A stretch of 64,000 bases of DNA. Origin: Tumebacillus lacus. Lineage in GTDB: Bacteria; Bacillota; Bacilli; Tumebacillales; Tumebacillaceae. The stretch covers positions 1 to 64,000 of the forward strand of contig NZ_JAPMLT010000005.1 of assembly GCF_026410385.1 (NCBI RefSeq), read 5' to 3'. This document shows, one piece after another, positions 1 through 64,000 of this stretch; position 1 is the first letter of the stretch, and each line of letters begins with the position of its first letter. A program made the translations under genes and the position numbers. The notes under the pieces are model-generated. The model did not search any database, was not told the origin of the DNA, and worked only from the letters and a program-made list of their open reading frames with translations.

Positions 1-11589
<11,589 letters not shown>

Positions 11590-11611
11590 ACAGATCGACA
11601 GATGAACTTGC

Positions 11612-11648
11612 CAGGGTGTCCTGCACTTGCATCGGACACCCTGTTTTT
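11612..11648 (+). terminator. Rho-independent terminator after the NRPS
   Basis: A perfect 10-bp stem (CAGGGTGTCC at 11612-11621 with GGACACCCTG at 11634-11643) is followed by a T run. It separates the NRPS from the downstream genes, which therefore need read-through or their own promoter. Confidence 0.9.
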
Positions 11649-11689
11649 CCTAACCTACAGATCCTTTCGAAAAGAGGAGGTGTCAGACT

Positions 11690-14011
11690 GTGACTTCACC
11701 TTCGACACCCACTGACAACGTGCCGCAACCGGCACGACGCAGCTCCCTTGTGCTGCCAAGCCTGCTGATCTTATGCGTCTTTTTGCTCCTTACGGCGCTC
11801 ACCGTATGGCGCACCAGCCCGCCGCCGGCCGTGCCTGTCACCGCGCCGGACACCGAGTTCTCGTCTGCGCGCGCGATGGCCCATCTGGAGCCGATCGCCC
11901 GCGAGGTGCATCCGACCGGATCACCGGGTCATGACCGAGTGCGTGACTACCTGACCGAGCAGATCTCGGCACTCGGCTTGACACCGGAAATCCAGCGGAC
12001 GACCGCTGTGTATCAGATGCCGCAGGTGACATACGACCGCACCGGCACGGTGCAAAACATCCTAACCCGCATCCCGGGGAGTGATCCCACCGGCCAAGCC
12101 GTGTTGCTGATCGCGCATTACGACTCCTCGATCAGCTCCTTCGGCGCCAATCGAGACGGCACCGGAGTGGCCGCGCTGCTGGAGACGATGCGCGCCCTGC
12201 AGGCAGGACCTGCACCGAAACAAGACATTCTCTTCCTCTTCACCGATGCGACAGAAGCCTACATGCTCGGAGCCAAAGCGTTTGCCGACGAGCACCCGTG
12301 GGCACGCGAGGTCGGCGTTGCTTTCAACTTCGACGCCAGAGGGTCCGGCGGTCCGGCCGTCCTGTTCGAAACGTCGGCCAACAACAGCTGGCTGGTCCGC
12401 GAGTTCGCCGAGGCGGCTCCGCATCCGTTCGGCAACTCGCTGTTGACGCCGCTTTATGCGCTGTTCGGCTTCTACTCCGACCTGACGCTGGTGAAGCAAC
12501 AACTCGACGTTCCCGGCCTGAACTTTGCCTATGCCGACGAACTCCAGCACTACCACAGCGCCATCGACAGCGTGGAACACGTCGACGAGCGCTCCCTGCA
12601 ACATCAGGGTGAATACGCCCTGTCTCTGGCACGGCACTTCGGCAATCTCGACCTGTCTGCCGCGAAGAGCACCGGCAACAGCATCTACTTCAATCTGTTC
12701 GGCGACGTGTTGATCCGCTACCCGCAGTCGTTTGCATTGCCGCTGGCGGTCCTCACCCTCTTGCTCGGCGGAGCCTTGCTCGTCAGCTCCGTTCGCAAGC
12801 AGCGCGCCACCGTCAAAGGCGTCCTCGGCGGCAGTTTGATCTTCCTGCTGTCACTGGCGGTCGCCGCAGTGGTCCCGATGCTTGTGAAAATGGGTCTGAC
12901 CGCTGTCGTCGACTCCTATGCGCTGACCAATCACGACGAACTCTATCTGATCGCCTTCACCGCGCTGACGGTGGCGACCGTCTCCGCCGTCTACGCAGGT
13001 CTCGGCAAAAAACGAACCCTGCCCAACCTCATCCTCGGCGCCGTGCTCGTCTGGTTGCTGCCGATGATGGCGTCTGCGATCCTGTTGCCGGGCGGCAGCT
13101 ACCTGTTCACCTTGCCGCTGCTGATCGCATTGCCCGGACTCTGGCTGGTCATCAAACAGCAAGACCGCCCGCTGCCGGGCTCCAGACTGGCGATCATCGC
13201 CTTGACCCTGCTGCCGGCCCTGCTGTTGATCACGCAGGCCGTCCATCTCCTGTTCATCCTCGCGGGTCACGACTATCCGGCAGCGCCTGCGATCCTGACC
13301 GCCCTGTTGCTCGGACTGCTCCTGCCGCTGTGGCAACCGGGTCTGCCGCGCCGCCGGATCTTGCCGATCACAAGCGCTGTGGCCGGCGTGGTCGTACTGG
13401 TCATCGCGGTCCTGCAACCGGCCTACAGCGCAGAACAACCGAAGTGGAACAGCCTGATGTATGGCTACGATGCCGACGCAGGACAGGGATATTACGCGAC
13501 GATCAACAAATCGCTCGACCCGTTCCTGTCTGAGCACATCAAAAACCCCGAGCCGAGCGGTTTCAACCGCTTCTACCCGAAGGGCATCACCTCCAAGCCG
13601 TTCTTGGAGAGCACCGCTCCCAACGCACAACTGGCACCGGCCAAAGCGGAGGTTCTCTCAGACAGCCGGGTAGGAGACGTACGCAAGCTGCGTCTGCGCA
13701 TCACCTCGCCGGAACGCACGCTGTACACAGCCGTCTCGCTGGAGTCGAACGAACCGTTGACAAAAGCAGAAGTAAACGGCAAATCGATGCAAAACGAAGA
13801 TCCGGTACCAAACCGCTGGGAGTTCTACTACTTTGCTCCGGGCGACGGCTTTGACGTGACCGTGGGGCTCCAGCCGACACAAAAGCTGGACGTGCGTCTC
13901 GTCGATACCCGCAGCGGCTTCCCGTCGTCTCTGGACATCAAGCGCCCGGCCGACATGGTGCCCAACTACTACAGCGACTTCTCCTTTGTCGCGAAAACCT
14001 ACCACTACTAA
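11690..14011 (+). CDS. M28-family metallopeptidase-like membrane protein with altered catalytic residues
   Basis: This 773-residue protein starts at a GTG with AAAGAGGAGG at 11671-11680. An N-terminal membrane segment (about residues 17-40) precedes an M28 Zn-aminopeptidase-like domain (about 50-330) and then a C-terminal half with about eight hydrophobic segments and a soluble tail. Family landmarks are present: AHYDS, the GTGVAALLE helix, NFDARG and YHSAIDS. The bridging zinc ligand normally found as S/N-D-D-G-S-G reads N-R-D-G-T-G here (Arg codon 12152-12154). The usual G-E-E reads A-T-E, removing the general-base Glu. By family knowledge this predicts weak or no peptidase activity, unless the alignment by eye is misleading. 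It lies between the NRPS and an acylase gene, so a role in peptide maturation, binding or immunity is an inference. Confidence 0.85.
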   Translation: MTSPSTPTDNVPQPARRSSLVLPSLLILCVFLLLTALTVWRTSPPPAVPVTAPDTEFSSARAMAHLEPIAREVHPTGSPGHDRVRDYLTEQISALGLTPEIQRTTAVYQMPQVTYDRTGTVQNILTRIPGSDPTGQAVLLIAHYDSSISSFGANRDGTGVAALLETMRALQAGPAPKQDILFLFTDATEAYMLGAKAFADEHPWAREVGVAFNFDARGSGGPAVLFETSANNSWLVREFAEAAPHPFGNSLLTPLYALFGFYSDLTLVKQQLDVPGLNFAYADELQHYHSAIDSVEHVDERSLQHQGEYALSLARHFGNLDLSAAKSTGNSIYFNLFGDVLIRYPQSFALPLAVLTLLLGGALLVSSVRKQRATVKGVLGGSLIFLLSLAVAAVVPMLVKMGLTAVVDSYALTNHDELYLIAFTALTVATVSAVYAGLGKKRTLPNLILGAVLVWLLPMMASAILLPGGSYLFTLPLLIALPGLWLVIKQQDRPLPGSRLAIIALTLLPALLLITQAVHLLFILAGHDYPAAPAILTALLLGLLLPLWQPGLPRRRILPITSAVAGVVVLVIAVLQPAYSAEQPKWNSLMYGYDADAGQGYYATINKSLDPFLSEHIKNPEPSGFNRFYPKGITSKPFLESTAPNAQLAPAKAEVLSDSRVGDVRKLRLRITSPERTLYTAVSLESNEPLTKAEVNGKSMQNEDPVPNRWEFYYFAPGDGFDVTVGLQPTQKLDVRLVDTRSGFPSSLDIKRPADMVPNYYSDFSFVAKTYHY

Positions 14012-14038
14012 CGGATCCTCGTGAGGAGGCAGAAAGAA

Positions 14039-16459
14039 TTGAAGAAATGGAAAAAATGGGTACTCATTCCCGTGAGCGTCCTCGTGGGCCTTGGGCTCGT
14101 CGGCAGCGGGGGCAGCTACTGGATGGTGCAGCGCTCGCTGGCGGTGACCAGCGGCGAGATCGACACCGGTGTTCAAAAGCCGGTCACCTTGCATCGCGAT
14201 GACCGCGGCATCCCGCATATCTTGGCGGAAAACGAGCACGACCTGTTCTACGCCCAAGGCTACGCGCAGGCGCAAGACCGGATGTGGCAGATGGAACTCG
14301 CCCGTCGCACCGTGCGCGGAGGATTGGCCGAACTGTACGGTGAAGATTTTATTCAGCAAGACCTCTTCCACCGCACGATCGGCTTCCAGCGCAATGCGGA
14401 AGCGGCGTTGGAAAAAATCCCGGCCACGACCAAAGAGGCGCTGCAAGCGTACACGGACGGTGTCAACGCCTATCTCAAGGAAGGCAAACTGCCGGTTGAA
14501 TACAGCGTGTTGCGCATCGAAGCCGAACCGTGGACGCTCACCGACTCGCTGGGCATCAGCAAATACATGGCTTGGGTACTCGGCGGCAACGTGACGACCG
14601 AACTGTTTTTAAACGCCGTCGCCCAAAAGGTCGGCGTGGACAAGGCGCTCTCCCTCGTCGAAGATTATCAAAAAGAAAAAGACAGCAAACAGCAGTCCAC
14701 CGCGCAAGTGCCTGCCGCTCAAGTCAGCCAAGACGTGCGCAGCGGCTTGCTCGCTGTGATGGACGAATCGCGCAAACACGGCATCCCGGGTGAGGGACTG
14801 GGCAGCAACAGTTGGGTGGTATCCGGTTCGCGCAGCCAGTCCGGCAAACCGCTGCTCGCCGACGATATGCACCTGACCTTGCAAGCACCGTCTTATTTCT
14901 ACCAAAATCATCTGGAGATCCCGAACGGATACAACGTGACCGGCGTGAGTTTCCCGGGCGCGCCGGGCATCATCGTCGGTCACAACGACCGGATCTCCTG
15001 GGGCTTTACCAACCTTGGCTCCGACGTGCAGGATCTGTACATCATGCGCCGCAACCCCGACAACCCGCATCAGTTTGAATACAACGGCAAATGGGAAGAC
15101 GCACGCGTGATCGAAGAAGAGATCAAAGTCAAAGGCCAGGACGAACCGTTCCGCGCCGAAACCGTGATCACCCGACATGGCCCGATCATCTCCGACGTCG
15201 TCGAGCGGATGGGCTCCAGCGTCAAAGTCAGCGAGCCGCTCGCCTTCAAGTGGACGGCCGATCAGTTCACCGACGAGATCACGGCCATGCTGATGTTTGG
15301 CAAAGCGAAGAACTGGGACGAGTTTGAAAAAGGGCTCCGTCACTTTATGGCCCCGGCGCAAAACGTCATCTACGCAGACGTCGAAGGCAACATCGCCTAC
15401 CGCGCCAACGGCTATATCCCGGTCCGCAAACCGGGCCATCACGGTCTCTTGCCGGTGCCGGGCTGGACAAGCGAATACGAATGGCAGTCCTATATCCCGT
15501 GGGAAGAACTGCCTTTCACCATGAACCCGGCGGAAGGGTATATCGCGACGGCCAACGACAAGGTCATCGCGGGCTATGACCGCCACCACATCACCTACGA
15601 ATATGACGTGCCTTACCGTGCACAACGGATCAAAGAGATGATCACCGAGAAAGACAAGCTCACCCTGGACGACATGGGGCGGATGCAAAGCGACTGGAAA
15701 AATCTTCAGGCCATCCAGTTCCGCGACATTTGGTTGCCGATCCTCGAACGCGAGACCTCGTGGAACGAAGTAGAGCGTCAGATGCTGAATGAGCTCAAAG
15801 AGTGGATGAAAGATCCGGTCGACTCGCCGGACCTCGTCGGTCCGTCGATCTACCACGCCGTCTACAACCAGACGATGGAGCGTCTGTTCTCCAGTCAACT
15901 CAGCGAACAACTCTATCTCGACTTCATCTCCACCGGCTTGGTCACCAATGCGATGGACTCGACGTACGCCGATCCAAATCCGCTGTGGTTCCAAGGCACC
16001 GAGGATACGAAAGAGAAAGTGCTGATGGAAGGGTTCCGCAACGCGCACGCCTTGCTGAAAAAACATCTCGGCGACGATCCGAAAAAGTGGCAGTGGGGCA
16101 ACTGGCACACCGTCACCTTCGCCCATCCGCTCGGTTCGGTCAAACCGTTGCACCTGCTGTTCAACGACGGACCGTACGCGTATGGCGGCAGTCACGTCAC
16201 CGTAGGCGCGGCCTCCTATTCGAAAAAACGCAGCCCGTACCGTGCGATCGTCGGCGCTCCGTGGCGTTTCCTCATCGACATGGCGGAACCGGCCAAAGCG
16301 CGTGACGTGCTCCAGATGGGCGCGTCCGGACAGATCGGGAGCCCGCATTACAAAGACCAGACGCCCCTGTGGCTCAAAGGGGAATACAGACAGATGCACT
16401 ACACGCGGGCAGACATCGAAGCAAACAGCGAAAACGTACTGACGCTCACCCCGCGCTGA
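14039..16459 (+). CDS. Penicillin acylase family (Ntn hydrolase) protein, exported
   Basis: This is an Ntn hydrolase of the penicillin amidase / AHL acylase / PvdQ family, about 806 residues, a normal length. I chose TTG 14039 because GAGGAGG at 14023-14029 is spaced 9 nt from it; the in-frame GTG at 14021 overlaps that site. The N-terminus (MKKWKKW followed by a hydrophobic stretch) is a signal peptide or anchor. The proenzyme cleavage point is visible as G-SNSWVVSG: the Ser codon at 14804-14806 would become the N-terminal nucleophile of the beta chain after the spacer is removed, and the following Asn/Trp are the family residues. The gene follows the M28-like gene by about 10 nt. Family members cleave acyl amides. 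Beside an NRPS gene, a PvdQ-like removal of an acyl or prodrug group from the peptide is plausible but unproven. Confidence 0.92.
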   Translation: MKKWKKWVLIPVSVLVGLGLVGSGGSYWMVQRSLAVTSGEIDTGVQKPVTLHRDDRGIPHILAENEHDLFYAQGYAQAQDRMWQMELARRTVRGGLAELYGEDFIQQDLFHRTIGFQRNAEAALEKIPATTKEALQAYTDGVNAYLKEGKLPVEYSVLRIEAEPWTLTDSLGISKYMAWVLGGNVTTELFLNAVAQKVGVDKALSLVEDYQKEKDSKQQSTAQVPAAQVSQDVRSGLLAVMDESRKHGIPGEGLGSNSWVVSGSRSQSGKPLLADDMHLTLQAPSYFYQNHLEIPNGYNVTGVSFPGAPGIIVGHNDRISWGFTNLGSDVQDLYIMRRNPDNPHQFEYNGKWEDARVIEEEIKVKGQDEPFRAETVITRHGPIISDVVERMGSSVKVSEPLAFKWTADQFTDEITAMLMFGKAKNWDEFEKGLRHFMAPAQNVIYADVEGNIAYRANGYIPVRKPGHHGLLPVPGWTSEYEWQSYIPWEELPFTMNPAEGYIATANDKVIAGYDRHHITYEYDVPYRAQRIKEMITEKDKLTLDDMGRMQSDWKNLQAIQFRDIWLPILERETSWNEVERQMLNELKEWMKDPVDSPDLVGPSIYHAVYNQTMERLFSSQLSEQLYLDFISTGLVTNAMDSTYADPNPLWFQGTEDTKEKVLMEGFRNAHALLKKHLGDDPKKWQWGNWHTVTFAHPLGSVKPLHLLFNDGPYAYGGSHVTVGAASYSKKRSPYRAIVGAPWRFLIDMAEPAKARDVLQMGASGQIGSPHYKDQTPLWLKGEYRQMHYTRADIEANSENVLTLTPR

Positions 16460-16492
16460 CCCGCATCTTGAAAGGAAGGAGACACGATCAAT

Positions 16493-17758
16493 ATGGAGAG
16501 TGCCTCAAAGCCGAAACAGACCTTGTTTACCCCGCTCAAAGAGCTCGCATTCCGCCGGCTGTTCATCGGACAGGTGCTGTCCGACTTTGGCAACTGGCTT
16601 GATTTCACCGCACTCGCAGTCCTCGTCGTCTATACATGGGGACTGGGTGTGGAGGCTGTGGCGTCCCTGATGTTCACCATGAGCATTTCCTGGGTGTTGT
16701 TGGGACCGTTCCTCAGCGTATGGGTCGACCGCCTGCCGCGCCGTTCGATGATGATCGCATCCGCCCTGTTGCGGGCGGCGGTCGTCGGCAGCATGATCTT
16801 CGTGCCCAACCTGTACGTCTTGCTGCCGCTCGTCTTCTTCAAAGGCGTGCTCGGAGCGGTCAACTATCCGGCCCGTCAGAGCGCGATCCGCGAACTGGTG
16901 CCAGAACCGTTGATCCCGCAGGCCGTTGCCTTGAACCAGATCTCGTTTCGCGTCACGCAGATCGTCGCCCCGTCACTCGGGGGTGGCATCATCGCGCTCT
17001 CCGGGCCGCGCTCCGTGTTTGCCGTCGAGGTGTTCGTCCTCGTGCTCGCCGGCCTGTTCTTCCTCGGCCTGCCGCGTCTGGCGGGCGAGGGGGCGGAGGC
17101 GTCCAAAGAGCGCAACTTTTGGGCGGAGTTCCGCGAAGGCTTTCAGCACATCGCAGCGCGTCGCCAACTGAGCGTCGCGATCACCCTGATCTCCGTCGGA
17201 TTCTTCATCGTCTTTCTCTATGACGGACTGTTGACCGTCTGGACGAAAGAGATGGCGCTTGGCGAAGCGTCTTACGGCCTGTTGCTCGCCGCTATGGGGC
17301 TTGGCAACGTGATCGGCGCCGTGGCAGCCGGGCAGTGGACCTTCTGGCGCAACACCCCGTTCCAAATGATGGCCGGGATGGCCGTGCTGGCAGGTCTCAT
17401 CAACCTCGTGATCGGCATGAGCGGATTTGGCTACTTTGACTGGCCGCTAGCCGTGTGGCTCGGCGTCTTCCTCGTCTTTGGCATCGTCGGGGCCGCCTCG
17501 ACCGTTCCTTTCGGCTACATCCTGCAAGCCGAGACGCCGCAGCACCTGATGGGCCGCGTCTCCGCCGTCTCCGGCTCGATCCAGAACGGAGCCGTGTTGG
17601 GCGCACCCGCAGCCGGGGCGTTGCTCGCCAACCTGATGGGACTTGGCGGCGTCTTCCTGCTCGCAGGCGTGTTGATGGTCACCTTGGCCCTGCTCGTCCT
17701 GCTGTTCCTGCCGCGCATCGTCGCCACGCACGACAGCAAGCAGGCCGAAGTCGCCTGA
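16493..17758 (+). CDS. MFS transporter, probable peptide exporter
   Basis: This 421-residue protein has about 12 hydrophobic segments and MFS landmarks, including VDRLPRR in the loop after TM2, and resembles EntS-like exporters. AAGGAG lies about 11 nt before the ATG. The gene follows the acylase by 33 nt on the same strand and is closed by a strong terminator, so it is probably the last gene of the NRPS-associated transcription unit. Export of, or resistance to, the peptide is inferred from position. Confidence 0.88.
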   Translation: MESASKPKQTLFTPLKELAFRRLFIGQVLSDFGNWLDFTALAVLVVYTWGLGVEAVASLMFTMSISWVLLGPFLSVWVDRLPRRSMMIASALLRAAVVGSMIFVPNLYVLLPLVFFKGVLGAVNYPARQSAIRELVPEPLIPQAVALNQISFRVTQIVAPSLGGGIIALSGPRSVFAVEVFVLVLAGLFFLGLPRLAGEGAEASKERNFWAEFREGFQHIAARRQLSVAITLISVGFFIVFLYDGLLTVWTKEMALGEASYGLLLAAMGLGNVIGAVAAGQWTFWRNTPFQMMAGMAVLAGLINLVIGMSGFGYFDWPLAVWLGVFLVFGIVGAASTVPFGYILQAETPQHLMGRVSAVSGSIQNGAVLGAPAAGALLANLMGLGGVFLLAGVLMVTLALLVLLFLPRIVATHDSKQAEVA

Positions 17759-17786
17759 TTTTCCATTCAAAAAGGAAACACAAAAA

Positions 17787-17842
17787 AACAAGAGCTTCCG
17801 TACCGGGTCGCAGTCGATCCGGTTTCGGAAGCTCTTGTTTTC
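17787..17842. terminator. Bidirectional terminator
   Basis: A perfect 14-bp stem (AACAAGAGCTTCCG at 17787-17800 with CGGAAGCTCTTGTT at 17826-17839) has A/T runs on both sides. It serves the MFS gene on the plus strand and the convergent membrane-protein gene. Confidence 0.93.
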
Positions 17843-17850
17843 GTGTACAG

Positions 17851-18276
17851 TTAGAACATCGGTTTTGTCATCATCAGGCCGCCGATCGCGAGGAACAGGC
17901 CGACCGAGACGACGATCACGCAGTAGTTTTCCACGCGCAGAGTCTTGAGGCCCTCGCGGTCAAACACCTTGTTCGACTCGACGATCTTTTGCATGCGGCC
18001 CATGATCACGCGCTTGATGATGTAGAAGATCAGCGTGTAGATCAGCATCGAAGCGAGCAGCCACAGTTGGAACAGCAACTGGATCGACGTCACCGCCACC
18101 ATGCCAAAGCCGGTCGCCCACAGCGTATAGTTGGCGATGCGGTCGATTTTTTTGTACGTGCCGAGGAAGCCTTTGACGTGCTCCACGTCTTTGAGTGCCG
18201 GAATGTAGAACAGAACGCCGAGCTTGACGACTACCGCCAGCAAGTGAAAGCCTAAAATGATATAGAACCAGGTCAC
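17851..18276 (-). CDS. Four-helix integral membrane protein of unknown function
   Basis: This 141-residue protein begins MTWFYIILGFHLLAVVV and has four hydrophobic segments. The start is GTG 18276, because GGGAGG lies 9 nt upstream of it; the longer reading to 18411 has no ribosome site and runs into rnhC. A charged loop carries EGLKTLRVENY between the third and fourth segments. I do not recognise the family; it faintly resembles DUF2269-type membrane proteins. It is transcribed divergently from rnhC. Confidence 0.75.
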   Translation of the reverse strand: MTWFYIILGFHLLAVVVKLGVLFYIPALKDVEHVKGFLGTYKKIDRIANYTLWATGFGMVAVTSIQLLFQLWLLASMLIYTLIFYIIKRVIMGRMQKIVESNKVFDREGLKTLRVENYCVIVVSVGLFLAIGGLMMTKPMF

Positions 18277-18379
18277 GGTCGGGTTCCTCCCGTCTATGGT
18301 GAATTTTTTAGTAGAAAGCGATTTTGTCTCACGCTTATCATACTCGATTTTTGAGAATAACGAAACAGGGGGTTCCCGC

Positions 18380-19354
18380 ATGAACATCCATGATTTACAC
18401 TCCGCCGCCACCGCCGCAGAAACTCTCTGCCGCGATCTGGGGCTTGAGATCTTAGAGCAAAAAGAAATCCCCTACGGTAGACAATTCAAAGTCCGCCACG
18501 GCGGGGCCGGAGCGATCTTCAACGTCTACTACGGCAAAAAAGGCCTCAACCTCGTCGTCCAAGGCGCAGACAACGAAGCAAAGCGCATCGTGGAAGGCGA
18601 GCTCTTCACCCGCATGCGCGGAGGTGCCCCGGTCAAGGCGGAGGTCAAGCCGCGAAAGACTTCGGACCGACCGGTGCAAGAGATCGAAGCCGCTTATGAT
18701 GAGCCGTGGATGGGCACGGACGAGAGCGGGAAGGGGGATTATTTCGGGCCGCTGGTGACGGCAGGGGTGATTGTCGACCCGGATGCGGTGCCGTTGCTCC
18801 GCTCGCTCGGGGTGGATGACAGTAAAAAGATCACGGACGCGAAGATCCCCGGCATGGCCGCCGAGATCCGCAAAATCTGCTATGGGCGATACAAGGTGCT
18901 CAGCTTAAAGCCCGAAAAATACAACGAACTCTACGAAAAGTTTACCAGCCAAGGCAAAAAGCTGAACTCCCTGCTCGCATGGGCGCATGCTTCTGTCATC
19001 GAAAACCTGCTTGAAACGCAACCAGTCAACCTCGTCATCGCCGACAAATTCGCCGACGAGTCCCTCATCGAGAACCGCCTCAAAAAACTCGGCCGCACCG
19101 TGAAACTCATCCAAGTCCCGAAGGCGGAGCAGAACCTCGCCGTCGCAGCGGCTTCGATCCTTGCCAGAGACGCGCTCCTGCGCTGGCACTCGGAAGCGAA
19201 AGCGCAACACGGGATCTCACTCCCGAAAGGCGCGTCTGTACAGGTCATTCAGGCTGGCAAGACATTTATCAAAAACAACGGCAGAAATCATCTTCGCCAT
19301 GTTGCGAAATTGCATTTCAAGACAACAGAAGATGTCCTACTGTGTACAGACTAA
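18380..19354 (+). CDS. rnhC: Ribonuclease HIII
   Basis: RNase HIII hydrolyses the RNA strand of RNA-DNA hybrids in the cytoplasm. The protein is about 324 residues from ATG 18380 (MNIHDLHS). It has the N-terminal TBP-like substrate-binding domain (about 1-95), then the catalytic domain with GTDESGKGDYFGPL (first Asp-Glu), VDDSKK and IADKFAD. Its last residues (LLCTD) differ from the second copy downstream, which ends VLQ. The change falls immediately after a shared segment ending GAAGATGTCCT, so this 3' end looks rewritten by the event that placed the LRR gene here. Confidence 0.95.
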   Translation: MNIHDLHSAATAAETLCRDLGLEILEQKEIPYGRQFKVRHGGAGAIFNVYYGKKGLNLVVQGADNEAKRIVEGELFTRMRGGAPVKAEVKPRKTSDRPVQEIEAAYDEPWMGTDESGKGDYFGPLVTAGVIVDPDAVPLLRSLGVDDSKKITDAKIPGMAAEIRKICYGRYKVLSLKPEKYNELYEKFTSQGKKLNSLLAWAHASVIENLLETQPVNLVIADKFADESLIENRLKKLGRTVKLIQVPKAEQNLAVAAASILARDALLRWHSEAKAQHGISLPKGASVQVIQAGKTFIKNNGRNHLRHVAKLHFKTTEDVLLCTD

Positions 19355-19370
19355 CCTAGGAGTGAGAGAG

Positions 19371-20225
19371 ATGAGGATAAATTGCAATAGTACAGGTCTT
19401 ACCCAGACCCCACACGAGATTGTTTCAGGAAAGACTCCAATTATTGAATTGAGCCTTTACGATAATAAAATCAAGGAGATTCCAGAAGAGGTCTACTGCC
19501 ATCCAGAACTGGAGGTGCTCAACTATGGGGGAAACGAGATCGAAGAGATATCGGAGTCAATCAAAAACTTAACCCATTTGAAGATGCTCGACCTGGGTCA
19601 TAACAAGTTGAGAAAGTTGCCTGCGGAAATCGGTATGTTATCAGGGTTGGACTCTTTTCTCTATCTGAGTCACAATCAACTTGAAGAACTCCCAATTCAA
19701 ATTGCAGATCTTATGTATCTAAAATACTTGAATGCAACGGATAACAACTTAAAGAGTCTCCCCGAAAACATAGGGAATATGGCGAGCCTAATCGAATTAC
19801 GAATGTATAACAACTCTCTTGAAGAACTCCCGGAATCAATCACAAACATACCCGGCCTACGAGAAATACATGTGTACGGGAATAGATTGCGTCGCTTGCC
19901 AGAAAATATCGGAATGCTAAACGAGCTTCGTATACTCGACGTGAGCAACAACGAGTTACAAACGGTACCGAAGTCTATTGGTCATTTAAAAAAGTTAAGG
20001 GTCCTAAACTTTAGAAACAACAAAATAAACGAACTGCCCGATGAGATCGGTGACATGCGTAATCTCATCGAGCTTGACTTGCGAGGAAATGATTTGCAGA
20101 CGCTTCCGAGTTCACTCATGAATTTGATGAACCTAGAAAAGCTCGACCTTCGTTGGAATCGCAACCTGAAAGAGACGCCGATTCTACAAACTCTCAAACT
20201 AAAGGGGTGCATTGTGTACTACTAA
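19371..20225 (+). CDS. Cytoplasmic leucine-rich repeat protein
   Basis: This 284-residue protein consists almost entirely of about eleven 23-residue leucine-rich repeats of the L-x-x-L-x-L-x-x-N-x-L-x-x-L-P type (for example LKMLDLGHNKLRKLP). There is no signal peptide or membrane segment. The start at 19371 has AGGAG at 19357-19361, 9 nt away. Codon use is visibly AT-richer than in the neighbours. The gene sits exactly between intact rnhC and a truncated rnhC copy, which points to acquisition by insertion or recombination. LRR proteins bind protein partners; the partner is unknown. Confidence 0.88.
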   Translation: MRINCNSTGLTQTPHEIVSGKTPIIELSLYDNKIKEIPEEVYCHPELEVLNYGGNEIEEISESIKNLTHLKMLDLGHNKLRKLPAEIGMLSGLDSFLYLSHNQLEELPIQIADLMYLKYLNATDNNLKSLPENIGNMASLIELRMYNNSLEELPESITNIPGLREIHVYGNRLRRLPENIGMLNELRILDVSNNELQTVPKSIGHLKKLRVLNFRNNKINELPDEIGDMRNLIELDLRGNDLQTLPSSLMNLMNLEKLDLRWNRNLKETPILQTLKLKGCIVYY

Positions 20226-20259
20226 TTTTTATTTCTTCTGCAAGGGGTGCTGTTTGTAT

Positions 20260-20784
20260 GAATCGAGGAAGGGGGATTACTTTGGGCCGCTGGTGACCGC
20301 CGAGATCCGCAAGATCTGCTACGGTCGCTACAAAGTGCTCAGCTTAAAGCCCGAGAAATACAACGAACTCTACGAAAAGTTTACCAGCCAAGGCAAAAAG
20401 CTGAACTCCCTGCTCGCATGGGCGCACGCCTCCGTCATCGAAAATCTGCTCGAATCCCAACCGGTGGGTCTCGTCATCGCCGACAAATTCGCCGACGAGA
20501 GCCTCATCGAGAACCGCCTTAAAAAACTCGGACGAACAGTCAAACTCATCCAAGTCCCGAAGGCGGAACAGAATCTCGCAGTCGCAGCGGCTTCGATCCT
20601 CGCCCGAGACGCGCTCTTGCGCTGGCACTCGGAAGCGAAAGCGCAACACGGGATCTCACTCCCGAAAGGCGCGTCTGTACAGGTCATTCAAGCTGGCAGG
20701 ACATTTGTCAAAAACAACGGCAGAAATCATCTTCGCCATGTTGCGAAATTGCATTTCAAGACAACAGAAGATGTCCTCCAATAA
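20260..20784 (+). pseudogene. Truncated second copy of rnhC (3' part)
   Basis: This is homologous to rnhC from the DESGKGD motif to the stop. It lacks the N-terminal domain, and the first catalytic Asp is Tyr (Y-E-S-R-K-G-D). An in-frame deletion joins LVTA directly to EIRK, losing about 33 residues including VDDSKK. From EIRK on, the copy differs from rnhC at about 34 of roughly 470 bases but at only four residues (T/S, N/G, K/R, I/V). The two versions therefore diverged under purifying selection before becoming neighbours. No ribosome site fits a start, so it is a remnant rather than a functional enzyme. Confidence 0.88.
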
Positions 20785-20805
20785 AGAGAGACTGCCAACC
20801 CATAC

Positions 20806-20844
20806 AAAGGTCAGGAATCCGCAGTGGATTTCTGACCTTTTCTT
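20806..20844. terminator. Terminator after the rnhC remnant (repeat copy 1)
   Basis: AAAGGTCAGGAATCC pairs with GGATTTCTGACCTTT (one mismatch), followed by T-rich sequence. The whole element, including the lead-in GACTGCC, recurs at 22018-22076. Confidence 0.85.
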
Positions 20845-20845
20845 A

Positions 20846-21610
20846 TTAATCGCACAAAGCTAGTTGAATACAATCGTGAATCGCTTGTATGACTACTTCC
20901 GGCTCTGACAGTTGCGGAAAGTGACCGCTTTTGGCAGCGAGGATGTGCTTGCCTTGCTTGCTGAGTTGCAAGAACTCCAACTGGTTGTTTCTCCGCTTAT
21001 CGAATACATGGTCTGGCATCATCGGCGGTTTTTTGCCTCCAGATACCACAAATAAAGGGACATCGGGGAACGCACCGGCCTGTTCGATTTGCTTGATGGT
21101 CTCTTCCACGTAGTTCACTTCGCTCCACTTTCGATGGGGAATGAAGGAGTCGAACATCGCAAGGAGTCGATTCACATTTCGAATGATGGCATTCTGATTT
21201 TCGTTAAGCTTTATGTCGAGAGGATGGCTCGATTCTAAGAGAACAACGCCCGCTACTTCAGTGGGGAACTGACGGGCAAACAAATTGGAGTAAAAGCCTC
21301 CTAGCGAGTGTCCGACGAGCAGGAAGGGAGGTTGGATCTTTTCTTCCTGGAGCAATTGCCGAAGTGCGGTCACAATCGCATCCCCATGTTGGGGAGTGGA
21401 TGGCTTGTCGCTGTTGCCTACCCCAAATCGGTTATATGCGACAACTGTGGTTTTCTTCGCGATTTCATGAATCACTTTATACCATCCATCTATGGGGCCG
21501 CTGCCTCCGTTAATAAGAAGCACGGTGGGTCCACCATTGCCAAGTTGTGCAAATTCCATGGTTCCGTTGGCAGTCCGGCTGTTCTTGGTAGGGATCATTT
21601 TCACATCCAT
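20846..21610 (-). CDS. Alpha/beta hydrolase
   Basis: This 254-residue protein has the alpha/beta-hydrolase fold: an oxyanion loop LLINGGSGP, the nucleophile elbow GHSLGG (Ser at about residue 101) and a C-terminal SGHFPQ with the likely catalytic His. There is no signal peptide. The substrate cannot be read from the sequence. It lies on the opposite strand between two copies of a shared terminator element, together with the divergent tautomerase gene. Confidence 0.88.
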   Translation of the reverse strand: MDVKMIPTKNSRTANGTMEFAQLGNGGPTVLLINGGSGPIDGWYKVIHEIAKKTTVVAYNRFGVGNSDKPSTPQHGDAIVTALRQLLQEEKIQPPFLLVGHSLGGFYSNLFARQFPTEVAGVVLLESSHPLDIKLNENQNAIIRNVNRLLAMFDSFIPHRKWSEVNYVEETIKQIEQAGAFPDVPLFVVSGGKKPPMMPDHVFDKRRNNQLEFLQLSKQGKHILAAKSGHFPQLSEPEVVIQAIHDCIQLALCD

Positions 21611-21720
21611 CCACCCCTTTGAGAATGTTTTGACCCGCTTATCATGTAGCTACGTTCGCAAGAGCATTTGGTTCCAACAGAAGTGGAACACAAGCTTTGG
21701 AGAAGAGAGGGTGAACTCTC

Positions 21721-21750
21721 TTTACAAATTTTGGACTTCAGATCTATAAT
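21721..21750 (+). promoter_or_regulatory. Sigma-A promoter for the tautomerase gene
   Basis: TTTACA at 21721-21726 and a perfect TATAAT at 21745-21750 are separated by 18 bp, 48 bases before the tautomerase ATG. Confidence 0.65.
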
Positions 21751-21797
21751 AGCAGTGAAATTTAAAAAACAGAAGCCGTGAGAGGGGTTGAATCCAA

Positions 21798-21998
21798 ATG
21801 CCGGTCATCAATTTGCAGATCACTAAAGGGGCAACTCGCGAACAGAAAGAGCAGATCGTCCATGAATTTACAGATACACTGGGCCGCGTGCTTGGCAAAA
21901 AGCCGGAGCACACGCACATCGTGATTCAAGAGATCGAAGAGGAAAATTGGGGGTATGCCGGGATTTTGACCGACGAGTTTCGCAGTCGGGGAGAGTAA
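21798..21998 (+). CDS. 4-oxalocrotonate tautomerase family protein
   Basis: This 66-residue protein begins M-P-V-I, so Pro would be the N-terminal catalytic base after Met removal. The length and the THIVIQEI strand fit the 4-OT family, whose small subunits form oligomers. GAGAGGG lies upstream of the start. No aromatic-degradation pathway genes are nearby, so the physiological keto-enol substrate is unknown. A fragment resembling residues 39-50 lies at 24568. Confidence 0.9.
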   Translation: MPVINLQITKGATREQKEQIVHEFTDTLGRVLGKKPEHTHIVIQEIEEENWGYAGILTDEFRSRGE

Positions 21999-22031
21999 GA
22001 AGATCTAATAAAATAGACTGCCGACCCAAAC

Positions 22032-22076
22032 AAAGGTCAGGAATCCACACGCGGATTTCTGACCTTTTCTTTTTTC
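22032..22076. terminator. Terminator after the tautomerase (repeat copy 2)
   Basis: AAAGGTCAGGAATCC at 22032-22046 pairs with GGATTTCTGACCTTT at 22053-22067, followed by a T run. It is nearly identical to the element at 20806 and also ends the convergent PLP-enzyme gene. Confidence 0.85.
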
Positions 22077-22078
22077 TC

Positions 22079-23221
22079 TCACTGATCCGACTTCAAACCC
22101 GCCCCGCACATGGGAAGCAGACTATCAGGGGTCTTCCCGTGCCTTTCGCAATAAAGGAGGTAGGCTGCATAGGTGGCGGCTGTGGTGTGTTCACAGTAGA
22201 TGCCCTTCTCGGCCAGTGCGGCCCGGGCTGGCAAGATGCGCTCTTCCGGGGCGGTGATCACTTCGATCTGGTACTTGTAGATCAGGCGAAGGATCGCTTC
22301 CCCCCGCATCGGCTCGCCGATGGCGATGCCCTCCGCCAGCGTGGGGGCCGGTGCGATCCGAGCCGGCTGCGACTGATGTTGACTCACCGCTTTGGCAAGC
22401 GGGGCACAGTGTTCACTCTGCACCGCCACGATGCGGGGCATTTCGGAGATGACACCGCTTATGAGCAGGTGCTCCAACGCTTTGATCACACCGATGAACA
22501 GGGTGCCGTTGCCAAGCGGGATGAAAATGTGTCGAGGCATCCGGCGCAACTGTTCATAGACTTCGTAGATGTAGGTTTTCGTCCCTTCGTAGAAAAAAGG
22601 GTTGTATACATGGCTGGCGTAGTACGTGCCCGTTTGCGCAACTGCTTCTCGGCACGCGTCTGCACAAGCATCTCGGTTGCCCGGTATCACGCTGACCAGC
22701 GCTCCGTGGGACTGGATCATGGCGATTTTCTTAGAAGACGTGCCCTCCGGCACGAAGATCTCACAGTCGATGCCAGCCTTTCCGCTATAGGCGGCGATGC
22801 TGTTGCCGGCGTTGCCGCTGCTGTCCTGGATAACGGCCTCGATGCCGATGCTCTTGCAATGGGAGATCAGCACCGCAGCCCCTCTGTCTTTGAACGACAG
22901 CGTGGGCATACAGTACTCCATCTTCAGCAGGACATCTTCGTCAAACGGCACGACAGGAGTCATTCCCTCTCCCAAGGAAAGATCCCGCCACCTCTCGCCT
23001 TCTACAGGCAAAAAAGCCCGGTAGCGAAAGAGGCTCCACGTGTCTTGGTCGACGAGGGACAAGTCAAATGCGGGCGGTTGGTACTCCAAGTCCCACAATC
23101 CTCCGCACGCACAGTTCGCCTTGCGCGTGGACGTGGCTTCCGGTTGACCGCATCGGGAGCAGATGTACTTCATCGCGTTTCCCTTGTTTTCACCTGCATA
23201 GACGGGCGTGATCTTTTTCAT
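22079..23221 (-). CDS. PLP-dependent threonine synthase-like enzyme
   Basis: This fold-type II PLP enzyme of about 380 residues resembles threonine synthase. An N-terminal zinc-ribbon-like segment (CSRCG...CACGG) precedes the catalytic domain. The Schiff-base Lys is in TLSFKDRGA, the phosphate loop in QDSSGNAGNS, and a second Gly-rich loop is IPLGNGTLFIG. I start at ATG 23221 (MKKITPVYAG), which has GAGGGA about 8 nt upstream; MKYICSRCG, 17 codons further in, is an alternative. It is not beside hom or thrB, so it may be a paralogue acting on another beta- or gamma-substituted amino acid. Confidence 0.85.
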   Translation of the reverse strand: MKKITPVYAGENKGNAMKYICSRCGQPEATSTRKANCACGGLWDLEYQPPAFDLSLVDQDTWSLFRYRAFLPVEGERWRDLSLGEGMTPVVPFDEDVLLKMEYCMPTLSFKDRGAAVLISHCKSIGIEAVIQDSSGNAGNSIAAYSGKAGIDCEIFVPEGTSSKKIAMIQSHGALVSVIPGNRDACADACREAVAQTGTYYASHVYNPFFYEGTKTYIYEVYEQLRRMPRHIFIPLGNGTLFIGVIKALEHLLISGVISEMPRIVAVQSEHCAPLAKAVSQHQSQPARIAPAPTLAEGIAIGEPMRGEAILRLIYKYQIEVITAPEERILPARAALAEKGIYCEHTTAATYAAYLLYCERHGKTPDSLLPMCGAGLKSDQ

Positions 23222-23362
23222 GTGGGATCCCTCGCTTCTTTTTTGGCCGCGGACTTGATCGTTTGATCCTAGAGTGAAAGTTCTGCAGGGCTTTTGCCGT
23301 TCCCTCTCCCATTGGACATGCATGTACTAAAGGGAGAACACATGAGAGGAGGTCAAGGTCTG

Positions 23363-23563
23363 ATGCCATTCTACAATTTTACGATCGGCGCTTGCTACGG
23401 GATCGCAGTCGCAGGTCAGACGATGGGCTCGTTTACCGTTTACAACGGGCGTGTCGTCGCTGAAGATGTCAACTCGGTCACGATCCGCTACATGGGACGC
23501 AATCAAAAGGTCAGACGGCGCACGATTCGCAGAACCGACATTATGAAAGTCGCGAAGCTGTAA
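23363..23563 (+). CDS. Small basic protein of unknown function
   Basis: This 66-residue protein starts at ATG 23363 with AGGAGGT 9 nt upstream; the longer reading from 23294 has no ribosome site. It has a short hydrophobic N-terminal half, then a strongly basic C-terminus (RNQKVRRRTIRRTDI). The strand-rich VYNGRVVAEDVNSVTIRYM suggests a small beta-barrel, perhaps Sm-like, but I do not recognise it. Confidence 0.7.
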   Translation: MPFYNFTIGACYGIAVAGQTMGSFTVYNGRVVAEDVNSVTIRYMGRNQKVRRRTIRRTDIMKVAKL

Positions 23564-23575
23564 TCGAATGCACCG

Positions 23576-23610
23576 AAAGCATCGAAGGCAGTCGCTGTCC
23601 TCGATGCTTT
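23576..23610 (+). terminator. Rho-independent terminator
   Basis: AAAGCATCGA pairs with TCGATGCTTT around a loop, followed by TTTTTT. Confidence 0.85.
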
Positions 23611-23637
23611 TTTCTACGAAAGGAGTATGAGGCGTTT

Positions 23638-24552
23638 ATGCCTACCCTTACACAAAGAGCCCAGAGCCTGCTCAAGTCGTTGCCGAAATCGAACAAGTTC
23701 CGATTTGTCTACTTTGGTGACAGTTGGTTTAACTGGGGCAATACGAGAGCAGATGCGATTACACGGTATCAGATTTTCCTCGGGGCGTTGGAGACGGCTG
23801 CAAGACAAAAACCGAAGCCGCTGTTTATCCTCATCGGCGGGGATCTCGTGTTTACCGGTCTGGAGTCGCATTATCGATATGTCTCTCAGAAACTGAATCA
23901 ATTTATGACAAAGTACAAAATCCCCGTGTTCATAGCCCCGGGTAACCACGAGCGGACAGGTCCCCGAGGATCGTTGGACCTGTATCGAAAGTACATCTCC
24001 GCGAGACTGAACTATCGTGTGGACGCACCTCGACTGCGGATCATCATGCTGAATAACATCGGTCCGGGTACAGCGGTTTCGGAGAGTTACTCGGAGTATT
24101 ACGGATTTGATCGGTCGGGTGCGGCCCTGTCGACGCTCAAGAGCAATTTGAACAGCACGCCCGCCAATACGAAAGTGGCCGTCGTCATGCATGTGCCGCC
24201 ACGCACAGGCACGTGGCGGCGTGCGAACGGCTCCACCTTTACGCTGCGCGACGACGACGGATTCCCGATCACCACCCCGGCAAACCGTGATTTCCTCAAC
24301 ACGTTGCGTCAGAATCGAAACAAAATCCAAAAAGTCATGGTCGGGCATGTTCATACGTACGCGACGAGCACGATCCAAGGCATCCCGTACGTTCTTGAGG
24401 GACAAGGCGGTGCGGTGATCGGCAACAACAGCATCGTGCTGTTTGAAGTCAACAACGGCACCATCTCCTCGCCAAAACGCATCCCTGTCAAAAGAAGCAA
24501 CCAGACTCCGAACAAAGTATTCGTGAATGGCTCGACGCTCCCGAATCCGTAA
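23638..24552 (+). CDS. Calcineurin-like metallophosphoesterase
   Basis: This 304-residue protein carries the metallophosphoesterase motifs in order: GDS near residue 28, GGDLV, GNHE, MHVPP and GHVH. The first motif, normally D-x-H, reads G-D-S-W, so the usual first-metal His is Trp here. There is no signal peptide. GGAG lies upstream. It is an isolated gene between two terminators. Substrate unknown; it could act on nucleotides or phosphoproteins. Confidence 0.85.
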   Translation: MPTLTQRAQSLLKSLPKSNKFRFVYFGDSWFNWGNTRADAITRYQIFLGALETAARQKPKPLFILIGGDLVFTGLESHYRYVSQKLNQFMTKYKIPVFIAPGNHERTGPRGSLDLYRKYISARLNYRVDAPRLRIIMLNNIGPGTAVSESYSEYYGFDRSGAALSTLKSNLNSTPANTKVAVVMHVPPRTGTWRRANGSTFTLRDDDGFPITTPANRDFLNTLRQNRNKIQKVMVGHVHTYATSTIQGIPYVLEGQGGAVIGNNSIVLFEVNNGTISSPKRIPVKRSNQTPNKVFVNGSTLPNP

Positions 24553-24567
24553 TCGAATCCATACGGA

Positions 24568-24602
24568 CATCGTGATTCAGGAGGCTGAAGAGGAAAGTAG
24601 CG
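24568..24602 (+). pseudogene. Remnant of a second 4-oxalocrotonate tautomerase gene
   Basis: About 34 bases match the tautomerase gene at 29 positions in the same frame, encoding DIVIQEAEEES against HIVIQEIEEEN. The sequence on either side is unrelated, so only this internal scrap survives. Confidence 0.5.
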
Positions 24603-24664
24603 CGAAACATGCAGAGTTACCTTTTGGAGAGACAATTGCCGTGTCGGGATCAAGCAGACACACC

Positions 24665-24696
24665 AAAAAGCCACTTGCTTGCAAGTGGCTTTTTTG
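24665..24696. terminator. Bidirectional terminator
   Basis: AAAAAGCCACTTGC and GCAAGTGGCTTTTTT form a near-perfect hairpin with a two-base loop, between convergent genes. Confidence 0.93.
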
Positions 24697-24698
24697 CT

Positions 24699-25115
24699 CT
24701 ACTTGGTCTTATTCCAGATGTACGAAAACCAAGTGGCGTGACGCGCCTCGTCTGCGGATGCGTCGCGCAGGATCATGGCGATCCGCGGGTCGGAGGTAAA
24801 CGCGGCCGTGTCTTGATAAAACTTCGAATCCTCCAGTTCATCCCGGATCGCCTCTTCGATCCCTTCCCGGAAGTCGGTCGGCACGGTAGCAGCTGTCAGC
24901 GGTGCTTGACGCCCGTCTGTCAGATCGGAGTAAATGTGCGAGAAGTTGCGGAAATGGGCCACTTCATCATTTCGGATGTTGAGAATGATCGTTCGGAAGT
25001 CCATATCGGTGGTCAGTTGGGCCAGTTTTTCATAGGTGCGGATGGCATGGTATTCCGCGTCGATGGCGGTGGCCAGACGGTCGAGCAATTGTTGTGAGCC
25101 ATTTGTTCTGTACAT
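24699..25115 (-). CDS. Ferritin-like four-helix di-iron protein
   Basis: This 138-residue protein starts at ATG 25115 with GGGAGG a few bases upstream (the longer reading to 25187 has none). It carries ferritin-like metal motifs: AEYHAIRTYE, RNDEVAHFRN, EAIRDELEDSKFY and ADEARHATWF, two of them E-x-x-H. The family binds di-iron centres and includes rubrerythrin- and spore-coat-type proteins. Transcribed divergently from the MerR-type regulator; shared control is possible. Confidence 0.85.
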   Translation of the reverse strand: MYRTNGSQQLLDRLATAIDAEYHAIRTYEKLAQLTTDMDFRTIILNIRNDEVAHFRNFSHIYSDLTDGRQAPLTAATVPTDFREGIEEAIRDELEDSKFYQDTAAFTSDPRIAMILRDASADEARHATWFSYIWNKTK

Positions 25116-25212
25116 CGTGATCCTCCCTCGCTGGGTAACGTCTCTGACAAGATCCAACATATTCAGGGCGCATGCGGAGAGTGACACACAACAAATGGAT
25201 GAAATAATGGGT

Positions 25213-25243
25213 TTGACTTTGACGTTGCGTCAACCTGTACAGT
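25213..25243 (+). promoter_or_regulatory. MerR-type promoter with operator dyad
   Basis: A -35 TTGACT (25213-25218) and -10 TACAGT (25238-25243) are separated by 19 bp, the long spacer typical of MerR-activated promoters. Within the spacer lies the perfect dyad TTGACG-TTG-CGTCAA (25219-25233). It directly precedes the MerR/TipA-like gene, so autoregulation is likely. Confidence 0.75.
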
Positions 25244-25266
25244 GAATCTTGTCAGGAGGTGAACGC

Positions 25267-26034
25267 ATGGAATACACGGTGCAAAAGTTGGGGCAGTTGG
25301 CGGGAGTCAGCACCCGCACGCTGCGGTATTACGATGAGATCGGCATCTTGAAGCCGGCGCGGATCAACTCGTCAGGGTACCGCATCTACGGCGAAGCGGA
25401 AGTGGATCGTCTGCAACAGATCTTGTTTTACCGGGAGCTCGGGGTAGGCCTTGAGCAGATCAAAGAGATCGTGAACGACCCGTCCTTTGACGGAGCAGCC
25501 GCTTTGAAAGATCACCGGCAACAACTGCTCGACAAACGAAAGCAACTCGATCTGCTGATCGCGAACGTGGAAAAAACAATTGCATTATCCGAAGGGAGAA
25601 TCACCATGACCGACAAAGAAAAATTTGAAGGCTTCAAGCAAAACATGATCGACGAGAACGAGAAAAAGTACGGCAAAGAAATTCGTGAAAAATACGGCGA
25701 CGACACGGTCAACCAGTCCAATGAAAAGCTGAAAAACATGACGCAAGAACAGCATGATGAAGTGACCCGCCTCGCAGAAAAAGTGAACGTCACGCTGGCC
25801 GAAGCGTTCAAAACGGGCGACCCGGCCAGCGAACTCGCGCAGAAAGCGGCCGACCTGCACAAGCGATGGCTGACCTTCTATTGGCCGCAATACAGCAAGG
25901 AAGCGCACGCGGGACTCGCGCAGATGTACGTCGACGACGAGCGGTTCACGGCGTACTATGACAAGGAGCAACCGGGTACGGCCGCGTTTCTCCGCGACGC
26001 GATCCACATCTACACGGGTGTAAAAAAGTCATAG
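25267..26034 (+). CDS. MerR family regulator with TipAS-like ligand domain
   Basis: This 255-residue protein starts at ATG 25267 (MEYTVQKLGQLAGVS) with AGGAGGTGA 5 nt upstream. Residues 1-70 are the MerR winged helix (TRTLRYYDEIGILKPARI), followed by a coiled-coil dimerization helix (about 80-115). The C-terminal domain (about 120-250, with YWPQYSKEAHAGLAQMY and FLRDAIHIYTG) resembles TipAS, which in Streptomyces binds thiopeptide antibiotics. The promoter carries a MerR operator. A role in sensing an antibiotic or amphipathic compound is inferred. Confidence 0.92.
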   Translation: MEYTVQKLGQLAGVSTRTLRYYDEIGILKPARINSSGYRIYGEAEVDRLQQILFYRELGVGLEQIKEIVNDPSFDGAAALKDHRQQLLDKRKQLDLLIANVEKTIALSEGRITMTDKEKFEGFKQNMIDENEKKYGKEIREKYGDDTVNQSNEKLKNMTQEQHDEVTRLAEKVNVTLAEAFKTGDPASELAQKAADLHKRWLTFYWPQYSKEAHAGLAQMYVDDERFTAYYDKEQPGTAAFLRDAIHIYTGVKKS

Positions 26035-26123
26035 GCAACGGCGTGACCGTTCCCTGATGTGTCAAAATGGTGTATACTCCCAGACATAAAATGCTCTGTG
26101 CACCAGAGACTGGAGTTGAATCA

Positions 26124-26600
26124 TTGATCATGCGCGACCAAATGCTCGCCTTGTTTGACACGCTCTCCGCCGATGACCAAGCGTTTATGCTGCGCTTGCT
26201 CGAAGCCAAGATCCGCACCAACCAGAGCCCGCTCGTCTATATCGAAGAGATGATGTCCTACCAATTCAAAGGCCAGGACGGCGACACGTTTGTCCACACG
26301 ATGGAGGTGCGACCGGAGATCTCCAACCGCTACGGGATGCTTCACGGCGGCATTCTCTCCACGTTTATCGACACGGCGATGGGGGCGACCTGCTTTGTCA
26401 AAAACGGGCAGGAGACCAAGACGGTGACGCTCGATCTGCAGGTTCGATTTTTGAAAGAGGCCAAGCAGGGGACGCTGACCTGCAAGACCCGCTTCCAAAA
26501 AAACGGCCGCACGATCGCCGTGCTGGAATCGCACGTCTATGACGCAAAAGGCGACATCGTCGGCAGCGCGACCGGCACGTTCTTCAAGATTCCGGCATAA
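26124..26600 (+). CDS. PaaI/YbgC-like hotdog thioesterase
   Basis: Hotdog-fold acyl-CoA thioesterase, about 158 residues, with the PaaI-type motif YGMLHGGILSTFIDTAMG carrying the catalytic HGG. An N-terminal helix rich in Met/Leu precedes the domain. I place the start at TTG 26124, 8 nt after GGAG; ATG 26130 is two codons on, and the longer reading from 26067 overlaps a TATACT -10 element at 26073. The acyl substrate is unknown. Confidence 0.85.
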   Translation: MIMRDQMLALFDTLSADDQAFMLRLLEAKIRTNQSPLVYIEEMMSYQFKGQDGDTFVHTMEVRPEISNRYGMLHGGILSTFIDTAMGATCFVKNGQETKTVTLDLQVRFLKEAKQGTLTCKTRFQKNGRTIAVLESHVYDAKGDIVGSATGTFFKIPA

Positions 26601-26752
26601 GCGACAAAATACGTCTATTCCCGCATCAAACCGCGTATCTTCTACCAACCCGGCCGTTTTTTCAAGAGGGTGAACTTACACTATTGTTGCAGAAGTTTGA
26701 ACTTTTTGTTACGATAGTGTCACAATCTTGATCTACACGGAGGGAATTTGGG

Positions 26753-26887
26753 ATGGGAATGATCGCGTCGTTGCTCTTTTTGGTCAGTGTCGGCCTGTGT
26801 GTCTGGCTGTGCGCATGGTGGAGCAAACATGTGCCGCCCGTGCACATTCATGAAGAAGCGAAATCTTTGAACGCACCGGCCGCCTAA
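26753..26887 (+). CDS. Small single-pass membrane protein
   Basis: This 44-codon gene begins MGMIASLLFLVSVGLCVW and ends KSLNAPAA. GGAGGG lies about 8 nt before the ATG. It has one N-terminal transmembrane helix with Cys and Trp residues and a short cytoplasmic-type tail containing His residues. It is followed 47 nt later by another tiny membrane ORF. Function unknown; it is the kind of peptide that attaches to a membrane complex. Confidence 0.6.
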   Translation: MGMIASLLFLVSVGLCVWLCAWWSKHVPPVHIHEEAKSLNAPAA

Positions 26888-26934
26888 AAAAGGCACGCCG
26901 CCGGTCAGGACCTTGCCACGCGGGAGGTCGCGGG

Positions 26935-27030
26935 ATGCCGGCGCTCTGGTTTGCCATCGGACTGTTCGTTTTTGTCGGATTACTGTGGTTCGTCTTTCAA
27001 TGGGGAACAAAAATATCCACCAAAGCGTAA
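26935..27030 (+). CDS. Tiny single-pass membrane peptide
   Basis: This 31-codon gene starts MPALWFAIGLFVFVGLLW and ends KISTKA, with GGGAGGT 7 nt upstream of the ATG. It is essentially one transmembrane helix followed by a short basic tail. Size and layout recall CydX-like subunits, but no oxidase genes are adjacent. The ribosome site and reading frame support it; the function is unknown. Confidence 0.55.
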   Translation: MPALWFAIGLFVFVGLLWFVFQWGTKISTKA

Positions 27031-27098
27031 GAGAGGGGAACCTCTCTTTTTTCTGTGTTACAATATAGGGCAGACAGTGCAGAGAGGAACGACGCCCC

Positions 27099-27584
27099 AT
27101 GAACTTCCACCGATTGTTTCTCATCCAGAAGGGGCTGGACGACCGCATACGTCAGGAGCACGGTTTGATCGGCCGCGACCTGATCGCGGACAAGGTATTG
27201 GCCCTGCAAGTGGAACTGGCCGAACTGGCAAACGAGACGCGCTGCTTCAAATACTGGAGCAAAAAGCCGCCCGCAGACCGCGATGTGATCTTGGAAGAGT
27301 ACGTGGACGGGCTGCATTTTGTGATCTCGCTCGGGATCGAGCTCGGATACGACTATGAGCCGACCGATCTGCAGGCGGGCTTCGGGTCTCTGACCGAGCG
27401 TTTCACCGCCCTGCTGGCTCTCACAGCCGTTTTTGGACAGCGTCGGGAGGCAGATGTCTACCGGGAGCTGTTTGACGCGATCTGGGGCTTAGGGAGCGGG
27501 CTGGGCTTTACGGCAGCGGAGATCGAAGCGGCGTATCTCGCGAAAAACGAGGTCAACCACCGCAGGCAGGAACAAGGCTACTGA
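27099..27584 (+). CDS. Dimeric (all-alpha) dUTP diphosphatase-like protein
   Basis: This 161-residue protein of the all-alpha NTP pyrophosphatase superfamily matches the dUTPase_2 type. The metal-binding helix ELAELANETRCFKYW and the downstream EEYVDGLHF helix supply the acidic ligands. It hydrolyses dUTP (or dUDP) to dUMP in nucleotide sanitation. GAGAGG precedes the ATG. The carbonic anhydrase gene follows after 18 nt. Confidence 0.88.
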   Translation: MNFHRLFLIQKGLDDRIRQEHGLIGRDLIADKVLALQVELAELANETRCFKYWSKKPPADRDVILEEYVDGLHFVISLGIELGYDYEPTDLQAGFGSLTERFTALLALTAVFGQRREADVYRELFDAIWGLGSGLGFTAAEIEAAYLAKNEVNHRRQEQGY

Positions 27585-27602
27585 ACATGATGAGGTGAGA
27601 AC

Positions 27603-28202
27603 ATGAGAATTCTCGACCAAGTTTTGGCGACCAACAAAGAGTTCGTAAAAGAATGGGCAAACCTGCAAGAGCAAACAAACAACAAGCCCGTCTCGAAGAT
27701 CCCGGCGAAAGAATTGGCGATCTTCACCTGCATGGACACCCGTCTCGTCGATTTTCTGGAAGGCGCGCTCGGCATCGCCCGCGGCGATGCGAAAGTGCTG
27801 AAAAACGCCGGTGCCACGCTGGCCTCGCCGTTTGGCGTGATCATCCGTTCGCTGGTGATGGCGATCTATGAGCTCGGCGTCAAAGAGGTGATGGTCGTCG
27901 GCCACCGCGACTGCGGCATGGCACATGCCACCGCCGACGGGCTCAAAGAAAAGATGATCGCGCGCGGTGTCTCGCCGGATGCGATCAAAGTCGTCGAACA
28001 GTCGATCGTCAACTGGGTGGACACGTTCCATCATCCGATCGAAAACGTCGCCGACGTCGTCAAGCAGATCCGCGAAAACCCGTTCATCCCGAAAGATGTG
28101 CCGGTGCACGGTCTGATCTTCGACCCGGTCGACGGCCGTCTGGACCTGATCGTCAACGGCTACGACAACATGCCGCCGCAAGAGGAGCCGGACGCCAACT
28201 AA
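27603..28202 (+). CDS. Beta-class carbonic anhydrase
   Basis: This 199-residue protein has the zinc site of beta carbonic anhydrases: CMDTR (Cys and the Asp-Arg dyad) and GHRDCG (His and Cys). It interconverts CO2 and bicarbonate in the cytoplasm. GAGGTGAG precedes the ATG. It is probably cotranscribed with the dUTPase gene, 18 nt upstream. Confidence 0.93.
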   Translation: MRILDQVLATNKEFVKEWANLQEQTNNKPVSKIPAKELAIFTCMDTRLVDFLEGALGIARGDAKVLKNAGATLASPFGVIIRSLVMAIYELGVKEVMVVGHRDCGMAHATADGLKEKMIARGVSPDAIKVVEQSIVNWVDTFHHPIENVADVVKQIRENPFIPKDVPVHGLIFDPVDGRLDLIVNGYDNMPPQEEPDAN

Positions 28203-28259
28203 ATTTGGCGGGCGCGGGTTTCTTTGCCGCCGTTTTGGAAAAAATGACGAAGGGTGCGG

Positions 28260-28288
28260 TTTACAAACCGAATCCCATGCGTTATGCT
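28260..28288 (+). promoter_or_regulatory. Sigma-A promoter before the 28338 gene and rpsD
   Basis: TTTACA (28260-28265) and TATGCT (28283-28288) are separated by exactly 17 bp. The Fur-like box lies just downstream, over the expected transcription start region. Confidence 0.55.
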
Positions 28289-28300
28289 GATCTCAAGTTA

Positions 28301-28317
28301 TTGAGAATGGTTTTCAA
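28301..28317 (+). promoter_or_regulatory. Fur-like operator
   Basis: TTGAGAATGGTTTTCAA is an inverted repeat. Its core matches the 7-1-7 Fur consensus TGATAATNATTATCA at about 11 of 14 fixed positions. It sits 13 bp after the -10 of the upstream promoter, where a bound repressor would block transcription. Confidence 0.4.
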
Positions 28318-28337
28318 TTACTGGCGGGTGGTGCAAA

Positions 28338-28754
28338 ATGATTACTTCCCGGATCAAGCATCTGGTGTCTCAAGGCTGTTGGGGCTTGGGATACTACCGC
28401 GATGCAGAGCCGATTCGCAAGTGTCTCGACGATGTGTTGACAAACTGGCCGTATACAGAGGATGTGCAAGTAGTAGTGACCCCTTGGGCGGCTGACGGCT
28501 GTCATTTACATACAAAGGTACTTGCTAAAATAGGGACAGCGGTGTATCCTTTAATTTTGTCAGAGACTTTTGAGCGAAACCTGCTCAATATGACACAAAA
28601 TGACATCACCCATCTCTTGGCGGCTGTGATTGAAGAGACGGAAGAAGAGTTGTCGAATTTGAAGTCGGCAGGTGTGGAAGTCACTGACCCGCTTGCTGCA
28701 ATGCTCCAAGAGATGGAGCAGATGAACGATAATTATCATGATACAAGGGAGTAG
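28338..28754 (+). CDS. Conserved-looking hypothetical protein upstream of rpsD
   Basis: This 138-residue protein is AT-richer than its neighbours. It is mixed alpha/beta in its N-terminal half (CWGLGYYRDAEPIRKCLDD) and acidic and helical at the C-terminus (VIEETEEELSNLKSAG). No membrane segment or recognised motif. It stops 8 nt before rpsD, so the two are very probably one transcript behind a promoter with a Fur-like box. Confidence 0.7.
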   Translation: MITSRIKHLVSQGCWGLGYYRDAEPIRKCLDDVLTNWPYTEDVQVVVTPWAADGCHLHTKVLAKIGTAVYPLILSETFERNLLNMTQNDITHLLAAVIEETEEELSNLKSAGVEVTDPLAAMLQEMEQMNDNYHDTRE

Positions 28755-28762
28755 ATTCTTAC

Positions 28763-29368
28763 ATGGCACGTAACACCGGACCGAAACACAAACTCTGCCG
28801 CGCAGTTGGACAAGCGATCTGCGGCTCGCCGAAATGCCCGTCCCACAAGCGCCCGTACCCGCCGGGTCAGCACGGCCCGACCAAGCGCAAGAAAGTATCT
28901 GAGTACGGCATGCAGCTGCAAGAAAAGCAAAAGCTGAAGTTCATCTACGGCGTACTGGAAAAGCAATTCCGTTCCTACTACGAAGAAGCAGCTCGCCAAA
29001 AGGGCAAGACCGGCGAAACCCTGCTCCGTCTGCTGAACTCCCGTCTCGACTACCTCGTCTACCAAGCGGGCTTCGCTCGCACCCTGGCAGGCGCTCGTCA
29101 GCTGGTCACCCACGGCCACGTGCTCGTCAACGGCAACAAGGTCGACATCGCGTCGTTCCAAGTTCGCCCGGGCAACGTGATCTCCCTGCGTGAAAAGTCC
29201 CAAGGCGTAGCAGCTGTCAAAGACGCGCTGGAAGGCATCTCCTTCCGTCCGAACTACCTCGAGTGGAACGATGCGGCTCAATCCGCAACCTACACCCGTT
29301 ACCCGGAGCGCGACGAAATGCCGCAAACCGTACAAGAATCGATGATCGTCGAGTTCTACTCCCGTTAA
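28763..29368 (+). CDS. rpsD: 30S ribosomal protein S4
   Basis: This 201-residue primary 16S rRNA-binding protein has the N-terminal S4 domain with three Cys (LCRAVGQAICGSPKCP, a zinc-type arrangement) and the S4 RNA-binding fold from LNSRLDYLVYQAGFA to VNGNKVDI. It ends VEFYSR. As in Bacillus it lies outside the large ribosomal operons. AAGGGAG precedes the ATG. A strong terminator follows. In Bacillus S4 represses its own translation; no leader structure could be confirmed here. Confidence 0.97.
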   Translation: MARNTGPKHKLCRAVGQAICGSPKCPSHKRPYPPGQHGPTKRKKVSEYGMQLQEKQKLKFIYGVLEKQFRSYYEEAARQKGKTGETLLRLLNSRLDYLVYQAGFARTLAGARQLVTHGHVLVNGNKVDIASFQVRPGNVISLREKSQGVAAVKDALEGISFRPNYLEWNDAAQSATYTRYPERDEMPQTVQESMIVEFYSR

Positions 29369-29391
29369 TCGATTGCTCATATGCATGACAC

Positions 29392-29436
29392 AAAACGCCG
29401 TGTGTGCCCATTATTGGGAACACACGGCGTTTTTGC
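29392..29436 (+). terminator. Terminator after rpsD
   Basis: AAAACGCCGTGTGTGCCC pairs with GGGAACACACGGCGTTTT (one mismatch), followed by T residues. Confidence 0.93.
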
Positions 29437-29512
29437 GCAGGATTGGTCCTGCGATAGAGGGAAGACATGCGGTATAATGAACTATCATTGATCAAATTGG
29501 AGTTGTTACGAG

Positions 29513-29803
29513 TTGAGTGAAATCAAGCAAACCCCTGTACCGAGACATCCCATGGCCATGGCTTCGCTGTCGATGGGCGTGATTACTTTGTTGACGTCGT
29601 TCGTACCGTTTTTGAATTTCCTGTCGCTGGTGATGGGGCCGTTTGGCATCGTGCTCGGCTTTCTGGCGATCCGCCGGATCAAACAATCGAAAAAGCCGCT
29701 CAAAGGCAGCGGCGTCGCCTTGACCGGCCTGTTGCTCTCTGTGGCCGGCACGGCGCTGGCTCTGCTGATTTTGTTGCTGCTGTGGGCGGCTGCCGGACAA
29801 TAA
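29513..29803 (+). CDS. DUF4190-like small membrane protein
   Basis: This 96-residue protein starts at TTG 29513 with GGAG 10 nt upstream and a perfect TATAAT at 29473-29478. It has two hydrophobic hairpins (SLSMGVITLLTSF...LGFLAIRRIKQ and GVALTGLLLSVAG), the layout of DUF4190 proteins. Function unknown. It precedes the ECF sigma operon by 76 nt. Confidence 0.75.
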   Translation: MSEIKQTPVPRHPMAMASLSMGVITLLTSFVPFLNFLSLVMGPFGIVLGFLAIRRIKQSKKPLKGSGVALTGLLLSVAGTALALLILLLLWAAAGQ

Positions 29804-29823
29804 AAAAGTTTTTTCCGGGGAAG

Positions 29824-29850
29824 TGAAGGGTTTGTTTGCGGGCTCGCGTC
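29824..29850 (+). promoter_or_regulatory. Candidate ECF-sigma promoter
   Basis: TGAAGGGTTTG starting at 29824 resembles the TGAAAC-type -35 of SigW-like promoters, and CGTC at 29847-29850 resembles their -10, with 17 bp after TGAAGG. It lies 30 bases before the sigma gene, where an autoregulated promoter is expected. Confidence 0.5.
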
Positions 29851-29879
29851 TGTAGGAATGAAGGCGCTGAGGAGAAGGG

Positions 29880-30509
29880 ATGTGGGGAACGGTGCAGGAG
29901 GCCAGCGATCTCGAATTGATAGAACGCATACGCAACGGAGACGCGATGTGCTGCCGACTGCTCGTCGAACGCTACCAATCTCTCGTCTACTCGATCGCCT
30001 GTCGCATGATACACGACCGCGCAGAAGCGGAAGACATGGCGCAAGAAGTCTTTCTCAAAGCGTTTCGAACGCTCGATACGTTCCGCGAAGAGGCGAGTTT
30101 CAAAACGTGGATCTGCCGCATCGCCACCAACCGCTGCATCGACTGGAAGCGCAAGCACGCGTCCAGAAACCAACTGACAGCCGGGGTTGAAGAGGCGGAT
30201 GCGCTGCCTGACGAGGCGGAAACGCCGGAGCAGACGATCCTGCGCCGCGAACGTCAGAGCGAGGTGCGCGATGTGATCGACGGAATGCCGGAGAAGTACC
30301 GCGCCATTCTGCTGATGTATCACTTCCAAGGCATGACCTACAAGGACATCGCAGAGTCGGAAGGGATCTCGTCGCGAACGGTTGAGACGAGACTCTATCG
30401 GGCAAAACAAATGTTAAGAACTGCCATGGAAGGAGGAGGAGCGGACGATGGAACATCTGGAACGCCGCACGATCTTGAAGTATCTGGCGGACGAACTCGG
30501 CGCGGCTGA
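29880..30509 (+). CDS. ECF-type RNA polymerase sigma factor
   Basis: This 209-residue group 4 sigma-70 has region 2 (about 20-95, including MAQEVFLKAFRTLDTFREE and FKTWICRIATNRCID) and region 4 (about 130-190, YRAILLMYHFQGMTYKDIAE then the recognition helix SSRTVETRLYRAK). GGAG precedes the ATG. The 3' end overlaps the anti-sigma gene by about 60 nt, so translation is coupled. It belongs to the SigW/RpoE-like envelope-stress type. Confidence 0.95.
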   Translation: MWGTVQEASDLELIERIRNGDAMCCRLLVERYQSLVYSIACRMIHDRAEAEDMAQEVFLKAFRTLDTFREEASFKTWICRIATNRCIDWKRKHASRNQLTAGVEEADALPDEAETPEQTILRRERQSEVRDVIDGMPEKYRAILLMYHFQGMTYKDIAESEGISSRTVETRLYRAKQMLRTAMEGGGADDGTSGTPHDLEVSGGRTRRG

Positions 30510-30966
30510 GACGGTCTCGTTTGAAGCTCATCTGGAGGCGTGCGACAGATGTCACGAACAGTTTCTGTCCCTGATCGAATCCGGGGACGAGGCGGACGGT
30601 CTGCCGTCGCTGTTGGAGATGCCGTCGGACGGATTTTCCGACCGCGTGATGAGTGCCGTGCTGCACGAAGATGCAGAATCTCGCGCCGAAAACGCCGTCG
30701 CTGCTGAGATCGAACAGACGCACGCCAACGTCGTCCCGCTCCGCCCGCGCCGTCAGCACCGTTTCGAATCGTTTACCCACTTTGTCACGGCGGCTGTCGT
30801 CACCGGATTTATGGTCCTCGGCTCCTATCAAGTGCAGGGCCTGCCGACGTTTGGCGTCGTCCAGACTGCCCTGCGCACCGGAGACGTCGTCACAGACGGC
30901 ACGTACCGTGTCTACACGGAGATTCACGGCTTCATGGCTCGTGTGAACTCGGAAATCTTTCAATAG
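30448..30966 (+). CDS. Anti-sigma factor (zinc-binding ZAS type)
   Basis: This 172-residue protein has an N-terminal HLEACDRC, the H-x3-C-x2-C of zinc anti-sigma domains, and a single transmembrane helix (about 103-122) followed by an extracytoplasmic tail. It should hold the upstream ECF sigma factor at the membrane until a signal triggers its release. AGGAGGAG lies within the sigma gene before the ATG. Confidence 0.9.
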   Translation: MEHLERRTILKYLADELGAAETVSFEAHLEACDRCHEQFLSLIESGDEADGLPSLLEMPSDGFSDRVMSAVLHEDAESRAENAVAAEIEQTHANVVPLRPRRQHRFESFTHFVTAAVVTGFMVLGSYQVQGLPTFGVVQTALRTGDVVTDGTYRVYTEIHGFMARVNSEIFQ

Positions 30967-30978
30967 GAGGTACCCACG

Positions 30979-31761
30979 ATGAATTGTCACAACCACCCGG
31001 ATCTGCCGGTGGCACGCGAATGCCGGATGTGCCACCACCTGATCTGCACCGAATGCGTCGTCGCAGTCGGCGAGCACGCGGTCTGCAAATCGTGCTTGGC
31101 CGACTCGCTGATCCTCGACGAGGGCGGGATCAAGCTCGACCCGAGCATCCAGCGCGAGACGGTTCGCCCCGCCGCCTCGACGCCAAAAGAAAAGGCGGCC
31201 GCCCGTCACGACAAGGCGGTCGACACCGTCAAGCAGCGTCACAACGCGTTTGGACAGCCGATCAAAAGCGGTTTTCTGACGGTGCTGTTCTCCTGCCTGC
31301 CAGGGCTCGGTCACTACTACCTCGGCCTGCAAAAGCGCGGCCTGAACTTGATGATCCTCTTCTTTGGCATCATCTTCCTGAACAGCGTCGTGCCGAACTC
31401 GCTGAACTTCCCGTTGTCGCTCGGGATTCCGATCCTCTGGTTCTACTCCCAGTTTGACGCGTTGAAGTACCGCACGCTGATCAACAACGGCGAGCCCTAC
31501 ATCGACGAGCCGATCTTCCCGCAGTTGAAACACATCACGACCGCTTCGTGGTTTGGCTGGGGACTGGCGATCATCGGGATCTTCGCCCTGTTCTACAACG
31601 TGTTGAACTTGCTCGGCATCGACTACCGCTTCCAAAACGCGATCAAGGAGATGGTCGCAGCCGGGGTCCTGCTGGTGTTCGGCTACATGATCTTGAAAGG
31701 CAAGTCGTTTTCGTTCTTGACCGGTACGAAACGCGACAACGACGACCACAAACATGCGTAG
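30979..31761 (+). CDS. B-box-type zinc-finger multipass membrane protein
   Basis: This 260-residue protein begins with a B-box-like zinc finger (MNCHNHPDLPVARECRMC and further Cys/His pairs to CKSC), then a linker and about five transmembrane helices, including a SCLPGLGHYYLG segment typical of TM2-like proteins. AGGAGGT lies 12 nt after the anti-sigma stop, and its 3' end overlaps the next gene by 8 nt. It is part of the ECF-sigma operon. Function unknown. Confidence 0.85.
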   Translation: MNCHNHPDLPVARECRMCHHLICTECVVAVGEHAVCKSCLADSLILDEGGIKLDPSIQRETVRPAASTPKEKAAARHDKAVDTVKQRHNAFGQPIKSGFLTVLFSCLPGLGHYYLGLQKRGLNLMILFFGIIFLNSVVPNSLNFPLSLGIPILWFYSQFDALKYRTLINNGEPYIDEPIFPQLKHITTASWFGWGLAIIGIFALFYNVLNLLGIDYRFQNAIKEMVAAGVLLVFGYMILKGKSFSFLTGTKRDNDDHKHA

Positions 31762-33043
31762 AGTGGGAACTTTGACCAGTGCGTGCACCATGCTCGCACT
31801 TGGTCTTTTGTTGTTCTTCGATGTTGTGATGAACACGACGTGGTTTGCGGGGGGATTGCGCTTTTGGCCGTTGATCGTAATCGGGATCGGCTTGGAGCTG
31901 TTGGTCGCCTGGCTGACGATTCGCCGCAAAGGTCTGCCGGAGCGGCTGCGCTTGGACGGGCGTTCCCTGGCTCTCCTGTTCTTGGTCGGGGTGTTCTCCG
32001 TCTATTTCTATCAGGAGGCGCACCAGACCGCGCAAAACATCGAGCCGCCGCCCAAGGAGACCGCGCTGTTCAACGTCACCAAAAAAGACGTCGTACTGCC
32101 CGAGCAGATCGCCGGCGTGCCGGCGGAGGTCAAGCGCCTCGTGTTGAAAAATCCGCACGGTCAGATGAAAGTGGTCGGCAGCGACAGCCTCACCCGCGAG
32201 CTACGCATCGAGGCGGTGGCGCACATCACCGCCGCTCCGGAAAAGATGACGGCGACCGCTGCGGCGGTGAAGCTCTCCCCGTTTGTCACTGTGGAGGGCG
32301 AGCAGGCGACGCTGGAGGTGCGGGGTGAGGGCGAGATGCCGGGCACGGTCGACCTGCGGATCGAGGTGCCGCAAGACCTGCTGCTCACCATGAACGGCGA
32401 GCACGGCAATCTCCAACTGACCGGCTACAGGGGCGACACGGTGATCAAAGCCAAAACGGGATTGATCACCGCCTCGGATCACACGGGTAGCCTTCGGATC
32501 GAAACGGGCAAGGGAGCGGTCACCGTGCAGGGGGTCAAAGGCAGCGTCGAGGTACGCAGCGGCCAAGGCGGGGTCGTTGCGGAGGAGATCGACGGAGAGG
32601 CGCGGATCTTCTCGGAAGCGGGAGATGTCCGGATCCACGAGGTCTCAGGCGGGCTCCACCTGCAGGCCAACTATGGCAAGGTCGAGATCGACACCGTGCA
32701 CGGAGATATCGAAGCCACCTCGATGACGGGGGTGGTGACGGTGATCAATCCGCAGCAGGCGCTGACAGCCGGGGTCACCAACGGCGATGTGACCGTCGAC
32801 GGGAGTGTCCGTGCACAGTGGACACTTACAACGACAAATGGCAAAGCTCGACTGATGATGCCAAAAGACAGCGACATCAAATTTTTGGGGGAGACCAACG
32901 TCGGAGTGATAAAAGGCCCCACCAAACAGAGCCAAAACACATCGACCAAACCGGGTGCTCATCTGACCGAGACGGTCGGTGAGGGCACCTGGCCGGTGAC
33001 GGCGAGAAGCTACAACGGCAGTATTTTTGTCGAGTTAAAATAA
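31754..33043 (+). CDS. LiaF-like membrane segment with DUF4097 (Toastrack) domain
   Basis: This 429-residue protein has an N-terminal pair/triplet of transmembrane helices (FWPLIVIGIGLELLVAWL is typical of LiaI/LiaF-TM). The C-terminal repetitive beta domain (about 115-425) has short Gly-Asp turns (GKGAVTVQGVKGSVEVRSG), as in DUF4097/Toastrack domains. Such domains occur in phage-shock and Lia envelope-stress systems. Last gene of the sigma operon; its ATG lies inside the preceding gene (ATGCGTAG overlap). Confidence 0.85.
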   Translation: MRRVGTLTSACTMLALGLLLFFDVVMNTTWFAGGLRFWPLIVIGIGLELLVAWLTIRRKGLPERLRLDGRSLALLFLVGVFSVYFYQEAHQTAQNIEPPPKETALFNVTKKDVVLPEQIAGVPAEVKRLVLKNPHGQMKVVGSDSLTRELRIEAVAHITAAPEKMTATAAAVKLSPFVTVEGEQATLEVRGEGEMPGTVDLRIEVPQDLLLTMNGEHGNLQLTGYRGDTVIKAKTGLITASDHTGSLRIETGKGAVTVQGVKGSVEVRSGQGGVVAEEIDGEARIFSEAGDVRIHEVSGGLHLQANYGKVEIDTVHGDIEATSMTGVVTVINPQQALTAGVTNGDVTVDGSVRAQWTLTTTNGKARLMMPKDSDIKFLGETNVGVIKGPTKQSQNTSTKPGAHLTETVGEGTWPVTARSYNGSIFVELK

Positions 33044-33083
33044 TTCTTGAAAACGGTCCGGCAACCATCGTGGGAAACATAGA

Positions 33084-33122
33084 ACAAAGCCCCTGACTCC
33101 TTGTGAGCAGGGGCTTTGTCCT
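33084..33122. terminator. Terminator of the ECF operon
   Basis: ACAAAGCCCCTG pairs perfectly with CAGGGGCTTTGT. It separates the operon from the convergent small gene. Confidence 0.92.
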
Positions 33123-33137
33123 TACTGGAGGCGGAAG

Positions 33138-33329
33138 CTAGTCATTGATCGCATCCATCATTTGGTCGGCGATCTGTGCCATCTGATCGGTCGATTCACC
33201 AGCGACGTTGTTGCGGCGCATCATCTCCCAGGCGGCGATCCCAACCGATGCTCCAACCACCATTGCTGTCACCGTGTTCATGCCGCGCTTTTTGCGGGGC
33301 ATCATGTCCGTGATCATATCCCACATCAT
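33138..33329 (-). CDS. Small membrane-associated protein (DUF3918-like)
   Basis: This 63-residue protein starts at ATG 33329 just after GGGGAGGTGG; the longer reading to 33569 runs through the divergent promoter. Basic PRKKRG precedes one hydrophobic helix (MNTVTAMVVGASVGIAAW) and a short acidic tail. The layout resembles DUF3918 proteins of Bacillales. Function unknown. Confidence 0.7.
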   Translation of the reverse strand: MMWDMITDMMPRKKRGMNTVTAMVVGASVGIAAWEMMRRNNVAGESTDQMAQIADQMMDAIND

Positions 33330-33455
33330 CTTACCACCTCCCCTAGGACTATTTTTCGCAATTTGCCGCAGAACATGCGGATGTTCGTCTGGGCAGGAAT
33401 GTGGTATTATAATGTTACCCGTATAAACTAATCCAGTTTGGAGAGTAGAGATGAG

Positions 33456-33908
33456 ATGAAGATTCTGAATAATGATGCTGAGCAAAGAACCGGAGTTATC
33501 CATCTGGTGATTCGCATTAACAACCTGTTGATTAAACACGGCAACAGCCCGCGATTGGCAGGTGCTCACGGATTATCTTTGCAACAGTGGCTGCTGCTGG
33601 CTGTCCTGTTCCGCAACGGGCAGAGCATGACGATGACCGAACTCGGTAAAAATCTGCTCGTGACCAAAGCAAACATGACGGGCATGATCGATCGTCTGGA
33701 GCGCGACGGGTTTGTCTCGCGCCACCCGGATCAGTATGACCGCCGTGTGACCAACGTTGCGCTGACCGAAAAAGGCACCCAGTTCATGAAGGACATCGAG
33801 ACGCCGCGCGATCAGTTTCTTTCCGACATGCTGTCCGATTTCTCGAATGAAGAGTTCAGCCAGTTCGTCGATTATCTGGAACGCTTTTTCAAGCGTCTGG
33901 ATGGCTAA
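33456..33908 (+). CDS. MarR family transcriptional regulator
   Basis: This 150-residue winged-helix regulator has a recognition region (MTMTELGKNLLVTKANMTGMIDRLERDGFVSR) and a wing (PDQYDRRVTNVALTEKG) that are classical MarR. ATG 33456 follows GGAG by 12 nt. A TATAAT -10 lies at 33408-33413. No obvious target operon is adjacent, so the regulon is unknown. Confidence 0.92.
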   Translation: MKILNNDAEQRTGVIHLVIRINNLLIKHGNSPRLAGAHGLSLQQWLLLAVLFRNGQSMTMTELGKNLLVTKANMTGMIDRLERDGFVSRHPDQYDRRVTNVALTEKGTQFMKDIETPRDQFLSDMLSDFSNEEFSQFVDYLERFFKRLDG

Positions 33909-33913
33909 GACAA

Positions 33914-33953
33914 CAGAAAAAAGCGGTGTCCGCAGACTCCGCTTTTTTCTGGG
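33914..33953. terminator. Terminator between marR and peroxiredoxin genes
   Basis: CAGAAAAAAGCGG and CCGCTTTTTTCTG form a perfect 13-bp stem between convergent genes. Confidence 0.92.
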
Positions 33954-33984
33954 GCAGATTGGTCTAGACAACTAGCCTACCTGA

Positions 33985-34425
33985 TTAGCCGTTGCATTCA
34001 TTCAGGATCTCTTTCAGTCTGGCTGTGGTCGGAGTGCCCCGTTCGACGTGGCGCACGATCATCTCTTTATCGAGCACATAGACGGTGCGGGCTTGCATCA
34101 AGCCGCCGAGCGTGAGTATGCGGTATGCATAGGCGATCTTCCACATCTCATCATAGATGAGCGGGAAGCCAAACCGATGTTTTTGGGCAAACTTTTGGTG
34201 ACCGGCAAACTTGCCTGGATTGATGCCAAAAACAGCCGTGTCCAACTCCGCATACTCATCGAGAGCATCGCGCGCGGCGCAGAGTTGCTTGCGGCAGCCG
34301 GATGTGTTGTTTAACGGGTAAAAGATCAGGATGACGTTTTTCTTGCCCTTGTATGTATAGAGTCGTACGGGGCCCTCTGTGCTCTCTGCTTCAAAATCAG
34401 GAGCTTTATCGCCAATCTCCAACAT
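33985..34425 (-). CDS. Peroxiredoxin (AhpC/TSA, BCP-like)
   Basis: This 146-residue thioredoxin-fold peroxidase begins MLEIGDKAPDFE. ATG 34425 has AGGAGG 9 nt upstream. The peroxidatic Cys is in PLNNTSGCRKQLC, with a second Cys five residues on as a possible resolving residue, as in BCP. It reduces hydroperoxides in the cytoplasm using thiol donors. Confidence 0.92.
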   Translation of the reverse strand: MLEIGDKAPDFEAESTEGPVRLYTYKGKKNVILIFYPLNNTSGCRKQLCAARDALDEYAELDTAVFGINPGKFAGHQKFAQKHRFGFPLIYDEMWKIAYAYRILTLGGLMQARTVYVLDKEMIVRHVERGTPTTARLKEILNECNG

Positions 34426-34525
34426 GCATTGAGACCTCCTAGCCGAAGTAGTGTGGCTACATTGTCTCAATCCCATCTTACATAGTCAAGCAACGCCTAT
34501 CTTTGATACCCAGGGAGGAAGCAAC

Positions 34526-35644
34526 ATGAGAGACCCGCGATTTACCAAATTGGCCGAGATCCTCACCACCTACTCCACCGATCTGAAGCCGGGTGAAAAA
34601 GTGCTGATCGAGTCGTTCGACGGCGAGACCCATCTGACCAAAGAGCTGATCAAGGCCGCCTACAAAGCGGGTGCGCAGCCGTACCTGTGGGTCCGTCAGC
34701 AGACCTTGCTGCGCGAACTGTATGTGGGCGCGACCAAGGAACAGATGGACTTCTGGACAAAGGCGGACCGCGACTTTATGGCGGAGATGGACGCGTACAT
34801 CGGCATCCGCTCCTACGCCAACTCCAACGAAATGCACGGCGTGCCGGCCGAGCAGATGAAACTGTACAACGAGACCTACTTTACCGAAGTACACCGCAAC
34901 ACCCGCGTGCCGGGCACCAAATGGACGGTGCTGCGTTATCCGACGCAGGGCATGGCACAGGCGTCCGGTCTGTCGATCGACGAGTTTACCGATTTCTACT
35001 TCGACGTCTGCACGCTGGACTATGCGGCGATGTCCAAGGAGATGGACCCGCTCAAAGAGCTGATGGAGAAAACGGACAAAGTCCGCATCACCGGCCCGGG
35101 CACCGATCTCACCTTCTCGATCAAAGGCATCCCGGCGGTCAAGTGCGACGGCGACCTGAACATCCCGGACGGCGAAGTCTACACCGCGCCGGTCCGCGAC
35201 TCGATCAACGGCACCCTGCAATACAACGTGCCGTCTGTGTACAACGGCATCACCTTTGACAACATCCGCCTCGTCTTCAAGGACGGTCAGATCGTCGAAG
35301 CGACCGCCAACGACACGGAAAAGATCAACGAGATCTTTGACACCGATGAAGGGGCGCGCTACATCGGCGAGTTCTCCATCGCGTTCAACCCGTACATCCT
35401 CGAACCGATGAAAGACATCCTGTTCGACGAGAAGATCTCCGGCTCGTTCCACTTCACGCCGGGCAACGCGTACAAAAACGCGTACAACGGCAACCAATCG
35501 GCGATCCATTGGGACCTCGTCTGCATCCAACGCCCGGAGTACGGCGGCGGCGAGATCTGGTTCGACGATCGTTTGATCCGCAAAGACGGCCTGTTCGTGA
35601 TCCCGGAACTGGCAGGTCTCAACCCGGACCAACTGAAAAAATAA
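34526..35644 (+). CDS. M29-family aminopeptidase
   Basis: This 372-residue metalloaminopeptidase of the thermophilic M29 (AmpS/PepS) family has conserved regions GEFSIAFNP, SGSFHFTPGNAY and AIHWDLV, the last with the H-x-D metal ligands. GGGAGG precedes the ATG. It removes N-terminal residues from peptides in the cytoplasm. Monocistronic, with its own terminator. Confidence 0.93.
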   Translation: MRDPRFTKLAEILTTYSTDLKPGEKVLIESFDGETHLTKELIKAAYKAGAQPYLWVRQQTLLRELYVGATKEQMDFWTKADRDFMAEMDAYIGIRSYANSNEMHGVPAEQMKLYNETYFTEVHRNTRVPGTKWTVLRYPTQGMAQASGLSIDEFTDFYFDVCTLDYAAMSKEMDPLKELMEKTDKVRITGPGTDLTFSIKGIPAVKCDGDLNIPDGEVYTAPVRDSINGTLQYNVPSVYNGITFDNIRLVFKDGQIVEATANDTEKINEIFDTDEGARYIGEFSIAFNPYILEPMKDILFDEKISGSFHFTPGNAYKNAYNGNQSAIHWDLVCIQRPEYGGGEIWFDDRLIRKDGLFVIPELAGLNPDQLKK

Positions 35645-35651
35645 CCCTTGT

Positions 35652-35684
35652 GCCGCCCGGTCTCGCTGACGGGCGGCTTTGTAT
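35652..35684 (+). terminator. Terminator after the aminopeptidase
   Basis: GCCGCCCG pairs with CGGGCGGC, followed by TTTGT. Confidence 0.8.
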
Positions 35685-35805
35685 TGAAGGATTTCGATGA
35701 ATTTCAACAATTTTACACGCCTTTGCAGGAATTTCTCTCCGGAGGGAGAATATACCCACTTGTTATTTTTGCATCACATCATCACAAGCGGAGGTTTGGG
35801 ACCTC

Positions 35806-36411
35806 ATGCAGAGTGGGGATTCACACAAGGGGAAGAGCATGTGCCTGCAGGATCTTGGGGAAGATCTGAACGCGTATTTTCGCTCGTTGCAAGACAAGGA
35901 CGTCCCGACCATGTTGCATTCCAAGGATGTCGCCCGCTGTGCGGAACTGCTGGCGATGGAGTTGGAGCTGTCTGTGGAGGTGCGCAAGGAATTGTGCGCC
36001 GCCGGGATGTTTCATGACATCGGCAAACTCCTGATCCCGGACCTGGTCTTGAAAAAGCCGGGACGGTTGACCGACACGGAGTACGAACTGATGAAACGGC
36101 ACGTCGTGTATTCAGGCGAGATCCTCGCTTCGCATTTTACAGGCGATACGATGCGTCAGGCGGTGATCTGCCACCATGAGCGGTACGACGGACGGGGTTA
36201 CCCGTTCGGACTCAAGGGTACGGACATCCCGCTCCCAGGCAGAATCCTGGCAATCGCCGACGCGTACTCCGCGATGACGCTCGACCGGGCGTATCAGCGG
36301 AGAAAGTCGGTCGCCGAATCGCTGGCGGAGATCCGCCGCTGTGCGGGTGTCCAGTTCGATCCGGAGTTGGCGGAGCGTTTCTGCCAAGTCATCGAGCGAC
36401 AGTCGGTTTGA
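35806..36411 (+). CDS. HD-GYP domain phosphodiesterase
   Basis: This 201-residue, nearly single-domain HD-GYP protein has FHDIGK, the downstream metal His residues (RHVVYSGE), the signature HHERYDGRGYPFGLKG and RILAIADAYSAMT, all as in active c-di-GMP phosphodiesterases. ATG 35806 has GGAGGT 10 nt upstream. There is no sensor domain, so regulation would be by expression or a partner. A GGDEF-EAL gene lies 13 kb away. Confidence 0.92.
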   Translation: MQSGDSHKGKSMCLQDLGEDLNAYFRSLQDKDVPTMLHSKDVARCAELLAMELELSVEVRKELCAAGMFHDIGKLLIPDLVLKKPGRLTDTEYELMKRHVVYSGEILASHFTGDTMRQAVICHHERYDGRGYPFGLKGTDIPLPGRILAIADAYSAMTLDRAYQRRKSVAESLAEIRRCAGVQFDPELAERFCQVIERQSV

Positions 36412-36418
36412 CAAATGG

Positions 36419-36453
36419 AAAAAAGCACAGGTTGGGGAACCTGTGCTTTTTTC
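36419..36453 (+). terminator. Terminator after the HD-GYP gene
   Basis: AAAAAAGCACAGGTT and AACCTGTGCTTTTTT form a perfect stem around GGGG. Confidence 0.93.
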
Positions 36454-36514
36454 TTTTTTTCAACTGCGCATTTGATAGAATAGAGGGGAAGTCAAAAGAG
36501 GAGAGACATGACCT

Positions 36515-37594
36515 ATGATCGAGTTTGACAGAAAAGCGGCGCGCACGGCCGGGCTCGGCCTGCTCGCTTGGTATGAAGCCAACAAACGCGACCTGCCCTG
36601 GCGCAGGCTGCGCGATCCTTATGCGATCTGGGTCTCGGAGACGATGCTCCAGCAGACCCGCGTCGAGACGGTGATCCCGTACTGGGAGCGCTGGCTGACC
36701 CTCTTCCCGACGGTGGAGGCGCTTGCACAGGCGCTCGAGAGCGACGTGCTCAAGGCGTGGGAGGGGCTTGGGTACTATTCCCGTGCTCGCAATTTGCAAA
36801 AGGCGGCACAGGCGGTCTGCGAACGTCACGCCGGCGTCGTGCCCGACACGCTCGACGAGATGCGCGCCCTGCCCGGCGTGGGGCCGTACACGGCGGGGGC
36901 GGTGCTGTCGATCGCGTATGACCGCGACGTGCCGGCTGTGGACGGGAACGTATTTCGGGTGCTGTCGCGTCTGTTCTTGATCGAGGAAGACATCATGAAG
37001 CCCAAGTCGAGAAAGACGTTTGAGAGCATCGCCGCCTACATGATCCCGGAAGGACGAGCCGCCTCGTTCAACCAAGGGCTGATGGAACTGGGGGCGACCG
37101 TCTGCATCCCGAAAAACCCCCGCTGCCACAACTGCCCGGTACAAGAGACATGCATGGCATTTGCCGAGGGCGTGCAGGAAGAGTTCCCCGTGAAAGAAAA
37201 GAAAAAGCCGCCGAGACCTGTGGATATGACGGCCGCCCTCCTGCGAGACGGGGATCAACTGTTGATCCGCCGACGACCGGACACCGGACTTTTGGCCGGC
37301 CTTTGGGAGTTCCCAGGCGGTGAGCGGGCAGAAGGCGAGACGCTGGAGCAAGCGCTGGTGCGCCATCTGCAAGAAGCGCACGGGATCACGGTGCAGCCGG
37401 AGAGCCTGTTCGCGACGGTTGAGCATACGTTTAGCCACCTGCATTGGACGATGCGCGTGTATGACTGCGCCATCGTGGAGGGCACGGTGCGCGTGAGTGA
37501 AGATGTGAGATGGGTCCCTGTGGATAAACTGGAGGACTACGCGTTTCCAGTGGCACACGGGAAGATCGTGAAGCAACTCGGTGGATTACTGTGA
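36515..37594 (+). CDS. mutY: A/G-specific adenine DNA glycosylase
   Basis: This 359-residue MutY removes adenine mispaired with 8-oxoguanine. It has the HhH-GPD fold (about 15-220) with ETMLQQT, LPGVGPYTA and the catalytic Asp in VDGNVFRV, then the Fe-S cluster motif CIPKNPRCHNCPVQETC, and a C-terminal NUDIX-like 8-oxoG recognition domain (about 235-355, LWEFPGGER). Near-full family length. A perfect DnaA box lies inside its last codons. Confidence 0.97.
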   Translation: MIEFDRKAARTAGLGLLAWYEANKRDLPWRRLRDPYAIWVSETMLQQTRVETVIPYWERWLTLFPTVEALAQALESDVLKAWEGLGYYSRARNLQKAAQAVCERHAGVVPDTLDEMRALPGVGPYTAGAVLSIAYDRDVPAVDGNVFRVLSRLFLIEEDIMKPKSRKTFESIAAYMIPEGRAASFNQGLMELGATVCIPKNPRCHNCPVQETCMAFAEGVQEEFPVKEKKKPPRPVDMTAALLRDGDQLLIRRRPDTGLLAGLWEFPGGERAEGETLEQALVRHLQEAHGITVQPESLFATVEHTFSHLHWTMRVYDCAIVEGTVRVSEDVRWVPVDKLEDYAFPVAHGKIVKQLGGLL

Positions 37595-37699
37595 GTGTAT
37601 CCACAGTCATGTGGGTAACTATTGTGAATATTGTGGACAATTCACCCGCGCCTTGGGGATAAACCTTGGGCGGGGGTGTTTTTGCTATCTTTACCCACA
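37519..37699. other. Cluster of five DnaA-box-like 9-mers
   Basis: On the minus strand TTATCCACA (37519-37527) is a perfect DnaA box; TTACCCACA (37610-37618) and TTGTCCACA (37632-37640) each carry one change. On the plus strand GTATCCACA (37597-37605) and TTACCCACA (37691-37699) each carry one change. Five in 181 bp is dense. The site is not beside dnaA/dnaN, so titration or a regulatory cluster is more likely than an origin. Confidence 0.45.
37642..37685 (+). terminator. Probable terminator after mutY
   Basis: CACCCGCGCC and GGGCGGGGGTG form an imperfect GC-rich stem followed by TTTTT. Confidence 0.6.
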
Positions 37700-37702
37700 A
37701 GA

Positions 37703-37737
37703 GAAAAACCTTGAACGGCGGGGGAGCCGATCAAGGT
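37703..37737 (-). terminator. Terminator of the SUKH gene
   Basis: On the minus strand ACCTTGATCGGC pairs with GCCGTTCAAGGT, followed by TTTTTC. Confidence 0.75.
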
Positions 37738-37745
37738 CAGGGGTG

Positions 37746-38207
37746 TTAGAGTTCTTGGTTTACCAGATCCAATAGAAAATCACCGAAATCAGATGCAACC
37801 ACTGCAAACGTTTGTTGGTCTACATCAATCCCAGGGAAAAATTGCACGACAGTTGGTTCATGGGGATGATTAAAATCGAGACAGAGGAGTTCCCCGTTGC
37901 CAGAGTCATAGATCACAAGCAAATGATTCGGCAGTTTGATCTCTCGCCTTTCCGTTAGCGTATACCAGATGGCATCCGGAACTGAGGAATTCTCAAAATC
38001 GTCACCAATAATCCCATAAATCTCTTGTGCGCCAAAATTGCCCGCCCCAAAGGACTTGAGAAAATCCAAGTATGTACCTGAAAATTTCAGTCCGGTCGCT
38101 TCTTGCGCGAAGGCGATAAGTTCATCGGAACGTGGTCCAATGAAAAAGCCTTTTTCCTTGTTTGTCAGGATCTTGGCTTTTGCTTCTAGATAGGTGTCCA
38201 AACTCAT
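37746..38207 (-). CDS. SMI1/KNR4 (SUKH) family immunity protein
   Basis: This 153-residue protein has SUKH-type features: the N-terminal helix ELIAFAQEATGLKFSGTYLDFLKSFGAGNFGAQ followed by YGI, VIYDSGNGELLCLD and a C-terminal FGDFLLDLVN. Its ATG overlaps the toxin stop codon (ATGA), with GGGGAGG inside the toxin gene, so the two are translationally coupled. SUKH proteins neutralise nuclease toxins of polymorphic toxin systems. Cognate immunity to the upstream LHH nuclease is a strong inference. Confidence 0.85.
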   Translation of the reverse strand: MSLDTYLEAKAKILTNKEKGFFIGPRSDELIAFAQEATGLKFSGTYLDFLKSFGAGNFGAQEIYGIIGDDFENSSVPDAIWYTLTERREIKLPNHLLVIYDSGNGELLCLDFNHPHEPTVVQFFPGIDVDQQTFAVVASDFGDFLLDLVNQEL

Positions 38208-39529
38208 GGATGATCCTCCCCGTCACTTAAAGTCGCAGCCCTGTTTTTCCAGTACTCTGATTTCCATTTATTAAATTCAGTTCTGTTTATACCGGACGGA
38301 ACTGTATGAGGGTTAATATGAAGTACTTTGGTGTTTTCTTGATGGAAAGTTTGTGTAACTTCAGCGATGGAACTTTCATTTCTTTGTGTCATGTGATGTA
38401 GATTGACAGATTTCCCATCCGGACCAATCGGTGCCAAACCCTGTTGCATTCTCTGGATGTTTGTCCGCCCCATAGCATCAGTCTTATTAGGGTCAATAAT
38501 ATCATTTCTTTGGTAGACTTTCACTTCCTTAAACTCGGTTACTCGATTCCAATACATATTCTCAGGAATATAACCCTGACTACTTTGAGATCGCTTGAAA
38601 CTCCCGCCGACAGCTGTGATTGCGGCGGCCATGCCGAGGACGGCGCCGTCTTGGTAGTACTGTTTCATCGCATACTCGGTGTATCCTTCTTGCTGGATCA
38701 GCTCTTTTCCGTGGGCACCGTTTTGGATCTGGTCTTGCCAGTGCTTGTTTCGTTCCTCCTCGGCCGAGATCCTGCTGATTTCGTTTTCTAGGTCATCGGC
38801 TGTCAGTTTGGAATAGGATTGCTCACAGAAGACGCGGGCAGCCTCTGTACGGTCTTCATCAGAGAGCCAGAGGGATTGAGATTGTTTGTGGTACTCGATC
38901 AGGATGGTCATGGCGTCGGATCGGCGGTTGGCTTCGATTTGATCGGCTGTCAGCGTGGGTGCGCCTGTTTCTTCTTCGAGCAGATCGGGGTGTCGACTGT
39001 AATACTCCTGCCAGTGCTTCGGAAGACCTTCGAGAAGGGGAGAAACGGCATCCGCACCGGGTACTAAATTCGGCGGGATCATCTTGGCGATCATCTGAAA
39101 CTCAGTCGATGCCTGTGAGTCGGCGTTGCTCGCTTCGGCATCGGCTTGATGTCGCAACTGAGCCGCTTGGTGACGGAGGTGCTGACGGGTGTGGATACTG
39201 TCGAGGGAGTCATCCCCATACTCGAATGCCTGCTGGTCGAGCCGGTCGGCATGGCGGCGAAGTTCCAGCACCTGCTCCATTCGTATCGCGAACCGGCTTA
39301 ATGTATGGGCGACGCTCTCAAAGGCACTGCTTGCTTTCTTCACATAGGCTGCCAATCGCTCGCCACGCAAAAGGAAAGACTGCGATCCTTCTCCCGACCA
39401 TCCGTCCGATCCTTGTCGGACGCTGGTGGCCGTTTGTTCCAGTTGGAGCGACTGCCGTTGCAACTCCTGCGCGGCCGCCGCAAATCGGTGGGCTCCGTAA
39501 CGCAACGTATTTGGGTCGGCTGTAATCAA
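38204..39529 (-). CDS. WXG-type secreted polymorphic toxin with C-terminal LHH nuclease domain
   Basis: This 441-residue protein starts at TTG 39529 with AAGGAG 8 nt upstream. Residues 1-100 form a WXG100/ESX-like helical hairpin (GWSGEGSQSF holds the W-x-G turn). A long helical middle region follows. The C-terminus has NLHHMTQRNESS and HINPHTVPSGINRTEFNKW, matching the LHH type of HNH/ENDO VII nucleases. No Sec signal, as expected for type VII secretion. No T7SS machinery is in the window. Confidence 0.85.
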   Translation of the reverse strand: MITADPNTLRYGAHRFAAAAQELQRQSLQLEQTATSVRQGSDGWSGEGSQSFLLRGERLAAYVKKASSAFESVAHTLSRFAIRMEQVLELRRHADRLDQQAFEYGDDSLDSIHTRQHLRHQAAQLRHQADAEASNADSQASTEFQMIAKMIPPNLVPGADAVSPLLEGLPKHWQEYYSRHPDLLEEETGAPTLTADQIEANRRSDAMTILIEYHKQSQSLWLSDEDRTEAARVFCEQSYSKLTADDLENEISRISAEEERNKHWQDQIQNGAHGKELIQQEGYTEYAMKQYYQDGAVLGMAAAITAVGGSFKRSQSSQGYIPENMYWNRVTEFKEVKVYQRNDIIDPNKTDAMGRTNIQRMQQGLAPIGPDGKSVNLHHMTQRNESSIAEVTQTFHQENTKVLHINPHTVPSGINRTEFNKWKSEYWKNRAATLSDGEDHP

Positions 39530-39551
39530 AGGTTGTGTCTCCTTTTATTCC

Positions 39552-39977
39552 TTAGTGCTTGGTGTTGATAACTACGGAGCCGTCCACGTATAATTTCCAC
39601 CGACCCATGTCTTTGACGACCGGGATTTGGATGGGCGTTGGTTTGAAGTCTTTCGAGGAGAGTTCCAATGTTGCCACGTACTGGTTGCCGTCGCCTTTCT
39701 TTATCGAGATGAACTTTACTTTTTCGCGGTCTTCTTGCTTGATTCGCTGTTCATACTCCTCTCTGAGTTGGGCTTTGTTCGTTACACGAGTATCGATCAC
39801 GTACTTTAACATCGTGTCAATGTCATCGTTTTCGTAGCCGTTCAGGTACTCCTGAACAGATCTGGCTGCCAGTTGCTCATCATCTTGCGAGGCTGTCGTT
39901 GAATTGACGAAAACACCGCCGGCGATCAGTGCGCCTGCAACGAGTGCAGCGGTAAGGAATTTGGATGTACGTGTCAT
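39552..39977 (-). CDS. Exported small protein, NTF2-like
   Basis: This 141-residue protein starts at ATG 39977 (MTRTSKFLTAALVAGALIAGG), with AAGGAG 10 nt upstream. It has a signal peptide without a lipobox Cys, then a domain whose EYLNGYENDDIDTMLKYVIDTR helix and C-terminal strands look like an NTF2/DUF4878 fold. It lies 22 nt upstream of the toxin gene on the same strand and is probably cotranscribed. A secretion-accessory role is speculative. Confidence 0.7.
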   Translation of the reverse strand: MTRTSKFLTAALVAGALIAGGVFVNSTTASQDDEQLAARSVQEYLNGYENDDIDTMLKYVIDTRVTNKAQLREEYEQRIKQEDREKVKFISIKKGDGNQYVATLELSSKDFKPTPIQIPVVKDMGRWKLYVDGSVVINTKH

Positions 39978-40114
39978 GTCTTGGTTCACTCCTTGTTGTA
40001 TGTCTAGCATTTTTTGGTTTTAAATGGTAATGATAATGTTATAATATCAGTATTCGATTGTGAGTCAATGTGCTTTCGTGAAAATCGCAATTTGGACGAT
40101 GAGGAGGAAGTCTA

Positions 40115-40288
40115 ATGAAAAACCGCTTTATGATTGGGTTGGCAGTAGCGGTGGTGACAGTCGCGACTGTGTCAGGATTTGTATCGACTAAAAACGAAAT
40201 GGCTCAAAAGTCAACGTCCGAGCCATCAGTACTCCGTCAACACGCGCAGTTTTCTCCACCAGACCCATCGATAACTCGTTATTCGTAA
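40115..40288 (+). CDS. Putative pheromone propeptide, copy A
   Basis: This 57-residue peptide begins MKNRFMIGLAVAVVTVATV, a positively charged start plus a hydrophobic Sec-type signal. It ends with a polar tail containing FSPPDPSITRYS. GAGGAGG lies 7-8 nt upstream. The first five residues and the upstream ribosome-site context match the peptide gene at 41734. The C-terminal PP-D-P-S-I aligns with PP-N-P-I-I there. It is closed by its own terminator before the receptor gene. Its small size, Sec signal and polar tail fit Phr/NprX/PapR-type propeptides. Confidence 0.7.
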   Translation: MKNRFMIGLAVAVVTVATVSGFVSTKNEMAQKSTSEPSVLRQHAQFSPPDPSITRYS

Positions 40289-40294
40289 TTCTTT

Positions 40295-40328
40295 AAACCC
40301 CTTGCCTTCGTAGATGGCAAGGGGTTTT
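40295..40328 (+). terminator. Terminator after propeptide A
   Basis: AAACCCCTTGCC pairs with GGCAAGGGGTTTT. Confidence 0.85.
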
Positions 40329-40549
40329 CATATCGGATGAACAATTTTGAAGTAGTTGCGTACCAAAATAGACTCTGTTTGAAGCATGTGCAGATTGTCA
40401 TTAATCTTTTCAATATAATTAGAAATTCGTACAGATTATTCACTGGATGACCTATGCAATGAACAAGATATCCTTTATAATTGGCTGGTGATAATGTTTA
40501 TGGTCTATTTACTTTTATCTCTGTTTTGCTGATGAGGGGGATCGCGTCG

Positions 40550-41734
40550 GTGTCTACTGTTGAAAATACATCGGTTGCAAATGAAGTCAAAATGACTCTG
40601 CATAGAAGAATCGCAGAGATCATGCAAGAAAAGGGAGACTCCTTTTCGATCCGGGCTTTTTCATCTCGTTTAGGAATGAGTCGTGAAACATTGCGGCTGA
40701 TCGTGGCAGGTGAGCGTCCCGTAACTCAACTTGAATTGGAACGGATCGCTACTGGTTTGGGTCTGTCCGTCGAACGGCTGAAGAAAATGGACACTCTCTA
40801 CAAGGAGCAGGAAGTAGACCTCGTCTTGCACGCTACGAAAAGAACGAAAGTCATGTTGATGCGTGCTCTTGATTTTGCTAAAGAGCTGGTCGCGGTGTCC
40901 AGAGGAGGAACTGAACGTGGCAGTAATTTGCTTAGGTTGGGCAGAATCCAGTACTTTTTGCAGCAATACGATGAGGCCCATCATTCCTTTCAAAGCGCAT
41001 TAAAATATGCCGAAATCGTAAATGAGCAATTTGGCGAAACGTACCTACTTCATCGCTCTACGGGACTCTTGATGCTGACCCATACAATCCGCAAGGAGTA
41101 TTCGAATGTGGAGCATATGATTCAGTTGATGGAAACTGTTTTCCACCTGAATCCTGAAAAAATGGGCTACGTATATTACACACGGATGAAATGGAATGAG
41201 CATAAAGGGAATATCCGACTCGCAAAAGAAAACGCATATACAGCATTAGATTGGTTCAAACAAACTTGCGACATGGAGCAGATCGGCAAGGCGATGATCA
41301 ACGTCGCCCATTTTGAATACTGCACAAAAAATTACGAGGAGTCGGCACGTGTTCTTAACTCGGCGATAAAAATCCTGGAGCCTTTCGATTTTTCACTTCT
41401 GTTCGCCGTCAAGGAGTACACAAAGACGTTACTTAGACTTGGTGATTCTGTTGCAGCGATCAAGTTCATCGAGGAGTACTCGTATCTTGCGAACGACTAC
41501 CCTGATTTGCGGGGGAAGATTCAAATCATGTACACGCATGCAAAAAATGACCCCCAATATGCTGCAAGGATAAGTGAAGACCCTTCAATCAGTGCTGGTG
41601 TACGTTCATTAGCTTGCAAAAATCTTATGCAGTTCTTCAGTTTAAAAGATGACGCGAGCTCCGTAATGTTTTACTATAAGAAAGGAAGAATGATTTCAAA
41701 CAAAAGTGAGTTCTTCGACGAGGAGGAAATTTGA
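40550..41734 (+). CDS. HTH-TPR regulator, probable RRNPP-type peptide receptor
   Basis: About 394 residues from GTG 40550, which has GAGGGGG 10 nt upstream; a TATAAT lies at 40476-40481, so the longer reading from 40481 overlaps the promoter. An XRE-type HTH (about 15-75, SSRLGMSRETLRLIVAGER) is followed by repeated helical pairs of TPR type to the end (for example LGRIQYFLQQYDEAHHSFQSALKYAE). This is the architecture of NprR/PlcR/AimR-like receptors. Its stop codon shares one base with the ATG of a propeptide gene, the classic receptor-pheromone pairing. Confidence 0.85.
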   Translation: MSTVENTSVANEVKMTLHRRIAEIMQEKGDSFSIRAFSSRLGMSRETLRLIVAGERPVTQLELERIATGLGLSVERLKKMDTLYKEQEVDLVLHATKRTKVMLMRALDFAKELVAVSRGGTERGSNLLRLGRIQYFLQQYDEAHHSFQSALKYAEIVNEQFGETYLLHRSTGLLMLTHTIRKEYSNVEHMIQLMETVFHLNPEKMGYVYYTRMKWNEHKGNIRLAKENAYTALDWFKQTCDMEQIGKAMINVAHFEYCTKNYEESARVLNSAIKILEPFDFSLLFAVKEYTKTLLRLGDSVAAIKFIEEYSYLANDYPDLRGKIQIMYTHAKNDPQYAARISEDPSISAGVRSLACKNLMQFFSLKDDASSVMFYYKKGRMISNKSEFFDEEEI

Positions 41735-41868
41735 TGAAAAACCGCTTTGGGCAAGTGATGCTTTTTGCAGTGGTGGCGATTGCGATCATGCAGTTCACAA
41801 CGACCGCCATCGTTCAAACGAATGCTGAAACGATTCCGCCGAACCCGATCATCGCTGATAAGAAATAA
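41734..41868 (+). CDS. Putative pheromone propeptide, copy B
   Basis: This 44-residue peptide has a MKNRFGQVMLFAVVAIAIM signal-like N-terminus and the tail NAETIPPNPIIADKK. The ATG overlaps the receptor TGA by one base (TGATG), and AGGAGG within the receptor's last codons lies 7 nt upstream. It is immediately followed by a terminator. It is the likely cognate pheromone precursor of the receptor; the mature peptide probably comes from the Pro-rich C-terminus. Confidence 0.75.
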   Translation: MKNRFGQVMLFAVVAIAIMQFTTTAIVQTNAETIPPNPIIADKK

Positions 41869-41875
41869 CTTGTTC

Positions 41876-41904
41876 CCCCTCGTATAAAAACGAGGGGCTT
41901 TTTT
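41876..41904 (+). terminator. Terminator of the receptor-propeptide operon
   Basis: CCCCTCGT and ACGAGGGG around ATAAAA, followed by CTTTTTT. Confidence 0.92.
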
Positions 41905-41966
41905 GTACACCAGTCCGTTATGACAATTGCCACAACAAATAAATGACCATTTTATACTTGCTATTG

Positions 41967-41998
41967 CCGACTCAATATCGTGGAGTCGGTTTATTCTT
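41967..41998 (+). terminator. Hairpin with T-rich tail upstream of the second HTH-TPR gene
   Basis: CCGACTC (41967-41973) pairs with GAGTCGG (41983-41989), followed by TTTATTCTTTTT. It lies about 50 bases before the start of the next regulator, so it could be a second terminator or a leader attenuator. Confidence 0.55.
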
Positions 41999-42039
41999 TT
42001 TACACGGAGTCATTTATTTTGGGATGGTGATTGTAAAAG

Positions 42040-43329
42040 ATGTTTTCACTCGGACAACGCATACGTGAACTTCGCCTCAAACAGGGGCTGACTCAGATCG
42101 ACTTGGCAAAAGAGCTGTGCACGCCCAGCATGATCTCGCAGATCGAGTCGGACAAAGCGAGACCTTCTTACAAGATGCTGTTTGCCATCGCGGAACGGCT
42201 GGATGTGCCGCTGGAAAAGTTGCTGGTGGATGTGGATCTGAACATGGAATACGTGTCGACCTACAAAATGGCGCGGGCGATGGTGAGGTCTAAACGGTTT
42301 GCTTCCGCGATCCCGTTGCTGCGCGACCTGCTGGAGACGCCGCGTGCGCAGATCTCGACGATGGACATTCTCTTTGAACTGGGTGTGTGTTTGGTTCAAA
42401 CGAACGAACTGGCAGAGGCGGAACAGACGCTGACTCAGGTGCAGGAATTGGCGATCATGCGGCAGGATCATCAGTTGCTCGCCGCTGTCTGGAAGGAACT
42501 CGGCGAGATCGAGTTTCGACACAGGCGGTACCAACTCGCGGTCCATCACTGGCAGAAGGCTCTGGCGAATGCGGAACAGATGGACGAGCAGGACGTGTAT
42601 TTGAAAGCGGAACTTTTGTATCGCATGGGGCAGACGTACAACCAGACGGGGCAGGCCGTCGAAGCTCTGGAACTCTATGACCGCGCTGCTCGGATGTACG
42701 AGAGTATGGAGAGCCTTCACGAGATGGCGCAGGTGTATCTGGGGCTTGGCATCTCGTATCAGCAGATGAACGATCATGAGAAAGCGGCCGAGTACTCGGA
42801 GCGGGCTGCGTCGATCTTTGAGGGCTTGGAGAATGTGTTGATGACGATCAAAACGGAGATTCACAACGCCTCCTTGTACGCGCAAACGGGTCGGGTCGTG
42901 GAAGCGGAGGAGATGCTGATGCGAGCGATCCATAAGTTGAGCGGCATGGGGGACAAGGAGATCGAAGGGATCGCCTATGCGGAACTGGCGCAGGTGTTTT
43001 TGTGCAAAGGGGATATGGATCAAGCAGAAGCGGCTTGTCAGCAAGCGCGGATGCTCCTCCCTGAACTGCATCTGGATCAGGCGAAGATCAATCGCACTCT
43101 TGGCGAGGTGGCGCTGTGCCGAGGGCAGACAGAGGAAGCGATCCGCCGGTTGCAGATGGCCGTGGATGGATATAGACGATTGGATGCGGCGCGGGAGTGC
43201 GAGGAGACGATGTATCGACTGGCTCAGATCTACCGCAGCCAAGGCGAGTATGAGCGACAGGCAGAGGTGCTGGAGAAGATGCGGGATGTGGTGAAGGAGG
43301 CGTTGGGGAGGAGAGGGATAGAGTTGTGA
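42040..43329 (+). CDS. Second HTH-TPR transcriptional regulator (NprR-like)
   Basis: This 429-residue protein has an N-terminal XRE HTH (about 1-65, IRELRLKQGLTQIDLAKEL) and then about nine TPR units to the end (for example GLGISYQQMNDHEKAAEYSERAASIFE). It has higher GC than the first receptor and only distant similarity to it. No propeptide ORF with a signal sequence follows; a terminator begins 10 nt after the stop. It may use a peptide from elsewhere or respond to the adjacent ones. Confidence 0.88.
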   Translation: MFSLGQRIRELRLKQGLTQIDLAKELCTPSMISQIESDKARPSYKMLFAIAERLDVPLEKLLVDVDLNMEYVSTYKMARAMVRSKRFASAIPLLRDLLETPRAQISTMDILFELGVCLVQTNELAEAEQTLTQVQELAIMRQDHQLLAAVWKELGEIEFRHRRYQLAVHHWQKALANAEQMDEQDVYLKAELLYRMGQTYNQTGQAVEALELYDRAARMYESMESLHEMAQVYLGLGISYQQMNDHEKAAEYSERAASIFEGLENVLMTIKTEIHNASLYAQTGRVVEAEEMLMRAIHKLSGMGDKEIEGIAYAELAQVFLCKGDMDQAEAACQQARMLLPELHLDQAKINRTLGEVALCRGQTEEAIRRLQMAVDGYRRLDAARECEETMYRLAQIYRSQGEYERQAEVLEKMRDVVKEALGRRGIEL

Positions 43330-43338
43330 GGGGAGATT

Positions 43339-43383
43339 GAAGAAAAGGAGAAACAATTTTGGACGTCTCTCCTTTTCTTCATC
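43339..43383. terminator. Bidirectional terminator
   Basis: GAAGAAAAGGAGA and TCTCCTTTTCTTC form a perfect 13-bp stem between the convergent HTH-TPR and transglycosylase-HNH genes. Confidence 0.88.
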
Positions 43384-44890
43384 AAGTTTTTTTGAGGATA
43401 TCTTTCAAAGTTTCGACCTTGATCCACGGTCGTTTTCGGTGAAGCATGCGATGGCAGTTTGAACATACGAGGGCTAAGTCTTCTACTTTTGATTCTTTCT
43501 CTCCTTGCATTTCGGAGAGAGGTTTGATGTGGTGTGCTTCGATGTAGTCGATGCCGATGTCACCGTATCTTTCATAGAAGGAAAAAAGACAAACTTGGCA
43601 ACGCAGGAGAGGGTCTTGTTGCTTCGCGATCTGTTTCGCTTTTTTAATTAGGGATTGGCTTCGCTCGTAGGAGCGATGTATTTTGTATTGAGCGCGGCCT
43701 TCCGGGAAGTACTGTTCATCTTCATCGAATGGTGGCTCGGTGGTTGGGTTTGATTCTTCATGTAACTGTTGGTAGTAAATATAGGTGTTATGAAACCCGC
43801 GCCTTCTGTTTCGATTATTTCCACGGAAGATGATGACGTCGATACCGATTTCAGTGCAGATGTTGCACTTGCAGTCTTTCCACGGTCTGTCTTCCAAGGT
43901 TCGACGGTACGCATTTCGGTTTTGGTTACGCTCTTCACCGAGGTGTTGGTCGTATGCGAGGATCGCGTCAAGGGTGGAGTCGATGTCTTTTTCACCGGCA
44001 TCGAATGCGCGGATGGCAGTAAGAGCCTCGGTTTCAAGCTGTTTGTAGGTGTCCAAAGAACCACCATTCTCGGCGAGTGCTTGTTTGATACGGCCTTTAT
44101 TTTCTTGTGCTTCCGGTATACGAATGGCCGTATATGTGTTTCCATTATCCATAAAGTAATTTTTGCGCTTGTCCATAAAGGCACGCCGCAGAGGGGAGGC
44201 AGAATCAAAGGAAGTAACTCCGAGTGTATGTAGATGCTTCATAAAAGAAGCGTCCCTCAACACGCCACTCAGATGAAGTTGGAAATCAGTATCAGGGATC
44301 AGCGGTGTGATCGATTGCAAGATCTCAATTAATTTTTGATCAGGTGTTCGAGACAATCCGCCTAGGGAAACGGCCCTGTAGCCCATCTGGATCAGGGCGG
44401 CTACTTCGTATCGGCATGATTCAATTTCAACGCCGCCTGCGACTCCAACTGGGGTGAAGGTGCAATGGTTTTGTTTGTGCTTCTGAATAAATTCTTGAGC
44501 GCGGGACAATGTGAGCTCATAGTTTGACATCTCTACAGAAAGACCGTAATCGAACTCAAGCGACTGATAAAATTCTATTGCTTCGTCTGGCGTGTAGGCT
44601 TTGTGGTCAGCGTTTCTATAGGCTCCACAATCACCCATTAGCTGGACATGGTCGGGAAGGCGCAGCATGTTACGCAGTCCGAATTGGCGAATGAGTTTCT
44701 GTTTGCTTGGTGATTTTAAGCTCGAAGCTGAGATCAAGAGTCCGTCATAAGTGGGAGTATTGAAAATTTCATGGGCGTAATTGTCATGGTGCAACGGACG
44801 ACGCTTGGGGGTTGTCTGGTCGGTCAGGAAGTTAAATCCCGGATCTACGCGGTCATTATTTTCTGAGATGAAGTATTTCAGATCGGGCAA
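43382..44890 (-). CDS. DpdA-like TGT (7-deazaguanine transglycosylase) fused to an HNH endonuclease
   Basis: 502 residues from TTG 44890, which follows an in-frame stop directly. Residues about 1-260 resemble DpdA/TGT enzymes: DRVDPGF and YAHEIF near the start, GDCGAY (Asp87), GVAGG, GGLSRT, and SFDSASPLRR with the candidate nucleophile Asp229. A Cys/His cluster follows (DCKCNIC 339-345, FRGNNRNRRRGFHN 355-368). The C-terminus (431-486) is an HNH domain: CQVC, EAHHIKPLS, CSNCHRMLH. DpdA proteins swap DNA guanine for a 7-deazaguanine such as preQ0; McrA-like HNH enzymes cut modified or foreign DNA. One protein that both modifies and cleaves, or a base-exchange-guided nuclease, is inferred. No other dpd or preQ0 gene is in the window. 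AT-richer than surroundings. Confidence 0.82.
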   Translation of the reverse strand: MPDLKYFISENNDRVDPGFNFLTDQTTPKRRPLHHDNYAHEIFNTPTYDGLLISASSLKSPSKQKLIRQFGLRNMLRLPDHVQLMGDCGAYRNADHKAYTPDEAIEFYQSLEFDYGLSVEMSNYELTLSRAQEFIQKHKQNHCTFTPVGVAGGVEIESCRYEVAALIQMGYRAVSLGGLSRTPDQKLIEILQSITPLIPDTDFQLHLSGVLRDASFMKHLHTLGVTSFDSASPLRRAFMDKRKNYFMDNGNTYTAIRIPEAQENKGRIKQALAENGGSLDTYKQLETEALTAIRAFDAGEKDIDSTLDAILAYDQHLGEERNQNRNAYRRTLEDRPWKDCKCNICTEIGIDVIIFRGNNRNRRRGFHNTYIYYQQLHEESNPTTEPPFDEDEQYFPEGRAQYKIHRSYERSQSLIKKAKQIAKQQDPLLRCQVCLFSFYERYGDIGIDYIEAHHIKPLSEMQGEKESKVEDLALVCSNCHRMLHRKRPWIKVETLKDILKKT

Positions 44891-44962
44891 TCAGATCACT
44901 TCACTTTCAATGGCTGTAAAAAGTAATGAATCAATCGGTATACTACTTTTATAGAATAGCAC

Positions 44963-44991
44963 AAAAAAAGCGTCCCTTCATAGGGGCGCTC
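44963..44991 (-). terminator. Terminator of the minus-strand gene at 45012
   Basis: On the minus strand GCGCCCC pairs with GGGACGC, followed by TTTTTTT. Confidence 0.8.
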
Positions 44992-45011
44992 ATGTCTTCA
45001 CAGTAACTAAT

Positions 45012-45431
45012 TTAACTCACAGACCCGCATTGCACTTCATCCAACTCCACCACCGCTGACAGCCACACCGCCACCAACTCGCGCACCGGCTCCGTAATCT
45101 CTACAGCCGTGCCGCCTTCGTACATGCGTTGGTACAGGCTCTTCACCGATTGATCCTCGCCATGTTTGCGAGGGTGCTCCGGGCCGGTCAGGAGGTACAG
45201 GGCGGCTGCTTCTTGCAAGCCGCGCAAAAACTCGCGGTCTTCCTCTCCTGCAAACAGGAGCGTAATCTGGCATGGCCCGTGGGTGCTCTCCAAGATGATG
45301 TGGAGCTCCAGCGCTTGTTTGGTCGGGAGGACTTTCGCCTCCAGCGAGGTGCTGAGCACCGGGCAGGGCAGGACGCACCCGGTTACATACGGGGCATACT
45401 GACGGTCGAACAGCAGAAGGCCGGTTTCCAT
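45012..45431 (-). CDS. Hypothetical protein
   Basis: This 139-residue soluble protein begins METGLLLFDRQYAPYVTG. AAAGGAG lies 10 nt upstream and a terminator follows. It is a mixed alpha/beta protein with ELHIILESTHGPCQITLLFAG as its most regular strands. I do not recognise the family. It is isolated between the transglycosylase-HNH gene and a divergent gene. Confidence 0.7.
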   Translation of the reverse strand: METGLLLFDRQYAPYVTGCVLPCPVLSTSLEAKVLPTKQALELHIILESTHGPCQITLLFAGEEDREFLRGLQEAAALYLLTGPEHPRKHGEDQSVKSLYQRMYEGGTAVEITEPVRELVAVWLSAVVELDEVQCGSVS

Positions 45432-45554
45432 CGGGGGGACACTCCTTTGGGGTCGTCGAGGTTTGGTAGGTTCAGTATAGCCTGTTTTTTTAGAGGTTCC
45501 TTGTTATCTGTTTGAAAATATTGTAAACGCAAGAGAAAGAAGGTGCTCTCACCC

Positions 45555-45866
45555 ATGATCCGTGGTTTCTTCGAATACAAAGTCGATCCGGTGCAAAAGG
45601 CCGCCTATACGCGCATCATCGCGTCGATCCGCGAGCTGTCTCAAGCGGCGGGGCTAGAGGCATACAGTGTGTGTGAAAGTGTGGAGCAAGAAAATTTGTT
45701 TGTCGAGACGTTCCTTGTCGAATCTATGGAGGAGTATCGGGGGATCGAGGCGAATTTATCCAAGAATCCCGAGATGGCGCAATTGCGCGAACAGTTGGCA
45801 CAGGTGATCGTCGGCGGGATGTCTGCGAAGAAAATGTGGTTTTTCTCGGAACTTCAGTTTTCTTGA
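45555..45866 (+). CDS. Small ferredoxin-like-fold protein (ABM-like), function unknown
   Basis: This 103-residue protein begins MIRGFFEYKVDPVQKAAYTR. The pattern of strand, long helix, strand (LFVETFLVESMEEYRGIEA) and C-terminal strand (MSAKKMWFFSEL) suggests a dimeric alpha/beta barrel such as antibiotic-biosynthesis-monooxygenase-like proteins. GAAGG is upstream. It precedes the HesB-like selenoprotein gene by 48 nt and may be cotranscribed with it. Confidence 0.65.
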   Translation: MIRGFFEYKVDPVQKAAYTRIIASIRELSQAAGLEAYSVCESVEQENLFVETFLVESMEEYRGIEANLSKNPEMAQLREQLAQVIVGGMSAKKMWFFSELQFS

Positions 45867-45914
45867 AGCGAGTGGGATACACTGTAAGGAAAGCGTTCAA
45901 AGGGGTGCAGATCT

Positions 45915-46202
45915 GTGATCAAAGTAACGGAAACGGCGCTCACCATGATCCGGGACATCCTCAAAGAGGAGCCGGAGTCGACGGTGATCCGTCTGCATGT
46001 GTCGCCTGGCTGAGGCGGCATGAAGTTTCGCTTGGCTCTGGATGAGCCACAAGAATATGACAAAAAGATCGAGGCGTCCGGCCTGACGTTTGTCGTCGAT
46101 CCGTTTGCCGCTTCGTTTATCGAAGAGGTGGGGGTGGATTATGATGAGTATGACGACCAGTTCGTCGTGCTCAATCTGACCGGCCCGGATTCGTCCTGCT
46201 AA
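45915..46202 (+). CDS. HesB/IscA-like protein, probable selenoprotein (in-frame TGA = Sec)
   Basis: Reading from GTG 45915 through the TGA at 46011-46013 gives a 95-residue protein: IKVTETALTMIRDILKEE, then LHVSPG-U-GGMKFRLALDEP, and a C-terminal half (FVVDPFAASFIEEVGVDY) typical of HesB/IscA A-type proteins. The TGA sits where the family has its first conserved Cys (G-C-G-G). A 6-bp stem TGGCTC/GAGCCA with loop TGGAT begins 19 nt after the TGA. Coding similarity continues unbroken on both sides. HesB-like selenoproteins are a described bacterial group. The Cys/Sec normally binds iron or Fe-S; the role here is unknown. A gene caller would likely report only the 3' half. Confidence 0.82.
46033..46049 (+). 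promoter_or_regulatory. Candidate bacterial SECIS hairpin (HesB-like 1)
   Basis: TGGCTC-TGGAT-GAGCCA: a six-pair stem and five-base loop with G at the second loop position. The loop begins 25 nt after the TGA, within the range known for bacterial SECIS elements. Confidence 0.65.
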
Positions 46203-46245
46203 TCATCACGTCCAGCTATCACAACACAAAAGGAGCTTGACTCTC

Positions 46246-46644
46246 ATGACCACACCGGTACAAGTCAATTTTGAAATCAAATCGATGGAGCGCTGCGTCT
46301 CCGCTACGTTTGCATACGGCCAGACTTCGGTCAACAACCCGTACTTCACCGTCTACTTTGTCGTCAACAACGCAGGCATCATCGCGGTGTATGACAAGTC
46401 CACCCCGGTACCGGGCACGGAGTTGAAAGAAGGCGAGCCGACTCCGTTCCTCGACCAGCTCAAGACCAACTCGCTGCCGATCAAGCAAGGCAGCGACAAG
46501 TACGAGATCTTGCGCTACATCCACGGCGAGTTGGAGCGCATCGGCGAGAAACTGCAACGCGAAGGCCGTGCGCTGTCCGACAGCGACATCGGCAAGCTGA
46601 TGACCAAGATCGCCTCCAAATATGAGGGCGAGTCGGTTCAATAA
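46246..46644 (+). CDS. Hypothetical protein
   Basis: This 132-residue protein starts at ATG 46246, with AAAGGAG 11 nt upstream. An N-terminal beta-rich part (VQVNFEIKSMERCVSATFAYG, YFTVYFVVNNAGIIAVYD) is followed by a helical C-terminus (ILRYIHGELERIGEKLQREG). No membrane segment or known motif. It follows the HesB-like gene by 43 nt and ends at a terminator. Confidence 0.7.
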   Translation: MTTPVQVNFEIKSMERCVSATFAYGQTSVNNPYFTVYFVVNNAGIIAVYDKSTPVPGTELKEGEPTPFLDQLKTNSLPIKQGSDKYEILRYIHGELERIGEKLQREGRALSDSDIGKLMTKIASKYEGESVQ

Positions 46645-46660
46645 TCACCGGGACGTGCAT

Positions 46661-46689
46661 AGACCTCTCTATGGGAAGAGAGGTCTTTT
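46661..46689 (+). terminator. Rho-independent terminator
   Basis: AGACCTCTCT pairs with AGAGAGGTCT, followed by TTTG. Confidence 0.85.
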
Positions 46690-46765
46690 GTTGTTTTGAT
46701 CCACTTTTTTAGGGTTATCTTGTATAATAGTAAACAGGTATCTTCGAAAGGATGTGTCTCTGCAC

Positions 46766-47416
46766 ATGTATCCGAATCCGTCTTATCAAGGCAGCCGTAT
46801 CGTCGGGATCAACCGTGTCCTGCCGATGTTCTTCCTGAGCCTGCTGTTCGCGGTGATCGGGACGATTGTCGGCACGCAGGTGCCGCCGGCTCTGTTCCTG
46901 CCGCTGGTGATCATCGAGATCGGCATGCTGGTCGCTGCGATGTTCCTGCGCAAGCGCCGCGTCGGCTATACGTTCCTGTATCTGTTCACGTTTATCTCCG
47001 GCATCACGTTCTACCCGGTGCTCTCTCACTATCTCGGCTCGATCGGCGGCGACATGGTGATGGCTGCGTTTGGCGTCACGACGCTGGCGTACGGCGCGAC
47101 CGCGCTGTATGCGTGGAAATCGAAAGCGGACTTCTCGTTCCTCGGCGGTTTCCTGATGGTCGGCGTCATCGCGCTGCTCGGCATGATGCTGTGGAATCTG
47201 TTCCTGCCGCTGGGCTCGACGATGTACATGTTGTTCACGATGCTTGGGATCTTCATCTTCATCGGCTTCACGCTGTATGACATCTCGAACATCGCCCGCA
47301 ACGGCGTGCCGGAAGAGCTCGTGCCGATGGCTGTGCTCGGTCTGTACCTGAACTTTATCAACCTGCTCCTGTTCGTCCTGCGCCTGTTCGGGATCAACCT
47401 CGGCAGCGACGACTAA
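46766..47416 (+). CDS. Bax inhibitor-1 / UPF0005 family membrane protein
   Basis: This 216-residue protein has seven hydrophobic helices and the family signature near the C-terminus (TLYDISNI, then LYLNFINLLLFVLRLFG). Bacterial relatives such as YetJ are pH-sensitive calcium-leak channels. A TATAAT lies at 46723-46728. The start ATG 46766 is chosen over GTG 46754, which lies on the AAAGGA site. Confidence 0.92.
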   Translation: MYPNPSYQGSRIVGINRVLPMFFLSLLFAVIGTIVGTQVPPALFLPLVIIEIGMLVAAMFLRKRRVGYTFLYLFTFISGITFYPVLSHYLGSIGGDMVMAAFGVTTLAYGATALYAWKSKADFSFLGGFLMVGVIALLGMMLWNLFLPLGSTMYMLFTMLGIFIFIGFTLYDISNIARNGVPEELVPMAVLGLYLNFINLLLFVLRLFGINLGSDD

Positions 47417-47439
47417 GTATCGACCGGATCGGCTCAAAA

Positions 47440-47474
47440 GGCTCTTGTCCCCCGATGGGCAAGGGTCTTTTTTT
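47440..47474 (+). terminator. Rho-independent terminator
   Basis: GGCTCTTGTCCC with GGGCAAGGGTC (one bulge), then a run of seven T. Confidence 0.75.
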
Positions 47475-47515
47475 GCTTGTCCCCTCATAAGTAGAGTGTA
47501 CGGGGGTGATCACTT

Positions 47516-48622
47516 ATGCGGAGATTGGTTCAAAAAGGCATCGAAGAAGGGCTGTTCCCTGGCGCGGTGGTCTGCGTGTCGCGCAACGGGGACCCGCTGT
47601 ATTATGAAGCGCACGGAAAGGCGGAGGCGACTCCGGCCGAGCGGACGATGACGCTCGACACGCGATTTGATCTGTCCTCGCTGACACAAGTGGTGGCGAC
47701 TCTGCCTGCGGTGTTGCGCACGGTGCAGATGGGGAAACTGTCGCTGATCGATCCGATCGCGCGCTATCTGCCCGAGTTTGCCACAGGGGTGGATCGTCAT
47801 GCGAAAGGGCAGATCAGCGTGTTCCAACTGCTTTCTCATACATCCGGACTTCCGGCATGGAAGCCGTTTTTCCTGACCGCACGCGGGGTCAAAGCGTACC
47901 TGCGTGCGTTGGCCGACACGCCGCTGGAGGCAGCTCCCGGCGAAAAGGCGATTCAGAGCGACCTCGGGTATCTGCTGCTCGGCTTTGCTTTGGAGCGCAT
48001 CTGGGACAGGCCGTTGCAGGACGTCTGCGAGCGGCTGGTGTTTCGCCCGCTCGATCTCAACCAGACGTCGTTTGCCACGGGGGAACCGCTGCCGACGGAG
48101 CTGTGTGCGGCGTCGGAGGTGGGCAACGAGTGCGAGCGGCGGCTGTGCGCACCGTACGGGATCAATCATTTTCCGTGGCGCGAGGATGTGATCTGCGGCG
48201 AGGCGCAGGACGGCAATGCGTTTTACGGACTCGACGGGGTGGCCGGGCATGCGGGGCTGTTTTCGACGGCTGCCGATCTCAACCGATATGCCGAGGTGTG
48301 GGTGCGCAAAGGGGTGTTTCGCCGCGAGCGTTTCTTGGATGCGACGCTGGTCACGCTGGCGACGCAGACGCACACGAAAGATCTGGCGGGCGAAGGCGGC
48401 ATGCAGCGCGGCTTTGGCTGGGAGACGGCCCATCCGGGCGGGACGCTCGGCGAGGCGACGCCGGCGATGTCGTTCGGCATGGTCGGCAAGGGCCATTCGG
48501 TGGCGATCTGGTGCGACCCGGTCAGCAAGATGACGGCGGTGACGCTGACCAACGGCTGGCATCCGCGCGGCCGCGACGGGCTGCAGGAATGGTTGAAGGT
48601 GTTGCATAAGCGGATCTTCTAG
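47516..48622 (+). CDS. Class C beta-lactamase-like serine hydrolase homologue lacking catalytic Lys and Tyr
   Basis: This 368-residue protein has the fold landmarks of EstB/class C beta-lactamase proteins: DLSSLTQVVATLPAVL, LLSHTSGLPAWKPFF, SDLGYLLLG, GVAGHAGLFSTAADL and a C-terminal segment AMSFGMVGKGHS. The S-x-x-K motif reads S-L-T-Q, and the position normally occupied by Tyr in Y-S-D-L-G is Gln (I-Q-S-D-L-G). Both active-site partners of the Ser are missing, so it is probably a non-catalytic peptide- or wall-binding homologue. No signal peptide. Alignment was by eye. Confidence 0.85.
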   Translation: MRRLVQKGIEEGLFPGAVVCVSRNGDPLYYEAHGKAEATPAERTMTLDTRFDLSSLTQVVATLPAVLRTVQMGKLSLIDPIARYLPEFATGVDRHAKGQISVFQLLSHTSGLPAWKPFFLTARGVKAYLRALADTPLEAAPGEKAIQSDLGYLLLGFALERIWDRPLQDVCERLVFRPLDLNQTSFATGEPLPTELCAASEVGNECERRLCAPYGINHFPWREDVICGEAQDGNAFYGLDGVAGHAGLFSTAADLNRYAEVWVRKGVFRRERFLDATLVTLATQTHTKDLAGEGGMQRGFGWETAHPGGTLGEATPAMSFGMVGKGHSVAIWCDPVSKMTAVTLTNGWHPRGRDGLQEWLKVLHKRIF

Positions 48623-48644
48623 GATGCGGATGCATCCTTTTTTT
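48622..48644 (+). terminator. Rho-independent terminator
   Basis: GGATGC-GGAT-GCATCC, followed by a T run. Confidence 0.85.
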
Positions 48645-48680
48645 CTTTTGGCACCGGAACCGGGCGGAGGAAAAGCAAAA

Positions 48681-48722
48681 GAACCTGCGGGGGCGGTATG
48701 CCTTTGGCAGGTTCTTTTTTTT
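48681..48722 (+). terminator. Second terminator-like hairpin
   Basis: GAACCTGC (48681-48688) and GCAGGTTC (48707-48714), followed by TTTTTTTT. It lies only 37 nt after the preceding terminator, giving a double stop before the SGNH gene. Confidence 0.8.
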
Positions 48723-48790
48723 CGTCGCGGATTGACTCGGGACTGGCATAGGATACAGCAGGTCTTTGGCGGACGGAGGTGAAATCGGAT

Positions 48791-49435
48791 ATGTTTACCT
48801 ACACAGCACTGGGCGATTCGGTGACGGCCGGGCAGTCGGCTCGTTCGCGCCGACTCGCGTATCCGGCGTTGACTGCCTGTCATCTGGAAGAACGGCTCCA
48901 GACCCGCGTCGTGCCGTTTGTGCTGGCTCGACCTGGCTGGACGAGTGCGACGCTGACGGCGGCGAGGTTTTCCCTGTCCAGCGAGCCGTTGCGCCGCGCA
49001 GATGCGATCTCTGTCTGGGTCGGCGGCAACGATGTGGCGCAGGCCGGACTGTCGCTGGCGAGGGGCGGGTCGCGGCAGGTGCTGGAGACGACGCTGGCGG
49101 CGTACGGGCAGCATCTGCACACGCTCGTTCAGTCGATCCGGGCGGTCTCCAGAGCTCGGCTGGTGCTCTGCGGGCAGTACAATCCGTTCCCGCACAGCCC
49201 GCTGGCCGTGCAGGGCATCCGCTCGTTAAACAGCATCACGGCTGCGGCAGCCAAGCGTTTCGGTGCTCGTTATGCGCCGACCGACGCGTGGTTTGCCGGC
49301 AGAGAGGCGGAGTTGATCTACGGCTACCGCACCGGGCATCTCGAAGACGTGCGGACCTCCCCCGTTCTGCCGATCCACCCGAACGACCGCGGGCATGCGG
49401 TGATCGCCCGGCAGTTGACGCCGTTGCTCGGCTGA
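48791..49435 (+). CDS. SGNH/GDSL-family esterase
   Basis: This 214-residue hydrolase has block I YTALGDSVTAG (Ser), the block II Gly region, block III GGND (Asn) and block V HPNDRGH (Asp-His). ATG 48791 has GGAGGTGA 8 nt upstream; the upstream GTG lies within that site. No signal peptide, so it acts in the cytoplasm on an unknown ester. Convergent with the GGDEF-EAL gene, with only 9 nt between them. Confidence 0.92.
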   Translation: MFTYTALGDSVTAGQSARSRRLAYPALTACHLEERLQTRVVPFVLARPGWTSATLTAARFSLSSEPLRRADAISVWVGGNDVAQAGLSLARGGSRQVLETTLAAYGQHLHTLVQSIRAVSRARLVLCGQYNPFPHSPLAVQGIRSLNSITAAAAKRFGARYAPTDAWFAGREAELIYGYRTGHLEDVRTSPVLPIHPNDRGHAVIARQLTPLLG

Positions 49436-49444
49436 CCGGAGAGT

Positions 49445-51433
49445 CTATTTGCGCATTTTCAGCATCTCTTCAAACTTTTCAGCGGTCAGCGGCCCCGAGA
49501 ACAGATAGCCTTGGAACTCGTCGCAGTCGCGCTCGCGCAGGAAATCGAGCTGCTCTTCCGTCTCGACGCCTTCGGCGATGACGTTGAGTTTTAAGGAGTG
49601 CGCCATGACGATGACCGAGGCGGCGATTGCGCCGTCGTCCTGGGAATCGGAGATGTCATGAACGAACGACTTGTCGATTTTCAGCGTCTGGATCGGGAAT
49701 TTTTTCAGATAGGACAGCGACGAATAGCCGGTGCCGAAGTCGTCGATGGAGATCTGCACGCCGAGTTGCTTGAGCTGTTCGAGGATCGAGATGGCGTGCT
49801 CGACATGGCGCATCGCCACGCTCTCCGTGATCTCAAGCTCCAGCATCTGTCCTGGCAGACCGGTCTCTTGCAAGATGCGCTCGACCATCTCGACGATGTT
49901 TTTCTGCTGGAACTGGCGGGCGGACAGGTTGACGGCAACGCGCAGGCCCGGGTAGCCGCTGTCGAGCCATTTTTTGCACTGCAGGCAGGCGGTGCGCAGC
50001 ACCCATTCGCCGATCTGCACGATCAGGCCGGTCTCTTCGGCGAGCGGGATGAACTCGGCCGGCGAGATCAGTCCCCGCCGGTGGTGATTCCAGCGCACGA
50101 GCGCCTCCATGCCGATGATCTGGCCGGTGGAGATGTGCAACTGCGGCTGGTAGTGCACGACAAATTCACCACGGTCGAGGGCGCGTCGCAGGTCGTTTTC
50201 CAAGTTGAGCCGCTCCAGAGCCTGCGAGTTCATCGCCGGGGAGTAGAGCTGGTAGTTGTTGCCGTGTTCTTTGGCGCGGTACATCGCGGTGTCGGCGTTT
50301 TTCGCCAACGTGTCGATCACGATGCCGTCGTCCGGGTAGAGCGCGACGCCGATGGACGGCGTGACGAAAAATTCGTGATCGGCGATGCAAAACGGCACCA
50401 TGAACGTATCGAGGATGCGCTGCGCCATCAGGATCGCCTCCTCGGTGTCGGCGATGTTCTCCATGATCACGGTAAATTCATCGCCGCCGAGGCGGCAGAC
50501 GGTGTCGCGGTCGCGCACCGTGTCGGTCAGGCGTTGGGCGATCTCCTGCAGCAGGCGGTCGCCGACGTCATGGCCGAGCGTGTCGTTGATCAGCTTGAAG
50601 CGGTCGATGTCGAGGAACATCACCGCCGCCTTCAGATCGAGCCGCTCCGCATCGGCGACGGCCAGAGCGAGGCGATCCATGAACAGGATGCGGTTGGGCA
50701 GGCCGGTCAGCGTGTCGTGGTAGGTCTGGTGGTGCATGCGGGCTTCGTCCTGCTTGAGCTTGGACATGTCGCTGAACAGCGCCGCAAAGCGGATGATCTC
50801 GCCGTTTTCGTCATGAACGGCGACGATGTTCAGCCACTCCGGGAAGATCTCGCCGTTTTTGCGGCGGTTCCAGATCTCGCCCGCCCAGGAGCCGGTTGCT
50901 TGGATCTCGTTCCACATCGACGAGTAAAAGTCGCAGTTGTGCCAGCCCGACTGCAAAAAGCGCGGGTTTTGACCGACCGCCTCCGACGCGGTGTAGCCGG
51001 TCGAATGTACGAACGCCCTGTTTACATACTGGATCGTGCCGTCCGGGGAGGTGATCATGATCCCTTGCAAGGTGTGTTCGAGCACGGAGACGGCGGAGAG
51101 CGCAGCGACACCCGCATGGCGGCGCATGACGAGGTCGCGTACGCACAGGACCCACAGCTGCTCGTCCCCGGCCGAGACAAGGCTGTGCTCGACTTCCGCG
51201 TCAAAGGCGGAACCGTCGCGCCGCACAGCCTGCAGCGGCGCGGTCAGGTCTGTCTCCGGGCCTGTCCAACCGGGCAAGAACCGGGTGATCGGCTGTCCGA
51301 CCGCTTCGTGTTGTTCATAACCAAATAAGAGGGTGCCCGACTCGGGGAACGAGCGGATCACGCCGGATGTATCAATTGTCAGCACAGCATCGCGAATCTG
51401 CAGATGCCGGATCAAAGATAGTGTAGGCTCCAT
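49445..51433 (-). CDS. PAS-PAS-GGDEF-EAL cyclic-di-GMP protein
   Basis: This 662-residue protein has two PAS-like sensor domains (about 10-110 and 115-235), a GGDEF domain with intact RLGGDEF (about 240-400) and an EAL domain with MEALVRW, the NLSARQF motif and [13 protein letters not shown] (about 415-655). Both catalytic signatures are intact, so it could make and degrade c-di-GMP. No transmembrane segment, so the sensing is cytoplasmic. AAAGGA precedes the ATG. The plus-strand ORF across it is a codon-bias shadow. Confidence 0.95.
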
Positions 51434-51606
51434 TCAGATACTGTCCTTTCCGGGAGATTGTCGACTCCGTTACCCCTACTTTACCGTATTGTTACCTACT
51501 TCGGCTAGGACGTTAGAGAAATTCCTGCTGTAAACAGGGTTTAGCTGTGTATAATAGAAAAAATGGCATCCATGCTTTGGAAAATATACAGACGTTGGTG
51601 AGCGCC

Positions 51607-52308
51607 GTGGAACAGAAGCGAAACAGACTGAAAAAGACATACGAGCAAGTGGCGGACCATTTCAAACGCTTGATCGAGCAGGGGGCGCTGCTCCCGGGGC
51701 AGAAACTGCCGCCGATGAGTGAACTGGCGGTGCGTTTTGGCGTGTCGCGCGCGACGGTGCGCGAGGCGTTTTCGTCGCTCGTCGGCATGGGACTGATCGA
51801 TCTGCGCCACGGAGAAGGCACGTTTGTCCGCCGTTTTGACGTGCAGACGATGGTCACCGAGCCGATGAACGCGGCGTTGCTGCTCGGCATGGGCGAACTG
51901 CGCGAACTGCTGGAGATCCGGCGCTTGCTGGAGACAGGCGCGGTACGATACGCCTGCGAGCGGGCGGGCGAGGAGGCGTTGGCGGCTGCGGAGGCGGCGC
52001 TGGTCGAGTCGGGCGACCCGGCCGACCGCGATTTGCAATTTCACCTGCTGCTGGCCGGATGCGCGGGCAACAACGTGATGCTCAATCTGGTCAACACGCT
52101 GGCCGAGCCGATCCGCAGCCTGTTGCGCGAGATCCACGCAGAGCTGGACGACCCGGACGAGTTGGACCGGGAGCATCGCGCGATCTTGCAGGCGATTCGG
52201 GCGAGGGACAGCGTCGAGGCGCAGCGGCTGCTTTCGGAGCACCTGGCGCGAACGGAGCGGCGGTTTGCCACGCGGTACCGGCAGGGGGACGCCGATCTTC
52301 CCTCCTGA
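51607..52308 (+). CDS. GntR/FadR-family transcriptional regulator
   Basis: About 233 residues. The winged-helix domain (VADHFKRLIEQGALLPGQKLPPMSELAVRFGVSRATVREAFSSLVGMGLI) is GntR-type; the C-terminal all-helical FCD domain has the usual RRLLETGAVRYAC and DLQFHLLLAGCAGN metal/ligand region. A TATAAT lies at 51550-51555, so readings starting before it are excluded. I use GTG 51607 with GGTGA 5 nt upstream; GTG 51598 is possible. FadR-type regulators sense small acids. YitT follows after 58 nt. Confidence 0.88.
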   Translation: MEQKRNRLKKTYEQVADHFKRLIEQGALLPGQKLPPMSELAVRFGVSRATVREAFSSLVGMGLIDLRHGEGTFVRRFDVQTMVTEPMNAALLLGMGELRELLEIRRLLETGAVRYACERAGEEALAAAEAALVESGDPADRDLQFHLLLAGCAGNNVMLNLVNTLAEPIRSLLREIHAELDDPDELDREHRAILQAIRARDSVEAQRLLSEHLARTERRFATRYRQGDADLPS

Positions 52309-52366
52309 AAATGATTTCCATCCTTTTGTGCCACACTAAGCGGACGCAACAGGAGGAGGAGATCTC

Positions 52367-53251
52367 ATGACGACAAGCGCACAACCGGCTCGCGTGCATC
52401 GCAAGGAGCCGCTGTCCGGGCAGATCAAGCGAGCGTTGGCGATCCTGCTCGGCTCTTTGCTGGTCGGGGTGGGGCTGGAACTGTTTTTGGTGCCGAACAT
52501 GATCATCGACGGCGGCATCATCGGCCTGTCGATCCTCGCCGGACACCTGACCGGATTTCCCATCGGCTTGTATACGTTTTTGCTCAATCTGCCGTTTCTG
52601 CTCGTCGGGTACAAGCAGATCGGCCGCACGTTCGCTGTGACGACGCTGTTTGCGGTCAGCTCGATGTCGGCGTTTGTGACGATGTTGCACGGGATGGAGC
52701 CGTTCACGAACGACAACCTGCTGGCGACGGTGTTCGGCGGCGTCCTGCTGGGCCTTGGCGTGGGCACGATCATCCGATACGGCGGTTCGCTGGACGGCAC
52801 GGAAATCATCGCGATCTTGCTGACCCGAAACTCCGCCTTTTCGGTCGGCGAGATCGTGATGTTTTTCAATCTGTTCATCCTCGGCAGCGCCGGGTTTGTG
52901 TTTGGCTGGGAGAGCGCGATGTACTCGCTGATCGCCTATTTCATCGCCTTTAAAATGATCGACATCACCATCGAAGGGCTCGACGAGTCCAAATCGGTGA
53001 CGATCATCTCCGAAAGTCCGGCCGAGATCTCCGATGCGCTCCAGCAGCGTCTGGGTCGCGGGGTCACGCACATTTACGGCAAAGGCGGCTACACAGGCGA
53101 GGACAAAGAGCTGCTGTACGTCATCGTCACAAGGCTGGAGGTCGCTAAATTGAAAAACATCGTCATGGAGTATGATCCCGGCGCGTTTATCGCCATCGAG
53201 CCAGTCGCCGATGTGATGGGCGGACGATTCCGGAAAAAGGCGATTCACTGA
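52367..53251 (+). CDS. YitT family membrane protein
   Basis: This 294-residue protein has five to six transmembrane helices of the YitT/DUF161 type (GVGLELFLVPNMIIDGGIIGLS, RYGGSLDGTEIIA) and a C-terminal soluble DUF2179 domain (about 205-290, THIYGKGGYTGEDKELLYVIVTR). AGGAGGAG precedes the ATG. Function not established in the family. Probably cotranscribed with the FadR-type regulator. Confidence 0.92.
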   Translation: MTTSAQPARVHRKEPLSGQIKRALAILLGSLLVGVGLELFLVPNMIIDGGIIGLSILAGHLTGFPIGLYTFLLNLPFLLVGYKQIGRTFAVTTLFAVSSMSAFVTMLHGMEPFTNDNLLATVFGGVLLGLGVGTIIRYGGSLDGTEIIAILLTRNSAFSVGEIVMFFNLFILGSAGFVFGWESAMYSLIAYFIAFKMIDITIEGLDESKSVTIISESPAEISDALQQRLGRGVTHIYGKGGYTGEDKELLYVIVTRLEVAKLKNIVMEYDPGAFIAIEPVADVMGGRFRKKAIH

Positions 53252-53275
53252 TTCCCGGATCATTTCCAAACAATA

Positions 53276-53313
53276 AAAAAAGCCCTTTTCACCAAACGGT
53301 GAAGAGGGCTTTT
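53276..53313 (+). terminator. Rho-independent terminator
   Basis: AAAAAGCCCTTTTCACC with GGTGAAGAGGGCTTTT (one mismatch). Confidence 0.9.
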
Positions 53314-53404
53314 AACGTGTGACGGTTCTTCGATAGCAATCGACAACGACCGTAAAATATAATAGAATAGAAAGCAAACTAGTAGAGCTGTTTACCGCCC
53401 GGAT

Positions 53405-53632
53405 TTAATACGGAAGTTGCAGGTCTTGCAGCTGTTGCTGATCGCGGATCAGTTCCATGATTTGATTTTTGTTTTCAATCAGGAACCAGATCGCAGCGGC
53501 CTCGGACATCTTGTTCGTCGAGTCTTGCGATTCGGCTTCGGTAGACGGCGAGTGAGACGATACGAACGAGGAGAGCACGCCGATGGCGACTCCCATCACG
53601 AGCATCAGGGCGACAGGAAGCGATTTTTTCAA
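53405..53632 (-). CDS. Small exported or membrane-anchored protein
   Basis: This 75-residue protein starts at TTG 53632 (MKKSLPVALMLVMGVAIGVLSSF), with AAAGGGG upstream. It has an N-terminal signal or anchor helix, then a short acidic, helical tail ending QQQLQDLQLPY. I do not recognise the family. Divergent from the S-layer-associated gene, with about 290 bases between them in which I see only a TATAAT (53802-53807) facing the latter. Confidence 0.65.
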   Translation of the reverse strand: MKKSLPVALMLVMGVAIGVLSSFVSSHSPSTEAESQDSTNKMSEAAAIWFLIENKNQIMELIRDQQQLQDLQLPY

Positions 53633-53926
53633 GTTGTTTTCCCCTTTCGGTAACCCGGCTGCCAGCGTTCGTTTCGCGTAGGCCCGTGGCTTTGCGTCCC
53701 GCCCTTTCGATGCGGTTTGCCGTTTGTCGTTTGGGTATTATGGACTGCTTGGTCAGGTTAAAAGAAGTTTCTCTAACAACTAAAATGTGGATTATGTCTC
53801 TATAATAGGGTATTCGACAGGACGAAGTCAATGGGTAAACTAGGACTATCTACCTAAAGTGCTTTTTCAAGAATGTTGCGATAACTTTAAGGACATGAGG
53901 ATTTACGGACAGGGGGGACGAGTTAC

Positions 53927-54895
53927 GTGAAGGATGAAGAGTACGAGGTCGGCAACTCCTCCGACACGGAGCTGCCCAGCCGTTCGGCCAAGCACAAAAA
54001 GCGCGGGGGGAACGTGCTGGAGCGGGTCAAGCGTATAGGGGATAAAGCGAAAGCCAAACCACCACACAAAGAGGAAGAGCGGGAGACTGCTTTTTACGAG
54101 GCGTTGCAGACCTACCGCGAACAGGCGGCCGGCACCGCGCTGGCTGAAACGCTGGTCGAGCCTCTGCCTGAAGAAGATCGCCGGGAACGCCGCGGCCGAT
54201 TCTCTCGCCGGTTGATCGTCGGGCTGCTGGCCTGCTCCTTGTTGATCAATCTCGGTCAAGGCATTTTGGTCTACAAGCTGATCCAGAAGGGCATCGAGAA
54301 AGACAACACGTTTGCCACGCCGCAGCCGACGCCGGTGACCACGCCAAAGCCGGTGCCCGACGTGGTTCGGATCGTGCAGCCGATCCATTGGACGCCGCAG
54401 CAGCTCAGCGGCATCTCCAAAGACCGCCGCACGACGATGGAGGAAACGTTTACGCTGCTCTACAACAACCAGCGCTTTGCAAAAGGCAACCTCAACATGC
54501 TGTACGTCTCGGGGCTGAACAGCTTTGTCGTCCATCATGACGGATCGCTCGGGGTGAGCGTGTTCCTGCACAACGGGTATTTGAAAAACTTCACGCCCAA
54601 AGCGGCCACCGTCTCGATCTACTACCAAAACAGGCTGATGGTCAGCGGTACGTTTGAGAAAAAGATCCCGCAACTGATGGCCGGCGAGATCTATCTGGTC
54701 GACCTGCTGTTCAAGCCGGACGACATCCGCGACCCGGACACGGTGGACAAACTGGCCCTCGCCCAAGGCGAACTCGCCAAAATGCGCTTTGACGTGCGGA
54801 TCTCGTACGACAACGTCATCACGAAAGATCTCGTCGAGGAAGTGTGGATGATCCTCACACCGCAAGTGGCCCTCGCGCCCAAACTCCCGCAATAA
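53927..54895 (+). CDS. Membrane-anchored protein with SLAP-like (S-layer accessory) domain
   Basis: This 322-residue protein has a long charged cytoplasmic N-terminus (1-95), one transmembrane helix (about 98-118, LIVGLLACSLLINLGQGILVY), a Thr/Pro linker and an extracellular beta domain (about 150-315, with FLHNGYLKNFTPKAATVSIYY). The domain resembles the SLAP repeats of accessory Sec/S-layer assembly proteins; this match is tentative. GGGGGG precedes GTG 53927. The Wzz/BY-kinase gene follows after 44 nt, supporting a cell-envelope role. Confidence 0.65.
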   Translation: MKDEEYEVGNSSDTELPSRSAKHKKRGGNVLERVKRIGDKAKAKPPHKEEERETAFYEALQTYREQAAGTALAETLVEPLPEEDRRERRGRFSRRLIVGLLACSLLINLGQGILVYKLIQKGIEKDNTFATPQPTPVTTPKPVPDVVRIVQPIHWTPQQLSGISKDRRTTMEETFTLLYNNQRFAKGNLNMLYVSGLNSFVVHHDGSLGVSVFLHNGYLKNFTPKAATVSIYYQNRLMVSGTFEKKIPQLMAGEIYLVDLLFKPDDIRDPDTVDKLALAQGELAKMRFDVRISYDNVITKDLVEEVWMILTPQVALAPKLPQ

Positions 54896-54939
54896 CAGCA
54901 TGCACATCATGCCAACCAATAGAGAAGGATGAAACGACG

Positions 54940-56388
54940 ATGAAACTCTTATGGTTGCGATACTGGAACGCGTTGAAAAAGCGCGCGCCTCTGATCGGAC
55001 TGATCATCTTGCTGGCCGTTTCCACCAGCGGGTATATGACGTACAACAAAGTCGCGCCGCAATATAAAGCGTCGACCAAACTGTTCGTCAACATCAAACC
55101 GACGCTCAAGCCGGACATCGTGATCAACGAGCAGCTCGCCGATCAAAAGATCCTTAAGTCCTACACGGAGATCATCAAGAGCTTTGCGGTCGGACGGGAT
55201 GTGGTGGCGCGCACCGGGGTCAAACTGACGCCCGATCAGATCAATGCGATGACAGCCGTCACCACCAACACCGACTCGCAGGTCATCTCGATCACCGTCA
55301 CCGACACCGACGAAAAACGGGTCGTGGCGCTCGCGGAGGAAGTGTCGAACGCGTTTATTAACAAGGTGGCGCAGATCATGCAGGTCGACAACGTGATCTT
55401 CCTCGAACGGGCCACGGAAAAACCGCCGGTCACCATCGCGGCCAAGCCGCAGGTCAACATGGCGGTGGCGTTTCTGCTCTCGCTGACGGTCGGCATCGGG
55501 CTGACCGTGCTGCTGGAGTACTTTGACCCGACGCTCAAGACCAAGATCGAGGTGCAGGAGATCCTCGGTGTTCCGTTGATCGGTGAGATCGGCCGTTGGG
55601 AGACGGTGGCAGGCAGCGGACGGCGCACGGCGAAGGTGCGCAAACGCTCGCTGCTCCTGAACCTGTTCCGGCGTCAAGCTGCGGCTGCTTTGGAACCGAC
55701 ACCGCTGAACATGGTGCCGTCCAAACGCAACCGCCGCGTGCTGGCATGCTATGAGGCGCTGTATAAAAACCTGTTGCCCCTGCATCTGCACAAAGGGCTG
55801 CGGACGATCTATGTCACCTCGACGATGCGCAAGGAAGGCAAATCGTCGGTGCTCACTCATTTTGGCATTTTGCTCGCACAGAGCGGACATCGCGTCCTGC
55901 TGATCGACAGCGAGCTCGACGCGCCGGTGCTGCACACGGTGTTTCAATTGCCCAATCATACCGGGATCAGCGACGTGCTGACCGAACAGGCTGCGCTGTC
56001 TGACGCGGCTCAGGGCACGATGATCCCAAACCTCGACGTGCTGCCGACCGGTGTGGTCACCTCCGCCGGTGCGCGGGCGCTGAGCAGCGGTCCCGCGTTT
56101 GCCGACCTGCTCCAAGAGGCACGGGAGCTGTATGACATCGTGCTGATCGACGGCCCGGCCGTCGCCGAATCGCCCGTTCCGCAGGCGGTGGCTCCGCTGG
56201 CAGACGGCGTGCTGTTTATCGTCGGTCACTCCAAAGCCCGCCGTGAGCACGCGACGCTGGCTGTCGACTCGCTGCGCAGCTCCGGTGCGCATCTGTTCGG
56301 CGCGGTGCTCAACTCGCTTGAGGGCCGTTCGGTGCATTCGAATTATTATCTGGATCGCATCGACTACCAGTTTAACGCGCAAGTTTAG
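54940..56388 (+). CDS. Wzz-type chain-length regulator fused to BY-kinase-like ATPase
   Basis: This 482-residue protein has a Wzz domain (1-205: TM1 about 18-36, extracytoplasmic loop, TM2 about 180-200 with the Pro-rich KPQVNMAVAF approach) fused to a cytoplasmic bacterial tyrosine-kinase-like domain (about 260-480). Walker A is TMRKEGKSS. The usual Walker A' D-x-D-x-R reads D-S-E-L-D. The C-terminus has only three Tyr (NYYLDRIDY), fewer than typical clusters. In Firmicutes these two parts are usually separate (CapA/CapB, EpsA/EpsB). It regulates polysaccharide length and export; kinase activity is uncertain. Confidence 0.88.
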   Translation: MKLLWLRYWNALKKRAPLIGLIILLAVSTSGYMTYNKVAPQYKASTKLFVNIKPTLKPDIVINEQLADQKILKSYTEIIKSFAVGRDVVARTGVKLTPDQINAMTAVTTNTDSQVISITVTDTDEKRVVALAEEVSNAFINKVAQIMQVDNVIFLERATEKPPVTIAAKPQVNMAVAFLLSLTVGIGLTVLLEYFDPTLKTKIEVQEILGVPLIGEIGRWETVAGSGRRTAKVRKRSLLLNLFRRQAAAALEPTPLNMVPSKRNRRVLACYEALYKNLLPLHLHKGLRTIYVTSTMRKEGKSSVLTHFGILLAQSGHRVLLIDSELDAPVLHTVFQLPNHTGISDVLTEQAALSDAAQGTMIPNLDVLPTGVVTSAGARALSSGPAFADLLQEARELYDIVLIDGPAVAESPVPQAVAPLADGVLFIVGHSKARREHATLAVDSLRSSGAHLFGAVLNSLEGRSVHSNYYLDRIDYQFNAQV

Positions 56389-56405
56389 TGCCGCTAGATC
56401 GGAAA

Positions 56406-56442
56406 TAAAAAAGACCGCCTGGGCGCTCAGGCGGTCTTTTTC
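56406..56442 (+). terminator. Terminator after the Wzz-kinase gene
   Basis: AAAAAGACCGCCTG pairs with CAGGCGGTCTTTTT. Confidence 0.93.
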
Positions 56443-56599
56443 ATATGCGGCTGCGGCCGCAAAAACGCATGCGCGGCTATGAGCGGGCGAACTAATTGCG
56501 CGAGAGGGCGATCTACTGGTCGCGGCGAGCGAAATCCGGTCAAAAAAGGCTGGTGCGCGTTTTCGAAAATGGGAGTATCATGAGGCAATCAACAGCATA

Positions 56600-56735
56600 C
56601 ACGGCCAAATTCCGGCACAGCCGGGAGCGGAGGACCCACGTATTTGGGGTTAATCCCGCGCGTTTGCGCGGGAGGGATGAGGGACAATGTTCTCCTTTGC
56701 CATCCTACCCGTCAGCTAACTTCGTCGGCTCAAGC
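56600..56735 (+). promoter_or_regulatory. c-di-AMP riboswitch (ydaO-yuaA type)
   Basis: The leader of kimA contains the conserved ydaO elements: GCCGGGAGCGGAGGACCCA (56620-56638), TTTGGGGTTAATCCC (56643-56657), a GC hairpin CCGCGCGTTTGCGCGG, GAGGGA, and the 3' strand CCTACCCGTCAGCTAAC (56704-56720). It is followed by an intrinsic terminator and then kimA. By established knowledge, c-di-AMP binding favours termination and so lowers K+ uptake. Confidence 0.92.
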
Positions 56736-56745
56736 AAAGGGGGTT

Positions 56746-56779
56746 GAAAAGACCTTCGTTTTCGGAACGGTCTTTTTTT
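56746..56779 (+). terminator. Riboswitch expression-platform terminator
   Basis: AAAAGACC and GGTCTTTTTTT close a hairpin just before kimA. Confidence 0.85.
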
Positions 56780-56837
56780 GTTGTGTTCATTGGAAATTTT
56801 TAGCTTTTAACTCTCGAATCGAAAGAAGGAAGCCGCT

Positions 56838-58661
56838 ATGGTTTCGAAAATGAAACGTATTCTGATCGGCCCTCCGATGAAATCTACTGAGTTGGCAGAT
56901 GAGAAACTGACGAAGTTCAAAGCCTTGGCTGTCCTCTCGTCTGATGCGCTGTCCTCGGTCGCATACGGCACAGAGCAGATCCTGATGGTGTTGATCATCA
57001 TGGGCGCGGCTGCGCTCTGGTACTCGATCCCGATCTCGGTCGCTGTACTTGCCCTGTTGTTGATTCTCATCTTGTCGTATCGGCAAATCATTCATAACTA
57101 CCCGTCCGGCGGTGGTGCCTATATGGTCGCCAAGGAAAATCTCGGCCTGTCTTTCGGGCTGGTCGCAGGCGGGTCGCTGCTCGTCGACTACATCCTCACC
57201 GTCGCGGTCAGCGCATCGGCCGGCACGGACGCGATCACGTCCGCGTTTCCGGCTTTGCATGAGCACCGGGTATTGATCGCGCTGGTGATGATCAGCGCGC
57301 TGACTTTGCTCAACCTGCGCGGGATCACCGAGTCGGCGTCGATACTCGCCTACCCGGTCTATCTGTTTATCGGCGCGATCATGCTGATGATGGTCAGCGG
57401 CGCGGTGCAGGCGCTGACCGGGCAGATCGAGCCGGTCACCGCTCCGCCCGCCTACGGGGCGGCCGTGCCGGGGATCACCTTGTTCCTGTTGCTCAAGGCG
57501 TTCTCGTCGGGCTGTTCGGCGTTGACCGGCGTGGAGGCGGTCTCCAACGCCATTCCGAATTTTAAAGCGCCCGCCCCGCGCAACGCGGCTGCCACGCTGA
57601 TGATGATGGGTGTGATCCTCGGCACGATGTTTATCGGCATCAGCGTGCTGGCCTATCTCTACGGCATCGTGCCGAACCGCACCGAGACGGTCATCTCGCA
57701 GTTGGCCAATGCGATCTTCGGCCGCGGCGCGATGTACTATTTCATCCAGGCGGTGACGGCGCTGATCCTGTTCCTTGCGGCAAACACGGCGTTCTCCGCG
57801 TTCCCGCTGCTGGCGTTCATGCTGGCAAAAGACAAATTTATGCCCCGCATGTTCAAAGTGCGCGGCGACCGGCTGGGCTTTTCCAACGGGATCATCATCC
57901 TCGGGTTCTTCTCCGCGCTGCTGATCGTGCTGTTCAACGGCCACACGGAAAATCTGATCCCGCTGTATGCGATCGGTGTCTTCATTCCGTTCACGCTGTC
58001 GCAGGCCGGGATGATGCGCAAATGGCTGCGCGAGAAGCCGAAAGGGTGGACCCTGCCGTTTGCGATCAACACGGTCGGGATGCTGACGACGCTCTGCATC
58101 ACGCTGATCTTCCTCTTCACCAAATTCGCGCAAGTGTGGATGGTGTTTTTGTTCCTCCCGGCGGTGATCTATGTGTTTCGCAAGATCAACCAACACTACA
58201 CCGCCATCGCCGAGGAACTGCGGATCGACATTCACACCGACAAGCCTTGTAAAAAAGGCAGCACAGTGGTCATCCCGGTGGCCGGCATCACCCGTGTGGT
58301 GCGCAACTCGATCTCCTACGCCACGTCGCTGACCGACAACGTCGTCGCGGTGTACATCGGGTTTGATGAAGAAGAGATCGCCAAAATGGAGCAGAAATGG
58401 GCCGAGTGGAACCCGGGCGTGCGGTTGATCTGCCTGCGTTCCCGTTATCGGAGCATCATGAGGCCGCTGATCAAATTCATCGACACGATCGAATGGAAGA
58501 CGTCGGCGACCGATCATGTGACGATCCTGATCCCGCAGTTTGTCACGAAGCGCTGGTGGCACTATGTGTTGCACAACCAGACGTCGCTGTTGATCCGGGC
58601 CTATCTGATCGCGCGCAAAGATGTGACGATCACGACGGTGCCGTATCATTTGAACAAATAA
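56838..58661 (+). CDS. kimA: KimA-type potassium importer (APC superfamily)
   Basis: This 607-residue protein has about 12 transmembrane helices (LTKFKALAVLSSDALSSVAYG, NYPSGGGAYMVAKENLG) and a C-terminal cytosolic domain of about 150 residues. It matches the KimA (formerly YdaO) family of high-affinity K+/H+ symporters, whose cytosolic part binds c-di-AMP. GAAAGAAGG precedes the ATG. It is controlled by the c-di-AMP riboswitch upstream, so both transcription and activity should fall when c-di-AMP is high. Confidence 0.95.
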   Translation: MVSKMKRILIGPPMKSTELADEKLTKFKALAVLSSDALSSVAYGTEQILMVLIIMGAAALWYSIPISVAVLALLLILILSYRQIIHNYPSGGGAYMVAKENLGLSFGLVAGGSLLVDYILTVAVSASAGTDAITSAFPALHEHRVLIALVMISALTLLNLRGITESASILAYPVYLFIGAIMLMMVSGAVQALTGQIEPVTAPPAYGAAVPGITLFLLLKAFSSGCSALTGVEAVSNAIPNFKAPAPRNAAATLMMMGVILGTMFIGISVLAYLYGIVPNRTETVISQLANAIFGRGAMYYFIQAVTALILFLAANTAFSAFPLLAFMLAKDKFMPRMFKVRGDRLGFSNGIIILGFFSALLIVLFNGHTENLIPLYAIGVFIPFTLSQAGMMRKWLREKPKGWTLPFAINTVGMLTTLCITLIFLFTKFAQVWMVFLFLPAVIYVFRKINQHYTAIAEELRIDIHTDKPCKKGSTVVIPVAGITRVVRNSISYATSLTDNVVAVYIGFDEEEIAKMEQKWAEWNPGVRLICLRSRYRSIMRPLIKFIDTIEWKTSATDHVTILIPQFVTKRWWHYVLHNQTSLLIRAYLIARKDVTITTVPYHLNK

Positions 58662-58663
58662 AG

Positions 58664-58701
58664 AAAAACCGCCGTCCTCCGAAGAGGGCAGGCGGTTTTT
58701 G
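58664..58701. terminator. Bidirectional terminator
   Basis: AAAAACCGCC pairs with GGCGGTTTTT, with an inner CCTC/GAGG stem, between convergent genes. Confidence 0.92.
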
Positions 58702-58703
58702 TT

Positions 58704-59729
58704 TTAGTGCTGCGTACAGACCGTGGGAGCCATCACCGATTCGTACATCTCTTTGAACGTCTGCAACTCGCGCGCCAAGGAGAAATGCTCGCGGATCGTC
58801 GCGAGGCCGCCGGCGGCGACTCGTTCGCGGGAGTCGGCGTCTTTGACGAGCAGCAGCGCTTTTTCGGTCAGCTCGCTTCCGTCGCGGTAGAGGTAACCGT
58901 TGACGCCGTCGTCGATCAGGTCTCGGTTGCCCGGCACGTGAGAGGCGAGCACCGGTTTGCCGAGCGACATCGCTTCGAGCAGGGCGTGGGAGAGGCCTTC
59001 CGAAGAGGAGGTGTTCATCGCCACGTCGACCGCTTGGTAGAGGTCAGGGATCTCGCTGTAGTCGACCGCGCCGATATAGCGGGCAAATCCGGAATAGCGC
59101 GCAAACGCCTCCTGCACCTCCGCGTAGGTCTTTTCATCGAGATTCTGCCCGGCGACGACAAAGCGTACGTTCGGATGCAGTTCGTGCACGCGGGCGAGCG
59201 GCTCCAGCGCATCGAGCGGCCGCTTGACCGGGCGGATGCCGGCGACAAGCAGGAAGATAAACTCCTCCTCGCCAAATCCGAAGTCGGCCCGCGTCTTGCC
59301 TTTGCGTGGCGGCAGGTCGATGCCGAGATTGACGACCAGCGATTTGGACTCGGAACCGGGATAGGCGGCCGCGAGACGCTGGCGGGCATCTTCGGTGAGG
59401 AAGACGATCCGCGAGGCGTATTCGACCGCCTCGACCATGCTCGGGCGGGTGTCCGGGTTGGTCAGGTGTTCGTTGACATCGGTGCCGGTCATCGTGACGA
59501 CGAACGGCTTGCCAAGGCGTTTGGCAATCGGCGCGATGTGGCGGCCGGTGGCGTAGGCGTTGTAAGAGTGTATGAGATCGGCTGCTGCGTAGTCAGCCTC
59601 GCTGACAGATTCGAATGCTTTGCGGGTGATCTGGATGCCGTACGGCGCAAGGCCGCGCTGCAGCCGTCCGCTATACGTCCAATTGCCGCCGGAAGGTTGG
59701 TTGGGCGGGAGGACGATCAGTATCTTCAT
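58704..59729 (-). CDS. Glycosyltransferase family 4 protein
   Basis: This 341-residue GT-B glycosyltransferase begins MKILIVLPPNQPSGG. The second Rossmann domain has FIFLLVAGIRPVKRP and the E-x7-E type NDP-sugar site in SSSEGLSHALLEAMSLGKPVLAS. Donor and acceptor are unknown. Given the Wzz/kinase gene nearby, envelope polysaccharide synthesis is a reasonable guess. Confidence 0.92.
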   Translation of the reverse strand: MKILIVLPPNQPSGGNWTYSGRLQRGLAPYGIQITRKAFESVSEADYAAADLIHSYNAYATGRHIAPIAKRLGKPFVVTMTGTDVNEHLTNPDTRPSMVEAVEYASRIVFLTEDARQRLAAAYPGSESKSLVVNLGIDLPPRKGKTRADFGFGEEEFIFLLVAGIRPVKRPLDALEPLARVHELHPNVRFVVAGQNLDEKTYAEVQEAFARYSGFARYIGAVDYSEIPDLYQAVDVAMNTSSSEGLSHALLEAMSLGKPVLASHVPGNRDLIDDGVNGYLYRDGSELTEKALLLVKDADSRERVAAGGLATIREHFSLARELQTFKEMYESVMAPTVCTQH

Positions 59730-59849
59730 GAGGTATCGATCCTTTCTGTGACCTGTTCTTTCTACTTTACCCTTTCCTGTGGCACAGTACTGTCAGGGAT
59801 GCTACATTTTTTCCCGATGAGATGGTATGATACAGGGGAGGTGAGGACT

Positions 59850-60083
59850 ATGTCTCTCTGGTTTCAATCGCCGATGCCGAAAAAATATCAAATTTTCTTC
59901 TTCCTGTGGGTGCTGATCGTGATGGGGTCGTTTGCCTCTGTCGGGATCGCGTTCTCGTATATGGAGCATGGACTGGCTTTGATCTTGTTTCTCGCAGCCA
60001 TTCTGTTGACCGGCATTGGATTTATGATCCGCAAGCGCGTCATGCGCAGCTTGGGTTGGATCGAGCAAAAACCGAAAGCATAA
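59850..60083 (+). CDS. Small two-helix membrane protein (DUF5325/YlaF-like)
   Basis: This 77-residue protein starts at ATG 59850 after GGGGAGGTGAG; a TATGAT -10 lies at 59826. Two transmembrane helices (IFFFLWVLIVMGSFASVGIAF and GLALILFLAAILLTGIGF) are followed by a basic tail. Resembles DUF5325 proteins; function unknown. Confidence 0.75.
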   Translation: MSLWFQSPMPKKYQIFFFLWVLIVMGSFASVGIAFSYMEHGLALILFLAAILLTGIGFMIRKRVMRSLGWIEQKPKA

Positions 60084-60084
60084 G

Positions 60085-60114
60085 AGGACCTTTTTTCTAA
60101 AAAGGTCCTTTTAC
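60085..60114 (+). terminator. Rho-independent terminator
   Basis: AGGACCTTTTT with AAAAAGGTCCT and trailing T residues. Confidence 0.88.
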
Positions 60115-60184
60115 TTTTTAAACTTGACGGATGGAAGGTCCATCCTTAAAATGGAATCAGGCACGTGTTCTGGGGGGAACCGCT

Positions 60185-60616
60185 ATGGAATTCGAGTTGC
60201 TGAGATCGATCTATAACACTTTGCGCAATGTTCATGATCTCTCGCTGAAAAACTTCAGCAAAAAGACAGCGGAGCATGGTGTGACGCCGACGCAGTTTGG
60301 CATGTTGCGGTGGATCCCGGTGCAAGGGGTGACCACGATGTCCGATCTGATTCGCAAGGTCGGATGTGCGCCGAGCAACATGACGACGATGATCCAGCGC
60401 CTGGAGCGAGACGAGATGGTCAAGACGATGAAAAATCCGGAGGACCATCGTGAGACGCTGGTCTCCTTAACCGATCTCGGCCGGGAAAAGCGCGAACATC
60501 TCGAACCGATGTACGCGTCCTATCTGGCGGAGTGCTTCGGCACGTTGGAGCGCGAGGAGCAGGAGTCGTTGCAGGTGATCTTAGAAAAATTGGAAAAACA
60601 TCTCACGCGGGACTGA
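60185..60616 (+). CDS. MarR family regulator of the downstream efflux gene
   Basis: This 143-residue MarR winged helix (DLIRKVGCAPSNMTTMIQRLERDEMV, wing NPEDHRETLVSLTDLG) starts at ATG 60185. A tandem palindromic operator and an MFS gene follow. The longer reading from 60131 lacks support. It probably represses the efflux gene and is released by a drug or phenolic ligand. Confidence 0.93.
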   Translation: MEFELLRSIYNTLRNVHDLSLKNFSKKTAEHGVTPTQFGMLRWIPVQGVTTMSDLIRKVGCAPSNMTTMIQRLERDEMVKTMKNPEDHRETLVSLTDLGREKREHLEPMYASYLAECFGTLEREEQESLQVILEKLEKHLTRD

Positions 60617-60634
60617 AAAATTTTTTTGGACGAT

Positions 60635-60664
60635 ATTTCATATACGAAACTTCATATATGAAAT
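60635..60664 (+). promoter_or_regulatory. Tandem MarR-type operator
   Basis: Two 12-bp palindromes, TTCATATACGAA (60637-60648) and TTCATATATGAA (60651-60662), lie 14 bp apart. Together they make a 30-bp imperfect palindrome between the marR gene and the MFS gene. Confidence 0.75.
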
Positions 60665-60758
60665 GAATGTCCGGCAAAGGTGGTTCACAGGCGGCTTTGA
60701 TGTCTGCCTGTTTACTCATTCAATGAGATAGAGACTTTTTGAAGGAGGCAACAAGAAC

Positions 60759-61988
60759 ATGTCTACTCAAGGAACTGCTGCTGCCCCGGAGTCGAGACTG
60801 CTGATGATCTTCGCGCTGTGCGCGTTTCTCGTCGGGCTCGACGCGCTGGTGGTGGGTCCGCTGGTCCCGGCCATCGCCGTGGACCTCGGAATGGAGCTGG
60901 AACTGGGCGGTCTGCTGGTGACGGCGTACGGCCTGCTCTACGGTCTGTCCGCTCCGCTGTTTGGCCCGGTCTCGGACCGATGGGGCCGCAAAAACATGAT
61001 GCTGCTCGGGATGTTCGTCTTTGCTGTCGGCACGGCGTTGACCGCTGCGGCGACCGACCTGACCACGTCGCTGATCTACCGCGGCATCTCGGGTCTTGGC
61101 GGTGCGATGCTGATGCCGAGCGTATTTGCACTGATCGGGGATACTTTCTCTTTTGAAAAGCGCGGCAAAGCGATGGGTTTAGTCATGGGTGCGATGATCG
61201 GGTCGCAGATCGTTGGCGTGCCGGCGGGCACGTTCTTGGCGGGGCTGGGTTCGTGGCGGCTGTCATTCCTGCTGATCGCAGGCCTTGGCTTCCTGGCGAT
61301 GCTGGTCATCCTGGCCGGCATTCCGAAAGCACCGCCGACGCGGGCGATCCCGGTCGGTCCGGTGAAGGCGTATCAGTTGCAGTTCAAGACGGCCTTCTCG
61401 ACACCGTCGGTGTTTTACGCGCTGCTCGGCACGTTCCTGTGGACGGCCGGTCTGCAAGGGATGTTTGCATACGTCGGCGTTTTCTACACGGTCAACTTTA
61501 ACCTCGCGATTGAAAAGATCGGTCTGGTGGCGATGTGTGCGGCTGCCGCATCGATGCTCGGTTCGACGATTGGCGGACGCATGTCCGACAAGTTTGGCAA
61601 AAAGCGGGTCATCGGCTTTGCAGCGGTGCTGAGCGCGGTCGGCGTTCTGACGTTTGCACTGATGACGGGCAATTTCTGGGGCGCGTTTGTGGCGCAGATC
61701 GTCTGGGCTGCCTTTGTCGGTGTCGGGCAGGCGACGCTCACCGCTCTGTCGTCCGAACTGTCGCCGCAAGTACGCGGCACCGTGTTGGCGCTCAACTCGT
61801 CGGCGCTGTATATCGGTCTGATGACGGCGACCGCTGTGTCGGCGGCGATGCTCAATAACTCGATGAGCTTCCTCGCGATCGGCATCATGTGCGCCCTCTG
61901 CTCGCTGGCGGTCATGCCGCTGGCCCTGTTCAAGATCAAGGTCGCAGAGCCGGAGCAAGCGCAGCAACCGGTGGCGGCTGCGAAGTAA
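60759..61988 (+). CDS. MFS efflux transporter (DHA1-like)
   Basis: This 409-residue, 12-helix major facilitator has the loop motif GPVSDRWGRKNMML after TM2 and motif C-like GSQIVGVPAGTFLAG in TM5. AAGGAGG precedes the ATG. It lies downstream of a MarR gene and its operator, the classic arrangement of an inducible drug efflux pump. Confidence 0.92.
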   Translation: MSTQGTAAAPESRLLMIFALCAFLVGLDALVVGPLVPAIAVDLGMELELGGLLVTAYGLLYGLSAPLFGPVSDRWGRKNMMLLGMFVFAVGTALTAAATDLTTSLIYRGISGLGGAMLMPSVFALIGDTFSFEKRGKAMGLVMGAMIGSQIVGVPAGTFLAGLGSWRLSFLLIAGLGFLAMLVILAGIPKAPPTRAIPVGPVKAYQLQFKTAFSTPSVFYALLGTFLWTAGLQGMFAYVGVFYTVNFNLAIEKIGLVAMCAAAASMLGSTIGGRMSDKFGKKRVIGFAAVLSAVGVLTFALMTGNFWGAFVAQIVWAAFVGVGQATLTALSSELSPQVRGTVLALNSSALYIGLMTATAVSAAMLNNSMSFLAIGIMCALCSLAVMPLALFKIKVAEPEQAQQPVAAAK

Positions 61989-62014
61989 ATACTTACAAAA
62001 GAACTGCATAACGG

Positions 62015-62053
62015 AAAGGAGCCTGGCATCGCTTGACGCCAGGCTCCTTTTTT
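62015..62053. terminator. Terminator after the MFS gene
   Basis: AAAGGAGCCTGGC pairs perfectly with GCCAGGCTCCTTT, between convergent genes. Confidence 0.93.
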
Positions 62054-62056
62054 GAT

Positions 62057-62281
62057 TCAATCATAGGTCACGGAGTAGGGGTGGTCATAGTCGCCGCCGT
62101 AGACCGGCAAGCCGCCTCGGGACTCGATCTCTTTTAGGACGGCGTCGTAGATCTGACGACCGGAATCGTTGAGATAGCGGGACAATCGTTTCATGGTGTC
62201 TTGGTGGTAGGCGAGTTCTTCGATGGTCCATTTTTCATACGGAATGTCGCGCAGGTTGTCGATGGTCCGTCCGACGTACAT
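62057..62281 (-). CDS. Small hypothetical protein
   Basis: This 74-residue acidic soluble protein begins MYVGRTIDNLRDIPYEKW and ends DYDHPYSVTYD, with GGAGGGAGG upstream of the ATG. A helical middle (QDTMKRLSRYLNDSGRQIYDAVLKEIE) dominates. Not recognised. Divergent from the second HesB-like gene. Confidence 0.75.
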   Translation of the reverse strand: MYVGRTIDNLRDIPYEKWTIEELAYHQDTMKRLSRYLNDSGRQIYDAVLKEIESRGGLPVYGGDYDHPYSVTYD

Positions 62282-62355
62282 CAGTCAGCACCTCCCTCCT
62301 GTTAGGGTGTGCCGGGCTGATGCACACTATCCGAAAAGAGGAGGGAGGTGAGACG

Positions 62356-62661
62356 ATGATCAAACTGAGCGACAGTGCGCAGGCGGAGTTGACGACAGCT
62401 CTCCCCGAGGGGGAGACAGTGACGGTGCGCTTTTATATCGAGATGGAAGGCGGTTGAAGCGCCACCTTCGACTACAACCTCGTTCTGGATGAACCGAGGG
62501 CCGATGATGAAGTGTTCACATTTGACCGCGTGCAGGTGGTGGTGGATCGGGCGAGCCTGCTGTATGTGGATGATCCGATTACGATCGACTACGAGCCGGG
62601 GGAGGGTGCGTACCGGCTCCGCGTGCCGACGCACGTGATACCGGATCGGTTTCGATTGTAA
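62356..62661 (+). CDS. Second HesB-like protein, probable selenoprotein (in-frame TGA = Sec)
   Basis: ATG 62356 follows GGAGGTG. Reading through TGA 62455-62457 gives 101 residues: MIKLSDSAQAELTT, then RFYIEMEGG-U-SATFDYNLVLDEP, then VQVVVDRASLLYVDDPITIDY. The TGA aligns with the Cys of the G-G-C-S motif of YneR/HesB-type proteins. A hairpin CCTCGTTC-TGGAT-GAACCGAGG (one bulge) has its loop 28 nt after the TGA; the loop sequence is the same as in the first HesB-like gene. Conserved coding potential on both sides argues against a nonsense mutation. Ends at its own terminator. Confidence 0.82.
62478..62499 (+). promoter_or_regulatory. Candidate bacterial SECIS hairpin (HesB-like 2)
   Basis: CCTCGTTC (62478-62485) pairs with GAACCGAGG (62491-62499) with one bulged C. 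The loop TGGAT (62486-62490) has G in the second position and begins 28 nt after the TGA. Confidence 0.65.
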
Positions 62662-62666
62662 AAAGA

Positions 62667-62701
62667 AAAGAGAGAGGGGCAGATGCCCGTCTCTCTTTTT
62701 G
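62667..62701. terminator. Bidirectional terminator
   Basis: AAAAGAGAGAGGGGC with GCCCGTCTCTCTTTTT, between convergent genes. Confidence 0.9.
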
Positions 62702-62703
62702 AT

Positions 62704-63474
62704 TTAGCCCATGATGCTGTAGCCGGCGTCGACGTGGATCGTCTCGCCGGTGATGCCGCCGGACATGTGCGACGCGAGGAACAGCGCGGTGTTGGCCACG
62801 TCGTCCTGCGTGACGTTGCGGCGCAGCGGAGCTTTCTCCGCGACGGTGGAGAGGATCGAGGTGAAGTTGCGCACGCCGCGTGCAGCCAAGGTGTTGATCG
62901 GGCCAGCGGAGATCGCGTTGACGCGGATGCCGGACGGGCCGAGGTCGGCTGCCAAGTAGCGGACGCTGTGGTCGAGAGCCGCTTTGGCGACGCCCATGAC
63001 GTTGTAGTTGCCGATGACTTTCTCACCGCCGATGTAGGTCATCGTGATGATCGAGCCGCCTTCGGTCATCAGGTCTTTTGCGCGTTTTGCAACAGCGACC
63101 AGCGAGTAGGCGGAGATGTCGTGTGCCAGCAGGAAGCCGTCGCGGGACGTGTCGGAGAAATGACCTTCCAGCTCTTCCGATTTGGCAAACGCCAGCGAGT
63201 GGACGACGCCGTCCATCGTGCCCCATTGCTCTTTCAAAACGGCAAATGCCGAGTCCAGCTCTTCATCGCGGGTCACGTCGACGGAGATCATCGTCGAGCC
63301 CGGCATGGTCGATTCGACGAGCTTTTGAACACGAGATTCGAGACGTTCGCCCTGGTAGCTGAAGGCCAGCGTCGCTCCTGCGCCGTGCAGTGCCTTGGCG
63401 ATCGCCCACGCGATCGAACGGTCGTTGGCAACGCCCATGATCAGGAACTTTTTACCGGCTAACAATTGGTTCAT
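62704..63474 (-). CDS. fabI: Enoyl-[acyl-carrier-protein] reductase (NADH), FabI type
   Basis: This 256-residue short-chain dehydrogenase-like FabI catalyses the last step of fatty-acid elongation. It has the nucleotide loop IMGVANDRSIAWAIAKAL; the catalytic Tyr-x6-Tyr-x-x-x-Lys region is divergent, reading TYIGGEKVIGNYNVMGVAKAAL, with Tyr147, Tyr157 and Lys164 by approximate count. AAGGAG lies 8 nt before ATG 63474. A FapR box lies 47 bases upstream, as in Bacillus fab genes. Confidence 0.96.
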   Translation of the reverse strand: MNQLLAGKKFLIMGVANDRSIAWAIAKALHGAGATLAFSYQGERLESRVQKLVESTMPGSTMISVDVTRDEELDSAFAVLKEQWGTMDGVVHSLAFAKSEELEGHFSDTSRDGFLLAHDISAYSLVAVAKRAKDLMTEGGSIITMTYIGGEKVIGNYNVMGVAKAALDHSVRYLAADLGPSGIRVNAISAGPINTLAARGVRNFTSILSTVAEKAPLRRNVTQDDVANTALFLASHMSGGITGETIHVDAGYSIMG

Positions 63475-63520
63475 GTCCAAAACTCCTTTTTGTACGGTTG
63501 AGTTGTATTATCACACAGTC

Positions 63521-63536
63521 TTAGTACCTAGTCCTA
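63521..63536 (-). promoter_or_regulatory. FapR operator upstream of fabI
   Basis: TTAGTACCTAGTCCTA closely matches the FapR consensus (TTAGTACCTAGTCTTA-like). It lies just upstream of a GATAAT -10 (minus strand, near 63507-63512). FapR represses fab genes and is released by malonyl-CoA. Confidence 0.8.
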
Positions 63537-63717
63537 TCTTCTCTTCTATCTTGGCGTATTTCGTCCTTGAGAGCAAGTCCATTTTTTCCGGCTTTTCCCG
63601 GCAAAGTTCGATGAATGCCGACAGAGTGATGGTGCAGGCTATAAAAAGAGTGAAACGCAACGCCCAGAGCGACGTATACCTTGATACAGAAACTTCGAGG
63701 GCAGGAGGAACTCACTC

Positions 63718-64000
63718 ATGGGCATTTTTGAGCGGATCAAAGGGATCTGGCGAGCCAATCAAGGCGACGGCACGTCGGTGCCAAAGCGTACGCTGACCAG
63801 CCTGCGCGTCGGCGATATCGTCAGCTATGATCTCAACGACTACACGGTTGAAGGGGTCACCACCTACCGCAACGGCGGGCAGCGCAAGATCGGCTACGTC
63901 CTCTTTGACGGGCTGCACACGCGCTATATGCTGGTCGACGACCGCGAGACGACGCGCGTGCAGGTGTTCGAAACGCTGGAGGCGAGACTGGAGAAGCCCG
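63718..64000 (+). CDS. DUF4178-like protein, truncated by window end
   Basis: It begins MGIFERIKGIWRANQGD at ATG 63718 with AGGAGG 9 nt upstream and is open to the window end (94 residues seen). The segment LRVGDIVSYDLNDYTVEGVTTYRNG looks like the small beta domain of DUF4178 proteins. Function unknown. Divergent from fabI. Confidence 0.7.
   Translation, partial: MGIFERIKGIWRANQGDGTSVPKRTLTSLRVGDIVSYDLNDYTVEGVTTYRNGGQRKIGYVLFDGLHTRYMLVDDRETTRVQVFETLEARLEKP

Follow-up and report, generated by a model that had tools for sequence, protein, structure and literature searches.

This study concerns one gene in a 64,000-nucleotide stretch of Tumebacillus lacus DNA, hereafter the window, in which a relative of the DNA-modifying DpdA enzymes is joined to an HNH nuclease. 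The locus raises the question of what the two parts do together. The first-pass annotation had suggested that one chain could insert a 7-deazaguanine and cut. Alternatively, the DpdA domain might have lost its enzymatic role and serve the nuclease in another way.

One intact gene encodes both parts

The fusion gene (43382..44890, reverse strand) is a single intact ORF of 502 codons with a TTG start, matched by Pfam, NCBIfam and PADLOC profiles, and its DpdA part and HNH part lie in one protein, as initially read. An extended Shine-Dalgarno sequence (AAGGAGGTGATCT) is matched at 10 of 13 positions by AGTGAAGTGATCT (44893..44905, reverse strand), 2 nt 5′ of the TTG. On the 3′ side of the stop codon, a 17-nt inverted repeat (43338..43381) is a probable bidirectional terminator between the fusion gene and a convergent HTH-TPR gene.

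A frameshift or sequencing error joining two genes, which the annotation had named as a possible source of the junction, was rejected because HNH homologues align in frame across it from residue ~377-381, acidic linker included (50% over residues 377-501 for L003, 51% over 381-500 for L015). We also considered a concealed N-terminal DUF6884 remnant 5′ of the gene. There is no space for one, since only 121 nt separate the gene from its neighbour and a TGA immediately precedes the TTG.

The DpdA fold and catalytic aspartates are retained

Residues 4-378 (43757..44881, reverse strand) form a DpdA/TGT TIM-barrel core. They match the DpdA family NF041059 of NCBIfam with E 4.7e-115 and 384.7 bits, above the curated cut-off of 200 bits, and the fusion protein is also matched by the PADLOC DpdA profile (E 6.3e-110) and by the crystal structure of Salmonella DpdA, 7UI4 (E 1.5e-81). 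This bears out the original assignment of the N-terminus to TGT/DpdA. When an AlphaFold2 model was superposed, 7UI4 gave, among the structures listed, Z 37.1 over 369 residues with an rmsd of 3.0, and tRNA Tgt gave Z about 20, in agreement with the anticipated TGT fold. Mean pLDDT of the model is 82; the barrel is predicted with high confidence, and residues 343-406, covering the zinc-site and linker stretch, fall below 50.

The active site was compared through sequence alignment. The two aspartates picked out beforehand, Asp87 in a DCGA motif (44630..44632, reverse strand) and Asp229, the proposed nucleophile, in an SFDS motif (44204..44206, reverse strand), both match the equivalent Asp of 7UI4, and both positions hold Asp in 86/86 DpdA homologues compared. 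Profile alignment to the archaeosine TGT 1IQ8 places Asp87 on Asp95 and Asp229 within the FDSAS motif of the nucleophile; their TGT counterparts are the two catalytic aspartates, nucleophile included. Alignment with DpdA homologues further shows an intact zinc site (C340, C342, C345, H367) together with the motif RGNNRNRRRGFHN (43790..43873, reverse strand). The Cys cluster (C340, C342, C345) and the 'FRGNNRNRRRGFHN' segment, first listed as additional elements, are thus what DpdA normally has as its Zn site and C-terminal motif.

The base pocket is altered

Most of the strongly conserved residues that differ lie around the base. Profile alignment places the DpdA 'SVDH' and 'QGW' motifs on Asp130 and Gln169 of 1IQ8, residues that hold the base in the archaeosine enzyme. 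At the first position, the base-recognition Asp found in 86/86 homologues is replaced by Glu120, and at the second, where 77 of the 86 have Gln and 9 have His, the fusion protein has Gly152 (44435..44437, reverse strand). The segment after Glu120 is also shortened (residues 120-124, 44519..44533, reverse strand): the loop from Glu120 to Thr127 counts 6 residues versus 17-33 in every other sequence aligned, at least 11 residues being deleted and the invariant His with them. In addition, Asn123 stands at a column that is invariably Arg in the 86 homologues, the DCGAF motif has a deletion in place of its Phe, and Lys97 occupies the place of an invariant Pro. These pocket changes are seen in the fusion protein only, all 86 DpdA sequences compared with it keeping the residues concerned (Gln or His at QGW).

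Conservation in at least 90% of homologues singles out 74 columns, of which the fusion protein keeps 65 and has lost 9. Since 6 of the 9 lost columns lie in three pocket loops, while barrel and zinc site are intact, the losses are concentrated in the pocket (Fisher p 0.0024, or 0.023 with the deletion counted once, a descriptive value for three loops picked after the alignment was viewed). With the base-recognition Asp replaced and the adjoining loop shortened, the protein is a DpdA homologue by descent, and we do not class it as a working DpdA enzyme.

The HNH part is a stock effector module

The C-terminal module with its acidic linker covers residues 378-502 (43382..43759, reverse strand), and the HNH proper residues 431-485 (43436-43600, reverse strand; PF01844, E 1.4e-9). 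The four-Cys HNH domain is complete, as had been noticed: C431, C434, C476 and C479 are present, as are H453/H454, N478 and H484. The same module exists as a small stand-alone protein (L003) and is joined elsewhere to MrcB_N (L172, E 1e-52), to a weak EVE match (L174, E 0.0039), to an unnamed 'RDELILALDLYF' domain (L004 and L015) and, judged by eye, to winged-helix-like N-terminal domains in many prophages. It is a stock effector used modularly with diverse N-terminal domains. In the fusion protein, whose N-terminus is DpdA, no Pfam match was obtained to SRA, SBD, EVE or NEco, the known modified-base readers, and viral contigs held no close relative of the whole protein or of its HNH part.

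The gene lies in a recurrent insertion hotspot

Comparison with relatives delimits a variable island at 37592..45011, between mutY (36518-37591) and the gene at 45012-45431. In five relatives (G008-G012) mutY stands near the orthologue of 45012, or of 46237 where 45012 is undetected, and the island is missing. In a sister genus (G013) the same spot carries genes for a DUF6884-DpdA, a TGT paralogue, a protein of 248 aa, an NTPase of 1055 aa and an HTH-TPR regulator. The interval is therefore a recurrent insertion hotspot that took up DpdA genes in two genera. In the window, the DpdA-HNH fusion shares the island with two HTH-TPR regulators and with a WXG-LHH toxin and its SUKH immunity protein. 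The early description, which placed the gene in an island beside a toxin and its immunity protein, was accurate.

The toxin pair (37746-39529) is of the polymorphic type VII kind, with a WXG100-LHH nuclease toxin (PF14411, E 2.4e-27) and a SUKH immunity protein (PF14568, E 1.3e-24). Two short ORFs of the island, 40115-40288 and 41734-41868, have signal-peptide-like starts (MKNRF...) and share a 70-nt region of 70% identity; the second overlaps the stop codon of an HTH-TPR gene (40481-41734). Both resemble the pheromone precursors in receptor-peptide pairs.

A proposed DNA-targeting role for the DpdA domain

The nuclease module is one usually found alongside reader-type domains. Attached to it, a DpdA domain deprived of its pocket is best explained as a means of targeting DNA. 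With the base-holding pocket broken, it is therefore likelier to aim the nuclease at DNA than to mark DNA and cut. Our leading explanation, held tentatively, is that the fusion is a restriction nuclease of the modification-dependent type, aimed at DNA by a retired DpdA domain. The ancestor of this domain would be the DUF6884-DpdA protein encoded in a Dpd-like island of several genes; the domain would have lost the base-holding pocket and its partners and kept the barrel, the zinc site and the basic C-terminal motif. It would now bind DNA without base exchange, as the reader of a single-chain, type IV-like enzyme whose C-terminal HNH nuclease would cut or nick invading DNA, presumably in phage defence. 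The changed, more open pocket could prefer DNA with a 7-substituted deazaguanine, as found in many phages, though the exact target is an inference.

This explanation draws on the DpdA fold and the fusion, the pocket loss, the lack of DpdB and of a TGT paralogue in the host (see below), the joining of the same HNH to MrcB_N and to other N-terminal domains, and the absence of the island from five relatives. Exchangeable modification readers are already established for HNH enzymes such as SRA-HNH and SBD-HNH (PMC7461809), and GrwAB is an HNH-type system that restricts 7-deazaguanine phages (PMC12137116). Against it, a pure reader would have no use for the two catalytic aspartates, both of which are kept, and Glu120 could still contact guanine. 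The retained pair leaves two alternatives to a pure reader: residual base exchange with altered specificity, or guanine removal without replacement. More doubtful is a proposal with a wider reach, that a TGT-fold DNA-modifying enzyme has turned into a DNA reader or a guanine-removing warhead within a one-protein restriction nuclease, possibly specific for 7-deazaguanine phages.

Relatives of the DpdA part

A total of 425 DpdA loci came from 84,980 species genomes; among the best 80 of these, the closest relatives are DUF6884-DpdA proteins of Bacillota, at about 47-52% identity. They form one clade with the DpdA part (SH-aLRT 95), and they carry an N-terminal extension of ~275-290 residues and no HNH. 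This extension is a DUF6884 of the YaaA/DpdC kind in the G013 protein, with which the Paenibacillus plasmid protein aligns. The branch of the fusion protein measures 0.80 versus about 0.45 for its sisters, in a quick tree that places long rows unsurely; a long branch, which also counts against the targeting role, is expected in decay as well.

The survey of homologues that the annotation had called for brought no second fusion, neither in the best 80 of the 425 loci, nor in five viral DpdA found by profile search (none with a C-terminal HNH), nor in another 800 or so genomes from the same class and phylum. A DpdA gene adjoining the same HNH as a separate gene was likewise not found in those 80 loci. 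The fusion being known from one instance, there is therefore no conservation of it to show function.

Single occurrence and long branch keep open the reading that the gene is a recombinant relic, a decaying DpdA and an HNH that came together by chance in a defence hotspot and have no function under selection. Its partners are gone, and so is the DUF6884 domain that the Bacillota relatives carry at the N-terminus, which points the same way. However, an extended Shine-Dalgarno match precedes an unbroken frame of 502 codons, the HNH residues are all present, 65 of the 74 DpdA positions under strong conservation are retained, and the losses are concentrated in the pocket of a barrel predicted with high confidence. 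We consider a relic unlikely, while giving it slightly more weight than a two-in-one enzyme and more than the remaining rivals.

Partner genes and preQ0 supply

In the host genome no DpdB was found above cut-off, the best match reaching 23.7 bits versus a cut-off of 300. That weak DpdB/DGQHR match comes from a 520-aa protein (G000:C12:18501-18746, L119), possibly the product of a DGQHR-type defence gene. DpdB has been reported to be dispensable in some Dpd clusters. The genome carries one tRNA Tgt, and no second, DpdA-type TGT paralogue was found in it; a search of the same genome with the G013 NTPase, run without a positive control, gave no counterpart. The sole DUF6884 (DpdC-like) gene of the host lies on another contig, and no DpdD-K restriction gene was recognised among the part of the ORFs scanned at 38-50 kb. 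The host also has a queD-queE-queC operon, QueD and QueE being named by sequence and gene order. With this operon and the tRNA Tgt, the host makes preQ0, which is thus available; the modifying reading is therefore weakened and still stands.

Such a two-in-one restriction-modification enzyme would put preQ0 into host DNA through its DpdA domain and cut, through its HNH, DNA that lacks it. Asp87, Asp229 and the zinc site are retained, the host makes preQ0, and a single phage DpdA can insert preQ0 without DpdB (PMC6884629). Yet the base-recognition Asp and Gln/His are replaced and the neighbouring loop is short, unlike in 86/86 homologues, DpdB is lacking, and the HNH relatives are paired with reader-type domains, not with modifying enzymes. 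An enzyme that modifies and cuts is thus improbable, and less likely than the modification-dependent type of nuclease. From the first interpretation, the DpdA fold, the Asp pair, the single gene and the complete HNH stand; the insertion of 7-deazaguanine, as originally stated, is not supported, given E120 and G152 in the place of base-holding residues, the deletion that removed the invariant His, and the lack of DpdB and of a TGT paralogue.

A guanine-removing nuclease, in which Asp229 would attack C1′ of deoxyguanosine with no pocket for an incoming base, would leave an abasic or protein-linked site to be cut by the HNH domain. This would account for a nucleophile and a second catalytic Asp kept where the base-recognition residues are gone, but the missing pocket residues normally also hold the leaving guanine. 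To our knowledge, guanine removal without replacement has no precedent in the TGT family, and we hold this possibility to be slight. Very improbable, finally, is a DpdA domain that binds tRNA or other RNA, joined to an HNH that takes part in an abortive response by acting on nucleic acid: DpdA is homologous to the tRNA-modifying TGT, but by sequence the protein belongs within the DNA-modifying DpdA family, near 7UI4 and far from the separate tRNA Tgt of the host.

Comparison with known systems

The DpdA of the Dpd system (7UI4) and the fusion protein share the fold, the catalytic Asp pair, the zinc site and the RNRRRGFHN motif. The fusion differs in having lost the base-recognition Asp, the next loop and the QGW Gln/His, and in having an HNH attached, with neither DpdB nor a partner operon. 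Modular HNH enzymes (SRA-HNH, SBD-HNH, EcoKMcrA) have the same order of reader and C-terminal HNH effector, and the HNH of the fusion also occurs with MrcB_N; the N-terminal domain of the fusion, in contrast, is a DpdA enzyme fold, which we did not find reported as a reader. GrwAB is comparable as an HNH-type (DUF1524) nuclease system against phages containing 7-deazaguanine (PMC12137116), but consists of two proteins of unrelated domain make-up, whereas the fusion is one chain.

If the targeting role is correct, an enzyme fold for base exchange can end up as the recognition domain of a restriction nuclease, another type of reader would join the modification-dependent HNH enzymes, and the gene would be a one-gene candidate for restricting 7-deazaguanine phages. 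Either a reader or a guanine-removing enzyme would represent a new way of targeting or cleaving DNA. Should the fusion modify DNA after all, modification and cleavage would be combined in one chain, which is unusually compact for a Dpd-type system.

The DUF6884-DpdA proteins of Bacillota (G013/L002, Bacillus V59.32b L022, Paenibacillus L024-L027) are closest to the DpdA part, and the G013 gene occupies the same chromosomal hotspot; they differ by their N-terminal extension (DUF6884 where scanned) and the lack of HNH and, in G013 and Paenibacillus sp. 37, by an adjoining TGT paralogue and large NTPase. These two loci (L006 4206-11203 in G013; L009 9161-17015 on the Paenibacillus sp. 37 plasmid) represent a type of Dpd-like island in which no DpdB was seen; besides DUF6884-DpdA, it encodes a second TGT paralogue, a protein of about 247 aa and a 1055-aa KAP-like NTPase. 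The Paenibacillus sp. 37 plasmid also bears queC, a queD-type gene, queE and dpdJ. In a Bacteroidota MAG (L098 1095-2840), a DpdA carries DUF6884 at its C-terminus, the domain order being swapped relative to the Bacillota proteins.
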